Origin: Robiginitalea biformata HTCC2501
GTDB lineage: Bacteria > Bacteroidota > Bacteroidia > Flavobacteriales > Flavobacteriaceae
Reading direction: 5' to 3'
DNA length: 64,000 nt
NCBI RefSeq assembly: GCF_000024125.1
Contig: NC_013222.1
Span: 1,342,501-1,406,500 of the forward strand
Translations under genes and position numbers: made by a program
The notes under the pieces: generated by a model
What the model was told of the DNA's origin: nothing
The model's input: only the letters and a program-made list of their open reading frames with translations
Database searches by the model: none
Part shown: positions 1-64,000 of the stretch, in pieces
Layout: the number at the start of each line of letters is the position of its first letter
Position numbering within the stretch: position 1 is the stretch's first letter

Positions 1-186
1 GGACGGGATGGTATCCGGAGAAATGAATTCCATGGAATTGGTCACCACCTCGATGGTGGGTTCCGGTTCCGGTTCCGGGTCGCCGGCAACTTCCGCCTTC
101 TTGGGGTCTGATTTGCAATTCCAGAAGAGAAGCCCCATGCACAACATGAGTAAGTGCGCGGAGCTTCTGTAATTTCTATGAAACAT
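1..186 (-). CDS. Lipoprotein-like protein, C-terminus outside window
   Basis: The first 62 codons are visible; the reading frame is open to the window edge, so the C-terminus is missing. The chosen ATG (184-186) gives a basic start (MFHRNYRSS), a hydrophobic stretch and a cysteine at residue 24 in the context LLFWNC, which resembles a lipoprotein signal although W-N before the Cys is not a classical lipobox. After the Cys comes a Lys/Asp stretch and a short Glu-Pro repeat (EPEPEPEP region), a common linker in surface lipoproteins. It begins 9 bases after the restored stop of the barrel gene upstream, so the two are probably cotranscribed. The function is not recognised; a periplasm-facing lipoprotein is inferred. 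Confidence 0.5.
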   Translation of the reverse strand, partial: MFHRNYRSSAHLLMLCMGLLFWNCKSDPKKAEVAGDPEPEPEPTIEVVTNSMEFISPDTIPS

Positions 187-195
187 AGGTCGCTG

Positions 196-722
196 TTATA
201 TATTAAACTTGACACCGCCCATCAGGACAAGCTGTCCTTCGTCGATGATTACGTATTTGAGTTCGGCAAACGGAATGACGGAGCCGCCGATGATAAAGTT
301 GGCGCCGGCCCCGAGGTTCAGCCCCAAACGACCATCGGAAACTGAAATGTCACCGCCAAACCCGGAATCGCCCGATACTTTGACCGAGGTGTAGTTCAGT
401 CCGGCCAGGCCGTAGAATCCGATACCGTCGCTATCGAGAAAGCGTAGAATCCGATACCGTCGCTATCGAGAAAGTAGTAATTGACATTTCCATTGGCCTC
501 AAACCAATTGATGTCGATTCCTTCTTCTTCCCTGGGGAAGTAATAGATCAGCGACGGGGAAATGACCAGGTTGGTGGCAATTGGAAACTCCGCATTGGCA
601 CCGATTCCCAGGCTTTCTACTTCTGTTCCGTAGGCGAGGAATCCCCCGATCCGGGTGTCTTCCTGGGCACTCCCCAGATTGGCAAGCAGAATTGCTCCGA
701 TAAGTAATACGAATTTTTTCAT
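196..722 (-). pseudogene. Outer-membrane beta-barrel protein gene, frameshifted by a 32-bp tandem duplication
   Basis: The ATG at 722 starts a signal peptide (MKKFVLLIGAILLANLGSAQ) followed by alternating aromatic/hydrophobic strands typical of small porin-like barrels of Bacteroidota. After about 90 residues the frame runs into a perfect duplication of 32 bases (411-442 and 443-474), shifts, and ends at 396 after 108 codons. Removing one copy restores a single frame of 164 residues that ends at the TAA at 196-198 with strand-like sequence (KYVIIDEGQLVLMGGVKFNI) and a late aromatic residue. The intact form would sit in the outer membrane; ligand unknown. The gene may be dead, may switch by loss of one copy, or the duplication may be a sequencing or assembly error. 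A lipoprotein gene follows 9 bases downstream. Confidence 0.75.
411..474. repeat. Perfect 32-bp tandem duplication inside the barrel gene
   Basis: Two identical adjacent 32-base units, 411-442 and 443-474, with no mismatch. As 32 is not a multiple of 3, the second copy changes the frame of the gene. The breakpoints fall inside sequence encoding a strand-turn (YYFLDSDGIGFYG). Confidence 0.95.
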
Positions 723-989
723 GTGATTGGAATTTTAGGTTGAATTGCTATTAAAATAAAAGTTTTTATTAAAAAACCATAACCTGGGTGGTTTGCCCGG
801 TAGATTGCCGGGTCGCCGCAGGCTGAAAGGCCATCGGCTGTGGGGTCCTCTCCCTGCCTTTATTTACAGCCATGCCAAAACTATGTGGAAAGGGCCCAGG
901 ATGATCCCACAGATGTATCAAATGATTATACATATGTATCATTGGTCCGAAAATCCACATGTCTGCCGCAGGGCGTACCATGTGCCATA
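723..989. other. Intergenic region upstream of the barrel gene
   Basis: No convincing gene is present; the overlapping short frames on both strands have no recognisable product. An AT-rich stretch at 746-777 lies directly before the barrel start and probably holds its promoter, but I see no exact TAnnTTTG element. An 8-base direct repeat, ATGTATCA, occurs at 913-920 and 934-941. Confidence 0.5.
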
Positions 990-1016
990 AAAAAGCCGCG
1001 GGGATCCCCGCGGCTT
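986..1016 (-). terminator. Rho-independent terminator of gltBD
   Basis: A GC-rich perfect hairpin (AAGCCGCGGG, its complement, about 993-1016) is followed on the minus strand by a run of T. It lies 26 bases past the gltD stop. Confidence 0.85.
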
Positions 1017-1041
1017 ACTGTCAGAAACCTATAGCTAATTC

Positions 1042-2508
1042 TCAAATCCTGGGCAGGTCCCCTTCGCCCTTCAGGGGCAGTTCGGAACTTCCCATCAAAT
1101 AGGAATCCACATGATGCGCAGCCTGTCTCCCTTCGGAAATGGCCCAGACGATCAGGGATTGTCCGCGTCGCTGATCGCCGGCGGCAAAAACACCCGGTAC
1201 GTTGGTCTGGTAATCGGAAACAGAGGCTTTGATATTCGTGCGGGGGTCGAGTTCAAGGCCCAGCTGGTCGGCGATGCTCATTTCCGAGCCGGTAAAACCC
1301 AATGCAAGCAGGGCCAGGTCGCAGGGCCATTCCTTCTCGGTGCCCTTGAGTTCCACGAGCTTGGGCCGCTGGCCGGGGACTTTTTCCCATTCCACCTCCA
1401 CGGTGACCAGGCCGGTCAGTTTCCCATCCCCGTCGCCTTTGAATTCTTTGGTGGATATGCTGAAATAGCGCTCTGCCCCTTCCTTGTGGGAAGAGCTCGT
1501 GCGGAGCCGCATGGGCCAGAATGGCCACGGCTGGTCTTCCGGCCGGCCGGCTGGCGGCTTCCCGAGGATCTCGAAATTGGAAACGGACTTCGCCCCCTGG
1601 CGGAACGATGTCCCGATGCAATCCGACCCCGTATCCCCTCCGCCGATTACGATGACATTCTTGCCTTTGGCGGATAGCTCCTTACCTTTAAAGGGAATAC
1701 CGTCTACCCTGCGGTTGTTTTGCCCGAGGAAATCCATGGCCTGTACCACCCCGTCCAGGTCGGCTCCAGGAATCGGGAGCGGCCGGCGGACCGTGGCCCC
1801 CCCGCAAAGGAGGATGGCGTCGTAGTCGCTTTGCAGGTCTGTGGCGGCCACGTCCTTCCCGACATGTACGCCGCACCGGAATTCGATGCCTTCCTCTTCG
1901 AGGATTTCCAGGCGCCGGTCGATGACGTGCTTCTCCATTTTGAAATCCGGGATGCCGTACCGGAGGAGCCCCCCGGGTTTTTCATCCCTTTCAAAAACCG
2001 TTACCAGGTGGCCCGCCCGGTTCAGCTGCTGCGCAGCTGCCAGCCCGGCCGGCCCGCTACCCACTACGGCTACTTTCTTGCCGGTCCGCGTTTCAGGCGG
2101 GGTGGCAATCACCCATCCCTTGGCAAATGCCGTTTCGGCAATGTGTTTTTCGATATTCTCAATACTTACAGGGTCCTCGTTGATCCCCAGGACACAGGCC
2201 TCTTCGCAAGGTGCCGGGCATAACCGCCCGGTGAATTCCGGGAAATTGTTGGTGGCGTGCAATATTTCTGCAGCCTTATCCCATTTTCCCCGGTACACAG
2301 CGTCGTTGAAATCGGGGATCAGGTTCCCCAGCGGGCATCCGCTGTGGCAGAAGGGGATCCCGCAGTCCATGCAGCGGGCACCCTGTTCCTTCATGGCCTT
2401 CTCGGACAGCGGCTTGGTGAATTCCTTGTAATTCTTAAGACGTTCCTCCACGGGCGCATAGGGGTCCACCTTGCGCTCGTATTCCATAAATCCTGTAATC
2501 TTTCCCAT
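1042..2508 (-). CDS. gltD: Glutamate synthase [NADPH] small (beta) subunit
   Basis: 488 residues, normal length for GltD. It supplies electrons: NADPH reduces its FAD, and electrons pass through Fe-S clusters to the large subunit. The N-terminal part has the Cys clusters CMDCGIPFCHSGCPLGN (about 46-62) and CPAPCEEAC (about 96-104), which bind the 4Fe-4S centres. The FAD dinucleotide fold GSGPAGLAAA follows near residue 150, and a second fold GGGDTGSD near 290 binds NADPH. The C-terminus has the conserved AAGDQRRGQSL segment. It begins 1 base after the gltB stop, so the two form one operon for ammonia assimilation with 2-oxoglutarate and glutamine. Confidence 0.97.
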   Translation of the reverse strand: MGKITGFMEYERKVDPYAPVEERLKNYKEFTKPLSEKAMKEQGARCMDCGIPFCHSGCPLGNLIPDFNDAVYRGKWDKAAEILHATNNFPEFTGRLCPAPCEEACVLGINEDPVSIENIEKHIAETAFAKGWVIATPPETRTGKKVAVVGSGPAGLAAAQQLNRAGHLVTVFERDEKPGGLLRYGIPDFKMEKHVIDRRLEILEEEGIEFRCGVHVGKDVAATDLQSDYDAILLCGGATVRRPLPIPGADLDGVVQAMDFLGQNNRRVDGIPFKGKELSAKGKNVIVIGGGDTGSDCIGTSFRQGAKSVSNFEILGKPPAGRPEDQPWPFWPMRLRTSSSHKEGAERYFSISTKEFKGDGDGKLTGLVTVEVEWEKVPGQRPKLVELKGTEKEWPCDLALLALGFTGSEMSIADQLGLELDPRTNIKASVSDYQTNVPGVFAAGDQRRGQSLIVWAISEGRQAAHHVDSYLMGSSELPLKGEGDLPRI

Positions 2509-2509
2509 T

Positions 2510-5500
2510 TTATATCGTCTCTAGCTTTTCGTTTTCCAGACGGATCAGCGCCTGGCGGTATTCCTCGGGGAATACCTTAATGAACTGGGGCAGGTAGGTC
2601 TCCCATTTTTCGAGGACTTCCTGGGCCAGCGGGCTGAAGGTGGCGTTGTAATGGTCTTCTATCATTCCCCGCAATTCCGCGATGTCCTGGTCTTCCTCTA
2701 CTTTGAGCAGGTTCAGGGCTTCTTTGTTGCAATTTCGCTCAAAGGTCTTATTCCGGTCCAGCACATAGGCGATACCCCCGCTCATACCGGCCCCGAAATT
2801 CCGGCCGACTTCCCCGAGGATGACCGCTACGCCCCCGGTCATGTATTCGCACCCGTGGTCGCCGATGCCCTCTACGACCGCACGGGCCCCGGAATTCCGC
2901 ACGCAGAAGCGCTCCCCGGCTTTCCCGTTGATATACGCCTCGCCCGACGTGGCGCCGTAGAGGCAGACATTCCCGGTGATGATATTCTCTTCGGGCCGGA
3001 TGGTGGATCCGCCTGGGACCTTGATGATCAGCCGGGCTCCGGAGAGCCCCTTCCCGAGGTAGTCGTTGGTATTGCCGTTAACTATCATCGTCAGGCCGCG
3101 GGTTGCAAACGCCCCGAAACTCTGGCCGGCCGAACCGGTAAAATTCAGTCGGAGCGTATTTTCCGGCAGGCCTTCCGCCCCGTAAATCTTGGATATTTCA
3201 TTGCTGATGATGGCGCCTACCGCCCGGTCCGTATTGTGGATCGGGAAGTCCAGGGACGTCTTCTCCTTCCGGAAGAGTGCCAGGTGGGCCTTTTCGATGA
3301 TCTCGAATTCAATGGACTTTTCAATATTGTGGTCCTGCTTTACCGTATTGTAGAACTTCGTGCCTATCGGTACAGGCACCTGGTGCAGGATCGGGCTCAG
3401 GTCGATACCCCGCGCCTTGTAGTGGTCAATGGCCTTGCGGCGGTCCAGCTTCTGTACCTGGCCGACCATCTCGTCGACGGTCCGGAAACCGAGTTTGGCC
3501 ATGATCTCGCGCAATTCCTCGGCTACAAAGTACATATAGTTGACCACGTGCTCCGGCTTGCCCTCAAATTTTTTGCGCAATTCCGGGTTCTGCGTAGCGA
3601 TGCCTACCGGGCAGGTGTTCAGGTGGCACACCCGCATCATGATGCAGCCGGAAGCTACCAGGGGGGCGGTGGCAAAACCGAATTCCTCGGCCCCGAGCAG
3701 GCAGGCAACCGCAACATCCCGGCCGGTTTTGAGCTGACCGTCGCATTCCAGGACTACCCGGTTCCTCAGGTCGTTCATTACCAGGGTCTGCTGGGCCTCG
3801 GAAATACCGAGTTCCCAGGGGAGGCCGGCGTGCTTCAGGGAGGTCAGGGGAGAGGCCCCGGTACCCCCGTCGTGGCCGGAGATCAGGATTACGTCGGCCT
3901 TTGCTTTGGATACTCCAGCTGCCACGGTGCCCACGCCTACCTCCGATACGAGCTTCACGTTGATGCGCGCTTCCCGGTTGGCGGATTTCAGGTCGTAAAT
4001 CAACTGGGAAAGGTCCTCAATTGAGTAAATATCGTGGTGCGGGGGCGGGGAAATCAACCCGACATAGGGGGTGGAATTTCGCGTTTTCGCGATGGCGGGA
4101 TTCACCTTGGGGCCGGGGAGCTGTCCGCCTTCGCCCGGTTTGGCGCCCTGGGCCATCTTGATCTGGATTTCCCGGGCATTGGTCAGGTAATTCGAGGTAA
4201 CCCCGAACCGGCCGGATGCCACCTGTTTGATGGCGCTGTTGCGCCAATCCCCGGTCTGGCTCCGGTAGAAGCGCTCGGCATCTTCACCTCCCTCGCCCGA
4301 GTTGCTTTTTCCCCCGATCCGGTTCATGGCAATGGCCAGGTTTTCGTGGGCCTCCTTGCTGATAGACCCGTAGGACATGGCCCCGGTCTTGAAGCGCTTC
4401 ACAATTTCGGTCCAGGGTTCCACCTCCTCAATCGGGATCGGGTCGTAATTCGAAAACTCGAACAGGCCGCGGATAGTCATCAGGCTCTTGGTCTGCTCGT
4501 TAACCAGTTCCGCGTATTCCTTATAGGTCGAAGGCTCGTTGAGCCGGACCGCTTTCTGCAGCTTGGCGATGGACAACGGGTTGAACATATGCTTTTCCCC
4601 GTCCCGCCTCCAGCGGTATTCGCCCCCGATCTCGAGGTCCAGGTTGGCTGCCAGTTCCTTGCGGTCAAACGCCTTGTGGTGCCTGAGGGCTATCTCCTTT
4701 TCCATCTCATACAACCCGATGCCCTGGATCCGGGTGGGGGTATTCGGGAAATACTTCTCAACCATCTGGGTGTTCAGCCCGATGCATTCAAAGAGCTGGG
4801 AGCCCCGGTAAGAATTTAACGTGGAGATCCCGATTTTGTTCATCACCTTAAGGATTCCCTTGCCGATGGCTTTGTTGTAGTTGCGGATCGCCTCCTCCCG
4901 GCTGACGTCCTGGATATCGTGCTCCTCGATCTGTTCGGCGATGATCTCGTTCACCAGATACGGGTTGATCGCGCTGGCCCCGAAGCCAAAGAGCAATGCA
5001 AAATGGTGCACCTCCCGGGGTTCGGCCGACTCCACGATGATACTCAGCTTCGACCGCCGACCCAGGCGCTGCAAGCCGCTGTTTACATAGGAACAGGCCA
5101 GCAGGGCAGGGATGGGCGCCATGTCTTTGCTGACATTCCGGTCGGAGAGGATGATGATATTCGCCCCCTGGTCTATGGCCCGGGAGGCTTTGGTTAGCAC
5201 GGCTTCCAGGGCGTTCTCCAGGCCGTTCAGGCCTTTGCTGATCTCATAGAGGATCGGGATGGAAACCACCTTGTAATCCGGGCTGCTGTCGTAGTTCTTT
5301 ATTTTGTCCAGGTCTTCCTTGGAGATGACCGGGTTCTGAATTTTCAGCTTCCGGCACTGCAGGGGCGAGATGTCGAACAGGTTGTGGTCCGTCCCCAGCG
5401 TCAGGCTGATGTCGCAGATCAATTCCTCCCGGATGCCGTCCAGGGGCGGGTTGGTTACCTGTGCAAAGAGCTGTTTAAAGTAATTGTAGATAAGCTGGGG

Positions 5501-7012
5501 ACGTTCGGAGAGCACGGCAATCGGGGTATCCGACCCCATGGAGCCGATGGGTTCCTTGGCGGCCTTGGCCATGGGCAGGATAATCGTATTGATGTCTTCC
5601 AGGGTGTACCCGAATGCAGCTTTCCGCTTCTCGAGCGTCTCTTCGTCCAGGAAGAGGGGACAGTCGTTATAGGGAATATCCCGCAGGTGCACCAGGTTCT
5701 TTTTGAGCCATTTGGCATACGGGTGTTTCCCGGCGATGGCTTCTTTGATCTCCTCGTCGTTCACGATTCGGCCTTCTTCCATGTTTACCAGGAACATCTT
5801 CCCGGGTTCGAGCCGGCCGTGGAAGGCGATATTCTCCGGCTCCAGTTCCAGTACCCCCGTTTCCGAAGACATGACCACATACCCGTCGCGGGTCACCGAG
5901 TAGCGGGAAGGCCGGAGCCCGTTCCGGTCCAGGACCGCCCCGATGTAGTTTCCGTCCGTAAACGGGATGGAGGCCGGTCCGTCCCAGGGCTCCATCAGGC
6001 AGGAATTGAATTCGTAGAAGGCGCGTTTGGCTTCGGACATGTCCGGGTTTTTCTCCCAGGCTTCCGGCACGAGCATCATCATGACTTCCGGCAGGGACCG
6101 CCCGGTCATCAGCAGGAGTTCCACCACCATGTCCATGGTGGCCGAATCCGATTTGCCCGGCAGGATGACGGGAAGGATTTCCTTAATTTCCTCCCCGAAC
6201 AGGTCGCTCTGGAATAAGCTTTCCCGGGAGTGCATGCGCGACACGTTCCCGCGGAGCGTATTGATTTCCCCGTTGTGGCACATATACCGGAAAGGCTGGG
6301 CCAAATCCCAGGTGGGGAAGGTATTTGTCGAGAACCGCTGGTGCACCAGGGCCAGGCGGGTCACCACCCGCGGGTCCATCAGGTCCTTGTAGTATAACTT
6401 GATATCCATCGGCATCAGCAGCCCCTTGAAGATAATGATCCGGGTGGAGAGGCTCGGCAGGTAGAAGAAGCCCCGTTCGGACAGTTTGGAAGCGATGATG
6501 GCGTGCTCCGTTTTTTTGCGGGCTACAAAGAGCTTCCGCTCAAACGCAAAATCGTCCTGGTCTTCGGCAGCCTTCCCCACGAAAACCTGTTTGACGAATG
6601 GTTCGGTTTCCGCAGCGATGCGGCCGGGGACCCGGCGGTTTACCGGGACGTCCCTCCAGCCCAGGAGCCTGAGGCCCTGCGCTTCCAGGTTTTCCCCGAA
6701 CAGGGTGGTGCAATAATCCCGTTGGTTTTCCTTTTGGGGCAGGAACACATTACCCACCGCATAGGTGCCAGGCTCCGGCAACTCAAAGGAGCATACCTCG
6801 GTAAAGAATTCGTGGGGGATATCGATCAGGATGCCCGCCCCGTCGCCGGTTTTGCCATCGGCGCTTACGGCCCCGCGGTGTTCCAGCTTCTCGAGGATCT
6901 CCAGGGCTTTATGAATGATGTCATTCGATTTTTTGCCCTTCAGGCTGCAAATAAAACCGGCGCCGCAGTTGTCGTGCTCAAATTCGGGGAGGTACAATCC
7001 TTGTTTTTCCAT
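2510..7012 (-). CDS. gltB: Glutamate synthase large (alpha) subunit
   Basis: 1500 residues, the usual size. The enzyme moves the amide of glutamine to 2-oxoglutarate, giving two glutamates. A short propeptide (MEKQGLYLPEFEHDN) precedes Cys16 in DNCGAGF; in this class II amidotransferase family the propeptide is cleaved and this Cys becomes the N-terminal nucleophile. The central and FMN-binding synthase domains follow (GEGGEDAERF, PGEGGQLPGPKV and SGHDGGTGASPLTS regions), then the 3Fe-4S loop CIMMRVCHLNTCPVG and the C-terminal GXGXG beta-helix (GLSGARLIIKVP, GATSGEAYINGKAGERF). First gene of the operon with gltD. The upstream region has a TAATTTTG -7 element and an inverted repeat that may be an operator. 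Confidence 0.98.
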   Translation of the reverse strand: MEKQGLYLPEFEHDNCGAGFICSLKGKKSNDIIHKALEILEKLEHRGAVSADGKTGDGAGILIDIPHEFFTEVCSFELPEPGTYAVGNVFLPQKENQRDYCTTLFGENLEAQGLRLLGWRDVPVNRRVPGRIAAETEPFVKQVFVGKAAEDQDDFAFERKLFVARKKTEHAIIASKLSERGFFYLPSLSTRIIIFKGLLMPMDIKLYYKDLMDPRVVTRLALVHQRFSTNTFPTWDLAQPFRYMCHNGEINTLRGNVSRMHSRESLFQSDLFGEEIKEILPVILPGKSDSATMDMVVELLLMTGRSLPEVMMMLVPEAWEKNPDMSEAKRAFYEFNSCLMEPWDGPASIPFTDGNYIGAVLDRNGLRPSRYSVTRDGYVVMSSETGVLELEPENIAFHGRLEPGKMFLVNMEEGRIVNDEEIKEAIAGKHPYAKWLKKNLVHLRDIPYNDCPLFLDEETLEKRKAAFGYTLEDINTIILPMAKAAKEPIGSMGSDTPIAVLSERPQLIYNYFKQLFAQVTNPPLDGIREELICDISLTLGTDHNLFDISPLQCRKLKIQNPVISKEDLDKIKNYDSSPDYKVVSIPILYEISKGLNGLENALEAVLTKASRAIDQGANIIILSDRNVSKDMAPIPALLACSYVNSGLQRLGRRSKLSIIVESAEPREVHHFALLFGFGASAINPYLVNEIIAEQIEEHDIQDVSREEAIRNYNKAIGKGILKVMNKIGISTLNSYRGSQLFECIGLNTQMVEKYFPNTPTRIQGIGLYEMEKEIALRHHKAFDRKELAANLDLEIGGEYRWRRDGEKHMFNPLSIAKLQKAVRLNEPSTYKEYAELVNEQTKSLMTIRGLFEFSNYDPIPIEEVEPWTEIVKRFKTGAMSYGSISKEAHENLAIAMNRIGGKSNSGEGGEDAERFYRSQTGDWRNSAIKQVASGRFGVTSNYLTNAREIQIKMAQGAKPGEGGQLPGPKVNPAIAKTRNSTPYVGLISPPPHHDIYSIEDLSQLIYDLKSANREARINVKLVSEVGVGTVAAGVSKAKADVILISGHDGGTGASPLTSLKHAGLPWELGISEAQQTLVMNDLRNRVVLECDGQLKTGRDVAVACLLGAEEFGFATAPLVASGCIMMRVCHLNTCPVGIATQNPELRKKFEGKPEHVVNYMYFVAEELREIMAKLGFRTVDEMVGQVQKLDRRKAIDHYKARGIDLSPILHQVPVPIGTKFYNTVKQDHNIEKSIEFEIIEKAHLALFRKEKTSLDFPIHNTDRAVGAIISNEISKIYGAEGLPENTLRLNFTGSAGQSFGAFATRGLTMIVNGNTNDYLGKGLSGARLIIKVPGGSTIRPEENIITGNVCLYGATSGEAYINGKAGERFCVRNSGARAVVEGIGDHGCEYMTGGVAVILGEVGRNFGAGMSGGIAYVLDRNKTFERNCNKEALNLLKVEEDQDIAELRGMIEDHYNATFSPLAQEVLEKWETYLPQFIKVFPEEYRQALIRLENEKLETI

Positions 7013-7104
7013 AGGGGTCTCGCTTTTGAATTCCGCAGGCCAAAATTGCTCGAATCGGCTTGCAGGTGGGGTCGCACCGGTCTTTTCCGGTTATGCGATT
7101 ATCT

Positions 7105-7112
7105 CAAAATTA
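7105..7112 (-). promoter_or_regulatory. Possible -7 element of the gltBD promoter
   Basis: TAATTTTG on the minus strand fits the Bacteroidota -7 consensus TAnnTTTG, about 95 bases before the gltB start. No TTG -33 element is seen at the usual 17-23 base spacing, so this is tentative. Confidence 0.4.
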
Positions 7113-7144
7113 GGGATAACTCTGTCATTAATTCATCGATTTTT

Positions 7145-7183
7145 GTGATAATCTGCAAAAAATTCAACGTTGGTAATTATCAC
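7145..7183. promoter_or_regulatory. Inverted repeat upstream of gltB, possible operator
   Basis: GTGATAAT (7145-7152) and its exact complement ATTATCAC (7176-7183) are separated by 23 bases, centred about 55 bases upstream of the suggested -7 element. It could be a binding site for a nitrogen-responsive regulator; no regulator gene is adjacent. Confidence 0.35.
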
Positions 7184-7436
7184 TTAAAATATTCCCATTT
7201 TGGGAATTGTTAACAAGACGTATTACGGAATCGTCAATTTCAGGTAAAGAAAATACCCGGGGAGCTGTGTCAGAGGGGTGTGAAGGTGAAAATGCACAGA
7301 TTGGTTGGTCCAACCCCTGTAAATAATAAGGGGCCTGCCGCATAAACCGAATATTTGTCGTGCATACCGGGTAAAAAACAGGGGTGGGCTGCCCGGATTC
7401 GCCAGTAATCCTGCCCTATTTCAAAAGATTATGGGA

Positions 7437-8579
7437 TTAATCCCGGAGGATACTCCTGGAGATGACGATTTTCTGGATCTCCGAGGTGCCCTCGTAGATC
7501 TGGGTAATCTTGGCATCCCGCATCAGGCGTTCCACGTGGTATTCCTTTACGTAGCCGTTCCCCCCGTGTATCTGAACGGCCTCCACGGCCGTATCCATGG
7601 CTACCTGAGATGCGTATAATTTGGCCATCGCGCCGGAGAGGTCGTAGTTCTCCCCCCGGTCCTTGTCTGTGGCGGCCCGGTACACGAGCATCCGGGCTGC
7701 CTCAATTTGGGTGTGCATGTCGGCCAGTTTGAAAGCGATTGCCTGGTGGTTGGCGATCTCCGTCCCGAAGGCCTTCCGCTCTTTGGAGTATTTCAGGGAC
7801 AATTCGTAGGCGCCGGCCGCAATCCCCAGTGCCTGGGCCGCGATGCCGATACGTCCCCCGGAGAGTGTTTTCATGGCGAATTTAAAACCGAAGCCATCGG
7901 CCCCGATCCGGTTTTCCTTGGGCACTTTTACATCATTGAAATTCAGGGAGTGCGTATCGCTCCCCCGGATACCCAATTTTTGTTCCTTGGGTCCGATTTC
8001 AAAACCCTCCATGCCTTTTTCGACAATCAGCGCATTGATACCCTTATGGCCTTTTTCCGGGTAGGTTTGCGCAATCACCAGGTAGATATCGGCTGAATTG
8101 CCGTTGGTGATCCAGTTTTTGGTGCCGTTGAGCACATAGTGATCGCCGGCGTCTTTAGCAGTGGTCTTTTGGGAGGTCGCATCGCTGCCGGCTTCCGGTT
8201 CGGACAGGCAGAAGGCGCCGATTTTTTCTCCTGTCGCCAGAGCTGGCAGGTATTTCTGTTTTTGCTCCTCGGTTCCATAGGCCTCCAGACCCCAGCACAC
8301 CAGGGAGTTGTTCACCGAAACCACAACGGATGCCGAGGCGTCCACCTTGGAGAGTTCCTCCATCACCAGGACGTAGGACAAGGTGTCGAGGCCGCTGCCG
8401 CCGTATTCCGGGGAAACCATCATGCCCATAAACCCGAGCTGCCCCATCGCCTGTACCTGGCGGGTCGGAAATTCCTGCTTTTCGTCCCGCTCAATCACTC
8501 CGGGCAGCAGTTCCGTCTGGGCAAAGTCCCGGGCGGCCTGGCGCACCATCTGTTGTTCTTCGGTTAAACTAAAATCCAT
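7437..8579 (-). CDS. Acyl-CoA dehydrogenase (short/medium-chain type)
   Basis: 380 residues from the chosen start. It catalyses the FAD-dependent alpha,beta-dehydrogenation of acyl-CoA thioesters in fatty-acid or branched-chain amino-acid breakdown, passing electrons to ETF. The N-terminus (MDFSLTEEQQMVRQAARDFA) is standard for the family. Further marks are the FCLSEPEAGSD segment, the WITNG loop, the RKAFG region and the C-terminal QIYEGTSEIQ, whose first Glu is the catalytic base. A frame opening 33 bases further upstream (8612) would start inside the -7 promoter element, so the ATG at 8577-8579 is preferred. It is a single-gene unit with its own promoter. The substrate chain length cannot be read from sequence alone. 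Confidence 0.95.
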   Translation of the reverse strand: MDFSLTEEQQMVRQAARDFAQTELLPGVIERDEKQEFPTRQVQAMGQLGFMGMMVSPEYGGSGLDTLSYVLVMEELSKVDASASVVVSVNNSLVCWGLEAYGTEEQKQKYLPALATGEKIGAFCLSEPEAGSDATSQKTTAKDAGDHYVLNGTKNWITNGNSADIYLVIAQTYPEKGHKGINALIVEKGMEGFEIGPKEQKLGIRGSDTHSLNFNDVKVPKENRIGADGFGFKFAMKTLSGGRIGIAAQALGIAAGAYELSLKYSKERKAFGTEIANHQAIAFKLADMHTQIEAARMLVYRAATDKDRGENYDLSGAMAKLYASQVAMDTAVEAVQIHGGNGYVKEYHVERLMRDAKITQIYEGTSEIQKIVISRSILRD

Positions 8580-8609
8580 GCGATTTGTATTTTTCTCAAT
8601 GAAACTGTG

Positions 8610-8640
8610 CAAATATACGCCCTGGCTAAACGATATTCAA
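8610..8640 (-). promoter_or_regulatory. Promoter of the acyl-CoA dehydrogenase gene
   Basis: On the minus strand, TTG (8640-8638), 20 bases, then TATATTTG (8617-8610): a full match to the Bacteroidota promoter pattern. It fixes the downstream gene start at 8579. Confidence 0.75.
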
Positions 8641-8735
8641 TAGGTGCGGGCCTTTATTGAGAATCTGAAAACGCAGGCGGGGCAACCCTTTTTGAGGTAG
8701 CCACCCGATTCGTGCGAAAAGCAGGGCAATATTTT

Positions 8736-8743
8736 TATATTTG
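8736..8743 (+). promoter_or_regulatory. -7 promoter element of the amino-acid dehydrogenase unit
   Basis: TATATTTG matches TAnnTTTG, about 100 bases upstream of the start at 8844. No TTG is found at standard spacing. Confidence 0.45.
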
Positions 8744-8843
8744 TCCGGGCCGTCACCATTGCGGGAACGGCTGGTTACATCGCCGGGGATTCCGGAAATC
8801 CCGGGTTCCGGCACCGATTGCAGACCATTCCAAAAGCCGCATT

Positions 8844-10076
8844 ATGTTGATGAAGGAGCTCCTGGAGCGCTATGAGAACAAACCCCCTGAAATTGTATTT
8901 CAGTGGAAGGACCCGGAAACGGAAGCCGAAGGGTGGGCCGTTATCAATTCCCTGCGCGGGGGAGCTGCCGGGGGCGGCACGCGCATGCGGGAGGGCCTGG
9001 ACCAGAATGAGGTACTCTCCCTGGCCAAGACGATGGAGGTGAAATTTACCGTCTCGGGCCCGCCGATTGGCGGGGCGAAGTCCGGTATCAATTTCAACCC
9101 GGACGACCCCCGGAAGAAAGGGGTGCTGGAACGCTGGTACCGCGCGGTTTCGCCCTTGCTGAAGAACTATTACGGTACCGGGGGCGACCTGAACGTCGAC
9201 GAGATCCACGAGGTGATCCCCATTACGGAGGACGCCGGGGTGTGGCATCCCCAGGAGGGGGTGTTCAACGGGCATTTCCGGCCTACGGAAGCCGATAAGA
9301 TCAATCGGATCGGCCAGCTGCGCATGGGGGTCATCAAGGTCCTCGAGACGGATACCTATTCGCCGGATACCTCCCGGAAATACACGGTAGCTGACATGAT
9401 AACCGGTTTCGGCGTCGCTGAAGCCGTCCGGCATTTTTACGACATACACGGCGAGAGCGTGGTCGGGAAACGGGCCGTGGTGCAGGGTTTTGGCAATGTC
9501 GGCGGGGCGGCGGCCTTTTACCTGTCCAAGATGGGCGCCCGGGTGGTTGGCATTATCGACCGGGCCGGGGGGGTCATCAAAGAGGAGGGATTCAGCTTCG
9601 AGGAAATCCGCGCCTTGTTCGGGAAGAAAAAGGGGAACGCCCTGGTGGCGGAGGACCTGATTCCTTCGGCGGAGATGGATCGACGGATCTGGAGCCTGCC
9701 CTGCGAAATTTTTGCCCCCTGTGCCGCTTCGCGCCTGGTAACCCGGGAACAGATCAGTACGCTGATCGATTCGGGCCTGGAGGTCATATCCTGCGGGGCA
9801 AACGTGCCGTTTGCCGACCGGGAGATTTTCTTCGGCCCGATTATGGAGTTTACCGACCAGCGCGTCAGCCTGATACCCGATTTTGTATCGAACTGCGGGA
9901 TGGCCCGGGTGTTTGCCTATTTTATGGAAGGACGGGTGTCCATGGAGGACGCTGATATTTTTAATGACACCTCCGGGACCATTAGAAATGCAATTTTGAA
10001 TATATTTAACCAAAATCCAACTCGAAGGAATTTCAGCCGGACGGCCTTTGAAATCGCCCTGAAACAACTCGTATAA
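8844..10076 (+). CDS. Glu/Leu/Phe/Val dehydrogenase family protein
   Basis: 410 residues from the chosen ATG (8850 is an equally good second ATG). Members catalyse reversible NAD(P)-dependent oxidative deamination of an amino acid to a 2-oxo acid and ammonia. The N-terminal catalytic domain holds GGAAGGGTRMR and PIGGAKSGINF, where the family has its substrate-binding and catalytic lysines. The Rossmann domain has VVQGFGNVGGAAAFYL, the NAD-binding GxGxxG loop. Sequence and length do not settle whether the substrate is glutamate, leucine or valine. The nhaD gene starts 15 bases downstream, so they are likely cotranscribed. The frame stays open for 44 more codons upstream, but these cover the -7 element and lack family similarity. 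Confidence 0.9.
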   Translation: MLMKELLERYENKPPEIVFQWKDPETEAEGWAVINSLRGGAAGGGTRMREGLDQNEVLSLAKTMEVKFTVSGPPIGGAKSGINFNPDDPRKKGVLERWYRAVSPLLKNYYGTGGDLNVDEIHEVIPITEDAGVWHPQEGVFNGHFRPTEADKINRIGQLRMGVIKVLETDTYSPDTSRKYTVADMITGFGVAEAVRHFYDIHGESVVGKRAVVQGFGNVGGAAAFYLSKMGARVVGIIDRAGGVIKEEGFSFEEIRALFGKKKGNALVAEDLIPSAEMDRRIWSLPCEIFAPCAASRLVTREQISTLIDSGLEVISCGANVPFADREIFFGPIMEFTDQRVSLIPDFVSNCGMARVFAYFMEGRVSMEDADIFNDTSGTIRNAILNIFNQNPTRRNFSRTAFEIALKQLV

Positions 10077-10091
10077 TACAAACCAAACACT

Positions 10092-11441
10092 ATGGAAACC
10101 ATTATCATCATCGTCTTCCTGGTCGGCTACCTCGCCATCACCCTGGAACACAACCTCAAGATCGACAAGCTGATACCCGCTCTGGCCATGATGGCCCTGC
10201 TATGGGCAATCATCGCCCTGGCCCATTTGCCGGTATTTGAGGTGAATGCGGAGCTCAAGGAGCTGGAGCCCACGCATATAGACGAAATCCTGTTGCATCA
10301 CCTTGGGAAAACCGCGGAGATCCTGGTCTTCCTCCTGGGGGCGATGACGATAGTGGAAATCATCGACTATTTCAATGGGTTTGCCACCATCAAGGGGTAT
10401 ATCCGCACGCGCAGCAAAACCAAGCTGCTCTGGCTGTTTTCCCTGCTGGCTTTTGTCCTGTCGGCCATTATCGACAACCTCACCGCCACCATCGTCCTGG
10501 TGACCATCCTGCAAAAGGTGATCAAGGACCGCAATACGCGGCTGTGGTTTGCGGGGATGATCATTATCAACGCCAACGCGGGCGGGGCCTGGTCGCCCAT
10601 CGGGGACGTGACCACCACGATGCTCTGGATTGCCGACAAGGTATCCGCCCTCCAACTGGTCGAACACGTCCTGCTCCCGTCCATTGTCTGTACGGTGGTG
10701 CCGACATTGATCGCCAGCCGGTTCAAGGTATTCCGCGGGCAGATTGCCGCGGAGCCGGAGGATCTGGAGGAGCCGAAATCGAAATTCGGGCCCACCATGC
10801 TCTACCTGGGGCTGGGATCCATCGTCTTTGTACCGTTCTTTAAAACCATTACGCACCTGCCCCCCTACGTGGGTATGATGCTGTCCCTGGCCGTGGTGGC
10901 AACCTTTGCCGAGATCTACAGCCAGACCAAGTTCAGTATCAGTTCGGTGGATAAATCGGAGAGTGACGAGCACGACGCGCATGCGTCGCACAGCCCGGTG
11001 CATTCCTCCCTGTCCAAAATCGAGTTGCCGAGCATCCTCTTTTTCCTCGGAATCCTGCTCGCCGTGGCGGCCCTGGAGTCGCTCGGGTATCTGTTTACCT
11101 ACGCCGAGGCGCTGAATGAGGCTATCCCGAATACGGATATCGTGGTGATGTTGCTGGGTGTCGGATCGGCCATTATCGACAACGTACCGCTGGTAGCGGC
11201 CAGTATGGGGATGTTCTCCCCGGGCATGGACGACCCGCTCTGGCACTTTATCGCCTATTCGGCGGGTACGGGCGGCAGTATGCTGATCATCGGCTCCGCA
11301 GCCGGGGTAGTGGCTATGGGAATGGAGAAAATCGACTTCTTCTGGTACCTGCGCAAGATTGCCTGGCTGGCACTGGTGGGCTTCCTGGCGGGGGCCGTGT
11401 CGTTTATCCTCCTGCGCGACCTGGTGCTCAACCCGATGTAG
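10092..11441 (+). CDS. nhaD: Sodium:proton antiporter, NhaD family
   Basis: 449 residues with about 12 membrane helices. It exports Na+ in exchange for H+ across the inner membrane, as expected for a marine bacterium. The two half-repeats of the ion-transporter fold are visible as SAIIDNLTATIVL (about 118-130) and SAIIDNVPLVAAS (about 356-368), which carry the conserved Asp-Asn pairs. NANAGGAWSPIGDVTTTM (about 157-174) is the family signature loop. A histidine-rich cytoplasmic stretch (DEHDAHASHSPVHSS) lies near residue 295. It follows the amino-acid dehydrogenase by 15 bases. Confidence 0.93.
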   Translation: METIIIIVFLVGYLAITLEHNLKIDKLIPALAMMALLWAIIALAHLPVFEVNAELKELEPTHIDEILLHHLGKTAEILVFLLGAMTIVEIIDYFNGFATIKGYIRTRSKTKLLWLFSLLAFVLSAIIDNLTATIVLVTILQKVIKDRNTRLWFAGMIIINANAGGAWSPIGDVTTTMLWIADKVSALQLVEHVLLPSIVCTVVPTLIASRFKVFRGQIAAEPEDLEEPKSKFGPTMLYLGLGSIVFVPFFKTITHLPPYVGMMLSLAVVATFAEIYSQTKFSISSVDKSESDEHDAHASHSPVHSSLSKIELPSILFFLGILLAVAALESLGYLFTYAEALNEAIPNTDIVVMLLGVGSAIIDNVPLVAASMGMFSPGMDDPLWHFIAYSAGTGGSMLIIGSAAGVVAMGMEKIDFFWYLRKIAWLALVGFLAGAVSFILLRDLVLNPM

Positions 11442-11529
11442 GCACCCGGGTAGCCTGCGTATTTTTTCTGCCGGAATACTTAAAACGGTAAAACTCCGTT
11501 ATTAGAAGCAACCTAATAAGAGAGCTATT

Positions 11530-12222
11530 ATGATAATGTTTCAGGACGCCGTCGATGAAGCCCAGTTGGGTGAGATCGCATCCGAGGAAAAAACCCTCTC
11601 CGTTATTGACCTGATCTTTAACGGGGGCACGGGAAGCATCGTGATCATCACGGTGCTTTTCGTCATGCTGGCCGTGGCCATGTACATCTATTTTGAGCGC
11701 CTGCTGGCCATCAAGGCCGCGTCCAAAATCGACAAGAATTTCATGAACCAGATCCGGGACCACGTAATGGGAGGCAAACTGGAGGCCGCCAAGATCCTCT
11801 GCGCCCAGACCGACAGTCCCGTGGCGCGACTCACCGAGAAGGGGATATCGCGGATCGGCAAACCCCTGGACGACATCAATACGGCTATCGAGAATGCAGG
11901 TACCCTGGAGGTTTACAAACTCGAAAAGAACGTGAGCGTCCTGGCAACCGTTGCCGGGGCTGCCCCGATGATCGGGTTCCTCGGGACCGTAATCGGGATG
12001 ATCCTGGCTTTCCACCAGATGGCTACCAGCGGCGGACAGGCCGAAATGGGCGCGCTGGCATCGGGCATCTACACCGCCATGACCACGACCGTTGCCGGAC
12101 TCGTGGTGGGCATTATCGCCTATGTGGGCTACAACCACCTGGTGAACCGCACCGACAAGGTGGTCCACAAGATGGAGGCGAATGCCGTGGAGTTCCTGGA
12201 CCTGCTGAGCGAACCCATTTAA
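11530..12222 (+). CDS. exbB: MotA/TolQ/ExbB proton channel family protein
   Basis: 230 residues. It is the proton-channel subunit that, with ExbD, energises TonB in the inner membrane. A first TM helix lies at about 38-58, and two more at about 140-165 and 180-205 with the family signature AGAAPMIGFLGTVIGMILAF and the TTTVAGLVVGI helix. First gene of the exbB-exbD-tonB-folC set, 9 bases before exbD. Linkage to TonB argues for ExbB rather than TolQ. Confidence 0.93.
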   Translation: MIMFQDAVDEAQLGEIASEEKTLSVIDLIFNGGTGSIVIITVLFVMLAVAMYIYFERLLAIKAASKIDKNFMNQIRDHVMGGKLEAAKILCAQTDSPVARLTEKGISRIGKPLDDINTAIENAGTLEVYKLEKNVSVLATVAGAAPMIGFLGTVIGMILAFHQMATSGGQAEMGALASGIYTAMTTTVAGLVVGIIAYVGYNHLVNRTDKVVHKMEANAVEFLDLLSEPI

Positions 12223-12231
12223 GCAGCGCGT

Positions 12232-12618
12232 ATGAAACTCAAAGGAAGGAACAAAGTGAGCCCGGAGTTCAGCATGTCCTCCATGACGGACATCGTCTTT
12301 CTGCTGCTCATCTTTTTTATGCTGACGGCCAATTCCCCGAATGCCCTGGACCTCTTGCTGCCCAAGGCCCGGGGGAAGTCTACCAATACGCAGAATGTCT
12401 CGGTGACCATCAACAAGGACCTGGACTATTTTGTAAACAACCAGCAGATCAACGGAGCCTATATTGAAATTGAACTAAAAAAAGCACTGGAGGGCCAGGA
12501 AAACCCGACGATTATCCTGCGGGCCGAAGAGAGCGTTGCGATCAAGGAAGCCGTCAACGTGATGGATATCGCCAACAGGAACAACTATAAGGTCATCCTC
12601 GCCGTGCGTCCGAATTAA
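12232..12618 (+). CDS. exbD: Biopolymer transporter ExbD/TolR family protein
   Basis: 128 residues, normal length. One N-terminal TM helix (about 17-37) contains the essential Asp in SSMTDIVFLLLIFFML; this residue takes part in proton flow. The rest is the periplasmic domain. Its stop codon overlaps the start of the TonB gene by one base (TAATG), so translation is probably coupled. Confidence 0.93.
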   Translation: MKLKGRNKVSPEFSMSSMTDIVFLLLIFFMLTANSPNALDLLLPKARGKSTNTQNVSVTINKDLDYFVNNQQINGAYIEIELKKALEGQENPTIILRAEESVAIKEAVNVMDIANRNNYKVILAVRPN

Positions 12619-13523
12619 TGTCATTACTGGATACGAGACACAAGAAAAAATCCTTCACGCTCACCACATTGCTGTTGAGCCTGCTGGTCCTTTTGCTGTT
12701 TTATATCGGCCTGACCTATATGGACCCGCCCGAGGAAAGCGGCATTACCGTCAATTTCGGGACCATGGAGTACGGGATGGGCAATGAGCAGCCCCTGGAA
12801 CCCGTCCGCAGGCAGCAACCCGAACCTGAAGAAGGGGTTGAGGAGGAAGTCGTGGAGGAACCGGCCGAACCGGTCTCCGAGCCCGAAGTGCCCGAGGAAT
12901 CTACCCAGACCGATGCCCCCACCGAAGAAGTCCTGACCCATGAAAACGAGGAATCCGTCCGTATCCGCCAGCAGGAGGAAGCTCGCAAAAAGGCCGAGGA
13001 AGCCGCGCGCAAAGCGCAGGAGGAGGCCGAGCGCATTGAACGGGAAAAACAGGCGGTGGCCGAGCGGCAACGACGGGAAGAGGAAGCTAAAAAACGGGAA
13101 CTCGACGCGATGATGGGCGGCCTGAATAATTCGGACGGTACGGCCGAAGGCAGCGAGGGCGACGACGACCGCGCCGGCGACAAGGGCCAGCCCGGGGGGG
13201 ACCCCTATGCCACTACGTATTACGGGGCACCCGGCAGCGGTACAGGCACCGGCGGCTACGGCCTGAGCGGCCGTTCCCTGGCGAGCAGGGGGCAGGTGCA
13301 ACAGGAGTGCAACCAGTCCGGGCGCGTGGTGGTGAAAATTACCGTGGACCGCAGCGGAAAAGTCGTCGATGCGCAACCCGGGGTACGGGGAACCACAAAC
13401 AGCGACCCCTGTTTGCTGGAACCCGCGCGGAAAACGGCGTTTATGCACCGCTGGAACCCGGATTCCAATGCGCCCAGCCGGCAGATCGGCTTTGTGGTGG
13501 TGAACTTTAAACTGGGCCAGTAG
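12618..13523 (+). CDS. tonB: TonB-like energy transducer
   Basis: 301 residues: one TM helix at about 14-34, a Pro/Glu/Val-rich periplasmic linker (about 55-110), a charged helical segment rich in Glu, Lys, Arg and Ala (about 112-160, likely coiled coil, TolA-like), a Gly-rich linker (about 195-218) and a C-terminal TonB/TolA fold with VVVKITVDRSGKVVDA and IGFVVVNFKLGQ. It carries the proton-motive force of ExbBD to outer-membrane receptors such as the one at 21977-24106. The TolA-like helix leaves a TolA role possible; an FolC gene follows with no gap. Confidence 0.88.
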   Translation: MSLLDTRHKKKSFTLTTLLLSLLVLLLFYIGLTYMDPPEESGITVNFGTMEYGMGNEQPLEPVRRQQPEPEEGVEEEVVEEPAEPVSEPEVPEESTQTDAPTEEVLTHENEESVRIRQQEEARKKAEEAARKAQEEAERIEREKQAVAERQRREEEAKKRELDAMMGGLNNSDGTAEGSEGDDDRAGDKGQPGGDPYATTYYGAPGSGTGTGGYGLSGRSLASRGQVQQECNQSGRVVVKITVDRSGKVVDAQPGVRGTTNSDPCLLEPARKTAFMHRWNPDSNAPSRQIGFVVVNFKLGQ

Positions 13524-14744
13524 ATGGACTACCGCCAGACGCTGGACTGGATGTTTGCGCGTCTGCCCATGTACCAGCACCAGGGGGGCGACGCCTACCA
13601 GGGCAAACTGGAACCCATCCGCCATTTCGCCACCCGCCTGGGAGACCCCCATAAGAAATTCCGGAGCATCCATGTTGCCGGCACCAACGGCAAAGGCTCC
13701 AGCAGCCATATGCTCGCCTCCATCCTGCAAGAGGCCGGGTACCGCGTCGGGCTTTACACTTCCCCCCATTTAAAGGACTTTCGCGAACGGATCCGGATAG
13801 ACGGGCAACCGGTGCCCGAGGAGCGCGTGGTGCAATTTATCGCGGACCACCAGCCTTTCCTTGAAAAGGCGGGCCTTTCGTTTTTTGAATTGACCGTCGG
13901 CATGGCCTTTGATTATTTTGCCGGCCAGGAGGTGGATGTGGCCGTTATCGAAGTAGGCCTGGGCGGGCGTCTGGACGCCACCAACATCCTTGTGCCCGAG
14001 GTGAGCCTGATTACGAACATCGGGCTGGACCATACGGAATTTCTAGGAAAAGAGCCCCGGCAGATTGCCCGGGAAAAGGCCGGGATCATTAAACCCGGCG
14101 TCCCCGTGGTGATCAGCGAAACCCAGGAGGAGGTAGCCCCCGTTTTCCTGGAGGTAGCCGAAACGCATCAGGCACCCTTACGATTTGCCGACCAGGCCTC
14201 CTGGCCGGAATACCCGGTATCCCTGCTGGGCAGCTACCAGTCCCGGAATGTGAAAGGCGTGCTGGCCACCCTGGACGTACTGAAATCTGCCAGCGGCTTC
14301 CGGATAGATGAGGAAGCCGTCCGCAAGGGCCTGGCCCGGATTGCGGAAAACACCGGGCTCATGGGGCGCTGGCAGATCCTGCGGGAACACCCCCGGGTGC
14401 TATGCGATACGGCCCACAACCGGGAGGGCCTGGAATTGGTCCTGGAGCAACTCGCTAGTCAGACCTACCGGCAGCTCCATTTTGTGTTGGGCTTCGTGAA
14501 GGAAAAGGACCTGGACGGCATCCTGCCGCTCTTCCCGAAAGAGGCGCGCTATTACCTCTCCCGCCCCAACATCCCCCGGGGCATGGCTGTCGAAAACCTG
14601 GCATCGGCTGCCTCCCGGCACGGCCTTCCTTTCAACCGCTACAACCATATCTCGGAGGCTTACCAGGCCGCCCTGGCAGCCGCCGAACCCGAAGACCTGG
14701 TCTTTATAGGCGGCAGCACGTTCACGGTGGCGGAAGTGGTATGA
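13524..14744 (+). CDS. folC: Bifunctional folylpolyglutamate synthase/dihydrofolate synthase
   Basis: 406 residues. It adds glutamate to dihydropteroate or folates using ATP. HVAGTNGKGSSSHML (about 51-65) is the Mur-ligase-type P-loop, TSPHLKDFRERIR the omega-loop region, and EVGLGGRLDATNIL the metal/substrate segment. The C-terminal ligase domain has DTAHNREGLE and ends in the conserved FIGGSTFTVAEV. It begins directly after the TonB stop codon. Confidence 0.95.
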   Translation: MDYRQTLDWMFARLPMYQHQGGDAYQGKLEPIRHFATRLGDPHKKFRSIHVAGTNGKGSSSHMLASILQEAGYRVGLYTSPHLKDFRERIRIDGQPVPEERVVQFIADHQPFLEKAGLSFFELTVGMAFDYFAGQEVDVAVIEVGLGGRLDATNILVPEVSLITNIGLDHTEFLGKEPRQIAREKAGIIKPGVPVVISETQEEVAPVFLEVAETHQAPLRFADQASWPEYPVSLLGSYQSRNVKGVLATLDVLKSASGFRIDEEAVRKGLARIAENTGLMGRWQILREHPRVLCDTAHNREGLELVLEQLASQTYRQLHFVLGFVKEKDLDGILPLFPKEARYYLSRPNIPRGMAVENLASAASRHGLPFNRYNHISEAYQAALAAAEPEDLVFIGGSTFTVAEVV

Positions 14745-14839
14745 AATGGGTGCGGCCTGTCGCCGTTAAAGGATTCCAACGAAATAATTACCTTAGGGTT
14801 TGCCGCGATCCCACCTCCCGCGGATAACACCTTAGTACA

Positions 14840-16450
14840 ATGCAACTTATAAAGCGGTTCCGCATACCAACGATATCTCTACTGCCGGCATTCCCACTAT
14901 TGCCGGCATTCCCTCAACTACCGGCAATCCTCTGCCTGGTTGTAGCCAGTTCCTGCTCAGGCGATCTGCCACAGGCAGCGGGCGGCGCGAATTCCGACGC
15001 CTCCCGGCCGAACATCGTGATAATCTATGCGGACGACCTGGGGTTTGGGGATACAGGCGCCTACGGCGCTACCGAAATCCAAACGCCCCATATCGACTCC
15101 CTGGCTGCGGGCGGGCTTCGGTTTACGCGCGGCTATGCCAGTTCGGCTACCTGCACACCCAGCCGCTATGCCCTGCTTACCGGCCAGTATCCCTGGCGGA
15201 AGGAGAAAGCGCGGATATTGCCCGGGAATGCCCCCCTGCTGATCGATACGGCACAGGCAACCCTCCCCGGCCTATTGCGCCAGGCGGGTTATCGAACCGG
15301 GATTGTGGGAAAGTGGCACCTCGGACTGGGCACGGGGGCTGTTGACTGGAACCAGGCCATTCGCCCGGGGCCCAACGAGGTAGGCTTTGAAGAAAGCTTT
15401 ATCCTGGCTGCCACACAGGACAGGGTCCCCACCGTATATATCCGCAACGGACAGGTGGTGGGGTTGGAGCCGGACGATCCCATTCAGGTGAGCTACGAGG
15501 AGAATTTCCCCGGCGAGCCCACCGCCCTGGACCACCCGGAGCTCGTCAAAATGGGGTGGGATCACGGACACAACAACAGCATCGTAAACGGCATCCCGCG
15601 GATTGGGTTTATGAAAGGGGGGCAGGCCGCCCGCTGGGTGGACGAGGACATGGCCGATACCTTTCTGAAGGAGGCCCAGGTGTTTATCCGCGAGCGAGAT
15701 CCGGAAGCGCCTTTTTTCCTGTTTTATTCCCTCCAGCAACCCCACGTCCCCCGTACCCCACATCCCCGGTTTGTGGGTGCCACCGACCTGGGCCCCAGGG
15801 GGGATGCCATCTTTGAAGCGGATTGGTGCATCGGGCAAATACTGGCCACCTTGCAAGATGAGGGCCTGCTGACCAATACGCTGGTGATCTTCTCCAGCGA
15901 TAACGGACCGGTACTGAATGACGGCTACCTGGACCAGGCCGTTGAGCGGAATGGAGGGCATTCGCCCTGGGGTCCCTACCGGGGTGGGAAGTACAGCCTT
16001 TTCGAAGCCGGTACCCGGGTGCCCTTTATCGTGTCCTGGCCGGGGACTATTGCCCCTGGGGTGAGCGATGCCATGGTCAGCCAGATAGACCTCCTCGCTT
16101 CACTGGCCCACCTGACAGGTGTCCCGGATCCGGGAACGGACAGCCAGAATATCTGGCCGGCCCTCAGCGGCCGGTCCGATGCGGGGAGGGAGCATATGGT
16201 ACTGGAAGCCACATCCCGGACGGCTTTTCGCACAAGGGACTGGGTCTATATCCCGCCCCAAAGCGGCCCCCCGGTGGCCAAAAATGTGAATATCGAGTTG
16301 GGCAATGCCGCGGCTCCCCAGCTATACCACCTCGAATCCGACCCGGGCCAAACCCGGAACCTGGCCGAAGAATTACCCCAAATCCGGGACTCCCTCATGC
16401 GGCAATACCAGGAGATTATATCCAGCCCGGGCACCCATCAAATCCCCTGA
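14840..16450 (+). CDS. Sulfatase (arylsulfatase family), exported
   Basis: 536 residues. It hydrolyses sulfate esters, probably on algal polysaccharides or their fragments. Catalytic Cys105 in CTPSR (C-x-P-x-R) is converted to formylglycine in this family. Metal ligands are in YADDLGFGD (after the N-terminal beta strand) and in FSSDNGP; GKWHLG is the conserved Lys-His motif. The signal region has an unusual internal repeat (LLPAFP, LLPAFP, QLPA) before a Cys in VVASSCSG, suggesting a lipoprotein. It is a single-gene unit; the maturation enzyme (anSME) is not in the window. Subfamily and substrate are not assigned. Confidence 0.92.
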   Translation: MQLIKRFRIPTISLLPAFPLLPAFPQLPAILCLVVASSCSGDLPQAAGGANSDASRPNIVIIYADDLGFGDTGAYGATEIQTPHIDSLAAGGLRFTRGYASSATCTPSRYALLTGQYPWRKEKARILPGNAPLLIDTAQATLPGLLRQAGYRTGIVGKWHLGLGTGAVDWNQAIRPGPNEVGFEESFILAATQDRVPTVYIRNGQVVGLEPDDPIQVSYEENFPGEPTALDHPELVKMGWDHGHNNSIVNGIPRIGFMKGGQAARWVDEDMADTFLKEAQVFIRERDPEAPFFLFYSLQQPHVPRTPHPRFVGATDLGPRGDAIFEADWCIGQILATLQDEGLLTNTLVIFSSDNGPVLNDGYLDQAVERNGGHSPWGPYRGGKYSLFEAGTRVPFIVSWPGTIAPGVSDAMVSQIDLLASLAHLTGVPDPGTDSQNIWPALSGRSDAGREHMVLEATSRTAFRTRDWVYIPPQSGPPVAKNVNIELGNAAAPQLYHLESDPGQTRNLAEELPQIRDSLMRQYQEIISSPGTHQIP

Positions 16451-16504
16451 TTCCAGCCCCAGTTAAACCATAAAACAGGGAGCTACTTTTTTGTTTTTTT
16501 TCTT

Positions 16505-16533
16505 TTGGGAAGGAAAAAACTATTCTATATTTG
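16505..16533 (+). promoter_or_regulatory. Promoter of tRNA-Val
   Basis: TTG (16505-16507), 18 bases, then TATATTTG (16526-16533), 11 bases before the tRNA. This is a textbook Bacteroidota promoter and supports the phylum assignment. Confidence 0.8.
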
Positions 16534-16544
16534 CACACCCTTTC

Positions 16545-16619
16545 GGGCTCTTAGCTCAGTTGGTTCAGAGCACCTGCCTTACAAGCAGGGGGTCGCTGGT
16601 TCGAATCCAGCAGGGCCCA
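16545..16619 (+). tRNA. tRNA-Val (anticodon TAC)
   Basis: 75 bases fold as a cloverleaf: acceptor GGGCTCT pairs with AGGGCCC, the anticodon stem CCTGC/GCAGG encloses loop CTTACAA with anticodon TAC, and the T-loop has GGTTCGAATCC. The discriminator is A; CCA is not encoded. Confidence 0.97.
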
Positions 16620-16633
16620 CATCAAGCAGAAAA

Positions 16634-16664
16634 CCCCGCAACGTAAGTTGCGGGGTATTTTTTT
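16634..16664 (+). terminator. Rho-independent terminator of tRNA-Val
   Basis: A 9-bp perfect stem CCCCGCAAC/GTTGCGGGG with a GTAA loop, followed by TATTTTTTT. Confidence 0.9.
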
Positions 16665-17108
16665 GAACTTTCGTCAAAAGCTTGCTTTTGTAAGAAAGTG
16701 AGAAAAAATATCCCGGAATCCGCGAAAGCGGATTGGGGTTTTCTATTTGCAGGAGTGGGCACGGTCTGGATCACGAGCGAAGCGAGTAATCCAGCAGGAG
16801 TGGGCACGGTCTGGATCACGAGCGAAGCGAGTAATCCAGCAGGAGTGGGCACGATCTGGATCACGAGGCGAATGCCGAGTAATCCAGCAAGGCGGAATGC
16901 ATTTTGGCCGTTCGGCCCGGGTCACAAACAAATCGAGTACTTCAGGAGCGTCCTGTCTCAATGCCTGCTACTCCCGGTATGGCTGCATTTTTATCAATTG
17001 TCTTTCTGGTATGCTTCCGGATTAAGAATTCTTTGAAACGCCAAAATTTTGGACGAAAGGAGATCCGACTTCATTCTGCCGATTAAATTTCCCATTTGTC
17101 CAAAGGAA
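16665..17108. other. Intergenic region after tRNA-Val, repeat-bearing
   Basis: Apart from the repeat array (listed separately) I see no supported gene. Open frames across the array on both strands translate to 15-residue repeats and have no start or signal that would mark a real protein. Confidence 0.6.
16749..16886. repeat. 45-bp tandem repeat array (2 identical copies plus 1 diverged) with a tRNA 3'-end fragment
   Basis: Units start at 16749, 16794 and 16839. The first two are identical over 45 bases; the third has a substitution near its start and a rearranged 3' part about 3 bases longer. Each unit ends in AATCCAGCAGG (16788-16798 and 16833-16843), an 11-base match to the T-arm/acceptor end of the adjacent tRNA-Val (16604-16614); the third reads AATCCAGCAAGG. 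Confidence 0.9.
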
Positions 17109-17139
17109 TTGCAAGGGGTCATGGTCAGTCCTATGTTTG
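17109..17139 (+). promoter_or_regulatory. Promoter of the small membrane protein unit
   Basis: TTG (17109-17111), 20 bases, then TATGTTTG (17132-17139), a full match to the phylum pattern, 20 bases before the ATG at 17160. It supports the two tiny genes downstream as real. Confidence 0.7.
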
Positions 17140-17159
17140 CGGTCTAAAAACCCCCAATT

Positions 17160-17330
17160 ATGAAGACAATACTACTCTTGCGTGAAATCTATTTTGAAGG
17201 CTTTAAAGGTATAGGCCATTTTCTGGTCAGAAACTACTTTAAAGTTTTCGCCTGGATCAGCTTCACATTATTTTTCATCGTTCTTTACGCATTTATATAT
17301 CGGATAGTCACCGGGTTTGTATTCGATTAA
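17160..17330 (+). CDS. Small single-TM membrane protein (DUF6747-like)
   Basis: 56 residues. An amphipathic N-terminus (LLLREIYFEGFKGIGHFL) is followed by a TM helix at about 31-52 and a short tail TGFVFD. The pattern of EIY.EGF, FKVFAW and IYRIVTGF.FD resembles a short protein family of Flavobacteriia that I recall as DUF6747; that name is from memory and uncertain. A consensus promoter lies 20 bases upstream, a second tiny gene begins 8 bases downstream, and a strong terminator follows that. The function is unknown. Confidence 0.65.
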   Translation: MKTILLLREIYFEGFKGIGHFLVRNYFKVFAWISFTLFFIVLYAFIYRIVTGFVFD

Positions 17331-17338
17331 AATTTAGG

Positions 17339-17497
17339 ATGGTCCTTACTCAAGAAATTGAGCTAACCGAAGGTTTACCTTTTCCTTTGGAATGGCTCCT
17401 GGCTGATGGCGGCAGCAATTTGGCGCTAATCGCAATTGGATTGACTATAATCTTCATGAGTTTAATAATTTGGAAAAATTCAAGAACCAAACCATAG
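17339..17497 (+). CDS. Small hypothetical membrane protein
   Basis: 52 residues: an acidic N-terminus (TQEIELTEG), one hydrophobic helix at about 28-46, and a basic tail (WKNSRTKP), so the N-terminus is probably outside. It starts 8 bases after the preceding tiny gene and shares its promoter; the terminator at 17519 closes the unit. The family is not recognised. The coding evidence is operon context and TM design, so it is only moderately sure. Confidence 0.5.
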   Translation: MVLTQEIELTEGLPFPLEWLLADGGSNLALIAIGLTIIFMSLIIWKNSRTKP

Positions 17498-17518
17498 ATA
17501 ATCTGTGCCTCGAAATGT

Positions 17519-17551
17519 ATAGCCGCTCCGAAAGGGGCGGCTATTTTTTTT
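17519..17551 (+). terminator. Rho-independent terminator of the small-protein unit
   Basis: An 11-bp stem (ATAGCCGCTCC/GGGGCGGCTAT, one G-T pair) with a GAAA loop, followed by seven T. Confidence 0.9.
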
Positions 17552-17585
17552 AACATCGATACATTCCTTGCCAAGGCCTGTGTTC

Positions 17586-18536
17586 TCACCGGTGCGTAGT
17601 GGCCGCATTGCCTTCGGTGGCTGCGTCCGTGGTGAGAAACCGGACCGCGTTGTTGTAGAAGATATCCCGCTTCTGTGCCTCGGTTAAAAAGGGCGCTTCC
17701 TCTATTGCTTCAATGGCTTCCCCGATCTTTTCCGGCCAGACCATCTGGTCGGAGCCAAACAGGATGCGTTTGCCGAGACCGGCGCGTACAAGGGCTTCCA
17801 GATAGTCATAAAATGCGGTTCGCGGGATAACCCAGGTAATTGTGGAGACATCCACATAGAGCTGCGGATACTGGTACATCACCGCAATCATCTCATCCCG
17901 GAAGGGATATCCTGCATTTTCGACAAACAATCGGAGTTTGGGGTGCCGGGTAAGTATTTCTTCGAGTAGCAGCGGGTTGCCCGAGGCGGAACTGAAATGC
18001 GGCAGGTACGGTCCAATGCCGAGGGTATGGATCAAAACGGGGACATTCAATTCCTCCGCGAGTTGAAACAGCGGTTCCAGCGAAGGGTCGGTAGGAGGCA
18101 GGCCCACCAGTTGGGCGCCGATTTCACCGAGCCCCTGTAATTCACCCGATTCGTATGCTTTGCGGAGTTGTTCCGGCTGAATATCCTGGGGGTCCAGAAT
18201 AAACGGTGCGGCAATAAAGCGGTCTGGCATGGCTTCGGACCAGGCATGAACGTCGGAGATGTCCACACCGCTCAGAAAAGCCTTAACGACGTTGTACCGG
18301 TCCATGGCTTCCCGTGTCTTTTCCATCAGGAGCACAGGATCCGTAGTGGCGGCCAGGCTATCTGCGCAGGGCTCTGGCCGGCAGAGAGCGGGGGCCCCCG
18401 CTGGCAATTCATGGGGGAAACCTGTGTGGAGATGCATGTCGATGATGGGCAGACGCTGTCGGGAATAGCGGCTATCCTGAGAATATCCGGGAAGGACCGT
18501 CCAGATGATCGTGAGAATGATGACAAACTTTTTCAT
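17586..18536 (-). CDS. Amidohydrolase, exported (metal-dependent hydrolase)
   Basis: 316 residues. A Sec signal peptide (about 1-19, ending GYSQ) is followed by IIDMHLHTG, the HxH metal motif of the amidohydrolase TIM barrel. Further ligands are likely in PVLIHTLG, in the FVENAGYP segment and in LFGSDQMVWP (Asp). The C-terminus has the IFYNNAVRFL helix typical of TIM-barrel amidohydrolases. It is a paralogue of the gene at 57969-58928, with the same layout and matching KRILFGSDQM/KRILYGTDQM motifs. Substrate unknown; a periplasmic hydrolase or decarboxylase of a cyclic or aromatic compound is possible. It is a single-gene unit. Confidence 0.85.
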   Translation of the reverse strand: MKKFVIILTIIWTVLPGYSQDSRYSRQRLPIIDMHLHTGFPHELPAGAPALCRPEPCADSLAATTDPVLLMEKTREAMDRYNVVKAFLSGVDISDVHAWSEAMPDRFIAAPFILDPQDIQPEQLRKAYESGELQGLGEIGAQLVGLPPTDPSLEPLFQLAEELNVPVLIHTLGIGPYLPHFSSASGNPLLLEEILTRHPKLRLFVENAGYPFRDEMIAVMYQYPQLYVDVSTITWVIPRTAFYDYLEALVRAGLGKRILFGSDQMVWPEKIGEAIEAIEEAPFLTEAQKRDIFYNNAVRFLTTDAATEGNAATTHR

Positions 18537-18716
18537 AAGTGGATTCCTTTGAAGGTGTGGAGGTAAATTTCTTCCGGATTCGGGTGGCGCGCATCGGTAG
18601 GATTACCCAAATTATCAGCAATGGCATGGGTAATTCTACCCACTCATTAAAAAGCGAAGGGCAACCCCGGAAGACTACAGGGCCCTTTGGGTTATCGCTG
18701 CTCAGACAAGCGGTGT

Positions 18717-20327
18717 TCAGCCTGGAGCGTCAATCAACTTGTGCTTGATGGCCACCACCGTGGCAGCAACCCGCGATGATACCCCCAATTTGTCGAAAAT
18801 GTTACTCACGTGGCGGTCTACGGTACGTTCACTAATGAATAGCTCCCGGGCAGCGGATTTATTTGTCATTCCAGAGGCGATCAGGCGAAGCACCTGCAGT
18901 TCCCGGAGAGTCAGGCGCCGCGTGGGATGCTCACGAGTTTTGTGCAGCACGGGTTGTATGCGCTCCAGATCGGGTTTGGCACGGAGTTGTTCATAAACCC
19001 ATCGCGCCCCGGATAATTCCAGGGTGCAATTTTCTCGATCCTCCACCTCCAGGTAGGCGCGTCCTTTTAATTCCCTTACCCGCGCATATAGATAGGGGAG
19101 GGACCCTACGTGGATGTGGTTCAAGGCTTCGTTGAGGTGCTCAAGGGCATCCTGTAGGTTGCCTTCCGCGAATCGGACAAGGCCCGAAGCATATGCGGCT
19201 TGCGCTTTAAGCAAGGGCGCATCGACCCGCCCGATCCCGTCACGCAATTCTTTTAATCCCTCGTTTGCTTCCTGCAGGGATTCTCCGGCAACCCAGATGT
19301 CGATGGCTGCCGGCAATAGTTCCATGCGCGTATACGAATCATGGGTTTCCCTCAGGGCAGTTTGAATGGACGTTGTGGCAGTTTCTGTCTTCCCCTGCGC
19401 CAAACGGAGCAATGCGAGGCCGGGTTGCGGTTTCCTGCCCCAATTGGCGGATTGGCCAAAACAGGACTCCGCCTCTTTATAAGATCCCAACAACCGGTAC
19501 AATTCTCCTTTGCGATAATAGGCTTCCCCCGCTGCGCCACTCCGGTACCGCGCCAACAAATTGCAAGCGCTGTCAACTTCGCGGAGGGCCCTGTGCCAGT
19601 CGCCTTGCAATTGCAGGATCTCACCCCGGCGTGCCATGCATTGACCTTTGAAGGGAACGATGTCCGGTTGAGCCGAACACCATTTGGTCAGTGCGGCCGT
19701 CCAAACTTGAGCCCGGCGGATATCCCAAACTTTCCTGCATGTTTCAATGACTGCGCAATACACGATTCCACTGACAATCGGGTATACCTCCCCGGCATCC
19801 ACAACTACCAGGAGTTCGTCAAAGAGTTTTCCTCCGCTTTTTATTGCCCCGGAGTGGATGAGCGCCTGCCCCTTTCCCAATTGGCCCAGTGCCAACAGAT
19901 CGTTGTCCTTGCACTTTTCTCCTATTCCTGCGGCCTGGGAAAAGAGGTCCCTGGCCTTTTTTGGTAGACCCCGGGAAAGGGTTTCAAGGGCTTTGGGAAT
20001 CAGAAACAGGCCCTTTTCCGAAGGCGTTTCTCGAGGTGCGGATTCCAGCAATTTCATCCCCCGGGAAAGCCATCCGCTGCTGCGAGTCATTTCGCCATTG
20101 TTCATCAGCATAAGACCCAGCCAAAAAATACAGCGCAGGGCCCGGCTCCGATCCTGCTTGTCGAGATACGCCCGGTGGGCCCGGTCCATCAGGTCAAAAC
20201 TCTCCTCGTCCCTCCCGGTCAGGTAGGCGGCTGTGGCATAGGTCGCCAGGGTATCGGCTGACATCGAATCCCGGGATGAGGATTTCAGCCGGTTGTAGGT
20301 TTCCGTCCAGGTTTCGCTATTGTCCAT
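18717..20327 (-). CDS. LuxR-type transcriptional regulator with TPR-like repeats
   Basis: 536 residues. The C-terminal 65 residues form a LuxR/GerE helix-turn-helix: LTLRELQVLRLIASGMTNK and ELFISERTVDRHVSNIFDKL. The first 460 or so residues are helical repeats with a TPR-like pattern (AYLTGRDEESFDLMDRAHRA, YYRKGELYRLLGSYKEAESC, ALEHLNEALNHI). No ATPase P-loop or receiver domain is seen, so it is not a MalT- or NarL-type protein; the repeats may sense a partner protein. Target genes are unknown; the neighbours share no obvious pathway. Its start is about 200 bases from the next gene. Confidence 0.85.
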   Translation of the reverse strand: MDNSETWTETYNRLKSSSRDSMSADTLATYATAAYLTGRDEESFDLMDRAHRAYLDKQDRSRALRCIFWLGLMLMNNGEMTRSSGWLSRGMKLLESAPRETPSEKGLFLIPKALETLSRGLPKKARDLFSQAAGIGEKCKDNDLLALGQLGKGQALIHSGAIKSGGKLFDELLVVVDAGEVYPIVSGIVYCAVIETCRKVWDIRRAQVWTAALTKWCSAQPDIVPFKGQCMARRGEILQLQGDWHRALREVDSACNLLARYRSGAAGEAYYRKGELYRLLGSYKEAESCFGQSANWGRKPQPGLALLRLAQGKTETATTSIQTALRETHDSYTRMELLPAAIDIWVAGESLQEANEGLKELRDGIGRVDAPLLKAQAAYASGLVRFAEGNLQDALEHLNEALNHIHVGSLPYLYARVRELKGRAYLEVEDRENCTLELSGARWVYEQLRAKPDLERIQPVLHKTREHPTRRLTLRELQVLRLIASGMTNKSAARELFISERTVDRHVSNIFDKLGVSSRVAATVVAIKHKLIDAPG

Positions 20328-20524
20328 TCCTCTGGGTTCAGAACACGCCGGTTTTGCGTTGGTGGGTGTTTAGGCCATCGAGGATATAATTTATGAAATT
20401 TTGACAAGATCCCCTTTTGGGGTTGTTGTGACTTTTTAGTGTGGAAATCCCAGCCATTCATTCTATTCGGCCTGACCGGAATGGCTTTCATCGTGCTTGT
20501 GCATGAGCGTTTTTCCAGCCCGGA

Positions 20525-20731
20525 TCACTCCCGCATCTTACAGGTACTCAATCCAAACGGCGCGTACAACGGGCAGAAACTGATAAAACTGGTCAGTATA
20601 AAGACGCCGGCCAGGATGAGCAAAACAATACCCAGTGTACCGCTGACGGTCCCGGTGTAATACAATACGCCGATGACTGCGGCTATCAATAGTCGGATGA
20701 CACGGTCTACAGACCCCATATTCTTTTTCAT
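20525..20731 (-). CDS. DUF2892 family small membrane protein
   Basis: 68 residues. The N-terminal segment MGSVDRVIRLLIA and two TM helices (about 10-27 and 31-50) followed by CPLYAPFGLSTC fit the DUF2892 inner-membrane family, which is often linked to rhodanese or redox functions. The CPLY..FG.STC pattern is the family hallmark. No partner gene is adjacent; role unknown. Confidence 0.85.
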   Translation of the reverse strand: MKKNMGSVDRVIRLLIAAVIGVLYYTGTVSGTLGIVLLILAGVFILTSFISFCPLYAPFGLSTCKMRE

Positions 20732-20983
20732 ACTTAAATGGTTTTACGTTAGAGACTCCGCGAGCCGGACGACCGCCAGGATCAGCAGGATGCAAATAAG
20801 GCATACAGCCAGCAATTTGATAATCTTCTGCCGCACGGGTCTTTCTGTTAAAAATACATACCAAATACGTTCCGGCAGCTGATATTTGTCAGTTAGGGGG
20901 TAGTACCCTGTCCCATAGCCTATGGAAATTTTGAATACTTTTAGAAAAATTGGAAGCGTTGCACTAACCCTGTCAGCCCAACG

Positions 20984-21250
20984 ATGCCCTTCAAACACAA
21001 ATATCTCCTGATCTGCCTGTTTATTGCGGGCTTCCTGTTGCTCACCTTCTTCTTTCATTATTTCGGCATCCGGTTTCCCGGATTGCAATTCGTACAGGAA
21101 CTCCTGCTGATCCCCGTCCTGCTGGCACAGGTCATCGTCCTAATTGCCGGGATATTCCGGTATCGGAAGTTTCGTGAAAGGGAAGTGCTGGCCGGCATCC
21201 TGATGCTGGCTGTGGGTGCAGTCCTCTCCCTGGGCAGCTTTTTTCACTAG
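20984..21250 (+). CDS. Hypothetical membrane protein
   Basis: 88 residues with three predicted TM helices at about 7-25, 36-58 and 68-86, separated by a basic loop (RYRKFRERE). The family is not recognised. It lies alone between a minus-strand small gene and the minus-strand HmuY unit. Its hydrophobic design and positive-inside loop support coding. No exact promoter element is seen. Confidence 0.6.
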   Translation: MPFKHKYLLICLFIAGFLLLTFFFHYFGIRFPGLQFVQELLLIPVLLAQVIVLIAGIFRYRKFREREVLAGILMLAVGAVLSLGSFFH

Positions 21251-21272
21251 GCCGCCCATAATTCCCGGTCAC

Positions 21273-21297
21273 AAAAAAACCCACCGTTTCCGGTGGG
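21273..21297 (-). terminator. Rho-independent terminator of the receptor-hmuY unit
   Basis: Stem CCCACCG/CGGTGGG with a GAAA loop on the minus strand, followed by seven T, 32 bases past the HmuY-like stop. Confidence 0.85.
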
Positions 21298-21328
21298 CTG
21301 GGATTGTGACAGCAACATTTCTGGCGAA

Positions 21329-21952
21329 TTACTCCAGGCTGTCCTCCCCGTCGTTCGGGTTGTACAGGTAGTTGAAGGTATAATAGCGGGATTCGCTCTC
21401 CATATCCGGCTGGGACGGGTTGTCCCGGTAGTAGCTCAGGATTTCCACCTTCGCGTAGTTCCCGTTGCGGGTGCGGAAGACCAGGATCTTACCCGGTATC
21501 GGGGTGATGGTAAACTGTTGCGGGTTGTAGTTGTACCAACCGTTGTCACTGCCTGTGGGGATGGCAAAGCCGTTTGCGCCGTCCTGGGCAAACGTCAGGC
21601 CGGCAGCCGTGGTGACGCTGGCAAAGGTGCCGTCCACAATGGCTGCCGCGGCGTCCCCGTTGCGTTCCGGCTCGTCATTCGTGCCTGTCTCCGTGCCCCC
21701 ATTGACCGCGATGGTGGTACCGCGGAAGGCGATGTCCCATTCGGTGTCGCTCGTAGTGGTGGCACCCGATTCAAAATCGAATTTGGTAAACGGCCCGCCA
21801 ACGGGTTCACCCTGCCCGCCGGTCTGGGGGGCATGGAGGTTGGAAACCGTTTCGGACTCGGCGGGGAGGGCCCCGGGCCCATTATCGTCGTCTTTGCTGC
21901 AGGATGCCAGGGAAACGGTCAGGATGGTTAAGTAAAGGGAAAACTTCTTCAT
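21329..21952 (-). CDS. hmuY: HmuY family haem-binding lipoprotein
   Basis: 207 residues. The lipoprotein signal ends at Cys18 (SLASCSKDDD). The body has the HmuY pattern: FDFESGATTTSDTEWDIAF, a Gly/Thr-rich stretch around TIAVNGGTETG, then WYNYNPQQFTITPIPGK and VFRTRNGNYAKVEILSYYR. HmuY-type proteins bind haem at the cell surface and pass it to a TonB receptor. The gene lies 24 bases after the receptor, in the same unit. Haem specificity cannot be proven here; some family members may bind other porphyrins. Confidence 0.88.
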   Translation of the reverse strand: MKKFSLYLTILTVSLASCSKDDDNGPGALPAESETVSNLHAPQTGGQGEPVGGPFTKFDFESGATTTSDTEWDIAFRGTTIAVNGGTETGTNDEPERNGDAAAAIVDGTFASVTTAAGLTFAQDGANGFAIPTGSDNGWYNYNPQQFTITPIPGKILVFRTRNGNYAKVEILSYYRDNPSQPDMESESRYYTFNYLYNPNDGEDSLE

Positions 21953-21976
21953 GGATCAGGAATTAAATTTGAATAA

Positions 21977-24106
21977 TTAGAATTGATAATTGATTTTCGT
22001 AAAGAGGACCCTTCCCGGTTGGGTGGGAATATCCGGGTCCGTATAGCCAAACAGGTTGTTGGCCCCAACCTGCAGGGTAAAGTCTTTCAGGAATGTTTTG
22101 CTCACCGCTGCGTGCGCCAGGGCATACCCGTCCACAAAACTCGTGTCGTACGAATCGATCAGCCCATTGCCGTTTGTGTCGAATTGGGCGTACCGGCTCC
22201 GGTAAAGCAGGCGGAAGTTGAAATCCAGGCCCCAATCGGGGATGTCGTAATACAGTTTCAGGTTTGCATTGTGGCGGGATCGGTTTGGCAGCCCGAAGTA
22301 ATCCGACCGACTGAGCGCCACGGTCTGGTTGGTGGCATCCCGGGCAAAAACCGAGCCATCCGCCACTGCTTCGCGCTGGGTTTTGTCGTAAGCATAGAGC
22401 AACTGGTAGCCGGCGTTCAGGCTGATATTTTCCGATAGCTTGTAGGTGGCATTCACCTCTGCCCCCGCGGTGAATATCTCGTCAAAATTCACATAGCTGA
22501 ACACGTTTTGGCCATTGGTTTTCCGAGCGATGATCCGGGTGTCGATCAGGTTGCTGAAATCGTTGCGGAACAGGTTTAGTTCGGCATTCCAGCGTTTCAG
22601 GCGAAATGCGATGCCCGCGTTGTACCCCACGGAGCTTTCGGCTTGCAGGGGCGCATCCAGGTCGGAAATCGGGACGACGATCTGGCTGATCTGGCCCTGC
22701 TCGTCGAGTTCGGTGAGTTTGCGGCCGGCCACATTGTATCCGAGCACCGTATAGCCCACCGTGGAATTCGTATAGTCAAAATAGAGCTGGCGGAAATCCG
22801 GGGCTTTGAACCCATAGCCCACGGATGCCTTCAGGGCCGTGACGTCGGACAGCCGGTAGCGGACTGCCAGTTTGGGGCTCAGTTGGTCGTTGTACTCCGA
22901 ATGGTTGTCGTACCGGGCGCCGGCAATGACATTCAGCCGATCCACCGGGTTGAAATCGTACTGGGCATAGACGTATTGGGAGCCGAAGCTGACGGCCCTG
23001 TCGAAATACGTCCGGTCCAGCTGTTCGAATTGCAGCCCGGTCCCCGCGGTGAGTTTTCCACCCCCATTGAGGGTATAGGTGCCCCGGATTTCCGGCCGCA
23101 GCAGGCGCTGGTCAAAATCGCTGTCGCTCAGGACCGTATCCGTCAGCGGGTCGGCCAGGCGCTCGTCTGCCTGAAAGTTGGTGTAATAGAATTCGTATTC
23201 CATTTCCAGGGCGTCGCTCCAGGCGTGTTCCCCCCGGGTGTGGAAGTTCCACTCCCGCTGGTGGCTGTCGCCCTCGTAGTCCGTCTCCCCAACCGACAGG
23301 CCGGCATCCTGCACCTGGTCGTAGAAACGCGAGGAGGTAAACAGGGAAAACCGATCCGAGAAGTCGTAGTAAAACCGGCCCTGGAGCGTGTAATTCTCAA
23401 ACGGGTTCACCGTCTGGCCGGCGGTTTCCGGAGTCAGGTCGTATCCTTCGCTCGAGAACCGGTTGGCGAACAACCCGTAGCGGAAAGCGCCCCGCCGCTG
23501 CTTCAGGTTCAGGTTCATGTCCTGCTGGGCAAACCGTCCTATCCGGTAGTCTACCGAACCTTCCAGGGATTCAGTATTCGGTTTCTCCGTAATGATATTA
23601 ATGACCCCGCCAAGCGCTTCCGAGCCGTAGAGGCTGCTGGAAGGGCCCTTCACCACCTCTACTTGTTTGATATTCCCCACTGCGAGTCGTTGGAGGTCGA
23701 AGTTCCCGGCGCTCCGTCCCACCAGCGGGACCCCGTCCATCAAAATCAGGATATAGTCCGAAGCAACGCCCTGGATCTGTACGCCTTCAAAACCGCTTTC
23801 GTCGGCGACGGTGATGATCCCGGTTTGTTCGCTGAGGATTTCCCCGAGCCGCACAGCCCCCGCCTTTTCAATCCGGTCGGCGGATACCAGGGTAACCGGC
23901 AGGGGGAGGGAGGAGACCTGCCGCTCCGTACGCGTGGCAGTCAGGACAACTTCCTGCAGGTAGGTAGGCAATATCGAATCCTCTGCAACCCGGTTTTCTC
24001 CGGGGGATTCCTGTGCCCCGGCATGCCACGAACCCAGGCTATTCAATCCGAAAAACAGGCAGGTCAGATAAAAGTAGAATGCAACCGGAGGCCGATTTTG
24101 GCTCAT
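21977..24106 (-). CDS. TonB-dependent receptor (HmuR-like, haem/iron type)
   Basis: 709 residues. The signal peptide ends near residue 31. A TonB-box-like EVVLTATRTE (about 52-61) precedes the plug domain (RLGEILSEQTGIITV, VQIQGVASDYILILMDGVPL, VVKGPSSSLYGSEALGGVINII). The rest is the 22-strand barrel, ending in the aromatic KINYQF. There is no CarboxypepD-like repeat or SusD partner, so it is a metal/haem receptor rather than a SusC. It is cotranscribed with the HmuY-like lipoprotein and depends on ExbBD-TonB. Two Fur-like palindromes flank its -7 element. Confidence 0.93.
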   Translation of the reverse strand: MSQNRPPVAFYFYLTCLFFGLNSLGSWHAGAQESPGENRVAEDSILPTYLQEVVLTATRTERQVSSLPLPVTLVSADRIEKAGAVRLGEILSEQTGIITVADESGFEGVQIQGVASDYILILMDGVPLVGRSAGNFDLQRLAVGNIKQVEVVKGPSSSLYGSEALGGVINIITEKPNTESLEGSVDYRIGRFAQQDMNLNLKQRRGAFRYGLFANRFSSEGYDLTPETAGQTVNPFENYTLQGRFYYDFSDRFSLFTSSRFYDQVQDAGLSVGETDYEGDSHQREWNFHTRGEHAWSDALEMEYEFYYTNFQADERLADPLTDTVLSDSDFDQRLLRPEIRGTYTLNGGGKLTAGTGLQFEQLDRTYFDRAVSFGSQYVYAQYDFNPVDRLNVIAGARYDNHSEYNDQLSPKLAVRYRLSDVTALKASVGYGFKAPDFRQLYFDYTNSTVGYTVLGYNVAGRKLTELDEQGQISQIVVPISDLDAPLQAESSVGYNAGIAFRLKRWNAELNLFRNDFSNLIDTRIIARKTNGQNVFSYVNFDEIFTAGAEVNATYKLSENISLNAGYQLLYAYDKTQREAVADGSVFARDATNQTVALSRSDYFGLPNRSRHNANLKLYYDIPDWGLDFNFRLLYRSRYAQFDTNGNGLIDSYDTSFVDGYALAHAAVSKTFLKDFTLQVGANNLFGYTDPDIPTQPGRVLFTKINYQF

Positions 24107-24111
24107 GATAT

Positions 24112-24131
24112 TTATTTAGAATAATTCTTAA
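24112..24131. promoter_or_regulatory. Fur-family-like operator 1 (proximal)
   Basis: TTATTTAGAATAATTCTTAA contains TTTAGAA-TAA-TTCTTAA, an inverted repeat with one mismatch that resembles Fur/Irr-type sites. It lies just upstream of the receptor ATG, where transcription should start from the -7 element at 24140-24147. Confidence 0.55.
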
Positions 24132-24139
24132 TAGCGAGC

Positions 24140-24147
24140 CAAATATA
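24140..24147 (-). promoter_or_regulatory. -7 promoter element of the receptor-hmuY unit
   Basis: TATATTTG on the minus strand (24147 to 24140), 33 bases before the receptor ATG. The two palindromes lie on either side, over the expected start point and the -33 region. Confidence 0.55.
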
Positions 24148-24157
24148 TTGATTAATC

Positions 24158-24174
24158 TTATTTAGAATAAATAA
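24158..24174. promoter_or_regulatory. Fur-family-like operator 2 (distal)
   Basis: TTATTTAGAATAAATAA is a perfect palindrome around GAA and shares the 13-base core TTATTTAGAATAA with operator 1. It overlaps the expected -33 region of the receptor promoter and lies 56 bases before the divergent gene. Confidence 0.55.
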
Positions 24175-24229
24175 AAATAGTTATTTTCGTCCCCGAGATT
24201 TTTGTCCAACCCATAATAGATTTGAGAAC

Positions 24230-25141
24230 ATGCGATCCAACCTCCTGCTAATCACTGCCCTGGCGTTAACGGCCTTTGTCAGCGGTCAGGCCGAAAAAAA
24301 ACAACAAGACCGGGAAGCCATCAAGAACATGTGCGGCTGTTTTGAAGTCACCTTCAATTTTGCCGAGACGTTTAACTACAGCAACGACTCCTTATATAAG
24401 CCCTCCAAGACCAAGGTGGACAAGGGGCTTGAATGGGCCCAGCTGGTCACCGATGCGGACGATAAAATTTCCATCCAACACCTGTTGCAGGTGGGCAACC
24501 CGTCGGATCCGCATATCGTCAAGCACTGGCGGCAGGACTGGCTTTTCGAAAACACCGATTTCTACAGCTACAACGGCGACAATGTCTGGGTGTTTGAGGA
24601 GAAACCGGCTGCAGACGTCTCCGGCCAGTGGACCCAAAAAGTCTATCAGGTGGATGATAGCCCGCGATACGAAGGCAGTGCCACCTGGGTACATGTAGAC
24701 GGTAAAAGCTTCTGGGAAAACACGGCCGACGCCCCCCTGCCACGGCGGGAGTATACCACGCGCAGCGACTACAACCTGACGGTCCGCGGCAACCGGCATG
24801 AGATTACCGATTTTGGCTGGGTCCACGACCAGGACAACGCCAAGGTGATCCGCAAGCCCGGGGAAGAAGACGTGGTACTGGCCCGGGAAAAGGGATACAA
24901 TACCTATGTGCGCGTCCCGGACAGCCGCTGTGCCGCTGCGGCGGGCTGGTGGGAGGAAAACCAGGAGAAATGGGCGCTGGTGCGCGCCAAATGGGATGAG
25001 GTTTACGGGCGGAAGGCCAACCTGGTCCTGGAAGAGAAGGTAGACAACAAGGCGCTCTACAAGCATTTGTTTGCCGAAGGCTACGAAGAAGCCGCTGCCA
25101 TTGACGGCGTTATTGAATCATTTGTAAAAAAGACACGATGA
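24230..25141 (+). CDS. DUF6607 family exported protein
   Basis: 303 residues. A signal peptide (about 1-19, ending VSGQ) is followed by MCGCFEVTFNFAETF with Cys35 and Cys37, and by a beta-rich body with many Trp residues (HWRQDW, NVWVFEE, GKSFWEN). I assign it to DUF6607 from memory of the CGCFEV.F.FAETF pattern. It heads a four-gene unit divergent from the haem receptor and overlaps the next gene by 4 bases (ATGA). Its function is not known; the CxC pair and context suggest a periplasmic role in haem or iron handling. Confidence 0.75.
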   Translation: MRSNLLLITALALTAFVSGQAEKKQQDREAIKNMCGCFEVTFNFAETFNYSNDSLYKPSKTKVDKGLEWAQLVTDADDKISIQHLLQVGNPSDPHIVKHWRQDWLFENTDFYSYNGDNVWVFEEKPAADVSGQWTQKVYQVDDSPRYEGSATWVHVDGKSFWENTADAPLPRREYTTRSDYNLTVRGNRHEITDFGWVHDQDNAKVIRKPGEEDVVLAREKGYNTYVRVPDSRCAAAAGWWEENQEKWALVRAKWDEVYGRKANLVLEEKVDNKALYKHLFAEGYEEAAAIDGVIESFVKKTR

Positions 25142-26661
25142 AGACAGTTATCGAAAAGAAGCAGGCTATCCGCAACCGCGTTTGGGCACTGCTGTTCCTG
25201 CTGGTTGCCCTGCCGGTTGCCGCCCAACAGCAGAATCCCTTCCTGAACCGGGATTTCTGGAAAGCAGACCCAACGGTAGAGGATGTCAGGCGGGAAATCG
25301 CCAACGGCCACAACCCGGCCGAAATGACATCGAGCGCCTTTGACGGGGTAATCTACAGCATGCTTGAGAAAGCGGATCCGGAGGTAACCCGCTTCCTGCT
25401 CGCGCAGGAAGGGAACGACATTGAGAAGAAAACGCACGACAGCCGGACTTACATCCACTGGGCTGCCTACGCCGGAAATGCCGAACTGGTATCCTGGCTG
25501 CTGGAGCAGGGGGCGCGGACGGACGTGCGCGACAGCCACGGCTACACCCCGGCGGCATTTGCAGCTTCCACCGGGCAACGCAACACGGAAATTTACAACC
25601 TGTTTGCTTCCCACGGGGTAAACCTGGCAAACCAGAAAAGTGAGTCCGGGGCTAATTTGTTGCTATTGAACGTCCCTTATATGGACGGCATGGAAGAGTT
25701 CGCATACTTCCGGGAAAAAGGGATTGATCTGGCTGAAACCGACGCCAACGGGAACGGGGTGTTCAACTATGCCACCCGGGCGGGGAATATCGACCTGTTA
25801 AAGGAATTGGTGGCAGCCGGGGTAGACTACCAGACCCCGAATGCCGACGGGGGCAATGCTTTCTTCTTTGCCGCCCAGGGTACCCGGGGGCACCGCAACG
25901 GCCTGGAACTGTACGAATACCTGGCCGGATTGGGCCTGGACCCTGCAACCGTGTCGAAATCCGGGGAAAGCGCTTTCCACCGGGTGGCCTATTCCGACAA
26001 AGACCCGGAAATTATCCGGTTTTTTCTCGAGCACGGGGCTATAGCCAACCAGCCTGATGCCGAGGGCAATACGCCTTTCGGGAATGCGGCCGCCGGGAAC
26101 ACCCCGGAGGTGGTCGGAATCCTTGCCGGGGAAGTCTCCGACGTGGATGCGGCCAATGCCGCTGGGCAGACAGCCCTGATGCGGGCCGTCCGCAGCAACA
26201 ACCCCGCCGTGGTTTCCCTGCTGATCGAAGCGGGCGCCGACGTTGCGGCCCGGGATGAAAAAGGCAACTCGATATCCTTTTACCTGCTCGCGTCCTTTGA
26301 CGCCTCCCACCCGGAGGTTTATGACCAGAAACTGGCAGCCCTGCAACAGGCCGGTTTCAACCTGTACGAAACCCAGGCGGGCGGCAATACGCTGTACCAT
26401 CTGGCGGCCGACGCCAACAGCCTGCCCCTGCTTGAAAAAGTGGCCCACGAAAGCCTGGATGTGAATGCCCGGAACGAAGAGGGGATGACGGCCCTGCATA
26501 TTGCGGCCATGAAAGCATCCGACGATGCGTTGCTTCGCTACCTGGTAGGCCTGGGCGCGAATACGGCTATCCAAACCGATTTTGAAGAAACCGCCCTGGA
26601 CCTGGCCCGCGAGAATGAGCGCCTGGACCAGAACGGGGTGACCTTAAATTTTCTGAACTGA
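25138..26661 (+). CDS. Exported ankyrin-repeat protein
   Basis: 507 residues. A signal peptide (about 1-31, ending VAAQ) is followed by about ten ankyrin repeats, for example YIHWAAYAGNAELVSWLLEQ, TALMRAVRSNNPAVVSLLIE and TALHIAAMKASDDALLRYLV. Periplasmic ankyrin proteins are known near catalases and redox proteins; they bind protein partners. It overlaps DUF6607 at its start and the DUF2271 gene at its end (TGATG), so all three are translationally coupled. A scaffold for the other products is inferred. Confidence 0.88.
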   Translation: MKTVIEKKQAIRNRVWALLFLLVALPVAAQQQNPFLNRDFWKADPTVEDVRREIANGHNPAEMTSSAFDGVIYSMLEKADPEVTRFLLAQEGNDIEKKTHDSRTYIHWAAYAGNAELVSWLLEQGARTDVRDSHGYTPAAFAASTGQRNTEIYNLFASHGVNLANQKSESGANLLLLNVPYMDGMEEFAYFREKGIDLAETDANGNGVFNYATRAGNIDLLKELVAAGVDYQTPNADGGNAFFFAAQGTRGHRNGLELYEYLAGLGLDPATVSKSGESAFHRVAYSDKDPEIIRFFLEHGAIANQPDAEGNTPFGNAAAGNTPEVVGILAGEVSDVDAANAAGQTALMRAVRSNNPAVVSLLIEAGADVAARDEKGNSISFYLLASFDASHPEVYDQKLAALQQAGFNLYETQAGGNTLYHLAADANSLPLLEKVAHESLDVNARNEEGMTALHIAAMKASDDALLRYLVGLGANTAIQTDFEETALDLARENERLDQNGVTLNFLN

Positions 26662-27149
26662 TGATGAAATTCAGGTTATTCATCGCCGGTATGGCCGCCG
26701 CCGCTGGCCTGGTGCTGGCGGGATTTGCCCAACCGGCCAATACGGCTGTAAAGTGTCTGATCCAGATGACGAATTACACGGGGGAAGGCGCGTATATCGT
26801 GGTCTCCCTCCTCGATGAGGAAGGGGAGTACCAGCAAACCCTGCAGGTGCTGGGGACCGACAGCGAATGGTACAGTGAAATCCCGGAATGGTGGCAGTTC
26901 TATGGCAAGTACCGGCCCGACATCGACGGGATATCCGGGGCTACCCTGAGCGGGGGCGAACGCTCGGTGAGCGTCCTGCAGATTCCGTCGGATAAAATTG
27001 ATGCAGGGTACCAGCTGCGGTTTGAAACATCGGTGGAGGATCAGGAATACTATGCCGACGACCTGCAATTTGAGCTGACCAGCGAGAACCTCAAAAGCAA
27101 AAAGGAGGGAAGGGGCTTTATCCGGTATATCCGGATGCTGCCCCAATAA
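26661..27149 (+). CDS. DUF2271 family exported protein
   Basis: 162 residues with a signal peptide (about 1-28). The core (YIVVSLLDEEGEYQQTLQVL, WYSEIPEWWQFYGK, DGISGATLSGGE) fits DUF2271, periplasmic beta-sandwich proteins often found beside PepSY proteins and FAD/flavodoxin reductases. It overlaps the ankyrin gene by one base and precedes the reductase fusion by 9 bases. Role unknown; an electron or metal partner of the membrane reductase is inferred. Confidence 0.82.
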   Translation: MMKFRLFIAGMAAAAGLVLAGFAQPANTAVKCLIQMTNYTGEGAYIVVSLLDEEGEYQQTLQVLGTDSEWYSEIPEWWQFYGKYRPDIDGISGATLSGGERSVSVLQIPSDKIDAGYQLRFETSVEDQEYYADDLQFELTSENLKSKKEGRGFIRYIRMLPQ

Positions 27150-27158
27150 TCCGGACGG

Positions 27159-29423
27159 ATGACCTTGTCCCTGTGGAGATATAGCCACCTGGCCCTGGCC
27201 GTCGCCACGTCGGCCTTCCTGCTGATTGCATCGGTTACGGGCGTGATCCTGGCCCTGGAGCCGATTACCCACCAGGCCCGCGGATATGCCGTGGCCGACC
27301 TGGATGAGGTTCCGTTGTCCACCGCCCTGGAGGCGTTGACCGCCAACTACGAAGAGGTATTTACCCTGGAGGTGGAACGCTCCGGCTTTGTCCGGGCCGG
27401 CGTGCTGACGGCCGACCTGGAGAGCCTGGAGGTGTATGTGGACCCCCGAACCGGGGAAACCCTCGGACCCGTGGAGGAGCGGCCGGCTATCTACAGCTTT
27501 TCCACCAACCTGCACCGCTCCCTATTCCTCAAGGGTGCCGGTCGCTTTTTTGTAGGCCTGGTATCCCTGCTCCTCTGTATCATCGCCGTCAGTGGCATCG
27601 CCTTGCTCGCCCAGCGGCAGGGCGGCTTCCGCCGAATCCTGTCCCCGGTACGGAAAGACTACTTTGCCATGCGCTACCACGTGCTCCTGAGCCGCTGGAT
27701 GCTGGTGCCCATCCTGGTGGTCGCACTCACGGGCGTCTACCTGTCGGCCGAGAAATTCCAGTTGCTACCCGAAGCCCAACCGCACCACCAGGAAGTTGCC
27801 TCCCCGCCAACCGGGGAGGGCTCCGGCCCGGCTATGTCCACAGGCGCACCTGGGCAGGCAGGGGTACTGGGCGAATGGGCGCTGTCCGAAGTGCGCCGCG
27901 TGGAATTTCCCTTCTCGGATGAACCCGGGGAGTACTACCTCATTGAATTAAAGGATCGGGAGGTCCGCGTTTCCCCCATGACGGGCGCCATCCTCAGCGA
28001 GGCGGATTTCCCGATGGTCACCCTGCTCTCCCGCTTCAGCTTTGCGGCGCATACAGGGCAGGGAAATGTTTTCTGGTCGATTGTGCTCCTGCTGGCATCC
28101 GCCTCCATCCTGTTCTTTATGTATTCCGGTTTTGCGATGACCCTCCGGCGCCGCAAGAATACCCGGGTCCGCAAGGACGGTTCGCATGGGGCGTCCATAT
28201 CGAATCCCGACTCCAGCGAGGTCGTGGTCCTGGTCGGGTCGGAAACCGGGACCACCTTTGGCTTTGCCCGGTCGCTCTGCGAAGGGATACGGGCTACCGG
28301 CCGCACCGTACACCTGGCGGAGCTGAATGCCTACAGGACCTATCCGAATGCCCGGCAGCTGGTGGTGCTGACCGCTACTTACGGGGATGGGGAAGCCCCG
28401 ACCAATGCCCGGAAATTTCTTTCGAAGGTCGATCGGGTGGAACAGCCTGCGGCCCTGCAGTTTTCCGTGGTGGGATTCGGCTCCACCCAGTACCCCGATT
28501 TCTGTCGCTACGCAGCCGATGTTCAGGAGAAACTGGAAGCGCACCCCGGTTTCCGGGCAGGTTTACCCCTCTACCGCGTGGACGACCAGTCCGAGGCGGA
28601 TTTCCGGACCTGGCTGAACGCCTGGGGCGACCGTACCGAAATACGGGTGGGGTTTGAGGCACCTGCAGAGCCGGAGCCCCTTGACGAAATCGGGTTTACC
28701 GTAGTCAGCCGGAGCCCGGTAAACGCGGATGACACCTTCCTGCTAACCCTCCGGCCCGAAACGGACCAACCCTTTACCTCCGGCGACCTGCTGGCTGTCC
28801 GTCCCAACAAGGCCAGCGGATATCGGCAGTATTCCATCGCCTACATGGACGGGGACATCGTACTGAGTATCCGAAGGCACCCCGGGGGACGCTGCTCTTC
28901 CTACCTGTATAGCCTGCAGGCCGGGGACCGGATCGCTGCCGCCATCCAGGAGAACCCCGGGTTCCATTTCCCGGGGCATGTCCGGTCTGCCGTGATGATT
29001 GCCAACGGGACGGGGATAGCTCCCTTCCTGGGCATGATGCAACAGACAAACGGTACAGATGTACACCTGTTCTGGGGCGGGAGGACACGCGAATCCGGAA
29101 AGCTCTACAGCCCCTGGCTCAAACAGCTCCAGGACCCGGAAGGGCCCCCCGCTGCCGGCACCCCGAATTTCTCCCAGGGCGGCCCCAATATCCGGACCTG
29201 CTATTCCCGTGAGGGCGCTAAACGCTACGTCCAGGACCTGGTCCTGGAAGACCGGGAAACCGTCCTGCATACCCTCCGGGAAGGCGGGGTTCTGATGCTT
29301 TGCGGCTCCCTCAATATGCAGCGGAGCGTTTTGGACAACCTCGAGTCGTTGTTGGAAGCCGAAGAGGGCATGACCCTGGATGGCTATATCAAAAGCGGCC
29401 AGCTGCTCATGGATTGTTATTGA
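27159..29423 (+). CDS. PepSY-TM / flavodoxin / NADPH-ferredoxin-reductase fusion
   Basis: 754 residues. The N-terminal half is a PepSY-associated membrane domain with TM helices at about 12-33, 129-151, 179-197 and 304-328 and histidines at 119 (NLHRSL), 174 and 298 (AAHTGQG) that could bind haem. After a basic linker come a flavodoxin domain (about 354-500; GSETGTT FMN loop, TATYGDGEAPTNA) and an FNR-like FAD/NADPH domain (RQYSIAY, GGRCSSYLY, IANGTGIAPFLGMMQ). It therefore resembles a cytochrome P450 reductase module attached to a membrane haem domain, able to move electrons from cytosolic NADPH to the periplasm. Last gene of the DUF6607 unit; ferric or haem reduction is inferred. Confidence 0.9.
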   Translation: MTLSLWRYSHLALAVATSAFLLIASVTGVILALEPITHQARGYAVADLDEVPLSTALEALTANYEEVFTLEVERSGFVRAGVLTADLESLEVYVDPRTGETLGPVEERPAIYSFSTNLHRSLFLKGAGRFFVGLVSLLLCIIAVSGIALLAQRQGGFRRILSPVRKDYFAMRYHVLLSRWMLVPILVVALTGVYLSAEKFQLLPEAQPHHQEVASPPTGEGSGPAMSTGAPGQAGVLGEWALSEVRRVEFPFSDEPGEYYLIELKDREVRVSPMTGAILSEADFPMVTLLSRFSFAAHTGQGNVFWSIVLLLASASILFFMYSGFAMTLRRRKNTRVRKDGSHGASISNPDSSEVVVLVGSETGTTFGFARSLCEGIRATGRTVHLAELNAYRTYPNARQLVVLTATYGDGEAPTNARKFLSKVDRVEQPAALQFSVVGFGSTQYPDFCRYAADVQEKLEAHPGFRAGLPLYRVDDQSEADFRTWLNAWGDRTEIRVGFEAPAEPEPLDEIGFTVVSRSPVNADDTFLLTLRPETDQPFTSGDLLAVRPNKASGYRQYSIAYMDGDIVLSIRRHPGGRCSSYLYSLQAGDRIAAAIQENPGFHFPGHVRSAVMIANGTGIAPFLGMMQQTNGTDVHLFWGGRTRESGKLYSPWLKQLQDPEGPPAAGTPNFSQGGPNIRTCYSREGAKRYVQDLVLEDRETVLHTLREGGVLMLCGSLNMQRSVLDNLESLLEAEEGMTLDGYIKSGQLLMDCY

Positions 29424-29471
29424 TGCCGCTTCGGGATTGTCGTCAGGCAATAGGAACCGGCGGGGCATACT

Positions 29472-29500
29472 GTTAAAAAAACGCGGGTTTTTAACATATT
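29472..29500. terminator. Possible terminator hairpin after the reductase gene
   Basis: GTTAAAAA (29472-29479) and TTTTTAAC (29488-29495) form an AT-rich 8-bp stem around ACGCGGG, about 50 bases past the stop. It is weak in GC, so only tentative. Confidence 0.4.
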
Positions 29501-29644
29501 AAGTTAAGATTAACATAATTCTTCTACCGGGCTTTTTATTTTTAAGCACTGCCGGATATGGCAGCTTACATCCTGCGCGTTCCGAGTGGCCCCCCTGGCT
29601 GCGTCAGTTTCTCCGCAGGCCACAAACTCATTAAACCACATTTT

Positions 29645-31285
29645 ATGAAAAGAAGAAATTTTGTCCAGTACGCGGGATTGGGCACCGGTGCGCTTATGAT
29701 GCCGTCCCTGCTGATCGGCCGGGAGATTCCGCAGGAAGCCCTGCTGGCGCCCGGTATGGACAACGCAGTTAAAAAGAGAATGGCTGACGTAGCCCTGAAC
29801 ACGGCAAAATCCCTTGGGGCCACCTACGCAGATGCGCGGATTGGACGCTATCTGAACCAATATGTATTTACCCGGGAGGATAAGGTGCAGAATGTGGTGA
29901 ACACGGAATCCTTTGGAATCGGTATCCGGGTGATCGCCAACGGCACCTGGGGCTTCTCTTCCACAAACGACGTCACGGAGGACGGCATTAAGAAGGCCAC
30001 CGAGCAGGCTGTGGCCATTGCCAAGGCGAATTCCACAATCCAGAAGGAGCCGGTGGTCCTGGCGCCGGTGCAGTCCCATGGGGAGGTATCCTGGAAAACG
30101 CCCATCAAAAAGGACTTTAAGGAAGTGCCGGTCTCCGATAAAGTAGACCTCTTGCTGTCCGCCAATGCGGCTGCCATCGAAAACGGCGCCAGCTTTGTGA
30201 ATTCCGCTCTTTTCATGGTCAATGAACAGAAATACTTCGCCTCCACGGACGGTTCCTACATCGACCAGGATGTCCACCGGATCTGGCCAACCTTCGGGGT
30301 CACGGCCATTGACCGCCAGGCGGGAAAATTCAAAACACGCCAGGCCATGAGCGCCCCGATGGGAATGGGCTTTGAGTATATGGACGGCCTGGAATCGGAA
30401 AAACTGCAAGGCCCCTCGGGGATTAAACTCTACAGGAACAGCTACGATATGGTGGAGGACGCTGCCCTGGCCGCGAAGCAGGCACTGGAAAAACTCAACG
30501 CCAAATCTGTTGAGGCCGGCAAGTACGACCTGGTCCTGGAACCGAACCACCTGGGGCTCACCATCCACGAATCCGTGGGGCACCCGCTGGAACTCGACCG
30601 CGTCCTCGGGTACGAGGCAAATTACGCCGGGACCAGTTTTGCAACCCTGGACAAATGGAAATCCGGAGATTTCCAGTACGGCAGCAATATCGTAAACCTC
30701 GTTGCCGACAAAACGCAACCGGGCTCCCTGGGCGCTGTGGGGTACGACGACGAAGGCGTAAAGACCAAGAAATGGGATCTGGTCCGCAACGGGATCCTGA
30801 CCAACTACCAGGCGATCCGCGACCAGGTGCATATGATCGACCAGAACGAATCCCACGGCTGTTGCTACGCGCAAAGCTGGGACGACGTGCAATTCCAGCG
30901 GATGCCGAATGTCTCCCTGGAACCGGGCAGCGAGCCCTATTCCATCGACCAGATGATTGCAGATGTGGAGAAGGGGATCTATATCGCAGGGCGCGGGTCG
31001 TATTCCATCGACCAGCAGCGGTATAACTTCCAGTTCGGGGGCACCGTGTTTTACGAGATCAGGGATGGGAAAATCGTCGGCATGCTGGACGATGTGGCCT
31101 ATCAGTCCAATACCCAGGAGTTCTGGAATTCCTGCGTGAAGATTTGCGACGAGAACGACTACCGCCTCTTCGGCTCCTTCTTTGACGGAAAAGGGCAGCC
31201 CTCCCAGATCAGCGCCGTCTCTCACGGCAGCTCCACCGCCCGGTTCAACGATGTAAATGTGATCAACACAGGCAGGACCATTTAA
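29645..31285 (+). CDS. tldD: TldD family metalloprotease, Tat-exported
   Basis: 546 residues from the chosen ATG. The start MKRRNFVQYAGLG followed by a hydrophobic stretch looks like a twin-arginine signal, so this TldD would act outside the cytoplasm, unlike the E. coli protein. The zinc motif HESVGH (His308, Glu309, His313) is intact; Gly-rich C-terminal strands (IAGRGSYSI) fit the family. TldD works as a heterodimer with TldE (next gene, 27 bases downstream) that cleaves unfolded peptides. The frame is open 29 codons further upstream, but those codons would bury the Tat signal. Confidence 0.9.
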   Translation: MKRRNFVQYAGLGTGALMMPSLLIGREIPQEALLAPGMDNAVKKRMADVALNTAKSLGATYADARIGRYLNQYVFTREDKVQNVVNTESFGIGIRVIANGTWGFSSTNDVTEDGIKKATEQAVAIAKANSTIQKEPVVLAPVQSHGEVSWKTPIKKDFKEVPVSDKVDLLLSANAAAIENGASFVNSALFMVNEQKYFASTDGSYIDQDVHRIWPTFGVTAIDRQAGKFKTRQAMSAPMGMGFEYMDGLESEKLQGPSGIKLYRNSYDMVEDAALAAKQALEKLNAKSVEAGKYDLVLEPNHLGLTIHESVGHPLELDRVLGYEANYAGTSFATLDKWKSGDFQYGSNIVNLVADKTQPGSLGAVGYDDEGVKTKKWDLVRNGILTNYQAIRDQVHMIDQNESHGCCYAQSWDDVQFQRMPNVSLEPGSEPYSIDQMIADVEKGIYIAGRGSYSIDQQRYNFQFGGTVFYEIRDGKIVGMLDDVAYQSNTQEFWNSCVKICDENDYRLFGSFFDGKGQPSQISAVSHGSSTARFNDVNVINTGRTI

Positions 31286-31312
31286 TCCTGGTTTTCCCTT
31301 AAAAATTATACA

Positions 31313-32629
31313 ATGGCTATATACACAAAAGACGAAGCGAGAACCATTCTCGAAAAGGCATTGAGTTATTCCAAGGCCGATGCCTGTGAAATCAACCTGA
31401 GCGGGAGCAACAGCGGCAATATCCGTTACGCCCGGAATACGGTGTCCACCTCGGGGCACAGTTCCAACCAGACCCTGGTGGTCCAATCCAGTTTCGGCAA
31501 GAAATCCGGGACGGCCACCATCGACGAATTCGACGACGCCTCCCTGGAAAAAGTGGTCCGACGGGCCGAGGAACTCGCCAGGCTGTCCCCGGAAAACCCG
31601 GAATTCATGGAACCTTTGGGGCCCCAGGAGTACGATGATTCGCTTACCTACAAAGAATCCACGGCCAATATCAGCCCGGAATACCGGGCCAAAGTGGCCA
31701 GCAGCAGCATCGATCCGGCTGCGGCCCAGGACGTAACAGCTGCCGGCTTTTTCAATGATTCGGAAGGCTTTAGTGCGATGATCAATTCCAACGGGCTGTT
31801 CGCCTACAACCGGGCAACGGATATGGAGTTCACCGTGACGATGCGTACCAATGACGGTACGGGTTCCGGATGGGTGAGCCGCGACTATAACGACGTCGAC
31901 AAGTTCGATGCCGCCGAGGCATCCAAAATCGCCATCGACAAGGCGGTGATGTCCCGGGAAGCCAGGGCAATTGAGCCCGGGAAGTATACGGTGATCCTGG
32001 AGCCCGCCGCTTCCAACGATTTGCTGGGGAATATGTTCTCCTCCTTCAGCGCCCGCTCCGCGGACGAAGGCCGGAACTTTATGTCCGCCCCGGACGGGGG
32101 CAACAAGCTGGGGCAGAAGATTGTGGACGAACGGGTGACCATCTGGTCGGACCCGCTCCACCCGGACGTGCCCTCGGCTACCTGGAACGGGTCGGGGCAG
32201 CCCCTGAAAAAGACGATGTGGATCGAGAACGGGGTGGTCAAAAACCTCGCCTACGACAGGTACTGGGCCGAGCAGAAAGGCGTAGAGCCCGTACCGTTCC
32301 CCTCCAACGGGATAATGGCCGGGGGGGATGCCAGCCTGGAAGACCTGATCCGCAGCACGAACCGGGGAATTCTGGTAACCCGCCTGTGGTATATCCGCAG
32401 TGTAGACCCGCAGACCTTGCTCTACACGGGCCTCACGCGTGACGGTACCTTCTATATCGAGAACGGGCAGATCAAGCACCCGGTAAAGAATTTCCGCTTT
32501 AACGAGAGCCCGATCATCATGCTGAACAACCTGGAGACCCTCGGACAACAGGTGCGTATTGACGGAAACCTGATCCCGTATATGAAGATCCGGGACTTTA
32601 CCTTTACGAGCCTGTCGGACGCGGTTTAA
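31313..32629 (+). CDS. tldE: TldE/PmbA family protein
   Basis: 438 residues. It is the non-catalytic partner of TldD: the same fold but no HExxxH motif. N-terminal RYARNTVSTSG and the later GKYTVILEPAASNDLLGNM and TREGYFYIE-like segments (here LTRDGTFYIENGQIKHPV) are family marks. No signal peptide is evident, in contrast to the preceding TldD; this mismatch of location deserves attention. A strong terminator follows 20 bases after the stop. Confidence 0.9.
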   Translation: MAIYTKDEARTILEKALSYSKADACEINLSGSNSGNIRYARNTVSTSGHSSNQTLVVQSSFGKKSGTATIDEFDDASLEKVVRRAEELARLSPENPEFMEPLGPQEYDDSLTYKESTANISPEYRAKVASSSIDPAAAQDVTAAGFFNDSEGFSAMINSNGLFAYNRATDMEFTVTMRTNDGTGSGWVSRDYNDVDKFDAAEASKIAIDKAVMSREARAIEPGKYTVILEPAASNDLLGNMFSSFSARSADEGRNFMSAPDGGNKLGQKIVDERVTIWSDPLHPDVPSATWNGSGQPLKKTMWIENGVVKNLAYDRYWAEQKGVEPVPFPSNGIMAGGDASLEDLIRSTNRGILVTRLWYIRSVDPQTLLYTGLTRDGTFYIENGQIKHPVKNFRFNESPIIMLNNLETLGQQVRIDGNLIPYMKIRDFTFTSLSDAV

Positions 32630-32649
32630 ACGAAAACGACCTGAAAACT

Positions 32650-32684
32650 GGTTGCCCGGCATACTCGGGCAGCCCGTTTTTTTT
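32650..32684 (+). terminator. Rho-independent terminator after tldE
   Basis: Stem GGTTGCCCG/CGGGCAGCC (9 bp, one G-T) with a 7-base loop, then CG and eight T. It separates tldDE from the DUF4159-MoxR genes. Confidence 0.85.
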
Positions 32685-32724
32685 ATCGCTTCAGGGGCAA
32701 TGATTTAATGAAGTCTGCAGCGCA

Positions 32725-33345
32725 TTGAGTAACGAGTTTTTCTTTACGAGATTACAATACGAATCCGGCGATTGGGATGTGGACCAGCGCATGCCGTCCA
32801 ACCTGCTGAATTCCCTGGTTGAATACACGACGCTACGGGTCGATACCCGCGAGCGGATCATCTCCCTGGAAAGCGATGAGCTCTTCCGGAGCCCTTTCTG
32901 TTACCTGTCGGGGCACAAGCTCGTGGAGTTTACCCGTAAGGAAAGGGAGAATTTTGAGAAATACGTCCGCAACGGCGGATTTGTATTTGCCGACGATTGC
33001 AACCACGATATCGACGGACTTTTTGCCAAATCCTTTGAGCGGCAGATGGAGGAGATCTTCGGTCCCGGAGAACTCGCTAAGATCCCGAACGACCACGAAC
33101 TCTACTCCATTTTTTTCGAGTTTGAGGACGGGCCGCCCACTACGTCCCAGGAGCTGAATGGGTGGGGGGACGACCTGGTCCACGACTACCTGAAGGCCAT
33201 CCGCATCGACGGCCGGATCGGGGTGCTGTATAGCAACAAGGACTACGGCTGCGAATGGGATTACGATTTCCGGAACAAACGCTGGTATAAAATCGACAAC
33301 ACCCGGTTTGGGGTGAACATCGTCATGTATGCCTTAACATCTTAA
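32725..33345 (+). CDS. DUF4159 domain protein
   Basis: 206 residues. The start is a TTG at 32725; no ATG fits, and the family N-terminus (FFFTRLQYESGDWDVD) begins right after it. Residues 60-110 hold SGHKLVEFTRKERENFEKYV and GGFVFADDC, a GATase-like Rossmann pattern of DUF4159. Without a signal peptide it is probably cytoplasmic in this form. It precedes the MoxR ATPase by 10 bases and opens a six-gene set. Function unknown; DUF4159 is repeatedly found with MoxR-DUF58 operons. Confidence 0.85.
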   Translation: MSNEFFFTRLQYESGDWDVDQRMPSNLLNSLVEYTTLRVDTRERIISLESDELFRSPFCYLSGHKLVEFTRKERENFEKYVRNGGFVFADDCNHDIDGLFAKSFERQMEEIFGPGELAKIPNDHELYSIFFEFEDGPPTTSQELNGWGDDLVHDYLKAIRIDGRIGVLYSNKDYGCEWDYDFRNKRWYKIDNTRFGVNIVMYALTS

Positions 33346-33355
33346 TATAAAGCCT

Positions 33356-34360
33356 ATGGATACAGAATTGCAACGGGTTGCCGATGAGGTGGAAGGACTG
33401 ACCGGCAAGCTCGGGGAGCTGAAGGCGGAGATCGGCAAGGTGATTATCGGCCAGGAGGAGATTGTCTCCCAGCTGCTCATCACTTTCCTCTCGGGGGGAC
33501 ACGCGCTGCTCGAGGGGGTACCCGGACTGGCCAAGACCCTGATGATCCGCACCCTGGCGGATGCGATCGACCTGTCTTTTAAACGGATCCAGTTTACCCC
33601 GGACCTGATGCCCTCGGATATCCTGGGTACGGAAATCCTGGAAGAGGATCACAGTACGGGGCGGAAGTTCTTTAAGTTCAACAAGGGGCCGATTTTTTCC
33701 AATATCATCCTAGCCGATGAGATCAACCGGACCCCGCCCAAAACCCAGGCAGCCCTGTTGGAGGCCATGCAGGAATTCGAGGTGACTTACGGCGACAAGA
33801 CCTACCAACTGGACCGCCCCTTCTTTATCCTGGCCACGCAGAACCCGATTGAGCAATCCGGGACCTTTGAATTGCCCGAGGCACAGCAGGACCGGTTCCT
33901 GCTCTATATTAAGATCGGGTATCCCACGGATGCCGAGGAAACCCATATTTTAAAGGCCACCACCGGAAACCGGAAGCCCCGGGTGGACAAGGTGCTCACC
34001 GGTGCCGAAATCCTGCGGCTACAGCAGCTGGTCCGGGAAGTGTCCATCAGCGATGCCCTGATAGCCTATGTCAGCGAAATGGTCCGGGCCACCCGGCCGG
34101 CCACCAGCCCGCTGGAGTACGTCCGGGAATGGGTGGATTGGGGTGCCGGCCCGCGGGCGGGCCAGGCCATGATCCTTACGGCAAAGGCCCATGCCCTGCT
34201 GGCCGGAAGGCTTGCAGTGACCCCGGAAGATATCCGGTCGGTGATTTTCCCGGTCCTCCGGCACCGGGTACTTGTCAATTTCCGCGCAGAGGCCGAGGGC
34301 ATCACTTCGGACAGGGTCACGCAACAAATTCTGGATTCAGTGAGCGTTAAGGATTCGTAG
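33356..34360 (+). CDS. MoxR family AAA+ ATPase
   Basis: 334 residues. It is a chaperone-like ATPase thought to load or assemble VWA-domain partners. Walker A is in LLEGVPGLAKTLMIRT (about 46-61), Walker B in ILADEINRTPPKTQAALLEAM (positions about 118-138), and sensor 1 in FILATQNPIEQ. The C-terminal lid (ARAGQAMILTAKAHALLAG) is typical of MoxR. The DUF58 gene starts at the next base after its stop codon. Confidence 0.95.
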   Translation: MDTELQRVADEVEGLTGKLGELKAEIGKVIIGQEEIVSQLLITFLSGGHALLEGVPGLAKTLMIRTLADAIDLSFKRIQFTPDLMPSDILGTEILEEDHSTGRKFFKFNKGPIFSNIILADEINRTPPKTQAALLEAMQEFEVTYGDKTYQLDRPFFILATQNPIEQSGTFELPEAQQDRFLLYIKIGYPTDAEETHILKATTGNRKPRVDKVLTGAEILRLQQLVREVSISDALIAYVSEMVRATRPATSPLEYVREWVDWGAGPRAGQAMILTAKAHALLAGRLAVTPEDIRSVIFPVLRHRVLVNFRAEAEGITSDRVTQQILDSVSVKDS

Positions 34361-35323
34361 ATGAGCAGGTTTGGCAAACGCGGCAAGACGGAAAAACAGG
34401 GCGGGCCGGACAGGCTTCGCCCCCGGGGACGGCAAAAATACAACGACCTGTTGCGCCCGGAAGTGGTCAACACCGTCGCGGGCCTTTCCCTCATTGCCCG
34501 GATTGCCGTAGAGGGCTATACCTCCGGGCTGAACAGGAGCCTGAGCATTGGTCACGGGCTGGAATTCAGCCAGTACCGCGGCTACGAACCCGGAGACGAC
34601 CTCCGCCTGCTCGATTGGAAAATGCTGGCCCGGTCCGGCCGGTATTATATCAAGCAATCCGAGATCGAAAGCCTGGTCGGCGTCAAATTTATTGTAGACG
34701 CGAGCGCTTCCATGCTGCACCGGGAAGATCGGTTGTCCAAGCTGGAGTACGCCCGCCTGCTGGTGGCTGCCCTGGCGTACCTGGCCTGGAAGCAAGGGGA
34801 TGCCGTGGGGCTTTTCGCCCTAAACGAATCGGATGTTGTGAGCCTGTTTTCAGGGACCGACAAAAAACACTATAATCGATTGCTTCTGGAATTGCTGAAA
34901 GTGGACGGGTCCGGGAAATGGCCCGACCCTTCCCGGGCTTCGCGGATGATCCCGGACAGGGGGTCCCGGGAGCTCGTGTTTTTCCTGACGGATATGTATG
35001 AACGGGAAGCGGAACTGTCCGGGTTCCTCCGGGAAATCAAATCGCCCAGGAACGAGGTGGTGGTTTTGCACATCGCCGGCCGTTCGGAGCTCGAATTCGA
35101 CTATGGGAAGCAGGTGACCTTTGAGGATCTCGAAACGGGTGCCAAGGTAAAAGTGGACGCCCGGAAGGCCCGCAGTGCCTACCTTGAACAGATGGAGGAT
35201 CGTTTGGATGCCATCCGCCAGCAACTCTTGTCCCAGGGCATCTTTTACCACTTGTTCCGTATGGACGAACCGTTGGGCGAAGCCCTGCAGTACTACCTGA
35301 AGCAACGCAACCGGATGAATTAA
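34361..35323 (+). CDS. DUF58 domain protein (VWA-like)
   Basis: 320 residues. The DUF58 signature is YRGYEPGDDLRLLDWKMLAR (about 70-89). A VWA-like MIDAS motif follows: DASASMLH, with later FLTDMYERE. No TM helix, so cytoplasmic or membrane-associated. It is the usual partner of MoxR, immediately adjacent here, and is probably handled by it. Confidence 0.93.
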   Translation: MSRFGKRGKTEKQGGPDRLRPRGRQKYNDLLRPEVVNTVAGLSLIARIAVEGYTSGLNRSLSIGHGLEFSQYRGYEPGDDLRLLDWKMLARSGRYYIKQSEIESLVGVKFIVDASASMLHREDRLSKLEYARLLVAALAYLAWKQGDAVGLFALNESDVVSLFSGTDKKHYNRLLLELLKVDGSGKWPDPSRASRMIPDRGSRELVFFLTDMYEREAELSGFLREIKSPRNEVVVLHIAGRSELEFDYGKQVTFEDLETGAKVKVDARKARSAYLEQMEDRLDAIRQQLLSQGIFYHLFRMDEPLGEALQYYLKQRNRMN

Positions 35324-35358
35324 CCCGGCCTCAAATAAAGGCCGGGAATAAAGAAAAT

Positions 35359-36657
35359 ATGAGTTTTACCGCCCCCATCTTCCTGTGGACCCTGCTCGGC
35401 GCGTTAATCCCGCTGGGCATCCACCTGTGGAGTAAACGGGAGGCGAAAACCATCAAAATCGGAAGCGTGGAATTATTGCGCGAGAGTGATTCCCGTCAAT
35501 CCCAGAGCCTGCGACTGAGCGAAAAAAGGCTCCTCGCCCTGCGCATGCTGCTTATAGCGACCCTGGCGTTCCTGCTTGCAGGCCCCCAATGGGAATCCCG
35601 CGCCCGGAACCAGCCGCTGGCCTACGTGGTGGAGCCCTCCCTGCTGAACCGCGGCTCCCTGAACGCGTTTCTGGACAGCGCGGCCTCCGATCACCCGGTG
35701 TACCTGCTTCGCAAAGGCCTCACCGAATGGGGGGAGCCGCATACGGTTCCTTCCGGAAACCCTCCCCCAAACTACTGGCAGTTGGTCCCGGAGCTGGATT
35801 CCCTGGGGGCAGACAGCATCGTGGTATTTACAGCTGCTTATGTTCAGGGCCTCCGATCCAGGCGTCCGGAATCGTCCGGGCCGATCCACTGGGTGGTCCT
35901 GGATGGCGAGCCGGCCAGGGATACACCGGTATTGGCGCGTAAAATCCATGAAGGCTACAGCATACTCACCGCGCAGGGGGACCCGTCGTATACTGCCTTC
36001 CGTTGGCGGGAGGCCGACCCGGAAGCTGTACGGCGGATTGCGTATCCGGGCAGGGACAGCCTGCAGCTGGGTTCGGGTCCTTCTAAGGGGAAGTTGCCGC
36101 TCTTTGACGCCGACACGCTGGAGGTGGCTGTGTACCACACGGACAGCCTGGAATCGGAGCAGCTTTACCTGCGGGCCTCCCTGACAGCCCTTTCGGGATA
36201 CATCGGGCAACCCATCCGGGTGCAGGGCGGGGTCGGGGAGCCGGATTCCATTCCCTCCCGTACCGACCTGCTGGTATGGCTTCTACCGGACCCTGCACCG
36301 GAAGGCGCCTGGAAGACACTCGCCTACCGGGACAGCCCGATGGCCGGCCAATTGATTGAACAGGGAGACTGCCCGTCGTGTTTTACCCTCACCTCCCGGC
36401 TGACCGCCGGGAATATGGTTTCCGGTTATTTCGGGGAACAACTCCTCAGCCTCCTGGATCCCGGCAAGCCCTGGGGCGATTTGCCGGACCGATACGATTA
36501 CCGTCAACTCGAAGCGGGTGAACTGGCGCCCCGCCGGCTCCCCATGGACCAGGACCGGGAGCGGGTGCACCGGGCCGGTGCGGAACCCTGGCTTTGGGCC
36601 CTGTTGCTCCTTTTGCTCGTAACCGAACGCCTGTTCGCCAAATACCGGAGTCAATGA
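35359..36657 (+). CDS. BatA N-terminal-domain membrane protein
   Basis: 432 residues. The N-terminus (FLWTLLGALIPLGIHLWSKR, then KIGSVELLRE) is the BatA/aerotolerance N-terminal module with two TM helices (about 5-22 and 60-77). The middle is a large periplasmic part with no VWA MIDAS motif, and a final TM helix is at about 412-428. It likely anchors the complex in the inner membrane. It overlaps the next start by 4 bases (ATGA). Confidence 0.85.
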   Translation: MSFTAPIFLWTLLGALIPLGIHLWSKREAKTIKIGSVELLRESDSRQSQSLRLSEKRLLALRMLLIATLAFLLAGPQWESRARNQPLAYVVEPSLLNRGSLNAFLDSAASDHPVYLLRKGLTEWGEPHTVPSGNPPPNYWQLVPELDSLGADSIVVFTAAYVQGLRSRRPESSGPIHWVVLDGEPARDTPVLARKIHEGYSILTAQGDPSYTAFRWREADPEAVRRIAYPGRDSLQLGSGPSKGKLPLFDADTLEVAVYHTDSLESEQLYLRASLTALSGYIGQPIRVQGGVGEPDSIPSRTDLLVWLLPDPAPEGAWKTLAYRDSPMAGQLIEQGDCPSCFTLTSRLTAGNMVSGYFGEQLLSLLDPGKPWGDLPDRYDYRQLEAGELAPRRLPMDQDRERVHRAGAEPWLWALLLLLLVTERLFAKYRSQ

Positions 36658-38936
36658 GCGAAGCCGGGAAAACTTATTTGCTCAATTTCGCAACCCGCTG
36701 GCAGCGTATGCTTTACGCCAGGAGCCTGCTTTACGGACTGGGTGCCGGACTTTGTGCGGGCCTGCTGGCCCGTTCACTCTGGGCAGGGGCGTTTGCCTTT
36801 CTGGCCATCGCACTCGTTTCCCTCCTCGCCAGCCGGCCCTGGACTCGCAACATGGACCGTGTTTGCGCCTATATCGACTCCCATGTGGCGGATGCCGGTT
36901 TCAGCAGTGGCCTGTTGCTGCAACCCGATGCGGAACTCCCCGGGTTGTCCCGGTTGCAAAAACACCGGGTTGCCGCCCGCCTCCAGGCCTCCCGGGAGCG
37001 TCCGTCCCCGCCGGTGGGCTTCCGAGGGGCGATCCTCTGGGGGGTATTCGCACTGGGTATCGGGCTGCTGGGGCACCAGATGGGTTTACTCCGCGGGTGG
37101 ACGGGTTTTCCGGACCCCGGGGATTCCGCCACACAGGGCATCCGGTTTGCCCCTGCCGATTCCGTGGCTGCGGAGACGTCGGCGCCCGTCCTGACCCGGC
37201 AGCGTATCACAGTAAATTTCCCGGCCTATACCGGCCAGGCCCCCCGGGTTTCGGAAGATCCGAATATCCGGGCAGTAGCGGGGTCCCGCATCCGATGGGA
37301 GCTATATTTTGAAGGGCCCATCCACCGGGTCCGGCTCGAGCGGATGGGGGAGGAATACCCGTTGCGCCAACAAGGCGGGTTGTTCCGGCTGGAACTCCCC
37401 CTGGAAGAATCCGGTTTCTACAGTTTCCGGTTTACCGACTCCCTGGGCCGCGGGTACGTGACGGACCTGTATTCCCTGGAGGCCGTCCCGGACCGGGCGC
37501 CCGAGGTGGAGATCGCCGGGGTGCCCCAGTATGCGTATTTCGATGCCCCCGATGAAAAATCCCTCCGTTTTACAGGGAACCTGACCGACGATTTCGGGTT
37601 GCAGCAGGCCCGTATTGTGGCCACTGTGAGCAAGGGTTCCGGCGAATCCGTAAAGTTCCGGGAGGAGCGGCTGGATTTTGACCAACCGGTCCAGCCGGGG
37701 GCCCGGCGGCTCGTGTTGACAAAAACCATCGACCTGGACCAACTCGGCATGGACCCCGGGGATGAACTTTACTTTTATGTAGAGGCATCCGACAACAAGG
37801 AGCCCCAGCCCAATGTAGCCCGGAGCGAGACCTTCTTTGCCGTTATCCGGGATACGACAACCGACCGATTTGCGGTAGAAGGCAGCCTGGGGGTGGACCA
37901 GATGCCGGATTACTTCCGGTCCCAGCGGCAGTTGATTATCGACACGGAGAAGCTGATAGCCGAGAAACCGGATATCCCGGAGCGGGAATTTAAATTCCGG
38001 AGCAATGAACTGGGTTTTGACCAGAAAGCCCTTCGCCTGAAATACGGCCAGTTTATGGGGGATGAAGCGGAGATGGCTATGGCGCCTGCCCCCGGGGGCC
38101 AGGCTGCCGGGAGCGGGGAGGTCGGTGACGGGGAAGCTATGGAAGAGACGGAATCGGAAGGGGATGACCCCCTGGAGGCCTATACCCATGACCACGACGG
38201 GGACAACGAACACCACCTGGTAGACGGGGACTCGCATGGGGATTCCCATGGAGAAGCACCCGGGGGGGGCGGGGAGGAGGCGGAAGATCCCCTCCACGAT
38301 TACCTGCATAATCACGCGGATCCGGAAGCCTCCACCTTGTTTGAGGAATCCCTGAAGGTCAAACTCCGGAAGGCCCTGAACATTATGTGGGACGCGGAGC
38401 TGCAGCTGCGGCTCTACAAACCCGAAGCATCCCTGCCCTACCAGTACGAAGCCCTGAAACTCATCCAGGAGATCAAAAACAGCGCCCGCGTCTACGTACA
38501 CCGCATCGGTTTTGACCCGCCCCCGATTAAGGAAGACAAACGATTGTCAGGGGATGTGTCGGAGATATCCGACTATCGCAAACGGGAATCGACGACATAT
38601 GAACTCCCCCTGGGCGATGTGCGCCGGGCGGTAGGGAGGCTCGAGGAATTGATCGGCGGCAGTCCGTTCGGGGAAGGGGACGGCCTCCTTTTCCAAAGAG
38701 CGGGCAACCAACTGGCTTCCAGGGCGCTGGAGGAACCCGGCAGGTACCTGGATTTGCTGCGCGGGTTGCAATCCCTGGAAAAAGCCTCGGGCAGATCCAT
38801 GGCAAATTACCGCTCGCTGCACAAGGGTTTGTACGCTTTGCTGCCGGACCCCGAAAAGGTCCCTTCCGGCTCCACCCGGTTCGCGGACCCGGTAAATGAA
38901 CGATTTCTAAAAGAACTCCGGGCCTATGACGATTAA
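36654..38936 (+). CDS. DUF4175-like large membrane protein
   Basis: 760 residues from the ATG that overlaps the previous stop. Two N-terminal TM regions (about 25-60 and 125-142) are followed by a large periplasmic part with Ig-like strands (RQRITVNFPAYTGQAPRVSE) and a helical C-terminus. An Asp/His/Gly-rich segment at about 510-560 (DHDGDNEHHLVDGDSHG) could bind metal. The layout matches the DUF4175-type proteins that accompany MoxR-DUF58-BatA sets. The substrate and action are unknown. It overlaps the next gene by 11 bases. Confidence 0.8.
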   Translation: MSEAGKTYLLNFATRWQRMLYARSLLYGLGAGLCAGLLARSLWAGAFAFLAIALVSLLASRPWTRNMDRVCAYIDSHVADAGFSSGLLLQPDAELPGLSRLQKHRVAARLQASRERPSPPVGFRGAILWGVFALGIGLLGHQMGLLRGWTGFPDPGDSATQGIRFAPADSVAAETSAPVLTRQRITVNFPAYTGQAPRVSEDPNIRAVAGSRIRWELYFEGPIHRVRLERMGEEYPLRQQGGLFRLELPLEESGFYSFRFTDSLGRGYVTDLYSLEAVPDRAPEVEIAGVPQYAYFDAPDEKSLRFTGNLTDDFGLQQARIVATVSKGSGESVKFREERLDFDQPVQPGARRLVLTKTIDLDQLGMDPGDELYFYVEASDNKEPQPNVARSETFFAVIRDTTTDRFAVEGSLGVDQMPDYFRSQRQLIIDTEKLIAEKPDIPEREFKFRSNELGFDQKALRLKYGQFMGDEAEMAMAPAPGGQAAGSGEVGDGEAMEETESEGDDPLEAYTHDHDGDNEHHLVDGDSHGDSHGEAPGGGGEEAEDPLHDYLHNHADPEASTLFEESLKVKLRKALNIMWDAELQLRLYKPEASLPYQYEALKLIQEIKNSARVYVHRIGFDPPPIKEDKRLSGDVSEISDYRKRESTTYELPLGDVRRAVGRLEELIGGSPFGEGDGLLFQRAGNQLASRALEEPGRYLDLLRGLQSLEKASGRSMANYRSLHKGLYALLPDPEKVPSGSTRFADPVNERFLKELRAYDD

Positions 38937-40671
38937 CCTGGTCATTGGAAATCCGGAATGGTTATGGCCGGCATTGGGGGTGGGCGTGGCGCTGCTCGTC
39001 TTGCTGTTGTACCGGGAGTGGGGCAACCGGGAAATCGGGGCGCTGCCGAGCCGGATGGCAGCCGCCCTGCTCGCTGTGGCCTCTCTGGTGATGCTGGCCC
39101 TGGAACCGGCTGTTGAAAGGGAGCGGGAAGGGGGGAGTGGGATCCTGCTCACCGATGGCTACCAGGAATGGCAGGTCGACAGCCTGAAGGAAGCCTATCC
39201 GGGAATCCGAACATATCGGTACATAAAAGGGAAATCCCTGCCGGTCCCGGGGAGCCTCAGAAAGCTTTTTGTCCTCGGGTACGGGCCCGAACCCTACGAC
39301 CGATGGCAATTCGACAGCCTGGGCATTGTATTCCCCGGTGTGGAGCCCCCCGTTGGTTTCACGGAACTGGCATACCCCGGGCAGGTGCAGTTGGATCAAG
39401 AGTTGCATGTACGGGTGCATTACCGGAATTCGGGTGGCGGCCACCACCTGCTGCTGCGCGACCCGGGCGGCAATTCGGCAGATTCGATCCGCCTGGGCGG
39501 GGCCTCGGAGGGCACCTATGAGCTCCGGACGGTACCGAAGGCGGTCGGCGACTTCCGGTACAGCCTGGCAGCCAGGGACAGTGCCGGCCAGGTACTCCAG
39601 GAGGGCCCGTTGCCGGTCCGGGTGCGGCCCCGTAACACCATGCGGGTTCTCGTGCTGAACGATTTCCCGACATTTGAAACCCGCTACCTGAAGAATTTCC
39701 TGGCAGACAGCGGCCATGAGCTGCTGGTCAGGAGCCAGATTACCCGCAACCGGTATAAGTTCGAATTCATCAACCGCGATCCCGATCCGATTTACGCCCT
39801 TACAGACGATATTTTGTCGGGGTTTGACCTGGTGATCGCCGACAGGGCCGCTTATACCGGCTTGAGTGCCGCCTCCCGGGGTGCGCTGGAAACCCGCATT
39901 TCCGAAGGCGGGCTTGGGTTGTTTATCCAACCGGATGATGCGTACTTCCGGTTGCCCCGGCGCCTCGCACTTTTTGATTTTGATCGCAACCCGGACCCCG
40001 GTTCGCTTCCGGGTTCCGCCTCGGGGCCGGAGATTGAAAAATACCCTTATACGCTTACCGGGCCTTTCACCGCCCGGGGGATTGAGTGGTCCCCGGGCGT
40101 CTCCGTGGGGGTGGTCCGGCCTTATGGGCTGGGCCGGGTTGCCACCACCTGGCTGCGGGAGACCTACCCCCTGGTCCTGAGCGGGCAGGAAGACCGGTAC
40201 AGGCTCCTATGGACCTCGCTTCTCAATGAAGTGGTGCAGGGCAGTCAGCAAACCGCTGCCTGGGAGGCCCAGACAACCATTCCACGGGTGGATGAACCCT
40301 TTCGGTTTCGCTTGCGCACCGCAGGGGAGGTGCCGCAGGTGGTTAATTCCGGGGGAGCCCGCGTACCGTTGCGTCAGAACGTCCTGATCCCGACGAAATG
40401 GGAGGGGACGGACTACCCGGTGAAAACCGGATGGAATCCCCTCCGCCTGCCTGCCGACAGCCTCCCGGGTTTTCGGTATTATGTGTTCGAAGAGGGCGAC
40501 TGGCATACCGTGGCGGCCAGCCGGAGACTGGTCGCCAACCGAATCGCATTTCAGGGGGAGGAGCAGGTATCCGCCACCGTAACGGAGTACGTCCCGGTAT
40601 CCCCACTGTGGTTCTATGCCGTTTTCCTGCTGGGCATGGGCTGGCTCTGGCTCGCTCCGAGGGTCCTCTGA
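38926..40671 (+). CDS. GATase-like membrane protein of the MoxR set
   Basis: 581 residues. TM helices lie at about 12-29 and 42-58 and at the extreme C-terminus (about 560-577), enclosing a large periplasmic region. The central part (VLVLNDFPTFETRYLKNFLA, ILSGFDLVIADRAAY, RISEGGLGLFIQPD) has the order of a class I glutamine-amidotransferase-like Rossmann fold without a clear Cys nucleophile. This architecture is known for the last member of many MoxR-DUF58 operons. Function unknown. A possible new promoter (TATCTTGA) lies in the 36 bases before the next sulfatase gene. Confidence 0.75.
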   Translation: MTINLVIGNPEWLWPALGVGVALLVLLLYREWGNREIGALPSRMAAALLAVASLVMLALEPAVEREREGGSGILLTDGYQEWQVDSLKEAYPGIRTYRYIKGKSLPVPGSLRKLFVLGYGPEPYDRWQFDSLGIVFPGVEPPVGFTELAYPGQVQLDQELHVRVHYRNSGGGHHLLLRDPGGNSADSIRLGGASEGTYELRTVPKAVGDFRYSLAARDSAGQVLQEGPLPVRVRPRNTMRVLVLNDFPTFETRYLKNFLADSGHELLVRSQITRNRYKFEFINRDPDPIYALTDDILSGFDLVIADRAAYTGLSAASRGALETRISEGGLGLFIQPDDAYFRLPRRLALFDFDRNPDPGSLPGSASGPEIEKYPYTLTGPFTARGIEWSPGVSVGVVRPYGLGRVATTWLRETYPLVLSGQEDRYRLLWTSLLNEVVQGSQQTAAWEAQTTIPRVDEPFRFRLRTAGEVPQVVNSGGARVPLRQNVLIPTKWEGTDYPVKTGWNPLRLPADSLPGFRYYVFEEGDWHTVAASRRLVANRIAFQGEEQVSATVTEYVPVSPLWFYAVFLLGMGWLWLAPRVL

Positions 40672-40707
40672 ATTTCTTATCTTGAACAACTAAACACAAC
40701 CAAACCC

Positions 40708-42375
40708 ATGCTCAAGCAATTTTCCTATGCAGTTTTGGCAGCAACGCTGCTCCTAACCGGTTGCGCATCTCCTGAAGAATCGCCCCAGACTCCCCCGAAT
40801 ATTATTTTTATCATGTCGGATGACCATGCCTACCAGGCGATATCGGCCTATGACAACCGGTTGATCGAAACGCCGAATATCGACCGGATTGCCCGCATGG
40901 GGATGTTGTTCACCAATGCAAGTGTTACCAATTCCATCTGTGCACCATCCCGTGCAACCATCCTTACAGGGAAGCACTCCCACATCAATGGGAAGGTAGA
41001 CAACCACTTTCCGTTTGATACCACCAACGTCACATTTCCCCAGCTGTTGCAAAAATCGGGCTACCAGACGGCCATGTTCGGAAAATTACATTTCGGCAAC
41101 AACCCCAAGGGATTTGACCAGTTTGCGATCCTTCCCGGCCAGGGCGCCTATTACAACCCGGAGTTCATCACCAAGGATTCCGGCCGGATTACCGTGCCGG
41201 GTTATACCACGGATATCATCACGGATATGACCCTCGACTGGCTCGACAAGGAGCGGGATCCCGATGCGCCCTACCTGCTGATGTACCTGCACAAGGCGCC
41301 CCACCGCTCCTGGTTGATGGCCGGGCGCCATATGGAAGAGTTTACCGCCCGGACCTTCCCGGAACCGGAAACCCTCTTTGACGATTATGCCACGCGGCCG
41401 GCTGCTGCGGAAGCCGAAATGAGCGTCCGCGACCATATGGGCTGGTCGGGCGACAACAAAATATTCCCGCAGACCATGCGGGAGATGGGACTGGATGAAA
41501 TCGGGATCGACACCCTGCGGTTCAACTACAGTGTGGGTCGGATGGATTCCGTCCAGCGCGCCACTTTTGAGAAGTACTACGGACCCGTGAACGAGGCATT
41601 TAAAGAGGCGTACCCCGACATGACCGAAGAGGAGGTGATGAAGTGGAAGTACCAGCGCTATATGCAGGATTACCTGGGTACCATCCGGGCGGTTGATGAA
41701 AACGTCGGCCGGCTCCTGGACTACCTGGAGGCGAACGACATGATGGAGAATACGATCATCGTCTATACTTCCGACCAAGGCTTCTACCTGGGGGAGCACG
41801 GGTGGTTCGACAAGCGGTTTGTATATGACGAATCCTTCAGGACGCCGCTCCTGGTGGCCTGGCCCGGGAAGGTGGAGCCCGGGAGCGTCTCGGACGAAAT
41901 GGTGCAGAACCTGGATTTTGCACAGACCTTCCTGGACGTAGCCGGGGTGGAGCAACCCTCCGACATGCAAGGCGAAAGCCTCGTCCCGGTATTGACCGGG
42001 AACATGGAGGACTGGGACCGGGAGGCCGTCTATTACCATTATTACGAATACCCTGCCGAGCACATGGTGAACCGGCATTACGCCATCGTTACCAAGGACT
42101 ATAAATTGATCCACTATTATTTCTACCAGGATTACTGGGAACTCATCGACCGGAAAAAGGACCCCAAAGAGCTGCACAATTACTATGACGACCCGGAATA
42201 TGCCGAAGTGCAGGCCCGGTTGCACAGTGAGTTGGAAGCCATCCGGGAAAAGTACGGGGACAGCGATTCCCTGAGCCGGCAGTATATCGACACCTTTATG
42301 GAATCGGCAGAAGAAGACGGCATCTGGGGGGTCAATAAGGAGCGCCTGGAAGAGATCCTGGAAGCGCGGAGATAA
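40708..42375 (+). CDS. Sulfatase lipoprotein
   Basis: 555 residues. A lipoprotein signal ends in LLLTGC (Cys19). Catalytic Cys78 in CAPSR is the formylglycine precursor; metal ligands are in MSDDHAYQ and YTSDQGFYLGEHGWFDKR, and FGKLHFG holds the Lys-His pair. The C-terminal part (YYHYYEYPAEH, LIHYYFYQDYWELID) matches the DUF4976 domain of iduronate- or N-acetylglucosamine-6-sulfatase-like enzymes. Substrate not assigned; an algal sulfated glycan is plausible. It follows the MoxR set but has no functional link to it. Confidence 0.93.
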   Translation: MLKQFSYAVLAATLLLTGCASPEESPQTPPNIIFIMSDDHAYQAISAYDNRLIETPNIDRIARMGMLFTNASVTNSICAPSRATILTGKHSHINGKVDNHFPFDTTNVTFPQLLQKSGYQTAMFGKLHFGNNPKGFDQFAILPGQGAYYNPEFITKDSGRITVPGYTTDIITDMTLDWLDKERDPDAPYLLMYLHKAPHRSWLMAGRHMEEFTARTFPEPETLFDDYATRPAAAEAEMSVRDHMGWSGDNKIFPQTMREMGLDEIGIDTLRFNYSVGRMDSVQRATFEKYYGPVNEAFKEAYPDMTEEEVMKWKYQRYMQDYLGTIRAVDENVGRLLDYLEANDMMENTIIVYTSDQGFYLGEHGWFDKRFVYDESFRTPLLVAWPGKVEPGSVSDEMVQNLDFAQTFLDVAGVEQPSDMQGESLVPVLTGNMEDWDREAVYYHYYEYPAEHMVNRHYAIVTKDYKLIHYYFYQDYWELIDRKKDPKELHNYYDDPEYAEVQARLHSELEAIREKYGDSDSLSRQYIDTFMESAEEDGIWGVNKERLEEILEARR

Positions 42376-42424
42376 GATTAGGAACAGATAGGGTAAGATC
42401 CTGAATTAATCTGATGGACAGGCA

Positions 42425-42463
42425 AAAAAAGAAAAGGTGGCCCGCGGGGGCCACCTTTTTTTA
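42425..42463. terminator. Bidirectional terminator between sulfatase and katG
   Basis: Stem AAAGGTGGCCC/GGGCCACCTTT with a 4-base loop, flanked by T-runs on both strands, serves both convergent genes. Confidence 0.85.
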
Positions 42464-42503
42464 TGCAATACGGCGCTAAATTGGTTTAGCCGTACGTTCG
42501 CTT

Positions 42504-44813
<2,310 letters not shown>

Positions 44814-44928
44814 TTAAATTTACGATAATCCTATCTTATGGAAATGGATTTTTGATAGTTTAAATCAATGCGGATTCGACAAAAACTATCGGGTCCGCGT
44901 AACCTTTCATTCTGCCGTATTTACAGCT

Positions 44929-45270
44929 ATGGCATACCGCGTATACGTCATTGAATTGTCCCGTCGCGCCTTTACGGAAAACTGGCGGTTCCGAGCGGCG
45001 AATCCCCAGTTTAACGGGGTCCTGCAGTGCCTATACGTGGGGATGACTTCCAAGTCGCCCCAGGTCCGCTTCGAGCAGCATCGGAAAGGCTACCGGAATG
45101 CCAAGGGCCACAACCTGGCCTCGGGAATTGTTCAGAAATACGGCATGTACCTGCGGCCGAGCCTGTACAACCACCTGCCGGTCCTCCGGACGCGCAGGGA
45201 AGCCCTGAAACTCGAAAAAGACCTGACCCTGGAACTTCGGCGGAAGGGCTACGCGGTCTGGTCGAACTGA
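44929..45270 (+). CDS. GIY-YIG nuclease-like small protein
   Basis: 113 residues. YRVYVIEL near the N-terminus and CLYVGMTSKSPQVRFEQHRKG (about 35-55) correspond to the two strands and the Arg of the GIY-YIG fold (Y-V-I and Y-V-G here). Downstream helices have a conserved Glu in REALKLEKDL. Stand-alone members of this type are common and mostly uncharacterised; DNA cleavage is not established. It precedes rpiB by 80 bases. Confidence 0.7.
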   Translation: MAYRVYVIELSRRAFTENWRFRAANPQFNGVLQCLYVGMTSKSPQVRFEQHRKGYRNAKGHNLASGIVQKYGMYLRPSLYNHLPVLRTRREALKLEKDLTLELRRKGYAVWSN

Positions 45271-45299
45271 TGCCAGTTCCCGTCGGGTTTGTATCTTTA

Positions 45300-45332
45300 A
45301 TTGAAACAAACCATTCATTGAAACAAACCATT
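45300..45332. repeat. 16-bp direct repeat upstream of rpiB
   Basis: ATTGAAACAAACCATT occurs at 45300-45315 and again at 45317-45332, one base apart, 18 bases before the rpiB ATG. It follows a TATCTTTA sequence (45292-45299) that is close to a -7 element, so it would be in the 5' leader. Confidence 0.8.
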
Positions 45333-45350
45333 GATTTTTTCAAACGACAG

Positions 45351-45827
45351 ATGATTTACATAGCATCCGACCATGCGGGATTTGAACTGAAGAATGCCCT
45401 GTGCCGCCACCTGGCTGCCTCGGGACGGGATGTGGAAGACCTGGGCCCGTATGCATACGACCCGGAGGACGATTATCCGGATTTCATCCTGCCGGCGGCG
45501 GAAGCCGTGGCGGCAAATCCCGGGAGCCTCGGGGTGGTTCTCGGCGGTTCCGGACAGGGCGAGGCATTGGCAGCCAACAAAGTAGAGGGCGTTCGGGCTG
45601 CCCTGTATTACGGCGGACCCAGGGATATTGTCTCCCTCTCCCGGACCCATAACCAGGCTAATATTCTCAGCCTGGGCGCCCGGTTCCTGGACGAGGAGGA
45701 GGCCATCGCCGTACTGGAACTCTGGTTGGAGACCCCTTACGGCAGGGAGGAACGACATGTTCGAAGAATTAATAAGGTCCGCGCATACGAACAAAAACGG
45801 GCAGGAGGGCCGGCCGAAAATTCATGA
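45351..45827 (+). CDS. rpiB: RpiB/LacA/LacB sugar-phosphate isomerase
   Basis: 158 residues from the ATG at 45351; the frame is open far upstream, but family similarity begins exactly at MIYIASDHAGFELK. RpiB interconverts ribose-5-phosphate and ribulose-5-phosphate. VLGGSGQGEALAANKVEGVRAAL holds the anion-binding loop; typical RpiB has Cys or Ser/Thr in the catalytic G-(C/S)-G-x-G position, here Ser. The C-terminus has RTHNQANILSLGAR. Confidence 0.92.
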   Translation: MIYIASDHAGFELKNALCRHLAASGRDVEDLGPYAYDPEDDYPDFILPAAEAVAANPGSLGVVLGGSGQGEALAANKVEGVRAALYYGGPRDIVSLSRTHNQANILSLGARFLDEEEAIAVLELWLETPYGREERHVRRINKVRAYEQKRAGGPAENS

Positions 45828-45969
45828 ATCCTCGCCCGGCTTTGCGCGATAGAGGGAATCGATCGGGCTAAATGATTATCTTTAGGCGGCACAATGCCCG
45901 TGGGAATCCGCCAGAGGATAGCTCCGGGGCATCGTACCTGTTGATTCACTACCAATTAAATCCAATACT

Positions 45970-47691
45970 ATGCAAATTATTGAGAACTCCCAGGTGTACG
46001 ACGCAATTGTCGTGGGCTCAGGAGCGGGGGGCGGCATGGCGACCAAGGTACTGGCCGATGCCGGCCTGAATGTGGCCGTCGTTGAAGCCGGCCCGTTTTT
46101 TGATCCGGCCGACGAACAGCAGCGGACCCAAATGAAATGGCCCTATGAAAGCCCGAGGCGCGGTGCCTCCACCACCCGGGCCTTTGGGGATTTTGACGCC
46201 GCCTATGGGGGTTGGGAGATCGAAGGGGAACCCTACACGCACAAAGACAATACGGAATTCCACTGGTTCCGCTCCCATATGCTGGGCGGGCGAACCAACC
46301 ACTGGGGGCGCATTTCCCTCCGGTTTGGCCCGCAGGACTTTAAGCATAAGGACATCGACGGGTACGGCGACAACTGGCCCATCGGATACGAAGATGTAAA
46401 ACCCTATTACGACCGGGTGGATAAACTGATCGGCGTCTTCGGGACGAATGAAGGCCTCCCGAACGATCCGGACGGGTTTTTCCTGCCGCCGCCAAAACCC
46501 AGGCTCCACGAGCTGTTTTATATCCGCGGGGCACGCAAGACCAATGTGCCCGTGTATCCGTCGCGCATGTCGATGCTCACCAAACGGATCAATCAGGAGC
46601 GAGGGGTTTGCTTTTACTGCGGACAGTGCAGCCGGGCCTGCCAGGTATACGCGGATTTTTCGGCGGGTACCTGCCTGATATTCCCGGCACAGAAAAGTCG
46701 GGGCCAGGTAGATTTATTTGTGAATTGCGTGGTCCGCGAGGTAACTACCGATGAGAATGGCCGGGCAACCGGGGTCTCCTATATCAATAAGGAAGACCGG
46801 AAGGAATACAAGCTGAAAGGAAAGGTAGTCGTCCTGGGGGCGTCGGCCTGCAGCAGTGCCCGGATTCTATTGAACTCGAAAAGCCCGCAACACCCGAACG
46901 GCCTGGGGAACAGCAGCGACCTGGTAGGTAAATACCTGCACGATTCCACAGGTGCCAGTCGGGCCGGGTTTATCCCGGACCTGATGAACCGCAGCGTTTC
47001 CTACAACGAGGACGGGGTAGGCGGCATGCATGTGTATTCTCCCTGGTGGGGCGACAATTCAAAACTCGATTTCCCCAGGGGGTACCACATAGAAATCTGG
47101 GGCGGGATGGGAATGCCCTCGTACGGCTTCGGTTTCAACGCCAATGAGTTCAACAAGTTTTTCGGGACGAAGGTAGGCGGCTATGGGGATGTACTCCGCA
47201 GCGACGTGAAAAAGTATTACGGGGCCGTAGTCGGCCTGAGCGGCCGGGGCGAGTCCATTGCCCGGAAGGACAATTACTGCGAGATCGACCCGAACGTCCG
47301 CGACGAATGGGGGATTCCGGTTTTGCGTTTCCACTACAAATGGTCGGACCTGGAGCGCAACCAGGCAAGGCACATGCAGGATACCTTCGAGGAGATCATC
47401 GTCAACATGGGCGGGGAACCCCTCGGGGACAAACCCGGGAAAGACAGCGATTACGGGTTGCTCGCACCCGGGAAAATCATCCACGAAGTGGGGACCACGC
47501 GGATGGGGGACGATCCCAAAACGTCCGTGACCAACCGCTACCAGCAACTCCACGATGCGGACAACGTATTTGTGGTGGATGCCGGTCCTTTTGTTTCCCA
47601 GGCGGACAAGAATTGCACCTGGACCATCCTGGCCCTCTCCATGCGGGCTTCGGAGTACATCGTAAATGAATTGAAACAACAAAATATCTGA
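45970..47691 (+). CDS. GMC family FAD-dependent oxidoreductase with a CxxCxxCxxxC cluster
   Basis: 573 residues. The FAD fold starts at VVGSGAGGGMATKVLADAG (about 14-32). HMLGGRTNHWGRISLRF is the GMC glycine loop, and the C-terminal HEVGTTRMGDDP plus DAGPFVSQADKNCTW carry the catalytic His region. A cluster Cys214, Cys217, Cys220, Cys224 (CFYCGQCSRAC) matches a 4Fe-4S ligand spacing, with another Cys about 10 residues on; related FAD sugar dehydrogenases carry Fe-S centres, but not this exact pattern as far as I recall. It lacks a signal peptide and would be exported, if at all, with the signal-bearing partner 4 bases downstream. The substrate is probably a sugar or polyol. Confidence 0.88.
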   Translation: MQIIENSQVYDAIVVGSGAGGGMATKVLADAGLNVAVVEAGPFFDPADEQQRTQMKWPYESPRRGASTTRAFGDFDAAYGGWEIEGEPYTHKDNTEFHWFRSHMLGGRTNHWGRISLRFGPQDFKHKDIDGYGDNWPIGYEDVKPYYDRVDKLIGVFGTNEGLPNDPDGFFLPPPKPRLHELFYIRGARKTNVPVYPSRMSMLTKRINQERGVCFYCGQCSRACQVYADFSAGTCLIFPAQKSRGQVDLFVNCVVREVTTDENGRATGVSYINKEDRKEYKLKGKVVVLGASACSSARILLNSKSPQHPNGLGNSSDLVGKYLHDSTGASRAGFIPDLMNRSVSYNEDGVGGMHVYSPWWGDNSKLDFPRGYHIEIWGGMGMPSYGFGFNANEFNKFFGTKVGGYGDVLRSDVKKYYGAVVGLSGRGESIARKDNYCEIDPNVRDEWGIPVLRFHYKWSDLERNQARHMQDTFEEIIVNMGGEPLGDKPGKDSDYGLLAPGKIIHEVGTTRMGDDPKTSVTNRYQQLHDADNVFVVDAGPFVSQADKNCTWTILALSMRASEYIVNELKQQNI

Positions 47692-47695
47692 CCCT

Positions 47696-48412
47696 ATGGA
47701 CAGGAGAGAAAGTCTGAAATCCATCGTACTCGGGTCCCTGGCCGGGGGCCTCGTACTCAACGGATGCAAACCCGGCGAGGAGCAGGAACTGGCCGAGGCC
47801 ATTGAACAGAAAGCCGGAGATTATTACGGCCGTACCCCGGAAGAACTCGAGCGCGACAAGGAATTGATGGAGGAGGAACTCCTCACGGAACACGAACGGG
47901 AATTGCTCACGGTGCTCTGCGACGTGATCCTCCCTCCCGGCGATACCTACAAGGGTGCCTCGGATGCCGACGTGGCCGGGTTTATTGAATTCATGGCCAA
48001 GGACATTCCCGAATTGCAGACTCCGCTCAGGGGCGGGTTGCTGGACCTGGAGCACAAGTGCTACCAGGCCTTTGACAAGTCCTTTGTAAACGCTACGGAA
48101 GCCCAACAAAAAGAGCTCATCGACCCGATTGCGTATTACGACCCGGACGTTCCGGAGTTGGAGCGCGACCCGGCGGTCAATTTCTTTTCGCTGGTCCGCA
48201 ACCTGACGCTCACCGGGTTTTACACCTCAAAAATCGGAATTGAGGAATTGGGTTATAAAGGAAATTCCCCGAATGTCTGGGATGGCGTACCGGAAGAGGT
48301 GCTCGCCCAGCACGGGGTGTCCTACGATCCCGAGTGGGTGGCGAAATGCATCGACCAGGAGAAGCGGAACATCCAGGCCGAATGGGACGATAAGGGCAAC
48401 CTGATTACCTGA
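47696..48412 (+). CDS. Gluconate 2-dehydrogenase subunit 3 family protein
   Basis: 238 residues. MDRRESLKSIVLGSLAGGLVLNGC combines a twin-arginine-like start with a lipobox Cys at 24, consistent with Tat export and lipidation. The body (LTVLCDVILPPGD, VAGFIEFMAKDIPE, NFFSLVRNLTLTGFYTSKIGI) fits the small subunit of membrane gluconate/fructose dehydrogenases, which chaperones and exports the FAD subunit. It lies 4 bases after the GMC gene, so the two make one enzyme at the periplasmic face. Confidence 0.88.
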   Translation: MDRRESLKSIVLGSLAGGLVLNGCKPGEEQELAEAIEQKAGDYYGRTPEELERDKELMEEELLTEHERELLTVLCDVILPPGDTYKGASDADVAGFIEFMAKDIPELQTPLRGGLLDLEHKCYQAFDKSFVNATEAQQKELIDPIAYYDPDVPELERDPAVNFFSLVRNLTLTGFYTSKIGIEELGYKGNSPNVWDGVPEEVLAQHGVSYDPEWVAKCIDQEKRNIQAEWDDKGNLIT

Positions 48413-48461
48413 CCCGGGAATCACCTGGGAACCGGGATTTTTGTCCCGCAGGTTAAAAGAC

Positions 48462-48494
48462 AGCCGGTGGCCGGAAAGGCCCCCGGCTCTTTTT
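48462..48494. terminator. Bidirectional terminator between the dehydrogenase unit and the ara operon
   Basis: Stem AGCCGG-T-GGCC/GGCC-C-CCGGCT (one mismatch) around GGAAA; CTTTTTA follows on the plus strand, and a weaker T-rich stretch on the minus strand. Confidence 0.75.
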
Positions 48495-50112
48495 ATTTCC
48501 CGTTAAACCAGATCATGATGCCGATAACGATAACGAGGATGCCGACCGAGACGACGATATCCTTCCAATTGTAACTCGCCTTATTGCGCTCTTTCTCCTC
48601 CCGGGTAATGGTCGCATAGGTGAGGTTGGCAATTTTTTCGGGCTCCGGGGCCGGGGTCATCAGGCTCACGCCAACCAGCACCACGATGCAAAACAAGAAG
48701 AACCAGGCCGCGAAAATCAGGTAATTCACAGCCCCCAGGGTATACAGCCAGCTGCCCGGCTCCAGGTGGTCCTTGGCGAGTTCCAGGGAGATACGCAGGG
48801 CACCCCCCAGGAATCCGACAATCAGGGTGACAAAAGCCCCCTGTGCGTTCACCCGCTTCATAAATATCCCCAGCAGGAATACCGCTGCGATCGGCGGTGC
48901 GATATAGGATTGCACGCTCTGCAGGTATTCGTAGAGTACCCCGGAGATATTCGCCATGATCGGGATCCAGATAATCCCGATGACCACCACGATGGCCGTG
49001 GCGATTTGTCCGGTGCGTACCAGTTTTTTCTCCGGGGTACCCGGGCGGAGCTTTTTGTAGATGTCCACGGTGAACAAGGTAGAACAGGAGTTGAACACGG
49101 AAGCCAGCGAGCTCATCAGGGCAGCGAGCAGCCCGGCCGCCACCAGGCCGCGCAACCCGGAGGGTAGCAGGTTGCTCATCAGCACCGGGAAGGCCTCGTC
49201 CGGGTTGTCCCAGTGCAGTTCTCCCCGCATTTTCAATGTGAGTGCAATTACGCCCGGGATCAGGAACAGGAAGACCGGCATCAGTTTGAGCAGGGCCCCG
49301 AAAATGGTGCCGCGCCGCCCCTCCTTGATGTTTTTTGCGGTCAGGGCCCGCTGGACGATGTACTGGTCCGTACACCAGTACCAAATCCCCACGATCGTGC
49401 TCGAGATGATTAGCCAGGGCCAGGGGAAGTCCGGGTCCGTGGCGGAGCGCCACATATTCAGGTATTCCGGGGAAACAGTTTCCCGCATGCTTTCCCAGCC
49501 GCCCACACGGTCCAACCCGATGACCGTCAGGGCCGCCGCACCGAGCACCAGGATAATGGCCTGCAGGGTTTCCGTGTAGACTACGGCCCGCATCCCGCCC
49601 AGGACGGTATAGATGCCTGTGAGGACCACGGTGGCAATCGCCCCGGTCCAGAAATCGATGCCCAGTAGGGCGGAGACCACCACGCCCCCGGCATAGATGG
49701 TCACGGAGATCTTGGTGAGCACATAGGCCACAATGGAAAATACGGACAGGATCCAGCGCGCGCGGGCATCAAAGCGTTTCTCGAGGAATTCGGGCATGGT
49801 AAACACCCCGGCCCGGGCGTAAAACGGGAGGAACACCCACCCGAGCAACAGGACGATCCAGGCGTGGATTTCGTAGATGAGCATCGGGAGCTTGTTACTG
49901 GCCCCTGTACCCGCCAGGCCCACCACGTGTTCGGAACCGATGTTGGAGGCGAAGATGGAAGCGCCCACTACAAACCAACCGACGTTGCGGCCGGCCAGGA
50001 AGTAGTCTTCGGTATTGTCCTTTTTTTTGAGGATCACCCATACGGCAATCCCCAGCAGGATGGCAAAATATATCGAAATGGTTACCCAATCCAGGGAATC
50101 GAGCATTTGCAT
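48493..50112 (-). CDS. Sodium:solute symporter, probably L-arabinose
   Basis: 539 residues, about 14 TM helices, SSS family. The family pattern is visible in NIGSEHVVGLAGTGASNK and YWCTDQYIVQRALTAKNIKEGRRG, near SGLT-type proteins. It moves a sugar into the cell with Na+. As last gene of the abf-araBDA-galM operon, 12 bases after the epimerase, it is most likely the arabinose carrier; the substrate is inferred from context. Confidence 0.88.
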   Translation of the reverse strand: MQMLDSLDWVTISIYFAILLGIAVWVILKKKDNTEDYFLAGRNVGWFVVGASIFASNIGSEHVVGLAGTGASNKLPMLIYEIHAWIVLLLGWVFLPFYARAGVFTMPEFLEKRFDARARWILSVFSIVAYVLTKISVTIYAGGVVVSALLGIDFWTGAIATVVLTGIYTVLGGMRAVVYTETLQAIILVLGAAALTVIGLDRVGGWESMRETVSPEYLNMWRSATDPDFPWPWLIISSTIVGIWYWCTDQYIVQRALTAKNIKEGRRGTIFGALLKLMPVFLFLIPGVIALTLKMRGELHWDNPDEAFPVLMSNLLPSGLRGLVAAGLLAALMSSLASVFNSCSTLFTVDIYKKLRPGTPEKKLVRTGQIATAIVVVIGIIWIPIMANISGVLYEYLQSVQSYIAPPIAAVFLLGIFMKRVNAQGAFVTLIVGFLGGALRISLELAKDHLEPGSWLYTLGAVNYLIFAAWFFLFCIVVLVGVSLMTPAPEPEKIANLTYATITREEKERNKASYNWKDIVVSVGILVIVIGIMIWFNGK

Positions 50113-50124
50113 AGCGGTATCGGT

Positions 50125-51330
50125 TTAATTGGTTGTATGAGGTGTGTTGGTTGAAAGTCTGAAGCGCGTATGGGAGCGATAGGTCTGTCCGGGATCCAGC
50201 CGCACCGAAGGGAAGGCCTCCTGGTTGGGGGAGTCCGGGTAGTGCTGGGTCTCCAGGCAGAAACCGCTGCGTTTCCCGTAGGTCCCGCCCCCTTTGGCGG
50301 GGAGCGACCCGTCCAGGAAATTGCCCGTGTAGAACTGCACCCCGGGCTCATCGGTGGCTACCTCCAGCTTTCGGCCGGTTGGCGGGTGTACCACCGTGGC
50401 AAATTGACGGAATCCGGCGTCCGGGTCGTTGAGTACCCAGCAATGGTCGTAGCCTCCACCCATAGCGATTTGTTCATTTGCTGCATCGATATCCTCCCCG
50501 ATAGGCTTGGGCGCCGTAAAATCAAAAGGCGTCCCGGAAACCGGCCGGATTTCGCCCGTTGGGATGAGTCCGTCGTCAACAGGCAGGAAGGCATCGGCCT
50601 GCAGGGTAAGCACGTGGTCCCCGATGGATTGGGAGAAGTCGGCCGACAGGTTAAAGTATACATGCTGCGTGAGGTTTACAATAGTCGGGGCATCCGTCCT
50701 GGCCTCGTATTGGATATCCAGTTCCCCGGCTTCCGTGAGTGTGTAGGTGATTGCAACGTCTAGGTTCCCGGGGTACCCTTCTTCCCCGTCCGGGCTCGTG
50801 TAGGTGAGGACGGCCGTATTGCTTTCCGGCCCGTCCGGCAACCGAACTTCCCACAGGACTTTGTCGAATCCCTTAACCCCTCCATGCAGGTGATTATCCC
50901 CATTGTTTTTGGCCAGCGAATAGGTTTCCCCATCCAGGGTGAATTCCCCCCCGGCGATCCGGTTGCCGTAGCGTCCCACCAGCGCCCCGAAAAACGGGTG
51001 CCCCTCCAGGTACGGTTCCAAACTGTCGAAGCCCAGGACGACATCCTCCAGGTTCCCTTCCGCATCCGGGGCCGACCAATAGGTGATAATCCCGCCGTAA
51101 TTTATAAAACGCAGCTCCATGCCAGCATGGTTCCGCATGGTATAGCGGGTAACCTCCCGACCGTCTTTGAGCTGGCCGAATGGCTGGATTTCAATTTTCG
51201 CTTTATTGCCGGCGTTTCCCTGAGCAGCCTCCGGGGCGGCTTCTTTCTTTCCCTCCCGGCAGCCTGTTGCCAGGAGCAGGGCGGCACATATCAGAATGGC
51301 CGTGAGGCAGTTTCGTGGTTTTGAGGTCAT
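50125..51330 (-). CDS. galM: Aldose 1-epimerase, lipoprotein
   Basis: 401 residues from the chosen ATG; the lipobox LLLATGC (Cys24) marks export to the periplasm. It equilibrates alpha and beta anomers of free sugars. The GalM marks are RYGNRIAGGEF, NNGDNHLHGGVKGFDK (His), NLTQHVYFNLS (His) and the late GVQFYTGNFLDG with its Glu in FCLETQHYPDSPN. The frame extends 24 codons upstream, but this would spoil the signal peptide. Its place in the operon indicates it prepares arabinose released outside for uptake. Confidence 0.93.
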   Translation of the reverse strand: MTSKPRNCLTAILICAALLLATGCREGKKEAAPEAAQGNAGNKAKIEIQPFGQLKDGREVTRYTMRNHAGMELRFINYGGIITYWSAPDAEGNLEDVVLGFDSLEPYLEGHPFFGALVGRYGNRIAGGEFTLDGETYSLAKNNGDNHLHGGVKGFDKVLWEVRLPDGPESNTAVLTYTSPDGEEGYPGNLDVAITYTLTEAGELDIQYEARTDAPTIVNLTQHVYFNLSADFSQSIGDHVLTLQADAFLPVDDGLIPTGEIRPVSGTPFDFTAPKPIGEDIDAANEQIAMGGGYDHCWVLNDPDAGFRQFATVVHPPTGRKLEVATDEPGVQFYTGNFLDGSLPAKGGGTYGKRSGFCLETQHYPDSPNQEAFPSVRLDPGQTYRSHTRFRLSTNTPHTTN

Positions 51331-51431
51331 CGGTTGTTGTTTGTATTCATCGGTTAGTCGAATCCGTTTGCCGTCCGGCCCGGGCGGCTCCCGGCGTTCC
51401 ATCGGGGCAATTGACCCGTGTGGAGCGCCTG

Positions 51432-52937
51432 TTACATCCCGTGTCGGAATAGGTGAAAATACGTTTCATTTGCCCGGATTTGCTCCTTAAATGCCCGAAT
51501 CCGGGTTGCCGGGTCGATAACGAGCAATTCAATACCGAAAATTTCGGCAAAATCTTCCATAAAATCGGTGGTCAGGGCCTGTGAATATACGGTGTGGTGG
51601 GCGCCCCCTGCCAGGATCCAGGCGGTGGCAGCCGTCTCCAGGTCCGGTTTCGGGTCCCAAAGTACCCGGGCAACCGGTAATTTCGGCAGGTCCGCCAACG
51701 GGGCTACGGCCTCCACCTCATTGACCACGAGTCGGAAGCGATTTCCCATATCGATCAGGCAGGTGTTGATTGCAGGTCCGGCCGGGGAATTGAAAACCAG
51801 GCGCACGGGGTCTTCCCTGCCGCCGATCCCGAGCGGGTGGATTTCGCACAAGGGTTTCCCGGAAGCGATGGACGGGCAGATCTCCAGCATATGCGACCCC
51901 AGGACCAGGCTTTTGTCACTGCCAAAGTGATAGGTGTAGTCCTCCATAAAAGTAGTGCCCCCTTCCAAACCTGCAGACATGACCTTCATGGCGGCCACCA
52001 GGGCGGCGGTTTTCCAATCACCCTCGGCGCCAAAACCGTAGCCGTCGGCCATCAAACGCTGTACGGCAATACCCGGCAGCTGCCGAAAGGCCCCAAGGTT
52101 TTCAAATGTATCGGTAAAAGCGGAAAACCCGCCTTCCTCCAGGAAGTCGCGAAGCCCGAGTTCAATACGCGCGGCTTCCAGCAAGGCCTGGCGTTGCCCC
52201 CCATCCTGCTGCAGGGCGGGAGACAGGGTGTAATCCGCTTCGTAGGTCTTGACGAGCTCGGCCACCCGGGTCTCGCTCAGGTCCGCAATCCGGCCGGTTA
52301 TGTCCGAAGTAGCGTAGCCGTTAACGGAGAAACCGAAACGCATTTGGGCCTCCACTTTGTCGCCTTCGGTGACCGCCACCTCCCGCATATTGTCGCCGAT
52401 CCGGGCCACCTGCATACCCCGGAGTGCATCGGCCCCCAGGACCACCCGGGCCCAGATTCCGAGTTTCTCCTGTACGCTCCCGGACTTCCAGTGGCCGGCC
52501 ACCACCTTGCGCGCCCGGCGCATGCGCGATGTCATAAAGCCGAATTCCCGGTCGCCGTGTGCCGACTGGTGCAGGTTCATATAATCCATGTCGATGGAGT
52601 CCCACGGGATGCCGGCGTTGAATTGGGTATGCAGGTGGCAGAGGGGTTTCTGGAGCTCCCCGAGCCCGCGAATCCACATTTTGGCCGGGGAAAAGGTATG
52701 CATCCAGGCAATGACCCCGATACAATTATCATCGTTATTGGCTTCCCTGCAGAGGGCCGTAATTTCGTCTGCAGTGGTCACCACGGGTTTAAAGACCAGG
52801 GGAATCGGGAGGCGATCCGACTGGTTCAGGCCATTGGCGATAACCCGGGCGTCCGATCCTACCTGATGGAGGGCCTCCGGGCCATAGAGGTGCTGGCTGC
52901 CGGTGACAAGCCAGAGTTCTTTGTCGTTTGGTTTCAT
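51432..52937 (-). CDS. araA: L-arabinose isomerase
   Basis: 501 residues, the standard length. It converts L-arabinose to L-ribulose with Mn2+. Visible family segments: [15 protein letters not shown] at the start, [25 protein letters not shown] [33 protein letters not shown] (catalytic Glu), [10 protein letters not shown] (catalytic Glu) and [10 protein letters not shown] (metal His). It lies 12 bases after araD and 101 bases before galM. Confidence 0.97.
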
Positions 52938-52949
52938 TGTTTTGGTTGG

Positions 52950-53651
52950 TTATTGTCCGTAATAGGCATCGTCGCCGTGCTTCCGGTTGTAGTGTTTTTT
53001 AATAAGAGCTTCTTTGAGCCTCGGGGCCCCCGGGTTGATTTGCAGGGTCAGGTAGGCCATCTGAGCGACTGTTTCAAGGACCTTGCTGTTGTAGACGGCC
53101 CCGGCGGCATCCCGTCCCCAACAGAAGGGTCCGTGGTTTCCGATCAGGACCATTTCCACCTCCTCCGGCGAAAGTTTGCGTTCCCGGAAGCACTCCAGGA
53201 TCTGTATGCCCGTGTTGTGCTCGTAATCCCCTGCAATCAGGTGGTCGGCCATGGGCGGGGCGCAGGGGATGTCCCGGGTCAGGTGGTCCGCATGGGTCGT
53301 GCCGAAAACGGGGATGTCCTGCTGGGCCTGGGCCCAGGCAACCGAATAGGTGGAGTGGGTATGCGCAATGCCCCCGATCCCTTCCCAGTTCTTGTACAGG
53401 AAGGCATGCGTGGCCGTATCCGAGGAGGGCCGGAGCTTCCCTTCCACTACCTTACTGTCGTAATCCACAACTACCATATCTTCCGGTCGCAACTGGTCGT
53501 AGGGAACCCCGCTGGGCTTGATGGCGAAAATGCCCCGGTCGCGATCGGCTGCACTGACGTTCCCGAAGGTGTGGATAACCAGCCCCAGGGCGTTGAGTTC
53601 CATATTCGCCTGGTAGCATTCGTTTTTAAGTGCATCGTGGGAACCTGCCAT
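52950..53651 (-). CDS. araD: L-ribulose-5-phosphate 4-epimerase
   Basis: 233 residues. It converts L-ribulose-5-phosphate to D-xylulose-5-phosphate, the last step into the pentose phosphate pathway. Class II aldolase-family features: FGNVSAADRD near the N-terminus (phosphate), FGTTHADHLTRDIPC and the zinc histidines in THSTYSVAWAQ and HGPFCWG. It starts 2 bases after the araB stop. Confidence 0.96.
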   Translation of the reverse strand: MAGSHDALKNECYQANMELNALGLVIHTFGNVSAADRDRGIFAIKPSGVPYDQLRPEDMVVVDYDSKVVEGKLRPSSDTATHAFLYKNWEGIGGIAHTHSTYSVAWAQAQQDIPVFGTTHADHLTRDIPCAPPMADHLIAGDYEHNTGIQILECFRERKLSPEEVEMVLIGNHGPFCWGRDAAGAVYNSKVLETVAQMAYLTLQINPGAPRLKEALIKKHYNRKHGDDAYYGQ

Positions 53652-53653
53652 AG

Positions 53654-55342
53654 TTATGTTTTTTGCATTTGGGCATCCCGGGCCAGGGTGGCGGCAAAGG
53701 CCCCCAGTTTTTCATATACCCGAAATTCTTCCTCAAGAACGGCTGCAGCCTCCGGTTCCGGCTGGAATGTCACTTCTACCGGGCTGCCCATGATGCGGGC
53801 CGCAGCGGGGATATCCGGATGGATGCCGGCAGCCACAGCGGCATAGATAGCCGCCCCCAGGGCGGGTGCCTGGTCCGAGGCTGCTACCGCGATGGGCCGG
53901 TTGAGCACGTTGGCAAGTGTCTGCATGATAAAGCCCGATTTCCGGGCTACCCCGCCAACCCCGATAACCGAATGGATGGACACCCCTTCCGCCTCAAACC
54001 GGTCGACGATTTTTTTGGAGCCATAACAGATGGCGTGGACCAGGGCTTTGAACAGGTGGGGGGCGCTACTGCCCAGGGTCAGGTTGGCGATGGCGCTTTT
54101 CAATTGTTGGTCGGCGTCCGGGGAACGCCGGCCGTTGATCCAGTCCAGGGCAACCGGCAGGCTTTCCGATATCGGGATTTGCTCCGCAGCGGCCGAGAGT
54201 TCCGGGATCAGCCGGGCTGCTGCATCGGCCAACAGATCTGCCCGTTGTTTTTCGGTGAGTGCCGGGGAATGGAAAACCACCTTTTCCATGGGCCATAAAA
54301 GGAGATCCCGGAACCAAGCCAAAAGGTCGCCGAAAGCCGATTGTCCGGCCTCCAGCCCGGACATTCCCGGGATTACCGATCCGTCTACCTGGCCGCATAT
54401 ACCCGGCACCGTCCGCTCCCGGAGCCCTGGGTCCGGAGATACCATGATATCGCAGGTGGAAGTACCCATTACGCGTACCAGCGTGTTTTCTTCGATTTTG
54501 GCCCCGACCGCCCCGGCGTGCGCATCAAAGGTGCCAACGGCGAGGGCAGTTTGGGTTGTCAGGCCGAGTCTGTTCGCCCATTCGGCACTCAGGTGCCCGG
54601 CCAGCTGGTCGGAGGGGAAAGTATCCCGGTACAGACGGCCCCGCAATGTTCCCAGATAGGGGTCCAGTCGGGAGAGGAATGCCGTATCCGGCAACCCGCC
54701 CCAGGATGGGTGCCACATGGCCTTGTGGCCTGCGGCGCACCGGCTCCTTTTGAAGGCGGCCGGATCCTTACCGCCTGCAAGGAGGAATGTCATCAGGTCG
54801 CAATGCTCCATCCAGGACCAGGCGGCCTCCCGAACGGCGGCATCTTCCCGCACAATATGCAGGATCTTGGCCCAAAACCATTCAGAGGAATAGATCCCCC
54901 CGACATAGCGGGTGTAATCCGGCCCACCCCAGGCCCGGGTAAGCTCGTTGATCTCATCCGCTTCGGCCAGGGCCGTGTGGTCCTTCCAGAGCACCATCAT
55001 GGCATTCGGGTTTTCCTCAAACCCCGGAACCAGGGCCAGGGGGGTCCCGTTTTCGGTCACCGGGACGGGGGAGGAGCCCGTGGTATCGATGCAGATGCCT
55101 TTTACCGTCTGCGGTTGGGCACCGCTTTTCCGAATGACTTCGCAAATAGTGGCCTCAACCCCCTCAATATGGTCCAGGGGGTGCTGCCGGAACCGGTTGG
55201 CAGCCGGGTCGCAGAATTTGCCGGCCTTCCAGCGCGGGTATGCGTATACAGCAGCAGCCTTTTCATTCCCGTCGGACGTGTCCACTAGCAGGGCGCGAAC
55301 CGAATCGCTTCCGAAGTCCAATCCGATAACAAATTGCTCCAT
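53654..55342 (-). CDS. araB: Ribulokinase
   Basis: 562 residues, FGGY kinase family. It phosphorylates L-ribulose with ATP. The N-terminus FVIGLDFGSDSVRALLVD is the phosphate-1 loop; GICIDTTGSSPVPV and the later VGTFDAHAGAVG and VIGVGGVARKSGF segments are family marks. It lies second in the operon, 59 bases after the arabinofuranosidase gene and 2 bases before araD. Confidence 0.96.
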   Translation of the reverse strand: MEQFVIGLDFGSDSVRALLVDTSDGNEKAAAVYAYPRWKAGKFCDPAANRFRQHPLDHIEGVEATICEVIRKSGAQPQTVKGICIDTTGSSPVPVTENGTPLALVPGFEENPNAMMVLWKDHTALAEADEINELTRAWGGPDYTRYVGGIYSSEWFWAKILHIVREDAAVREAAWSWMEHCDLMTFLLAGGKDPAAFKRSRCAAGHKAMWHPSWGGLPDTAFLSRLDPYLGTLRGRLYRDTFPSDQLAGHLSAEWANRLGLTTQTALAVGTFDAHAGAVGAKIEENTLVRVMGTSTCDIMVSPDPGLRERTVPGICGQVDGSVIPGMSGLEAGQSAFGDLLAWFRDLLLWPMEKVVFHSPALTEKQRADLLADAAARLIPELSAAAEQIPISESLPVALDWINGRRSPDADQQLKSAIANLTLGSSAPHLFKALVHAICYGSKKIVDRFEAEGVSIHSVIGVGGVARKSGFIMQTLANVLNRPIAVAASDQAPALGAAIYAAVAAGIHPDIPAAARIMGSPVEVTFQPEPEAAAVLEEEFRVYEKLGAFAATLARDAQMQKT

Positions 55343-55401
55343 GGCTACTTTTTTACTTGTGGCTGCATAACGGGTGGTTGCCAGCCGGTTGCACGGGTGT
55401 G

Positions 55402-56946
55402 TTAGTTTTCCGAGAACACCAACACGGAGAACGGGGGCAGGCTGGCAGTCAGCATCCCGTTTCGAAACCGGAAATCCCTAAAGGAAACCGGCTTGATTTT
55501 TTCCGGATTGTCAAATGTATTGTGGTCCTGTAAGTTTCCGGAGCGCAGGATTGCCGCGTCCATATCGCCGGAGACGAGCCCCTTCAGGTTGAGGGATACC
55601 GGGTGGCTCCTGGAAGCGTCGATATTTACGAGGGATATGTGCACTTTTCCCTGGTCATCCCGGGAGGCGGAAACGGAAATCGCCGGCAGATCCTCCCCGT
55701 CCAGCGCGTAGACGGGCGATTCAAAATCAGTGTCCAGCAATGTGGCATCCTGGTGCACTTTATACATATGCATGACGTGGTAGGTGGGGGTCAACAGCAT
55801 TTTTTCTTCATCCGTCAGTATCACCGCCTGCAGCACGTTGACGGTCTGGGCGAGGTTGGCCATTTTTACCCGGTCTGCATGATTGTTGAATATATTCAGC
55901 ACCAGGCCCGCAATCATCGCGTCCCGCATGGTGTTTTGCTGGAACAAAAAGCCCGGGTTGGTACCATCAACCACGTCGTACCAGCCGCCCCATTCGTCCA
56001 CCACCAGGTCCACGCGCCCCTGTGGGTCGTACCGGTCCATGATGGCCGTATGTTTTTCGATCAGTTCCTCCATGAGCCAGGAGCGCTGCATGGTCTGGAA
56101 ATATTCAGATTCGTCAAAATCAACAGATGAACCCTTATCGCTCCAATCAATGACCGAGTAGTGGTGGAGGGCCACGCCCTGCAGCATGTCATGTGGGATG
56201 TTTTTCATCAGGACCTCGGTCCAGTTGTAGTCGTCGTCGCTGGCCCCGGAGGCAATCTTGTACAAACCACCTTCTATACCGCTGTCTGAAAGGAAGGTGG
56301 CGTATTTCCGGTAGATATCCGCGTAGTACTCGGGCCGCATGTGGCCGCCGCAACCCCAGGCTTCATTCCCGATACCCCAGTATTTCACCTTCCACGGCTT
56401 GTCCCTGCCGTTCTCGCGCCTCAGGTCGGACATCGGGCTCTTCCCGTCAAAATTCGTGTATTGCACCCAGTCGGCCAGCTCCTGAACGGTACCGCTGCCG
56501 ACATTCCCTGAAATATAGGGCTCGGTTTCCAGCAATTCGCAGAGGTTCAGGAAATCGTGTGTGCCGAAACTGTTATCCTCGGTGACCCCGCCCCACCAGG
56601 TATTTACAATGGTGGGCCGGTCTGCCTTTGGGCCAATCCCGTCCTTCCAGTGGTATGTGTCCGCAAAGCACCCCCCGGGCCAGCGCAGGTTGGGGATCTC
56701 CAGGGCGCGCAGGGCGTCGACGATATCATTGCGGATTCCCGCCGTATTCGGAACCGGGCTCCCTTCGCCAACATAGAACCCGTCGTAGATACAGCGTCCC
56801 AGGTGTTCGGCAAAATGTCCGTAGATATGCCGGCTGATGGTCTCCGGTTGATCGGGTTCAACGACGCGGATGTTGGTGGCGGACTGTTGGCCGTAGCTGC
56901 TCAGGCAGCCGAGGGTCAAGAGATATACGAGCGTGAATCGGAACAT
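55402..56946 (-). CDS. Exported alpha-L-arabinofuranosidase, GH51
   Basis: 514 residues. A signal peptide (about 1-20, ending SSYGQ) sends it across the inner membrane. It releases terminal arabinose from arabinans or arabinoxylans. The acid/base Glu is in [15 protein letters not shown] and the nucleophile Glu in [26 protein letters not shown] is a typical GH51 segment. It is the first gene of the arabinose operon and provides its substrate. Confidence 0.95.
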
Positions 56947-56974
56947 GGTGTCGGTACTTGATGGTTGGTGATGA

Positions 56975-57003
56975 TAAAGGCCGTGAAACAGACACGGCCT
57001 TTA
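56975..57003 (-). promoter_or_regulatory. Perfect hairpin in the leader of the arabinose operon
   Basis: TAAAGGCCGTG (56975-56985) and its exact complement CACGGCCTTTA (56993-57003) with a 7-base loop, 29-57 bases before the first start codon. No T-run follows it, so it is not a clear terminator; it may affect mRNA stability, initiation or attenuation, or bind a regulator. Confidence 0.55.
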
Positions 57004-57154
57004 CCTTAACTAAAACTCAAAAAACTAATTCAAACAGTTCCGGCAACAATTCATTCCCGGAAGCACACAGAAGTGTTCTATCTACATTTCTAATGTAAGA
57101 AATCCGGCGCATTTAATCAAAAAAAGATTTTGAATTGCCTATTTTTAACAAATA

Positions 57155-57178
57155 AGGAAAAAAATGCTACTTTTTCCT
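57155..57178. promoter_or_regulatory. Inverted repeat in the ara intergenic region, candidate AraR operator
   Basis: AGGAAAAA (57155-57162) and TTTTTCCT (57171-57178) flank AATGCTAC. It lies about 55 bases before araR in the spacer shared with the arabinose operon. No consensus TAnnTTTG element was found around it. Confidence 0.45.
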
Positions 57179-57231
57179 AAAAATCATCAACACCTGCCGG
57201 GTAATTTCCCGGTCAGGTCCAGCTATTGGGT

Positions 57232-57927
57232 ATGGAATTAAATTACTATACATCGGAGGACAAGGTGCTTTTGGCTGTAGATTGCATCATTTTCGGCTTC
57301 GATAAACACCACCTTAAAATTCTGCTGGTTAAGCGGAACATAGAACCGGAAAAGGGGAAGTGGTCCCTGATTGGCGGTTTCCTCAAGCAGGATGAAAACC
57401 TGGACGAGGCAGCTGCCCGGGTGCTGGAAACGCTTACCGGCCTGCACGACATCTATATGGAGCAGCTATACGCATACAGCAAAATAGACAGGGACCCGGG
57501 AAACCGGACGATTTCGGTGGCCTACTTTGCGCTGATCGATGTAGCATCGCACCAGTTTGAAGGCGTGCAACTGGAATCCGCCCAATGGTTCGACCTGGAG
57601 GAGGCGCCGAAACTGATTTTCGACCACGACCAAATGGTGGTAAAAGCTGTTTCCCGCCTGCGTCGCAGGGCGCTTACCATGCCCATCGGCTTTGAACTCC
57701 TGCCCGAGAAGTTTACCATGCGGCAGTTGCAGACGCTCTATGAGTCCATCCTGGATAAAAAGCTCGACAAACGGAATTTTGTCAACAAAATCAATTCCCT
57801 GGACATACTGATTAAATTGGACGAGAAGGATATGACGGTTGCCCGGAAAGGGGCTTACTTGTACACGTTTGACAAGGAAAAATACGATCGGAAAGTTGCC
57901 GAGGACGGGTTTAGCTTTAAGATCTGA
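57232..57927 (+). CDS. araR: Nudix-fold transcriptional regulator of arabinose genes
   Basis: 231 residues from ATG (a TTG two codons earlier is also possible). The N-terminal Nudix-like domain binds a sugar rather than hydrolysing it: from Gly49 the box keeps Glu55, Arg63 and Gly70 but has RVLETL in place of RE-U-x-EE, losing key metal-binding Glu residues. The C-terminal part (FTMRQLQTLYESILDKKLDKRNF) is a winged helix. This matches the AraR type described in Bacteroides. It is divergent from the arabinose operon, as expected for a self- and operon-repressing regulator relieved by arabinose. Confidence 0.88.
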   Translation: MELNYYTSEDKVLLAVDCIIFGFDKHHLKILLVKRNIEPEKGKWSLIGGFLKQDENLDEAAARVLETLTGLHDIYMEQLYAYSKIDRDPGNRTISVAYFALIDVASHQFEGVQLESAQWFDLEEAPKLIFDHDQMVVKAVSRLRRRALTMPIGFELLPEKFTMRQLQTLYESILDKKLDKRNFVNKINSLDILIKLDEKDMTVARKGAYLYTFDKEKYDRKVAEDGFSFKI

Positions 57928-57968
57928 ATTGTTTTTGCCGGGGCCGCCTCCTGCCGGTCGCCCGGGTT

Positions 57969-58928
57969 TTACTTTCCATTTCCGCCTTCTTGTTTATGCG
58001 CCCGGACCTCCTCGGGGCTCAGACCCAGGAACTCGGCCGCATTGTTGTAAAAGATGTCCGCTTTTTGTTCCAGGCTCAGAAACCCGGCCGTATTGACATT
58101 CTCGATGGCCTGGTCAAAGGAGCCCTTGAAGGCCATCTGGTCTGTCCCGTACAGGATGCGCTTCCCGAACCCCGCATCCACCAGGGCTTTGAGATACGAG
58201 TGGAATTCGGCCCGGGGCAGGTTCCAACTGATCACCCCGATATCGACATAGAGCTGGGGATGGGCGTACATCAGGGCTTTCATATCCTCGAGATACGGCC
58301 AGCCGGCATGCATGATGTAGATTTTCAATTTCGGATGGGAAACCAGTACCCGTTCGATCTGCATCGGGTCGGCATTCGCCGCTCGAATCCCGGGGAAGCC
58401 CATGTACATGCCCCCGGGAGGACCTCCCGGGAAGATGTGGTACCCCACCGGGATCCCCAGGGATTCCGCCAGTTCAAAATACGGTTCCAATTCCGGGTCG
58501 TCGGCCTGGAGCCCATCGTAATAGGCAGTCATTTCGCCCATCACGTGCAATCGACCCGCCTCGTACATCCTCCTCAGGGTATCCGGCTCGGCGGTCCCCA
58601 ACCCGATCAGGACACGGTCCGGGTCCTGGTCGTACCAGTCCGGGTGGTAATTGACCACGGCTTTGACGATTCGGTGTTCCTGCATTTTTTTAAATGTCCA
58701 TTCCCTGTGCGCCTCAAGGTCCGGGGTAGTAGCGTAGGTTTTCCCGGTGATCGGATTTTGATAGGTAATCCCGAACATCCGGCTCGCCTGGCGGTAGGCG
58801 TGGACGTGCATATCGATAATAGGACCCGTGTAGGGCTCGCTCTGCGCATAGGCCGAAAACCCTGAAAACAGGAATACACAAGAGAGGATGGCTGTCTGTA
58901 TGCAACCGGGGTTGCGGTTTTTTTTCAT
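57969..58928 (-). CDS. Amidohydrolase, exported (paralogue of 17586-18536)
   Basis: 319 residues. A signal peptide (about 1-28) is followed by IIDMHVHAYR with the HxH metal motif. PVGYHIFPGGPPGG, IYIMHAGWPYLEDM and RILYGTDQMAF carry likely metal ligands (His, His, Asp). The C-terminus has IFYNNAAEFLGLS, as in the other copy. A -7 element TAGATTTG lies 25-32 bases upstream. Substrate unknown; a single-gene unit. Confidence 0.85.
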   Translation of the reverse strand: MKKNRNPGCIQTAILSCVFLFSGFSAYAQSEPYTGPIIDMHVHAYRQASRMFGITYQNPITGKTYATTPDLEAHREWTFKKMQEHRIVKAVVNYHPDWYDQDPDRVLIGLGTAEPDTLRRMYEAGRLHVMGEMTAYYDGLQADDPELEPYFELAESLGIPVGYHIFPGGPPGGMYMGFPGIRAANADPMQIERVLVSHPKLKIYIMHAGWPYLEDMKALMYAHPQLYVDIGVISWNLPRAEFHSYLKALVDAGFGKRILYGTDQMAFKGSFDQAIENVNTAGFLSLEQKADIFYNNAAEFLGLSPEEVRAHKQEGGNGK

Positions 58929-58952
58929 GGCAGGTCATTTTCTGGTAGTTCT

Positions 58953-58960
58953 CAAATCTA
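58953..58960 (-). promoter_or_regulatory. -7 promoter element of the amidohydrolase gene
   Basis: TAGATTTG on the minus strand matches TAnnTTTG, 25 bases before the ATG; no TTG at standard spacing. Confidence 0.4.
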
Positions 58961-59100
58961 ATGAAATCGTCCGTTACTCCCGTAAATCGGATACAAGTGC
59001 GTAAATTACAGATAAACAGGATGAAAGCCCGGGGAGTGAACGAAATGGAAGCTTGGCGCCGGCGCCGGGAGCCTGCTGTTAACCCTTAAAACCTATTGTT

Positions 59101-59835
59101 ATGAACCCATTATTGTTTTTTGCAGTTTTGTTATTGGTTGTCGTCCTATCCGGGATTCGCATTGTCTATGAGTACAAGCGGGCCCTGAAATTCCGCTTTG
59201 GGAAATATGTAAAAACGCTTCAGCCCGGCTTTCGCTGGATCATCCCCCTGGTGGAAACCATCCAGAAGGTGGATATCCGGGTAATTACCATCAATATTGT
59301 TTCCCAGGAAGTCATGACCGAAGACAATGTCCCCTGCAGCATCGACGGGGTGGTATTCTTCCGGATCAGGGATCCTGAAAAGGCCGTACTGGAAGTAGAA
59401 GAGTACAATTTTGCTATTACCCAGTTGTCCCAGGCTGCCCTGCGGGATGTTTGCGGGAAGGTGGAACTCGATACGATCCTCTCAAAACGGGAGGAAATGG
59501 GAAATAATATCAAGATTACGGTGGAGCAGGAAACTGCCGGGTGGGGGATCGATATCCTCGATGTGAAGATTAAGGATATACAGTTACCCGAAAACATGCG
59601 GCGGATGATGGCCAACCAGGCCGAGGCGGAACGCTCACGCCGTGCCCGGGTGATTCTGGCACAGGCCGAGGAGCAGGCGGCCGGGACCTTGCTGGCCGCC
59701 GGCAAGATGATCGACCAATCCCCGTCGGCCATTAAATTGCGGCTCTACCAGACGCTTTCGAACATCGCGGCGGAAAAGAATTCGACCATCCTGTTCCCCT
59801 TTCCCGAAGAGGCAATCCACCGGAGTTCCAAATAG
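59101..59835 (+). CDS. Slipin (SPFH/stomatin-like membrane protein)
   Basis: 244 residues: one N-terminal TM helix (about 4-21), then the SPFH domain (YEYKRALKFRFGKYVKTLQPG, DVCGKVELDTILSKREEMG) and a C-terminal helix with many Ala/Glu (ANQAEAERSRRARVILAQAEE) for oligomerisation. Such proteins form membrane microdomain scaffolds and may control proteases. No NfeD partner is adjacent, which is unusual for prokaryotic slipins. Confidence 0.92.
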   Translation: MNPLLFFAVLLLVVVLSGIRIVYEYKRALKFRFGKYVKTLQPGFRWIIPLVETIQKVDIRVITINIVSQEVMTEDNVPCSIDGVVFFRIRDPEKAVLEVEEYNFAITQLSQAALRDVCGKVELDTILSKREEMGNNIKITVEQETAGWGIDILDVKIKDIQLPENMRRMMANQAEAERSRRARVILAQAEEQAAGTLLAAGKMIDQSPSAIKLRLYQTLSNIAAEKNSTILFPFPEEAIHRSSK

Positions 59836-59898
59836 AGATAAGCCCCGGTTCCCCGGGGTGCCGATCCCCGGTTACCCGCTGGGTGTACGGGCCCCGGG

Positions 59899-60786
59899 TT
59901 ACTTCAATTTTGAATTAAAGAAATTGATTGTCCGCTCCCAGGCCAGTTTGGCGGCTTCCGCGTCGTACCGCGGGGTGGTATCGTTGTGGAAACCGTGGTT
60001 GACTTCGGGATAGAAGTGGACGGCATAGTCTTTATCATGGGCCTGCAAGGCCGCTTCGTAAGCAGGCCATCCTGCGTTGACCCGCTCATCGAGCCCGGCG
60101 TATTGCAACATCAGGGGCGCCTGGATATCCGGGACGAATTCCGCATCCGGCTGGCCGCCGTAAAAGGGCACGGCGGCCCCGAGATCGGGCAGGCGAACGG
60201 CCATCATGTTGGAGATCCAGCCCCCGAAACAAAATCCCACGACTCCGACCTTCCCGGTGCTCTGTTCGTGCGACTTCAGATACCGGAAGCCCATGATAAA
60301 ATCTTCCAGCATCTTATACCGGTCCCGTTGCCGTTGGAGGGCACGGCCGTCATCGTCATTTCCCGGGTAGCCGCCCAGAGGGGTCAGGGCATCGGGAGCC
60401 AGGGCGATATACCCCTCGAGCGCCGCCCGGCGGCAAACGTCTTCAATATGCGGGTTCAGCCCCCGGTTTTCATGGACCACAACAATTCCCGGGAGTTTGC
60501 CGGTGGCATCTGCAGGCCGGGCGAGGAGACCCCTGATGGTTCCGCCCCCCTCGGGCGACTCGTAGGTGATGTATTCCGTTTTCAGGCGGGCATCGTCCTG
60601 GGCAACCTGCAGCTTGTTCTTGTAATCCGGCATGATAAAACTAAGCAGGGACATGACCGTTATCCCCCCGACAGCATAGGTGGAGAGTTTGTCCATAAAC
60701 TGCCGTCGGCTGAGCTGGTTGTGGGCATAGGCATCGTAGAGGTCAAAGACCTCCTGGCTGATATCTTCTTTTCGCAGATTTTTCAT
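59899..60786 (-). CDS. Dienelactone hydrolase family protein, Tat-type signal
   Basis: 295 residues. A late twin-arginine motif (SRRQFMDKL, about 26-34) precedes a hydrophobic stretch, so Tat export is likely despite the long n-region. The alpha/beta-hydrolase fold shows [12 protein letters not shown], the nucleophile Cys in [10 protein letters not shown], the acid near [12 protein letters not shown] and the base His in EVNHGFHND. It resembles carboxymethylenebutenolidase; the actual substrate is unknown. It is convergent with the slipin gene; a CCCCGG/CCGGGG hairpin (59843-59858) lies between them. Confidence 0.9.
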
Positions 60787-61163
60787 GGGATTCGTTTCGC
60801 GTTAATTCCTGACTAAAAGATACGCCTTAATTTTGACCGGACCCTGCGATTGTAGTTTTGGCGCCCTTTTACCCACTTCCAGTTGCCTGAATAACCTGTT
60901 GGCGATGGGTTCAATTGTTGTTTTTGAGTGAGTTGAGGCGCTTTTGATCCAGAAATTATGCAATTTAAATGTAAATCCGGCAGACATTTGGCAGTCCGGG
61001 GAATGGTCAGGTTCTGAAAGAAGCAGGAAAAGCGAAAGAAAGGGTTGGATTTTATTGTTTCGGTGGACAAAGTTGTGTACTTTTTAATTCACTTTAATAG
61101 GGATTTGCCAGGTAAAATGGCCAGATAAAATTTTATTTCCCGAACATCCCGAAGCCGCTATAC
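60787..61163. other. Intergenic region between dienelactone hydrolase and HD-domain genes
   Basis: No gene is supported. AT-rich, with a plus-strand TAATTTTG (60828-60835) far from any start, a partial 13-base tandem repeat (CCAGGTAAAATGG then CCAGATAAAA, near 61108-61130) and a 12-base palindrome ATAAAATTTTAT (61125-61136), 28 bases before the HD-protein ATG. Confidence 0.5.
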
Positions 61164-61766
61164 ATGGAACTGGTAAATCGTAGCGTATATCCCGACATCT
61201 GTCACCGCATCCTCGACGAACTTGACAAGAAACTCCCGGGTCACCTTACCTATCATTGTCTCGACCACACCATCGATGTTGCCAATGTATGCGACCATTA
61301 TATTTCGTATTATTCAGTAGATGACCGTATATCCGAATTGATCCGGGTGGCGGCTGTTGCCCATGATTTCGGTTATATTTATGGGCCGGAGGATCACGAG
61401 GAACGGAGTATCCTTGAAGTGGGGCCGCTGCTCCGGAAGGGATACCTCAAAAAGGAAATCGATCTGATAGAAGGTATGATCCGCGCTACCAAAGTGCCAC
61501 AGGATCCCAGCAACCTTTATGAAGAAATTCTCGCGGACGCGGACCTGGATTATTTGGGCCGGGACGACTACAATTCCCTGAGTGACGGGCTCTACAAGGA
61601 GTTTTTATATTTTGGCATAGTGAGCAGCGAGGCGGAGTGGATCAAACTTCAAATCCGATTTCTGGAAAATCACAACTACCATACGGACTGGGCAAACCGA
61701 AACCGGGTGGCCAACAAGCGGAAGGTTTTGGAAAAACTCAGGAAAAAGGCGTCTTCCGGCCTGTAG
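61164..61766 (+). CDS. HD-domain phosphohydrolase-like protein
   Basis: 200 residues. The HD motif is complete: His31 and His35 (YHCLDHT), His67-Asp68 (AVAHDFGY) and Asp125/Asp127 (ADADLDYLG), so metal binding is expected. HD proteins cleave phosphate esters, including cyclic or modified nucleotides. In many Flavobacteriia a similar HD domain is fused to a PycTM (Pycsar effector-like) domain; here a PycTM-like protein is encoded convergently 7 bases away. Its DNA looks AT-richer than the flanking catabolic genes. The substrate is unknown. Confidence 0.85.
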   Translation: MELVNRSVYPDICHRILDELDKKLPGHLTYHCLDHTIDVANVCDHYISYYSVDDRISELIRVAAVAHDFGYIYGPEDHEERSILEVGPLLRKGYLKKEIDLIEGMIRATKVPQDPSNLYEEILADADLDYLGRDDYNSLSDGLYKEFLYFGIVSSEAEWIKLQIRFLENHNYHTDWANRNRVANKRKVLEKLRKKASSGL

Positions 61767-61773
61767 AAAGTAC

Positions 61774-62310
61774 TCAATAAAGTATTGCCTCGGCTACGAT
61801 GGTTACCACGCCCAATATCATCGGGATAAAACTGTAAACCAGGTTCCTCACCGATTTATTGACATCGCTGAATTTTTTGGTGGCAATAAGGGAATTCACG
61901 TAAATCTGTGCGCCTAATTGCCCGTAAAGGTTTTTTTCATCGTTCAGCAAGTCTGCAAAACGGTCTGAAAACGACGTTATATCCCCATAATGTGTAATGA
62001 TGTCGTGAAAGAAGAACATGTTCTTGTCGAATTTTGTTTCAATCTGTGGCAAGAAACATCTGAAACTGTAAAAAATAGATCGGCAGACAAAAAAAGTAAA
62101 GCCAGCCAGGATGGCTATCAGGATGGCACTGGCGTTAAAACCCGTTTCCACGGATGTGGCGACTTCAAGGACCACCCCCAGCAGTAAGCCGTAGAAGGAA
62201 ATAATAAGGCCGGCCTTGACTTCGGAGGTCCGGTTCAGCCCGTTTATGTATCCGATGGTTGCCCAGTAAACTTCGAGTTTGTCTTCTGGAAGCAGGCGGT
62301 CTGTCTTCAT
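61774..62310 (-). CDS. PycTM (Pycsar effector-like, DUF5706-type) three-TM protein
   Basis: 178 residues from ATG 62310 (62364 gives 18 more; a near -7 sequence TAACTTTA at 62334-62341 favours the shorter form). TM helices lie at about 33-52, 60-79 and 156-176. Matches to the family as I recall it: SEVKAGLIISFYG at TM1, NMFFFHDI, LYGQLGAQIY and AKK-like ATKKFSDVNKSVR before TM3. In Pycsar defence such proteins form pores when they sense cCMP or cUMP and stop phage spread. No pyrimidine cyclase gene is beside it. Convergent with the HD gene, no overlap. Assignment rests on pattern and topology. Confidence 0.65.
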   Translation of the reverse strand: MKTDRLLPEDKLEVYWATIGYINGLNRTSEVKAGLIISFYGLLLGVVLEVATSVETGFNASAILIAILAGFTFFVCRSIFYSFRCFLPQIETKFDKNMFFFHDIITHYGDITSFSDRFADLLNDEKNLYGQLGAQIYVNSLIATKKFSDVNKSVRNLVYSFIPMILGVVTIVAEAILY

Positions 62311-62519
62311 ATGTTTGTCGGTCGGTTGCTGCCTAAAGTTAGCAATATTTGCCTTAGGCGTCATCAGTAGGAAATCGTCAGTGGAATACGCCCTGACATT
62401 CTAAAAAGGTCAACCAGCACGAATCCGGCAAATAGTGTATTTTTAAGTACATTTTACCGAATATGCCGCATTTTTTCTGTCGACACCTACGCTGCCTGTG
62501 GGGAGAATACCGTAATAGT

Positions 62520-64000
62520 ATGGTATCCGGGAGCCGGATAGTTCCCCTGCTGTCACTCCTCGTATTAATAGCCTCCTGCGGAGGAGAACAAAAAGGGGTA
62601 TCGCCCGGAAGCTCCTCCCCGACCAATGCCTATAACGAGCCCCACCGGCCGCAATTCCATTTTACCCCCCGGGAAGCCTGGATGAACGACCCGAACGGGA
62701 TGTTCTACCTGGATGGGGAATACCACCTGAGTTATCAGTTTTACCCGGATAGCACGGTTTGGGGGCCGATGCACTGGGGGCACGCCGTCTCCACGGACCT
62801 GGTGCGCTGGAAGCACCTTCCCGTGGCGCTGGCTCCGGATTCCCTGGGCTATATCTTTTCCGGGAGCGCCGTGGTGGACCATAAAAACACCTCGGGGTTT
62901 GGGAACGGCTCCGAGCCGCCGGTCGTAGCCGTATATACCTACCACAACCCCATCCTTGAAGCGGCCGGGGGCGATGATTTCCAGTACCAGGGAATTGCCT
63001 ACAGCCTGGACAAGGGCCGGACCTGGACAAAATATGCCGGGAATCCCGTACTGGCCAATGACACCGGCGTTCGCGACTTCCGGGACCCCAAGGTGTTTTG
63101 GCACGGGGAAAGCGAAAAGTGGATCATGGTCCTGGCCGTGTACGACCGGGTCAGGTTGTACGCTTCCTCCAATTTGAAAGAATGGGAATACCTGTCGGAA
63201 TTCGGGATAGAGGGGGATACCCGCCTGTGGGAATGCCCGGATCTCTTTCGGCTCAGGGTGCCGGGTACCCGGGAGGCTAAATGGGTATTGCTCGTAAGCA
63301 TCCAGCAGGAGGGGCCTTCCGGGGGGACAGGGACGTCTTACTTTGTCGGGGATTTCGACGGGACGGTGTTTACTGCTGACCCGGCGGGCCAGAAGTGGCT
63401 GGACCACGGAGCGGACAATTATGCCTTTGTCACCTGGGACAACGCCCCGACTGGTTGGGGCAGCCGGCTGGGGATCGGGTGGATGTCCAACTGGCAGTAT
63501 GCCCAGCAAGTGCCGACGGTTGCGTGGCGATCCGCAATGACGGTACCCAGGATGCTGAGCCTGGCAGAGGACTCGGGGGAGCTTGTGTTGAGTGCATTGC
63601 CCGTCCCTGCCGTTACCGGGTTGCGCGGGGCCGAAGTGCAGTTGCCCATGGAATTGCGAGACAGCATACGGGTCGAAGGAGACTTCAGCCCGACCCAATG
63701 CGATATCTCCCTGCTGGTGGACCTGGAAAATACCACCGCCAGTTCATTCGGTCTGGTTTTGAAAAATGCCGGCGGTGACCGACTCACCGTTACCTTCGAC
63801 CGATCTGAAGAAACCGTTACGGTAGATCGTACGGCCTCGGGGCCCCAGGGCTTTTCCGACGCGTTTTTTAAAGGGCCCCATAAAGCGACCGTGGACCTTT
63901 CCCAGGAGAGCCTGGACATCCGGGTCCTGCTGGATGCCGCGTCCATCGAAATTTTTGCCGATCGCGGCATCCTGAATTTCACCGATATCTTTTTTCCCGA
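62520..64000 (+). CDS. GH32 fructan hydrolase lipoprotein, C-terminus outside window
   Basis: 493 codons are visible, with no stop before the window edge. The lipoprotein signal is MVSGSRIVPLLSLLVLIASC with Cys20; an in-frame ATG at 62463 would add 19 residues before it and is less likely. GH32 catalytic residues are all present: nucleophile Asp57 in WMNDPNG, stabiliser Asp189 in RDP and acid/base Glu238 in ECPDLF. It cleaves beta-fructosides such as levan, inulin or sucrose at the cell surface. The last visible part (IRVLLDAASIEIFADRGI) is the C-terminal beta-sandwich, so little is missing. Confidence 0.95.
   Translation, partial: MVSGSRIVPLLSLLVLIASCGGEQKGVSPGSSSPTNAYNEPHRPQFHFTPREAWMNDPNGMFYLDGEYHLSYQFYPDSTVWGPMHWGHAVSTDLVRWKHLPVALAPDSLGYIFSGSAVVDHKNTSGFGNGSEPPVVAVYTYHNPILEAAGGDDFQYQGIAYSLDKGRTWTKYAGNPVLANDTGVRDFRDPKVFWHGESEKWIMVLAVYDRVRLYASSNLKEWEYLSEFGIEGDTRLWECPDLFRLRVPGTREAKWVLLVSIQQEGPSGGTGTSYFVGDFDGTVFTADPAGQKWLDHGADNYAFVTWDNAPTGWGSRLGIGWMSNWQYAQQVPTVAWRSAMTVPRMLSLAEDSGELVLSALPVPAVTGLRGAEVQLPMELRDSIRVEGDFSPTQCDISLLVDLENTTASSFGLVLKNAGGDRLTVTFDRSEETVTVDRTASGPQGFSDAFFKGPHKATVDLSQESLDIRVLLDAASIEIFADRGILNFTDIFFP

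Follow-up and report, generated by a model that had tools for sequence, protein, structure and literature searches.

A predicted Fur-controlled haem locus of the RhuH type with a flavin-linked periplasmic reductase arm in Robiginitalea biformata

The locus described here lies in the window, the whole 64,000-nucleotide stretch of the Robiginitalea biformata HTCC2501 genome that was analysed (NC_013222.1, positions 1,342,501 to 1,406,500), and is best read as a haem-capture system joined to a flavin-linked periplasmic reductase whose electron acceptor we infer. We see about an even chance that it is a Fur-controlled haem-iron locus of the rhuH-rhuR-rhuA type with a periplasmic reductase arm in the rhuH operon, haem or haem-derived iron being the acceptor. 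The arm, formed by an ankyrin-repeat protein, a DUF2271 protein and a PepSY-diflavin fusion (Table 1), is probably an electron machine crossing the inner membrane and may be a way in which iron is freed from captured haem. The sequence basis of this reading consists of family identities, conserved cofactor and ligand residues, Fur boxes, operon conservation and co-occurrence across genomes.

Table 1. Features of the haem locus and its reductase arm (positions are those of the window)
Feature	Position	Strand	Support
Terminator-like hairpin CCCACCG/CGGTGGG with T-run, just past the HmuY gene	21273..21297	-	read straight off the sequence
HmuY-like lipoprotein, lipobox LASC, in the place of RhuA (R. 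anatipestifer) or HfpY (F. psychrophilum)	21329..21952	-	PF14064, E 1.6e-9
TonB-dependent receptor, in the place of RhuR/HfpR	21977..24106	-	PF00593, 3.4e-40; PF07715, 1.3e-22
Fur box ATTTAGAATAATTCTTAAT, shared divergent promoter (predicted)	24114..24132	.	matrix score 20.1
Second, partial Fur box ATTTAGAATAAATAAAAAT (predicted)	24160..24178	.	matrix score 10.9
DUF6607, RhuH-family haemophore (predicted); signal peptide, without lipobox	24230..25141	+	PF20311, E 1.5e-97
Ankyrin-repeat protein with signal peptide, about 500 residues	25138..26661	+	PF12796, E 3e-41
DUF2271 periplasmic protein, predicted covalent-flavin carrier	26661..27149	+	PF10029, E 4.2e-38
SGAT flavinylation motif of DUF2271, residues 92-95, predicted acceptor T95	26934..26945	+	
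PepSY_TM, flavodoxin and NADPH-reductase fusion, predicted NADPH-to-periplasm electron conduit	27159..29423	+	Pfam: PepSY_TM 1.7e-35, Flavodoxin_1 7.1e-19, NAD_binding_1 1.6e-8

All six genes proposed in an earlier sequence-only reading of this DNA are open frames where it placed them, and each matches the family by which it was named. The codon overlap that it reported for the first three plus-strand genes amounts to 4 bases between DUF6607 and ankyrin and to 1 base between ankyrin and DUF2271; 9 bases separate DUF2271 from the PepSY gene, and the divergent gap between receptor and DUF6607 measures 123 bases. This arrangement is not due to chance: among the 76 loci with enough flanking sequence, taken from the best 80 of 571 relatives and hence near the window, 57 carry ankyrin, DUF2271 and PepSY together 3' of rhuH on the same strand, 14 have rhuH with no arm nearby, and 48 have the receptor and HmuY as divergent neighbours. 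A looser coordinate limit finds all three arm genes in 59 of the best 80 loci, its distances running from open-frame starts rather than start codons and therefore giving no gauge of promoter room. Two of the five loci with a partial arm (L042, L063) are artefacts of the coordinate limit, their ankyrin frame opening inside rhuH, and two loci with weak PepSY-profile matches near DUF6607 (L140, 56 bits; L143, 58 bits) were excluded from the arm count. Ten divergent receptors without HmuY in this set (from the best 80 of 571) score only 22-150 bits, on profiles scored on the same loci that built them, and probably belong to other subfamilies.

The divergent gap contains the two highest-scoring Fur sites of the 64 kb, ATTTAGAATAATTCTTAAT, which none of 810 shuffled sequences equalled, and ATTTAGAATAAATAAAAAT, the next site scoring 6.0. 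The matrix was derived from 81 promoter regions, the window's own included, the loci used in building it being those then scored, and the null consisted of single-base shuffles. Across the 3.53 Mb genome, six sites lie within three mismatches of ATTTAGAATNATTCTAAAT, against none for the reversed control. Two of the six are ATTTAGAATAATTCTTAAT and ATTTAGAATAAATAAAAAT, the latter with three mismatches, and of the other four, one is flanked by hemA and an AraC-type gene and another immediately precedes Fe-S assembly genes. The Fur boxes printed in two R. anatipestifer papers differ, GATAATGATAATCATTATC (PMC7976709) versus ATTTAGAATTATCCTAAAT, and the window site agrees with the second. A Bacteroidota -33 box, sought by eye in the gap, was not seen at the usual spacing. 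With these predicted boxes, the locus is best read as Fur-controlled.

The DUF6607 protein matches the sequence of the R. anatipestifer RhuH structure 8XJC (E 1.6e-84), and its predicted structure agrees with it over nearly the full length (TM 0.90). According to the RhuH paper (PMC11967795), His96 is the haem ligand and Arg143, Tyr144, Arg170, Arg183 and Gln198 are contacts. All of 104 aligned sequences retain their equivalents H99, R146, Y147, R173, R186 and Q201, mapped by hand on the alignment to 8XJC; the 104 include the window copy and two Zobellia loci (L023, L033) that are perhaps one genome counted twice. Judged from sequence and model, DUF6607 is the RhuH haemophore family and haem binding by the window protein is predicted; together with the Fur boxes, this backs the haem or iron role first proposed for the locus. 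In the same paper, R. anatipestifer RhuH binds haem with high affinity and strips it from haemoglobin, and homologues from three species were assayed as well.

Homologues of the arm's ankyrin protein measure 487-507 residues (120 listed of 278), and a lipobox-like motif is found in 0 of 62. Fusions of ankyrin with DUF2271 or RhuH, sought as proof of contact, were not seen among the 120 homologues listed of 278 (7998 candidates scored). DUF2271 retains D89, G93 and T95 in 65 of 65 aligned relatives, with GET for GAT in 17 and V at the first motif position in 6. As the [S/T]GA[S/T] flavinylation motif is proven in the DUF2271 of another species, a substrate of ApbE (PMC8238504), the protein is predicted to carry a covalent flavin on T95; it has no match among PDB sequences up to E 10. 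The PepSY fusion has four membrane spans by hydropathy, and its histidines H10, H119, H174 and H298 occur in 63 of 63 aligned relatives. Its AlphaFold2 model (pLDDT 80.9, pTM 0.49) matches diflavin enzymes of the NADPH-cytochrome P450 reductase type; the diflavin part accounts for each of the 50 listed fold matches to the fusion, FoxB not being among them, and the membrane part alone has no PDB sequence match up to E 10, FoxB included. With four invariant PepSY histidines and a flavinylation motif on DUF2271, the proposed path from NADPH to the periplasm appears plausible. PF03929 (PepSY_TM) clusters here with the flavinylation substrate PF10029, as in PepSY-like flavinylation-associated systems. 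The window's own cluster holds no ApbE; the genome encodes two, both distant from the locus and one near an NqrF-like reductase. It also has four further PepSY_TM matches, three above cut-off, so the locus fusion is not its sole candidate reductase.

On the opposite strand, the lipobox cysteine C18 of the HmuY-like protein and its tyrosines Y140, Y142, Y174 and Y175 are present in 42 of 42 aligned relatives, an alignment that contains no conserved histidine. The receptor is confirmed as a TonB receptor by Pfam. Each of the 25 NCBIfam families shown, of 28 matched, has a curated cut-off that it fails to reach, the best being TonB-B12 (1.6e-48) and then TonB-hemin (1.2e-43), so that a haem label comes from context and not from its own sequence. 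Conservation in the locus is highest for RhuH, whose paired mean identity to the window is 68.8% versus 58.2% for HmuY and 52.8% for the receptor (28 loci).

Co-occurrence extends beyond the neighbourhood of the window. DUF6607 is present in 16 of 22 genomes with DUF2271 versus 24 of 296 overall, the 22 being what is left of 35 after 13 weak ones under the cut-off were dropped, and the 24 of 25 after removal of a fragment at a contig end (G270). The window's family comprises 13 genomes with both proteins, 2 and 2 with a single one and 13 with neither (p 1.5e-4, in a test that ignores shared ancestry). HmuY, whose co-occurrence the sequence-only reading had proposed as a check, follows DUF6607 closely, being found in 15 of 15 positive and 0 of 15 negative genomes of this family, and in 15 of 16 sampled genomes with DUF6607 and DUF2271 but 1 of 6 with DUF2271 alone. 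DUF6607 is missing from 6 of the 22 DUF2271 genomes and strong DUF2271 from 8 of the 24 DUF6607 genomes, so neither requires the other. Dependence of the arm on HmuY or rhuH was rejected, as the arm occurs apart from both. In the evenly drawn sample it lies apart from DUF6607 in 14 of 16 genomes having both, adjoined by ApbE in 12 of these 14; ApbE adjoins PepSY in 14 of 18 separate arms, and the ankyrin protein of about 500 residues accompanies DUF2271-PepSY in 18 of 22 regions examined. These separate arms, the lack of HmuY in five of the six DUF2271 genomes without DUF6607, and the published finding of RhuH in outer-membrane vesicles (PMC11967795) speak against the single dedicated four-protein complex envisaged earlier.

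Among known systems, the rhuH-rhuR-rhuA locus of R. anatipestifer is the nearest: in PMC11967795, rhuH and the genes of a TonB receptor and an HmuY/RhuA-type lipoprotein point away from each other across a Fur-box promoter of about 120 bp, as in the window. Receptor and lipoprotein are matched by layout, and the six haem-contact residues are conserved; unlike there, rhuH of the window runs on into the ankyrin, DUF2271 and PepSY-diflavin genes, and the words "ankyrin" and "PepSY" are absent from that paper's text. The hfpR-hfpY pair of Flavobacterium psychrophilum (PMC9331221), a low-iron-induced TonB receptor gene co-transcribed with that of an HmuY-family haem-binding protein, resembles the window in this pairing but has an extra gene between the two, and its paper contains neither "ankyrin" nor "PepSY". 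The hmuYRSTUV systems of Porphyromonas and Bacteroides also share an HmuY-family protein and a TonB receptor with the window, whose genome, unlike them, has no match to HmuS (CobN-type, PF02514).

The arm itself has relatives among the PepSY-like flavinylation-associated systems, in which a PepSY_TM protein with an NAD-binding domain stands beside a DUF2271 with the [S/T]GA[S/T] motif, and 231 of 3220 clusters contain TonB receptors (PMC8238504). The window differs by its signal-peptide ankyrin protein and its haemophore; DUF4198 matches none of the six proteins, and ApbE is missing from the cluster. Neither "ankyrin" nor "HmuY" appears in that text. FoxB and HiuB, PepSY siderophore reductases, have the PepSY_TM part and its four conserved histidines in common with the window protein, which differs in being fused to flavodoxin and NADPH reductase and in having a flavin carrier; in FoxB, such histidines are the reported ligands of two haems. 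In R. anatipestifer CH-1, B739_0173-0177 are annotated in a row as TonB receptor, hypothetical, ankyrin, predicted periplasmic protein and "nitric oxide synthase", and rise in iron depletion (log2 3.31, 3.64, 2.41, 3.06 and 1.05; PMC5429918). The labels fit ankyrin, DUF2271 and PepSY-diflavin, and by annotation and gene order this row is likely the counterpart of the arm, located apart from rhuHRA (B739_1415-1417), unlike the joined operon of the window. The receptor gene that heads the row has a Fur-bound promoter (PMC7976709). That receptor, B739_0173, is not the haem receptor RhuB, which is B739_1068.

The R. biformata genome has no match to PF01126, HemS (PF05171) or CobN/HmuS (PF02514), in a search of these three families, outside which HugZ, IsdG and radical-SAM routes lie. 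Among the 24 DUF6607 genomes, PF01126 occurs in 8, HemS in 1 and CobN in 4, the last of which may be cobalamin enzymes. FeoB is present in R. biformata and, whether DUF6607 accompanies it or not, in each of the 44 genomes searched. The idea of an ABC permease dedicated to haem was set aside: R. biformata has one FecCD gene, of a family that every one of the 30 genomes sampled from the window's family possesses irrespective of DUF6607, and which is thus not specific.

Alternatively, the arm could be a general periplasmic reductase of ferric iron or ferri-siderophores, placed beside rhuH only through a shared Fur regulon, while haem is left whole and takes a route of its own. We regard this as possible, if doubtful. 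The arm does exist without rhuH, mostly in genomes that also lack HmuY, and at least two separate arms sit behind a different TonB receptor and a frame of about 450 residues that matches nothing in Pfam, a layout expected for siderophore uptake; Fe(III) and siderophores are what the literature has proposed for PepSY/DUF2271 clusters (PMC8238504; PMC12424826, for PepSY only). However, the joining of rhuH and arm in 57 of 76 loci (from the best 80 of 571) and the overlapping frames in the window go beyond what shared Fur control alone needs, and the receptor and HmuY lie divergently in 48 of the same 76. A role of the PepSY protein as permease instead of reductase, moving an iron complex across the inner membrane, seems very improbable: siderophore PepSY permeases have been predicted (PMC7190382) and a search for FecCD found no match in 6 of 24 DUF6607 genomes, but the same protein bears flavodoxin and NADPH-reductase domains and four invariant histidines like the reported two-haem ligands of FoxB, and has DUF2271 as flavin-carrier partner.

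Haem might also be processed in the periplasm on RhuH itself, with DUF2271 supplying the electrons that drive iron removal or ring opening in the RhuH barrel. The high conservation of RhuH and the absence of the three haem-iron-release families from the genome are in keeping with this, as are a second histidine, H84, invariant in 104 of 104 aligned sequences and which by strand pairing should lie beside the ligand H99, and the presence of phycobilin-lyase-like proteins and nitrobindin among the fold neighbours of the barrel. Two spirocyclases, however, rank level with these tetrapyrrole binders, rhuH has no arm nearby in 14 of 76 loci (from the best 80 of 571), and the available passages of PMC11967795 describe a secreted haemophore that binds haem very tightly and report no catalysis. 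We judge such a role distinctly unlikely.

In the preferred reading, haem capture coupled to a flavin-linked reductase, the RhuH haemophore and the HmuY-like lipoprotein at the surface would capture haem for the TonB receptor, which would bring it into the periplasm. NADPH electrons would enter at the cytoplasmic FAD and FMN domains and move on through two b-type haems of the PepSY membrane part, in the direction that we infer, to a flavin on T95 of DUF2271, where in R. biformata an ApbE encoded away from the locus would have attached it covalently. Once reduced, this flavin would in turn reduce haem iron, or ferric iron freed from haem, with the ankyrin protein as a putative dock or scaffold, and Fe(II) would be imported by FeoB; the choice of haem or haem-derived iron over a ferri-siderophore as acceptor is, above all, the presumptive step. 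A bolder version, unlikely but worth stating, is that aerobic Bacteroidota without known haem-iron-release enzymes extract haem iron in the periplasm, the bilin-lyase/nitrobindin-like RhuH barrel holding haem between two neighbouring histidines while the PepSY-diflavin protein and an ankyrin-docked, flavinylated DUF2271 supply NADPH electrons until Fe(II) leaves, RhuH thus being a working part of the release machine and not only a secreted haemophore.

Part of this was already known. The sequence-only reading held four of the proteins to be poorly known and knew of no experimental description of the set, whereas a structure and mutants exist for RhuH (PMC11967795), flavinylation for the DUF2271 of another species (PMC8238504) and iron-limitation-induced expression for the likely R. 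anatipestifer arm (PMC5429918). New are the linkage of rhuH, ankyrin, DUF2271 and PepSY-diflavin, the ankyrin companion of about 500 residues, and the resemblance of the RhuH barrel to bilin lyases and nitrobindin, among others. A new haemophore family, in Pfam only DUF6607, is thereby tied to a flavin-based electron-transfer module, a uniform ankyrin protein with signal peptide emerges as the usual third partner beside DUF2271 and PepSY in the Bacteroidota system, and RhuH is brought near bilin-lyase-like proteins and nitrobindin in fold. The locus further suggests, in a form open to experiment, how iron could be freed from haem in Bacteroidota that lack the three haem-degrading families searched for, and if the acceptor were a siderophore, the ankyrin partner and the Fur-controlled module would still be useful annotation.

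This is a haem locus under Fur control, of the rhuHRA type (rhuH-rhuR-rhuA), that also carries a PepSY/DUF2271 reductase arm with a signal-peptide ankyrin partner, and both its family identities and its regulation are well supported. All six genes proposed by the sequence-only reading were recovered in place, each matching its named family (see table). Similarly to R. anatipestifer, where the divergent rhuH and rhuR (receptor) + rhuA share a Fur-box promoter of 122 bp (PMC11967795), the receptor and DUF6607 (the RhuH haemophore family) diverge here from a gap of 123 bp. Beyond the reductase gene, and before a DUF4159-MoxR-DUF58-BatA gene set, lies a 1050-residue candidate frame that has no Pfam match below 1e-5 and is overlapped by two long plus-strand frames, so that either strand may be the coding one.

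Features of the locus, Fur-box matches outside it and frames preceding separate arms (window positions unless a fetched locus, L, is named)
Feature	Position	Strand	Remark
Terminator-like hairpin	21273-21297		beyond the HmuY-family gene
HmuY-family lipoprotein	21329-21952	minus	family match
TonB receptor	21977-24106	minus	family match
Fur site	24114-24132
DUF6607 (RhuH)	24230-25141	plus	family match
Ankyrin protein	25138-26661	plus	family match
DUF2271	26661-27149	plus	family match
PepSY-flavodoxin-reductase fusion	27159-29423	plus	family match
Candidate frame	29510-32662	minus	1050 residues
Fur-box match	L166 (own genome) ~4263; genome 595762		between hemA and AraC-type regulator gene
Fur-box match			directly ahead of genes for Fe-S assembly (PF01521 protein, SufB, ABC ATPase)
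Fur-box match			within 3' end of aminotransferase frame, ahead of DoxX gene
Fur-box match			between SPOR protein and multihaem cytochrome; three mismatches
Frame before separate arm	L122 9020-10411		427-464 residues (all three), lipobox-like start, no Pfam match
Frame before separate arm	L131 3199-4539		as above
Frame before separate arm	L133 5639-6919		as above

The DNA ahead of DUF6607 in the window and at 80 further loci (81 regions) yielded a 19-base palindrome, ATTTAGAATCATTCTAAAT, which scored above the 99th percentile of shuffles in 72 of the 81. The window site scored 20.1, a value reached by none of 810 shuffles, and the divergent gap holds both top-scoring sites of the 64 kb. Across the whole genome (3,530,383 bases, one contig), only six sites lie within three mismatches, two of them in this gap, and the reversed palindrome used as a control gave no site; the match beside hemA is the genome's other one-mismatch match. 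The rhuB promoter fragment bound by R. anatipestifer Fur in EMSA contains ATTTAGAATTATCCTAAAT (PMC10986502), a sequence of the same kind as the window palindrome, and an earlier paper gives a different Fur box for R. anatipestifer, GATAATGATAATCATTATC (PMC7976709).

The arm itself is of a known kind. Among 3220 catalogued PepSY-like clusters, for which iron reduction was proposed, 2833 include DUF2271 and 231 a TonB receptor, 1077 PepSY genes bear a NAD-binding domain, and one DUF2271 was shown experimentally to be flavinylated by ApbE on the threonine of [S/T]GA[S/T] (PMC8238504). The window's DUF2271 carries SGAT, with D89, G93 and T95 invariant in 65/65 aligned sequences (GET occurs in 17 of the 65). 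Hydropathy predicts four membrane spans in the PepSY part, which keeps H10, H119, H174 and H298 in 63/63 aligned sequences, four such histidines being expected for two haem sites (PMC11334425), and the C-terminal half of the fusion models as a diflavin enzyme of the NADPH-cytochrome P450 reductase type. An electron path through the arm is thus likely. The fusion is not the sole such protein in the genome, since four further PepSY_TM matches were found, three above cut-off.

Iron depletion upregulates all of B739_0173-0177 (TonB receptor, hypothetical, ankyrin, predicted periplasmic protein and 'nitric oxide synthase') in R. anatipestifer CH-1 (PMC5429918), and Fur binds the B739_0173 promoter (PMC7976709). 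From annotation labels and gene order we infer that this row includes the same arm proteins, because 'Predicted periplasmic protein' is Pfam's description of DUF2271 and the window's fusion finds its best PDB sequence matches in nitric-oxide synthases. The sequence-only reading knew of no experimental description of the set; this holds for the joined rhuH and arm, of which none was found among the papers listed from the literature searched, mostly open papers rather than subscription ones, but the rhuHRA layout and DUF2271 flavinylation are published. The same literature yielded no paper on DUF6607 by name.

Linkage was assessed in the named loci nearest the window (best 80 of 571 relatives). 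Where at least 6 kb lay downstream, rhuH was followed by the full arm (ankyrin, DUF2271 and PepSY) in 57 of 76 of these loci, by no arm in 14 and by a partial one in five, two of them artefactual; a looser limit gave 59/80. Of the 76 loci extending 4 kb or more upstream, 58 had a divergent receptor, 48 of them with HmuY as well, and the 10 receptors lacking HmuY had low scores. Still within these best 80, the 75 loci with both flanks included 36 with all six genes, 21 with the arm without the receptor-HmuY pair, nine with the pair without the arm and four with none of the five rhuH partners.

In the 28 loci for which all six proteins were aligned, chosen by RhuH similarity and so favouring RhuH, mean identity to the window was 68.8% for RhuH, 58.3% for DUF2271, 58.2% for HmuY, 52.8% for the receptor, 43.5% for PepSY and 42.9% for the ankyrin protein, RhuH exceeding HmuY in 27/28. 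One might expect a protein working outside the cell to be more variable than its receptor, and the figures are thus a hint, no more, of a conserved inner role for RhuH. RhuH also has a second invariant histidine, H84, which by strand pairing would sit next to H99, the haem ligand; it goes unmentioned in the text of the published RhuH work. In the HmuY-like lipoprotein and its relatives (42 aligned), Y140, Y142, Y174 and Y175 are invariant and no histidine is conserved, so that ligation by two histidines, as in P. gingivalis HmuY, is unlikely here and haem ligation, if any, is probably different.

Among 296 genomes drawn evenly from the phylum, DUF6607 occurred in 25 (24 after a fragment was dropped), DUF2271 in 22 above cut-off (35 at E 0.001) and both in 16. 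Ankyrin-DUF2271-PepSY was found in 18 of 22 fetched DUF2271 regions (21 genomes, Zobellia twice, the window's copy excluded), with ApbE adjoining PepSY in 14 of the 18, on the same strand in 11; one remaining region begins at a contig end, and one Zobellia copy adjoins rhuH without the rest of the arm. No ankyrin or DUF2271 gene adjoined DUF6607 in 18 fetched DUF6607 regions (two had weak PepSY-profile matches), and four further genomes place DUF6607 and DUF2271 on separate contigs. The arm therefore lies apart from DUF6607 in 14 of the 16 genomes, with ApbE beside it in 12. In two genomes (L135, L136), which supply the last two of the 22 DUF2271 regions, DUF2271 lies inside a frame of 507-516 residues also matching ApbE, likely a self-flavinylating fusion. 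At least two of the separate arms, L122 and L131, come after a CarboxypepD_reg-domain receptor and a Pfam-less frame of ~450 residues; in L133, an 807-residue frame precedes such a frame. These frames, with their lipobox-like start, are possibly a surface siderophore-binding protein, the counterpart of B739_0174.

Two electron acceptors are candidates for the arm. Free-standing arms speak for Fe(III) or siderophores, and the operon fusion of rhuH with the arm for haem or haem-derived iron, as do the missing haem-release enzymes: PF01126 haem oxygenase, HemS and CobN/HmuS have no match in the R. biformata genome. Among the 24 DUF6607 genomes, PF01126 is present in eight, HemS in one and CobN in four, 12 have neither PF01126 nor CobN, and six show no FecCD match. 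Absence of the three families is consistent with periplasmic iron release, short of proof; FeoB, present in 44/44 genomes searched, is of little informative value.

DUF6607 and DUF2271 still travel together by genome; in the window's family (Flavobacteriaceae), 13 genomes have both, two and two a single one and 13 neither (p 1.5e-4, uncorrected for shared ancestry). HmuY accompanies DUF6607 there in 15/15 positive versus 0/15 negative genomes, and overall in 23/24 positive genomes, with 73 others also encoding it. The proposed association of these genes with HmuY was borne out in 15 of the 16 genomes having DUF6607 and DUF2271, against only one of six with DUF2271 alone. The arm thus occurs without a haem system and, where there is one, is usually in the genome too.
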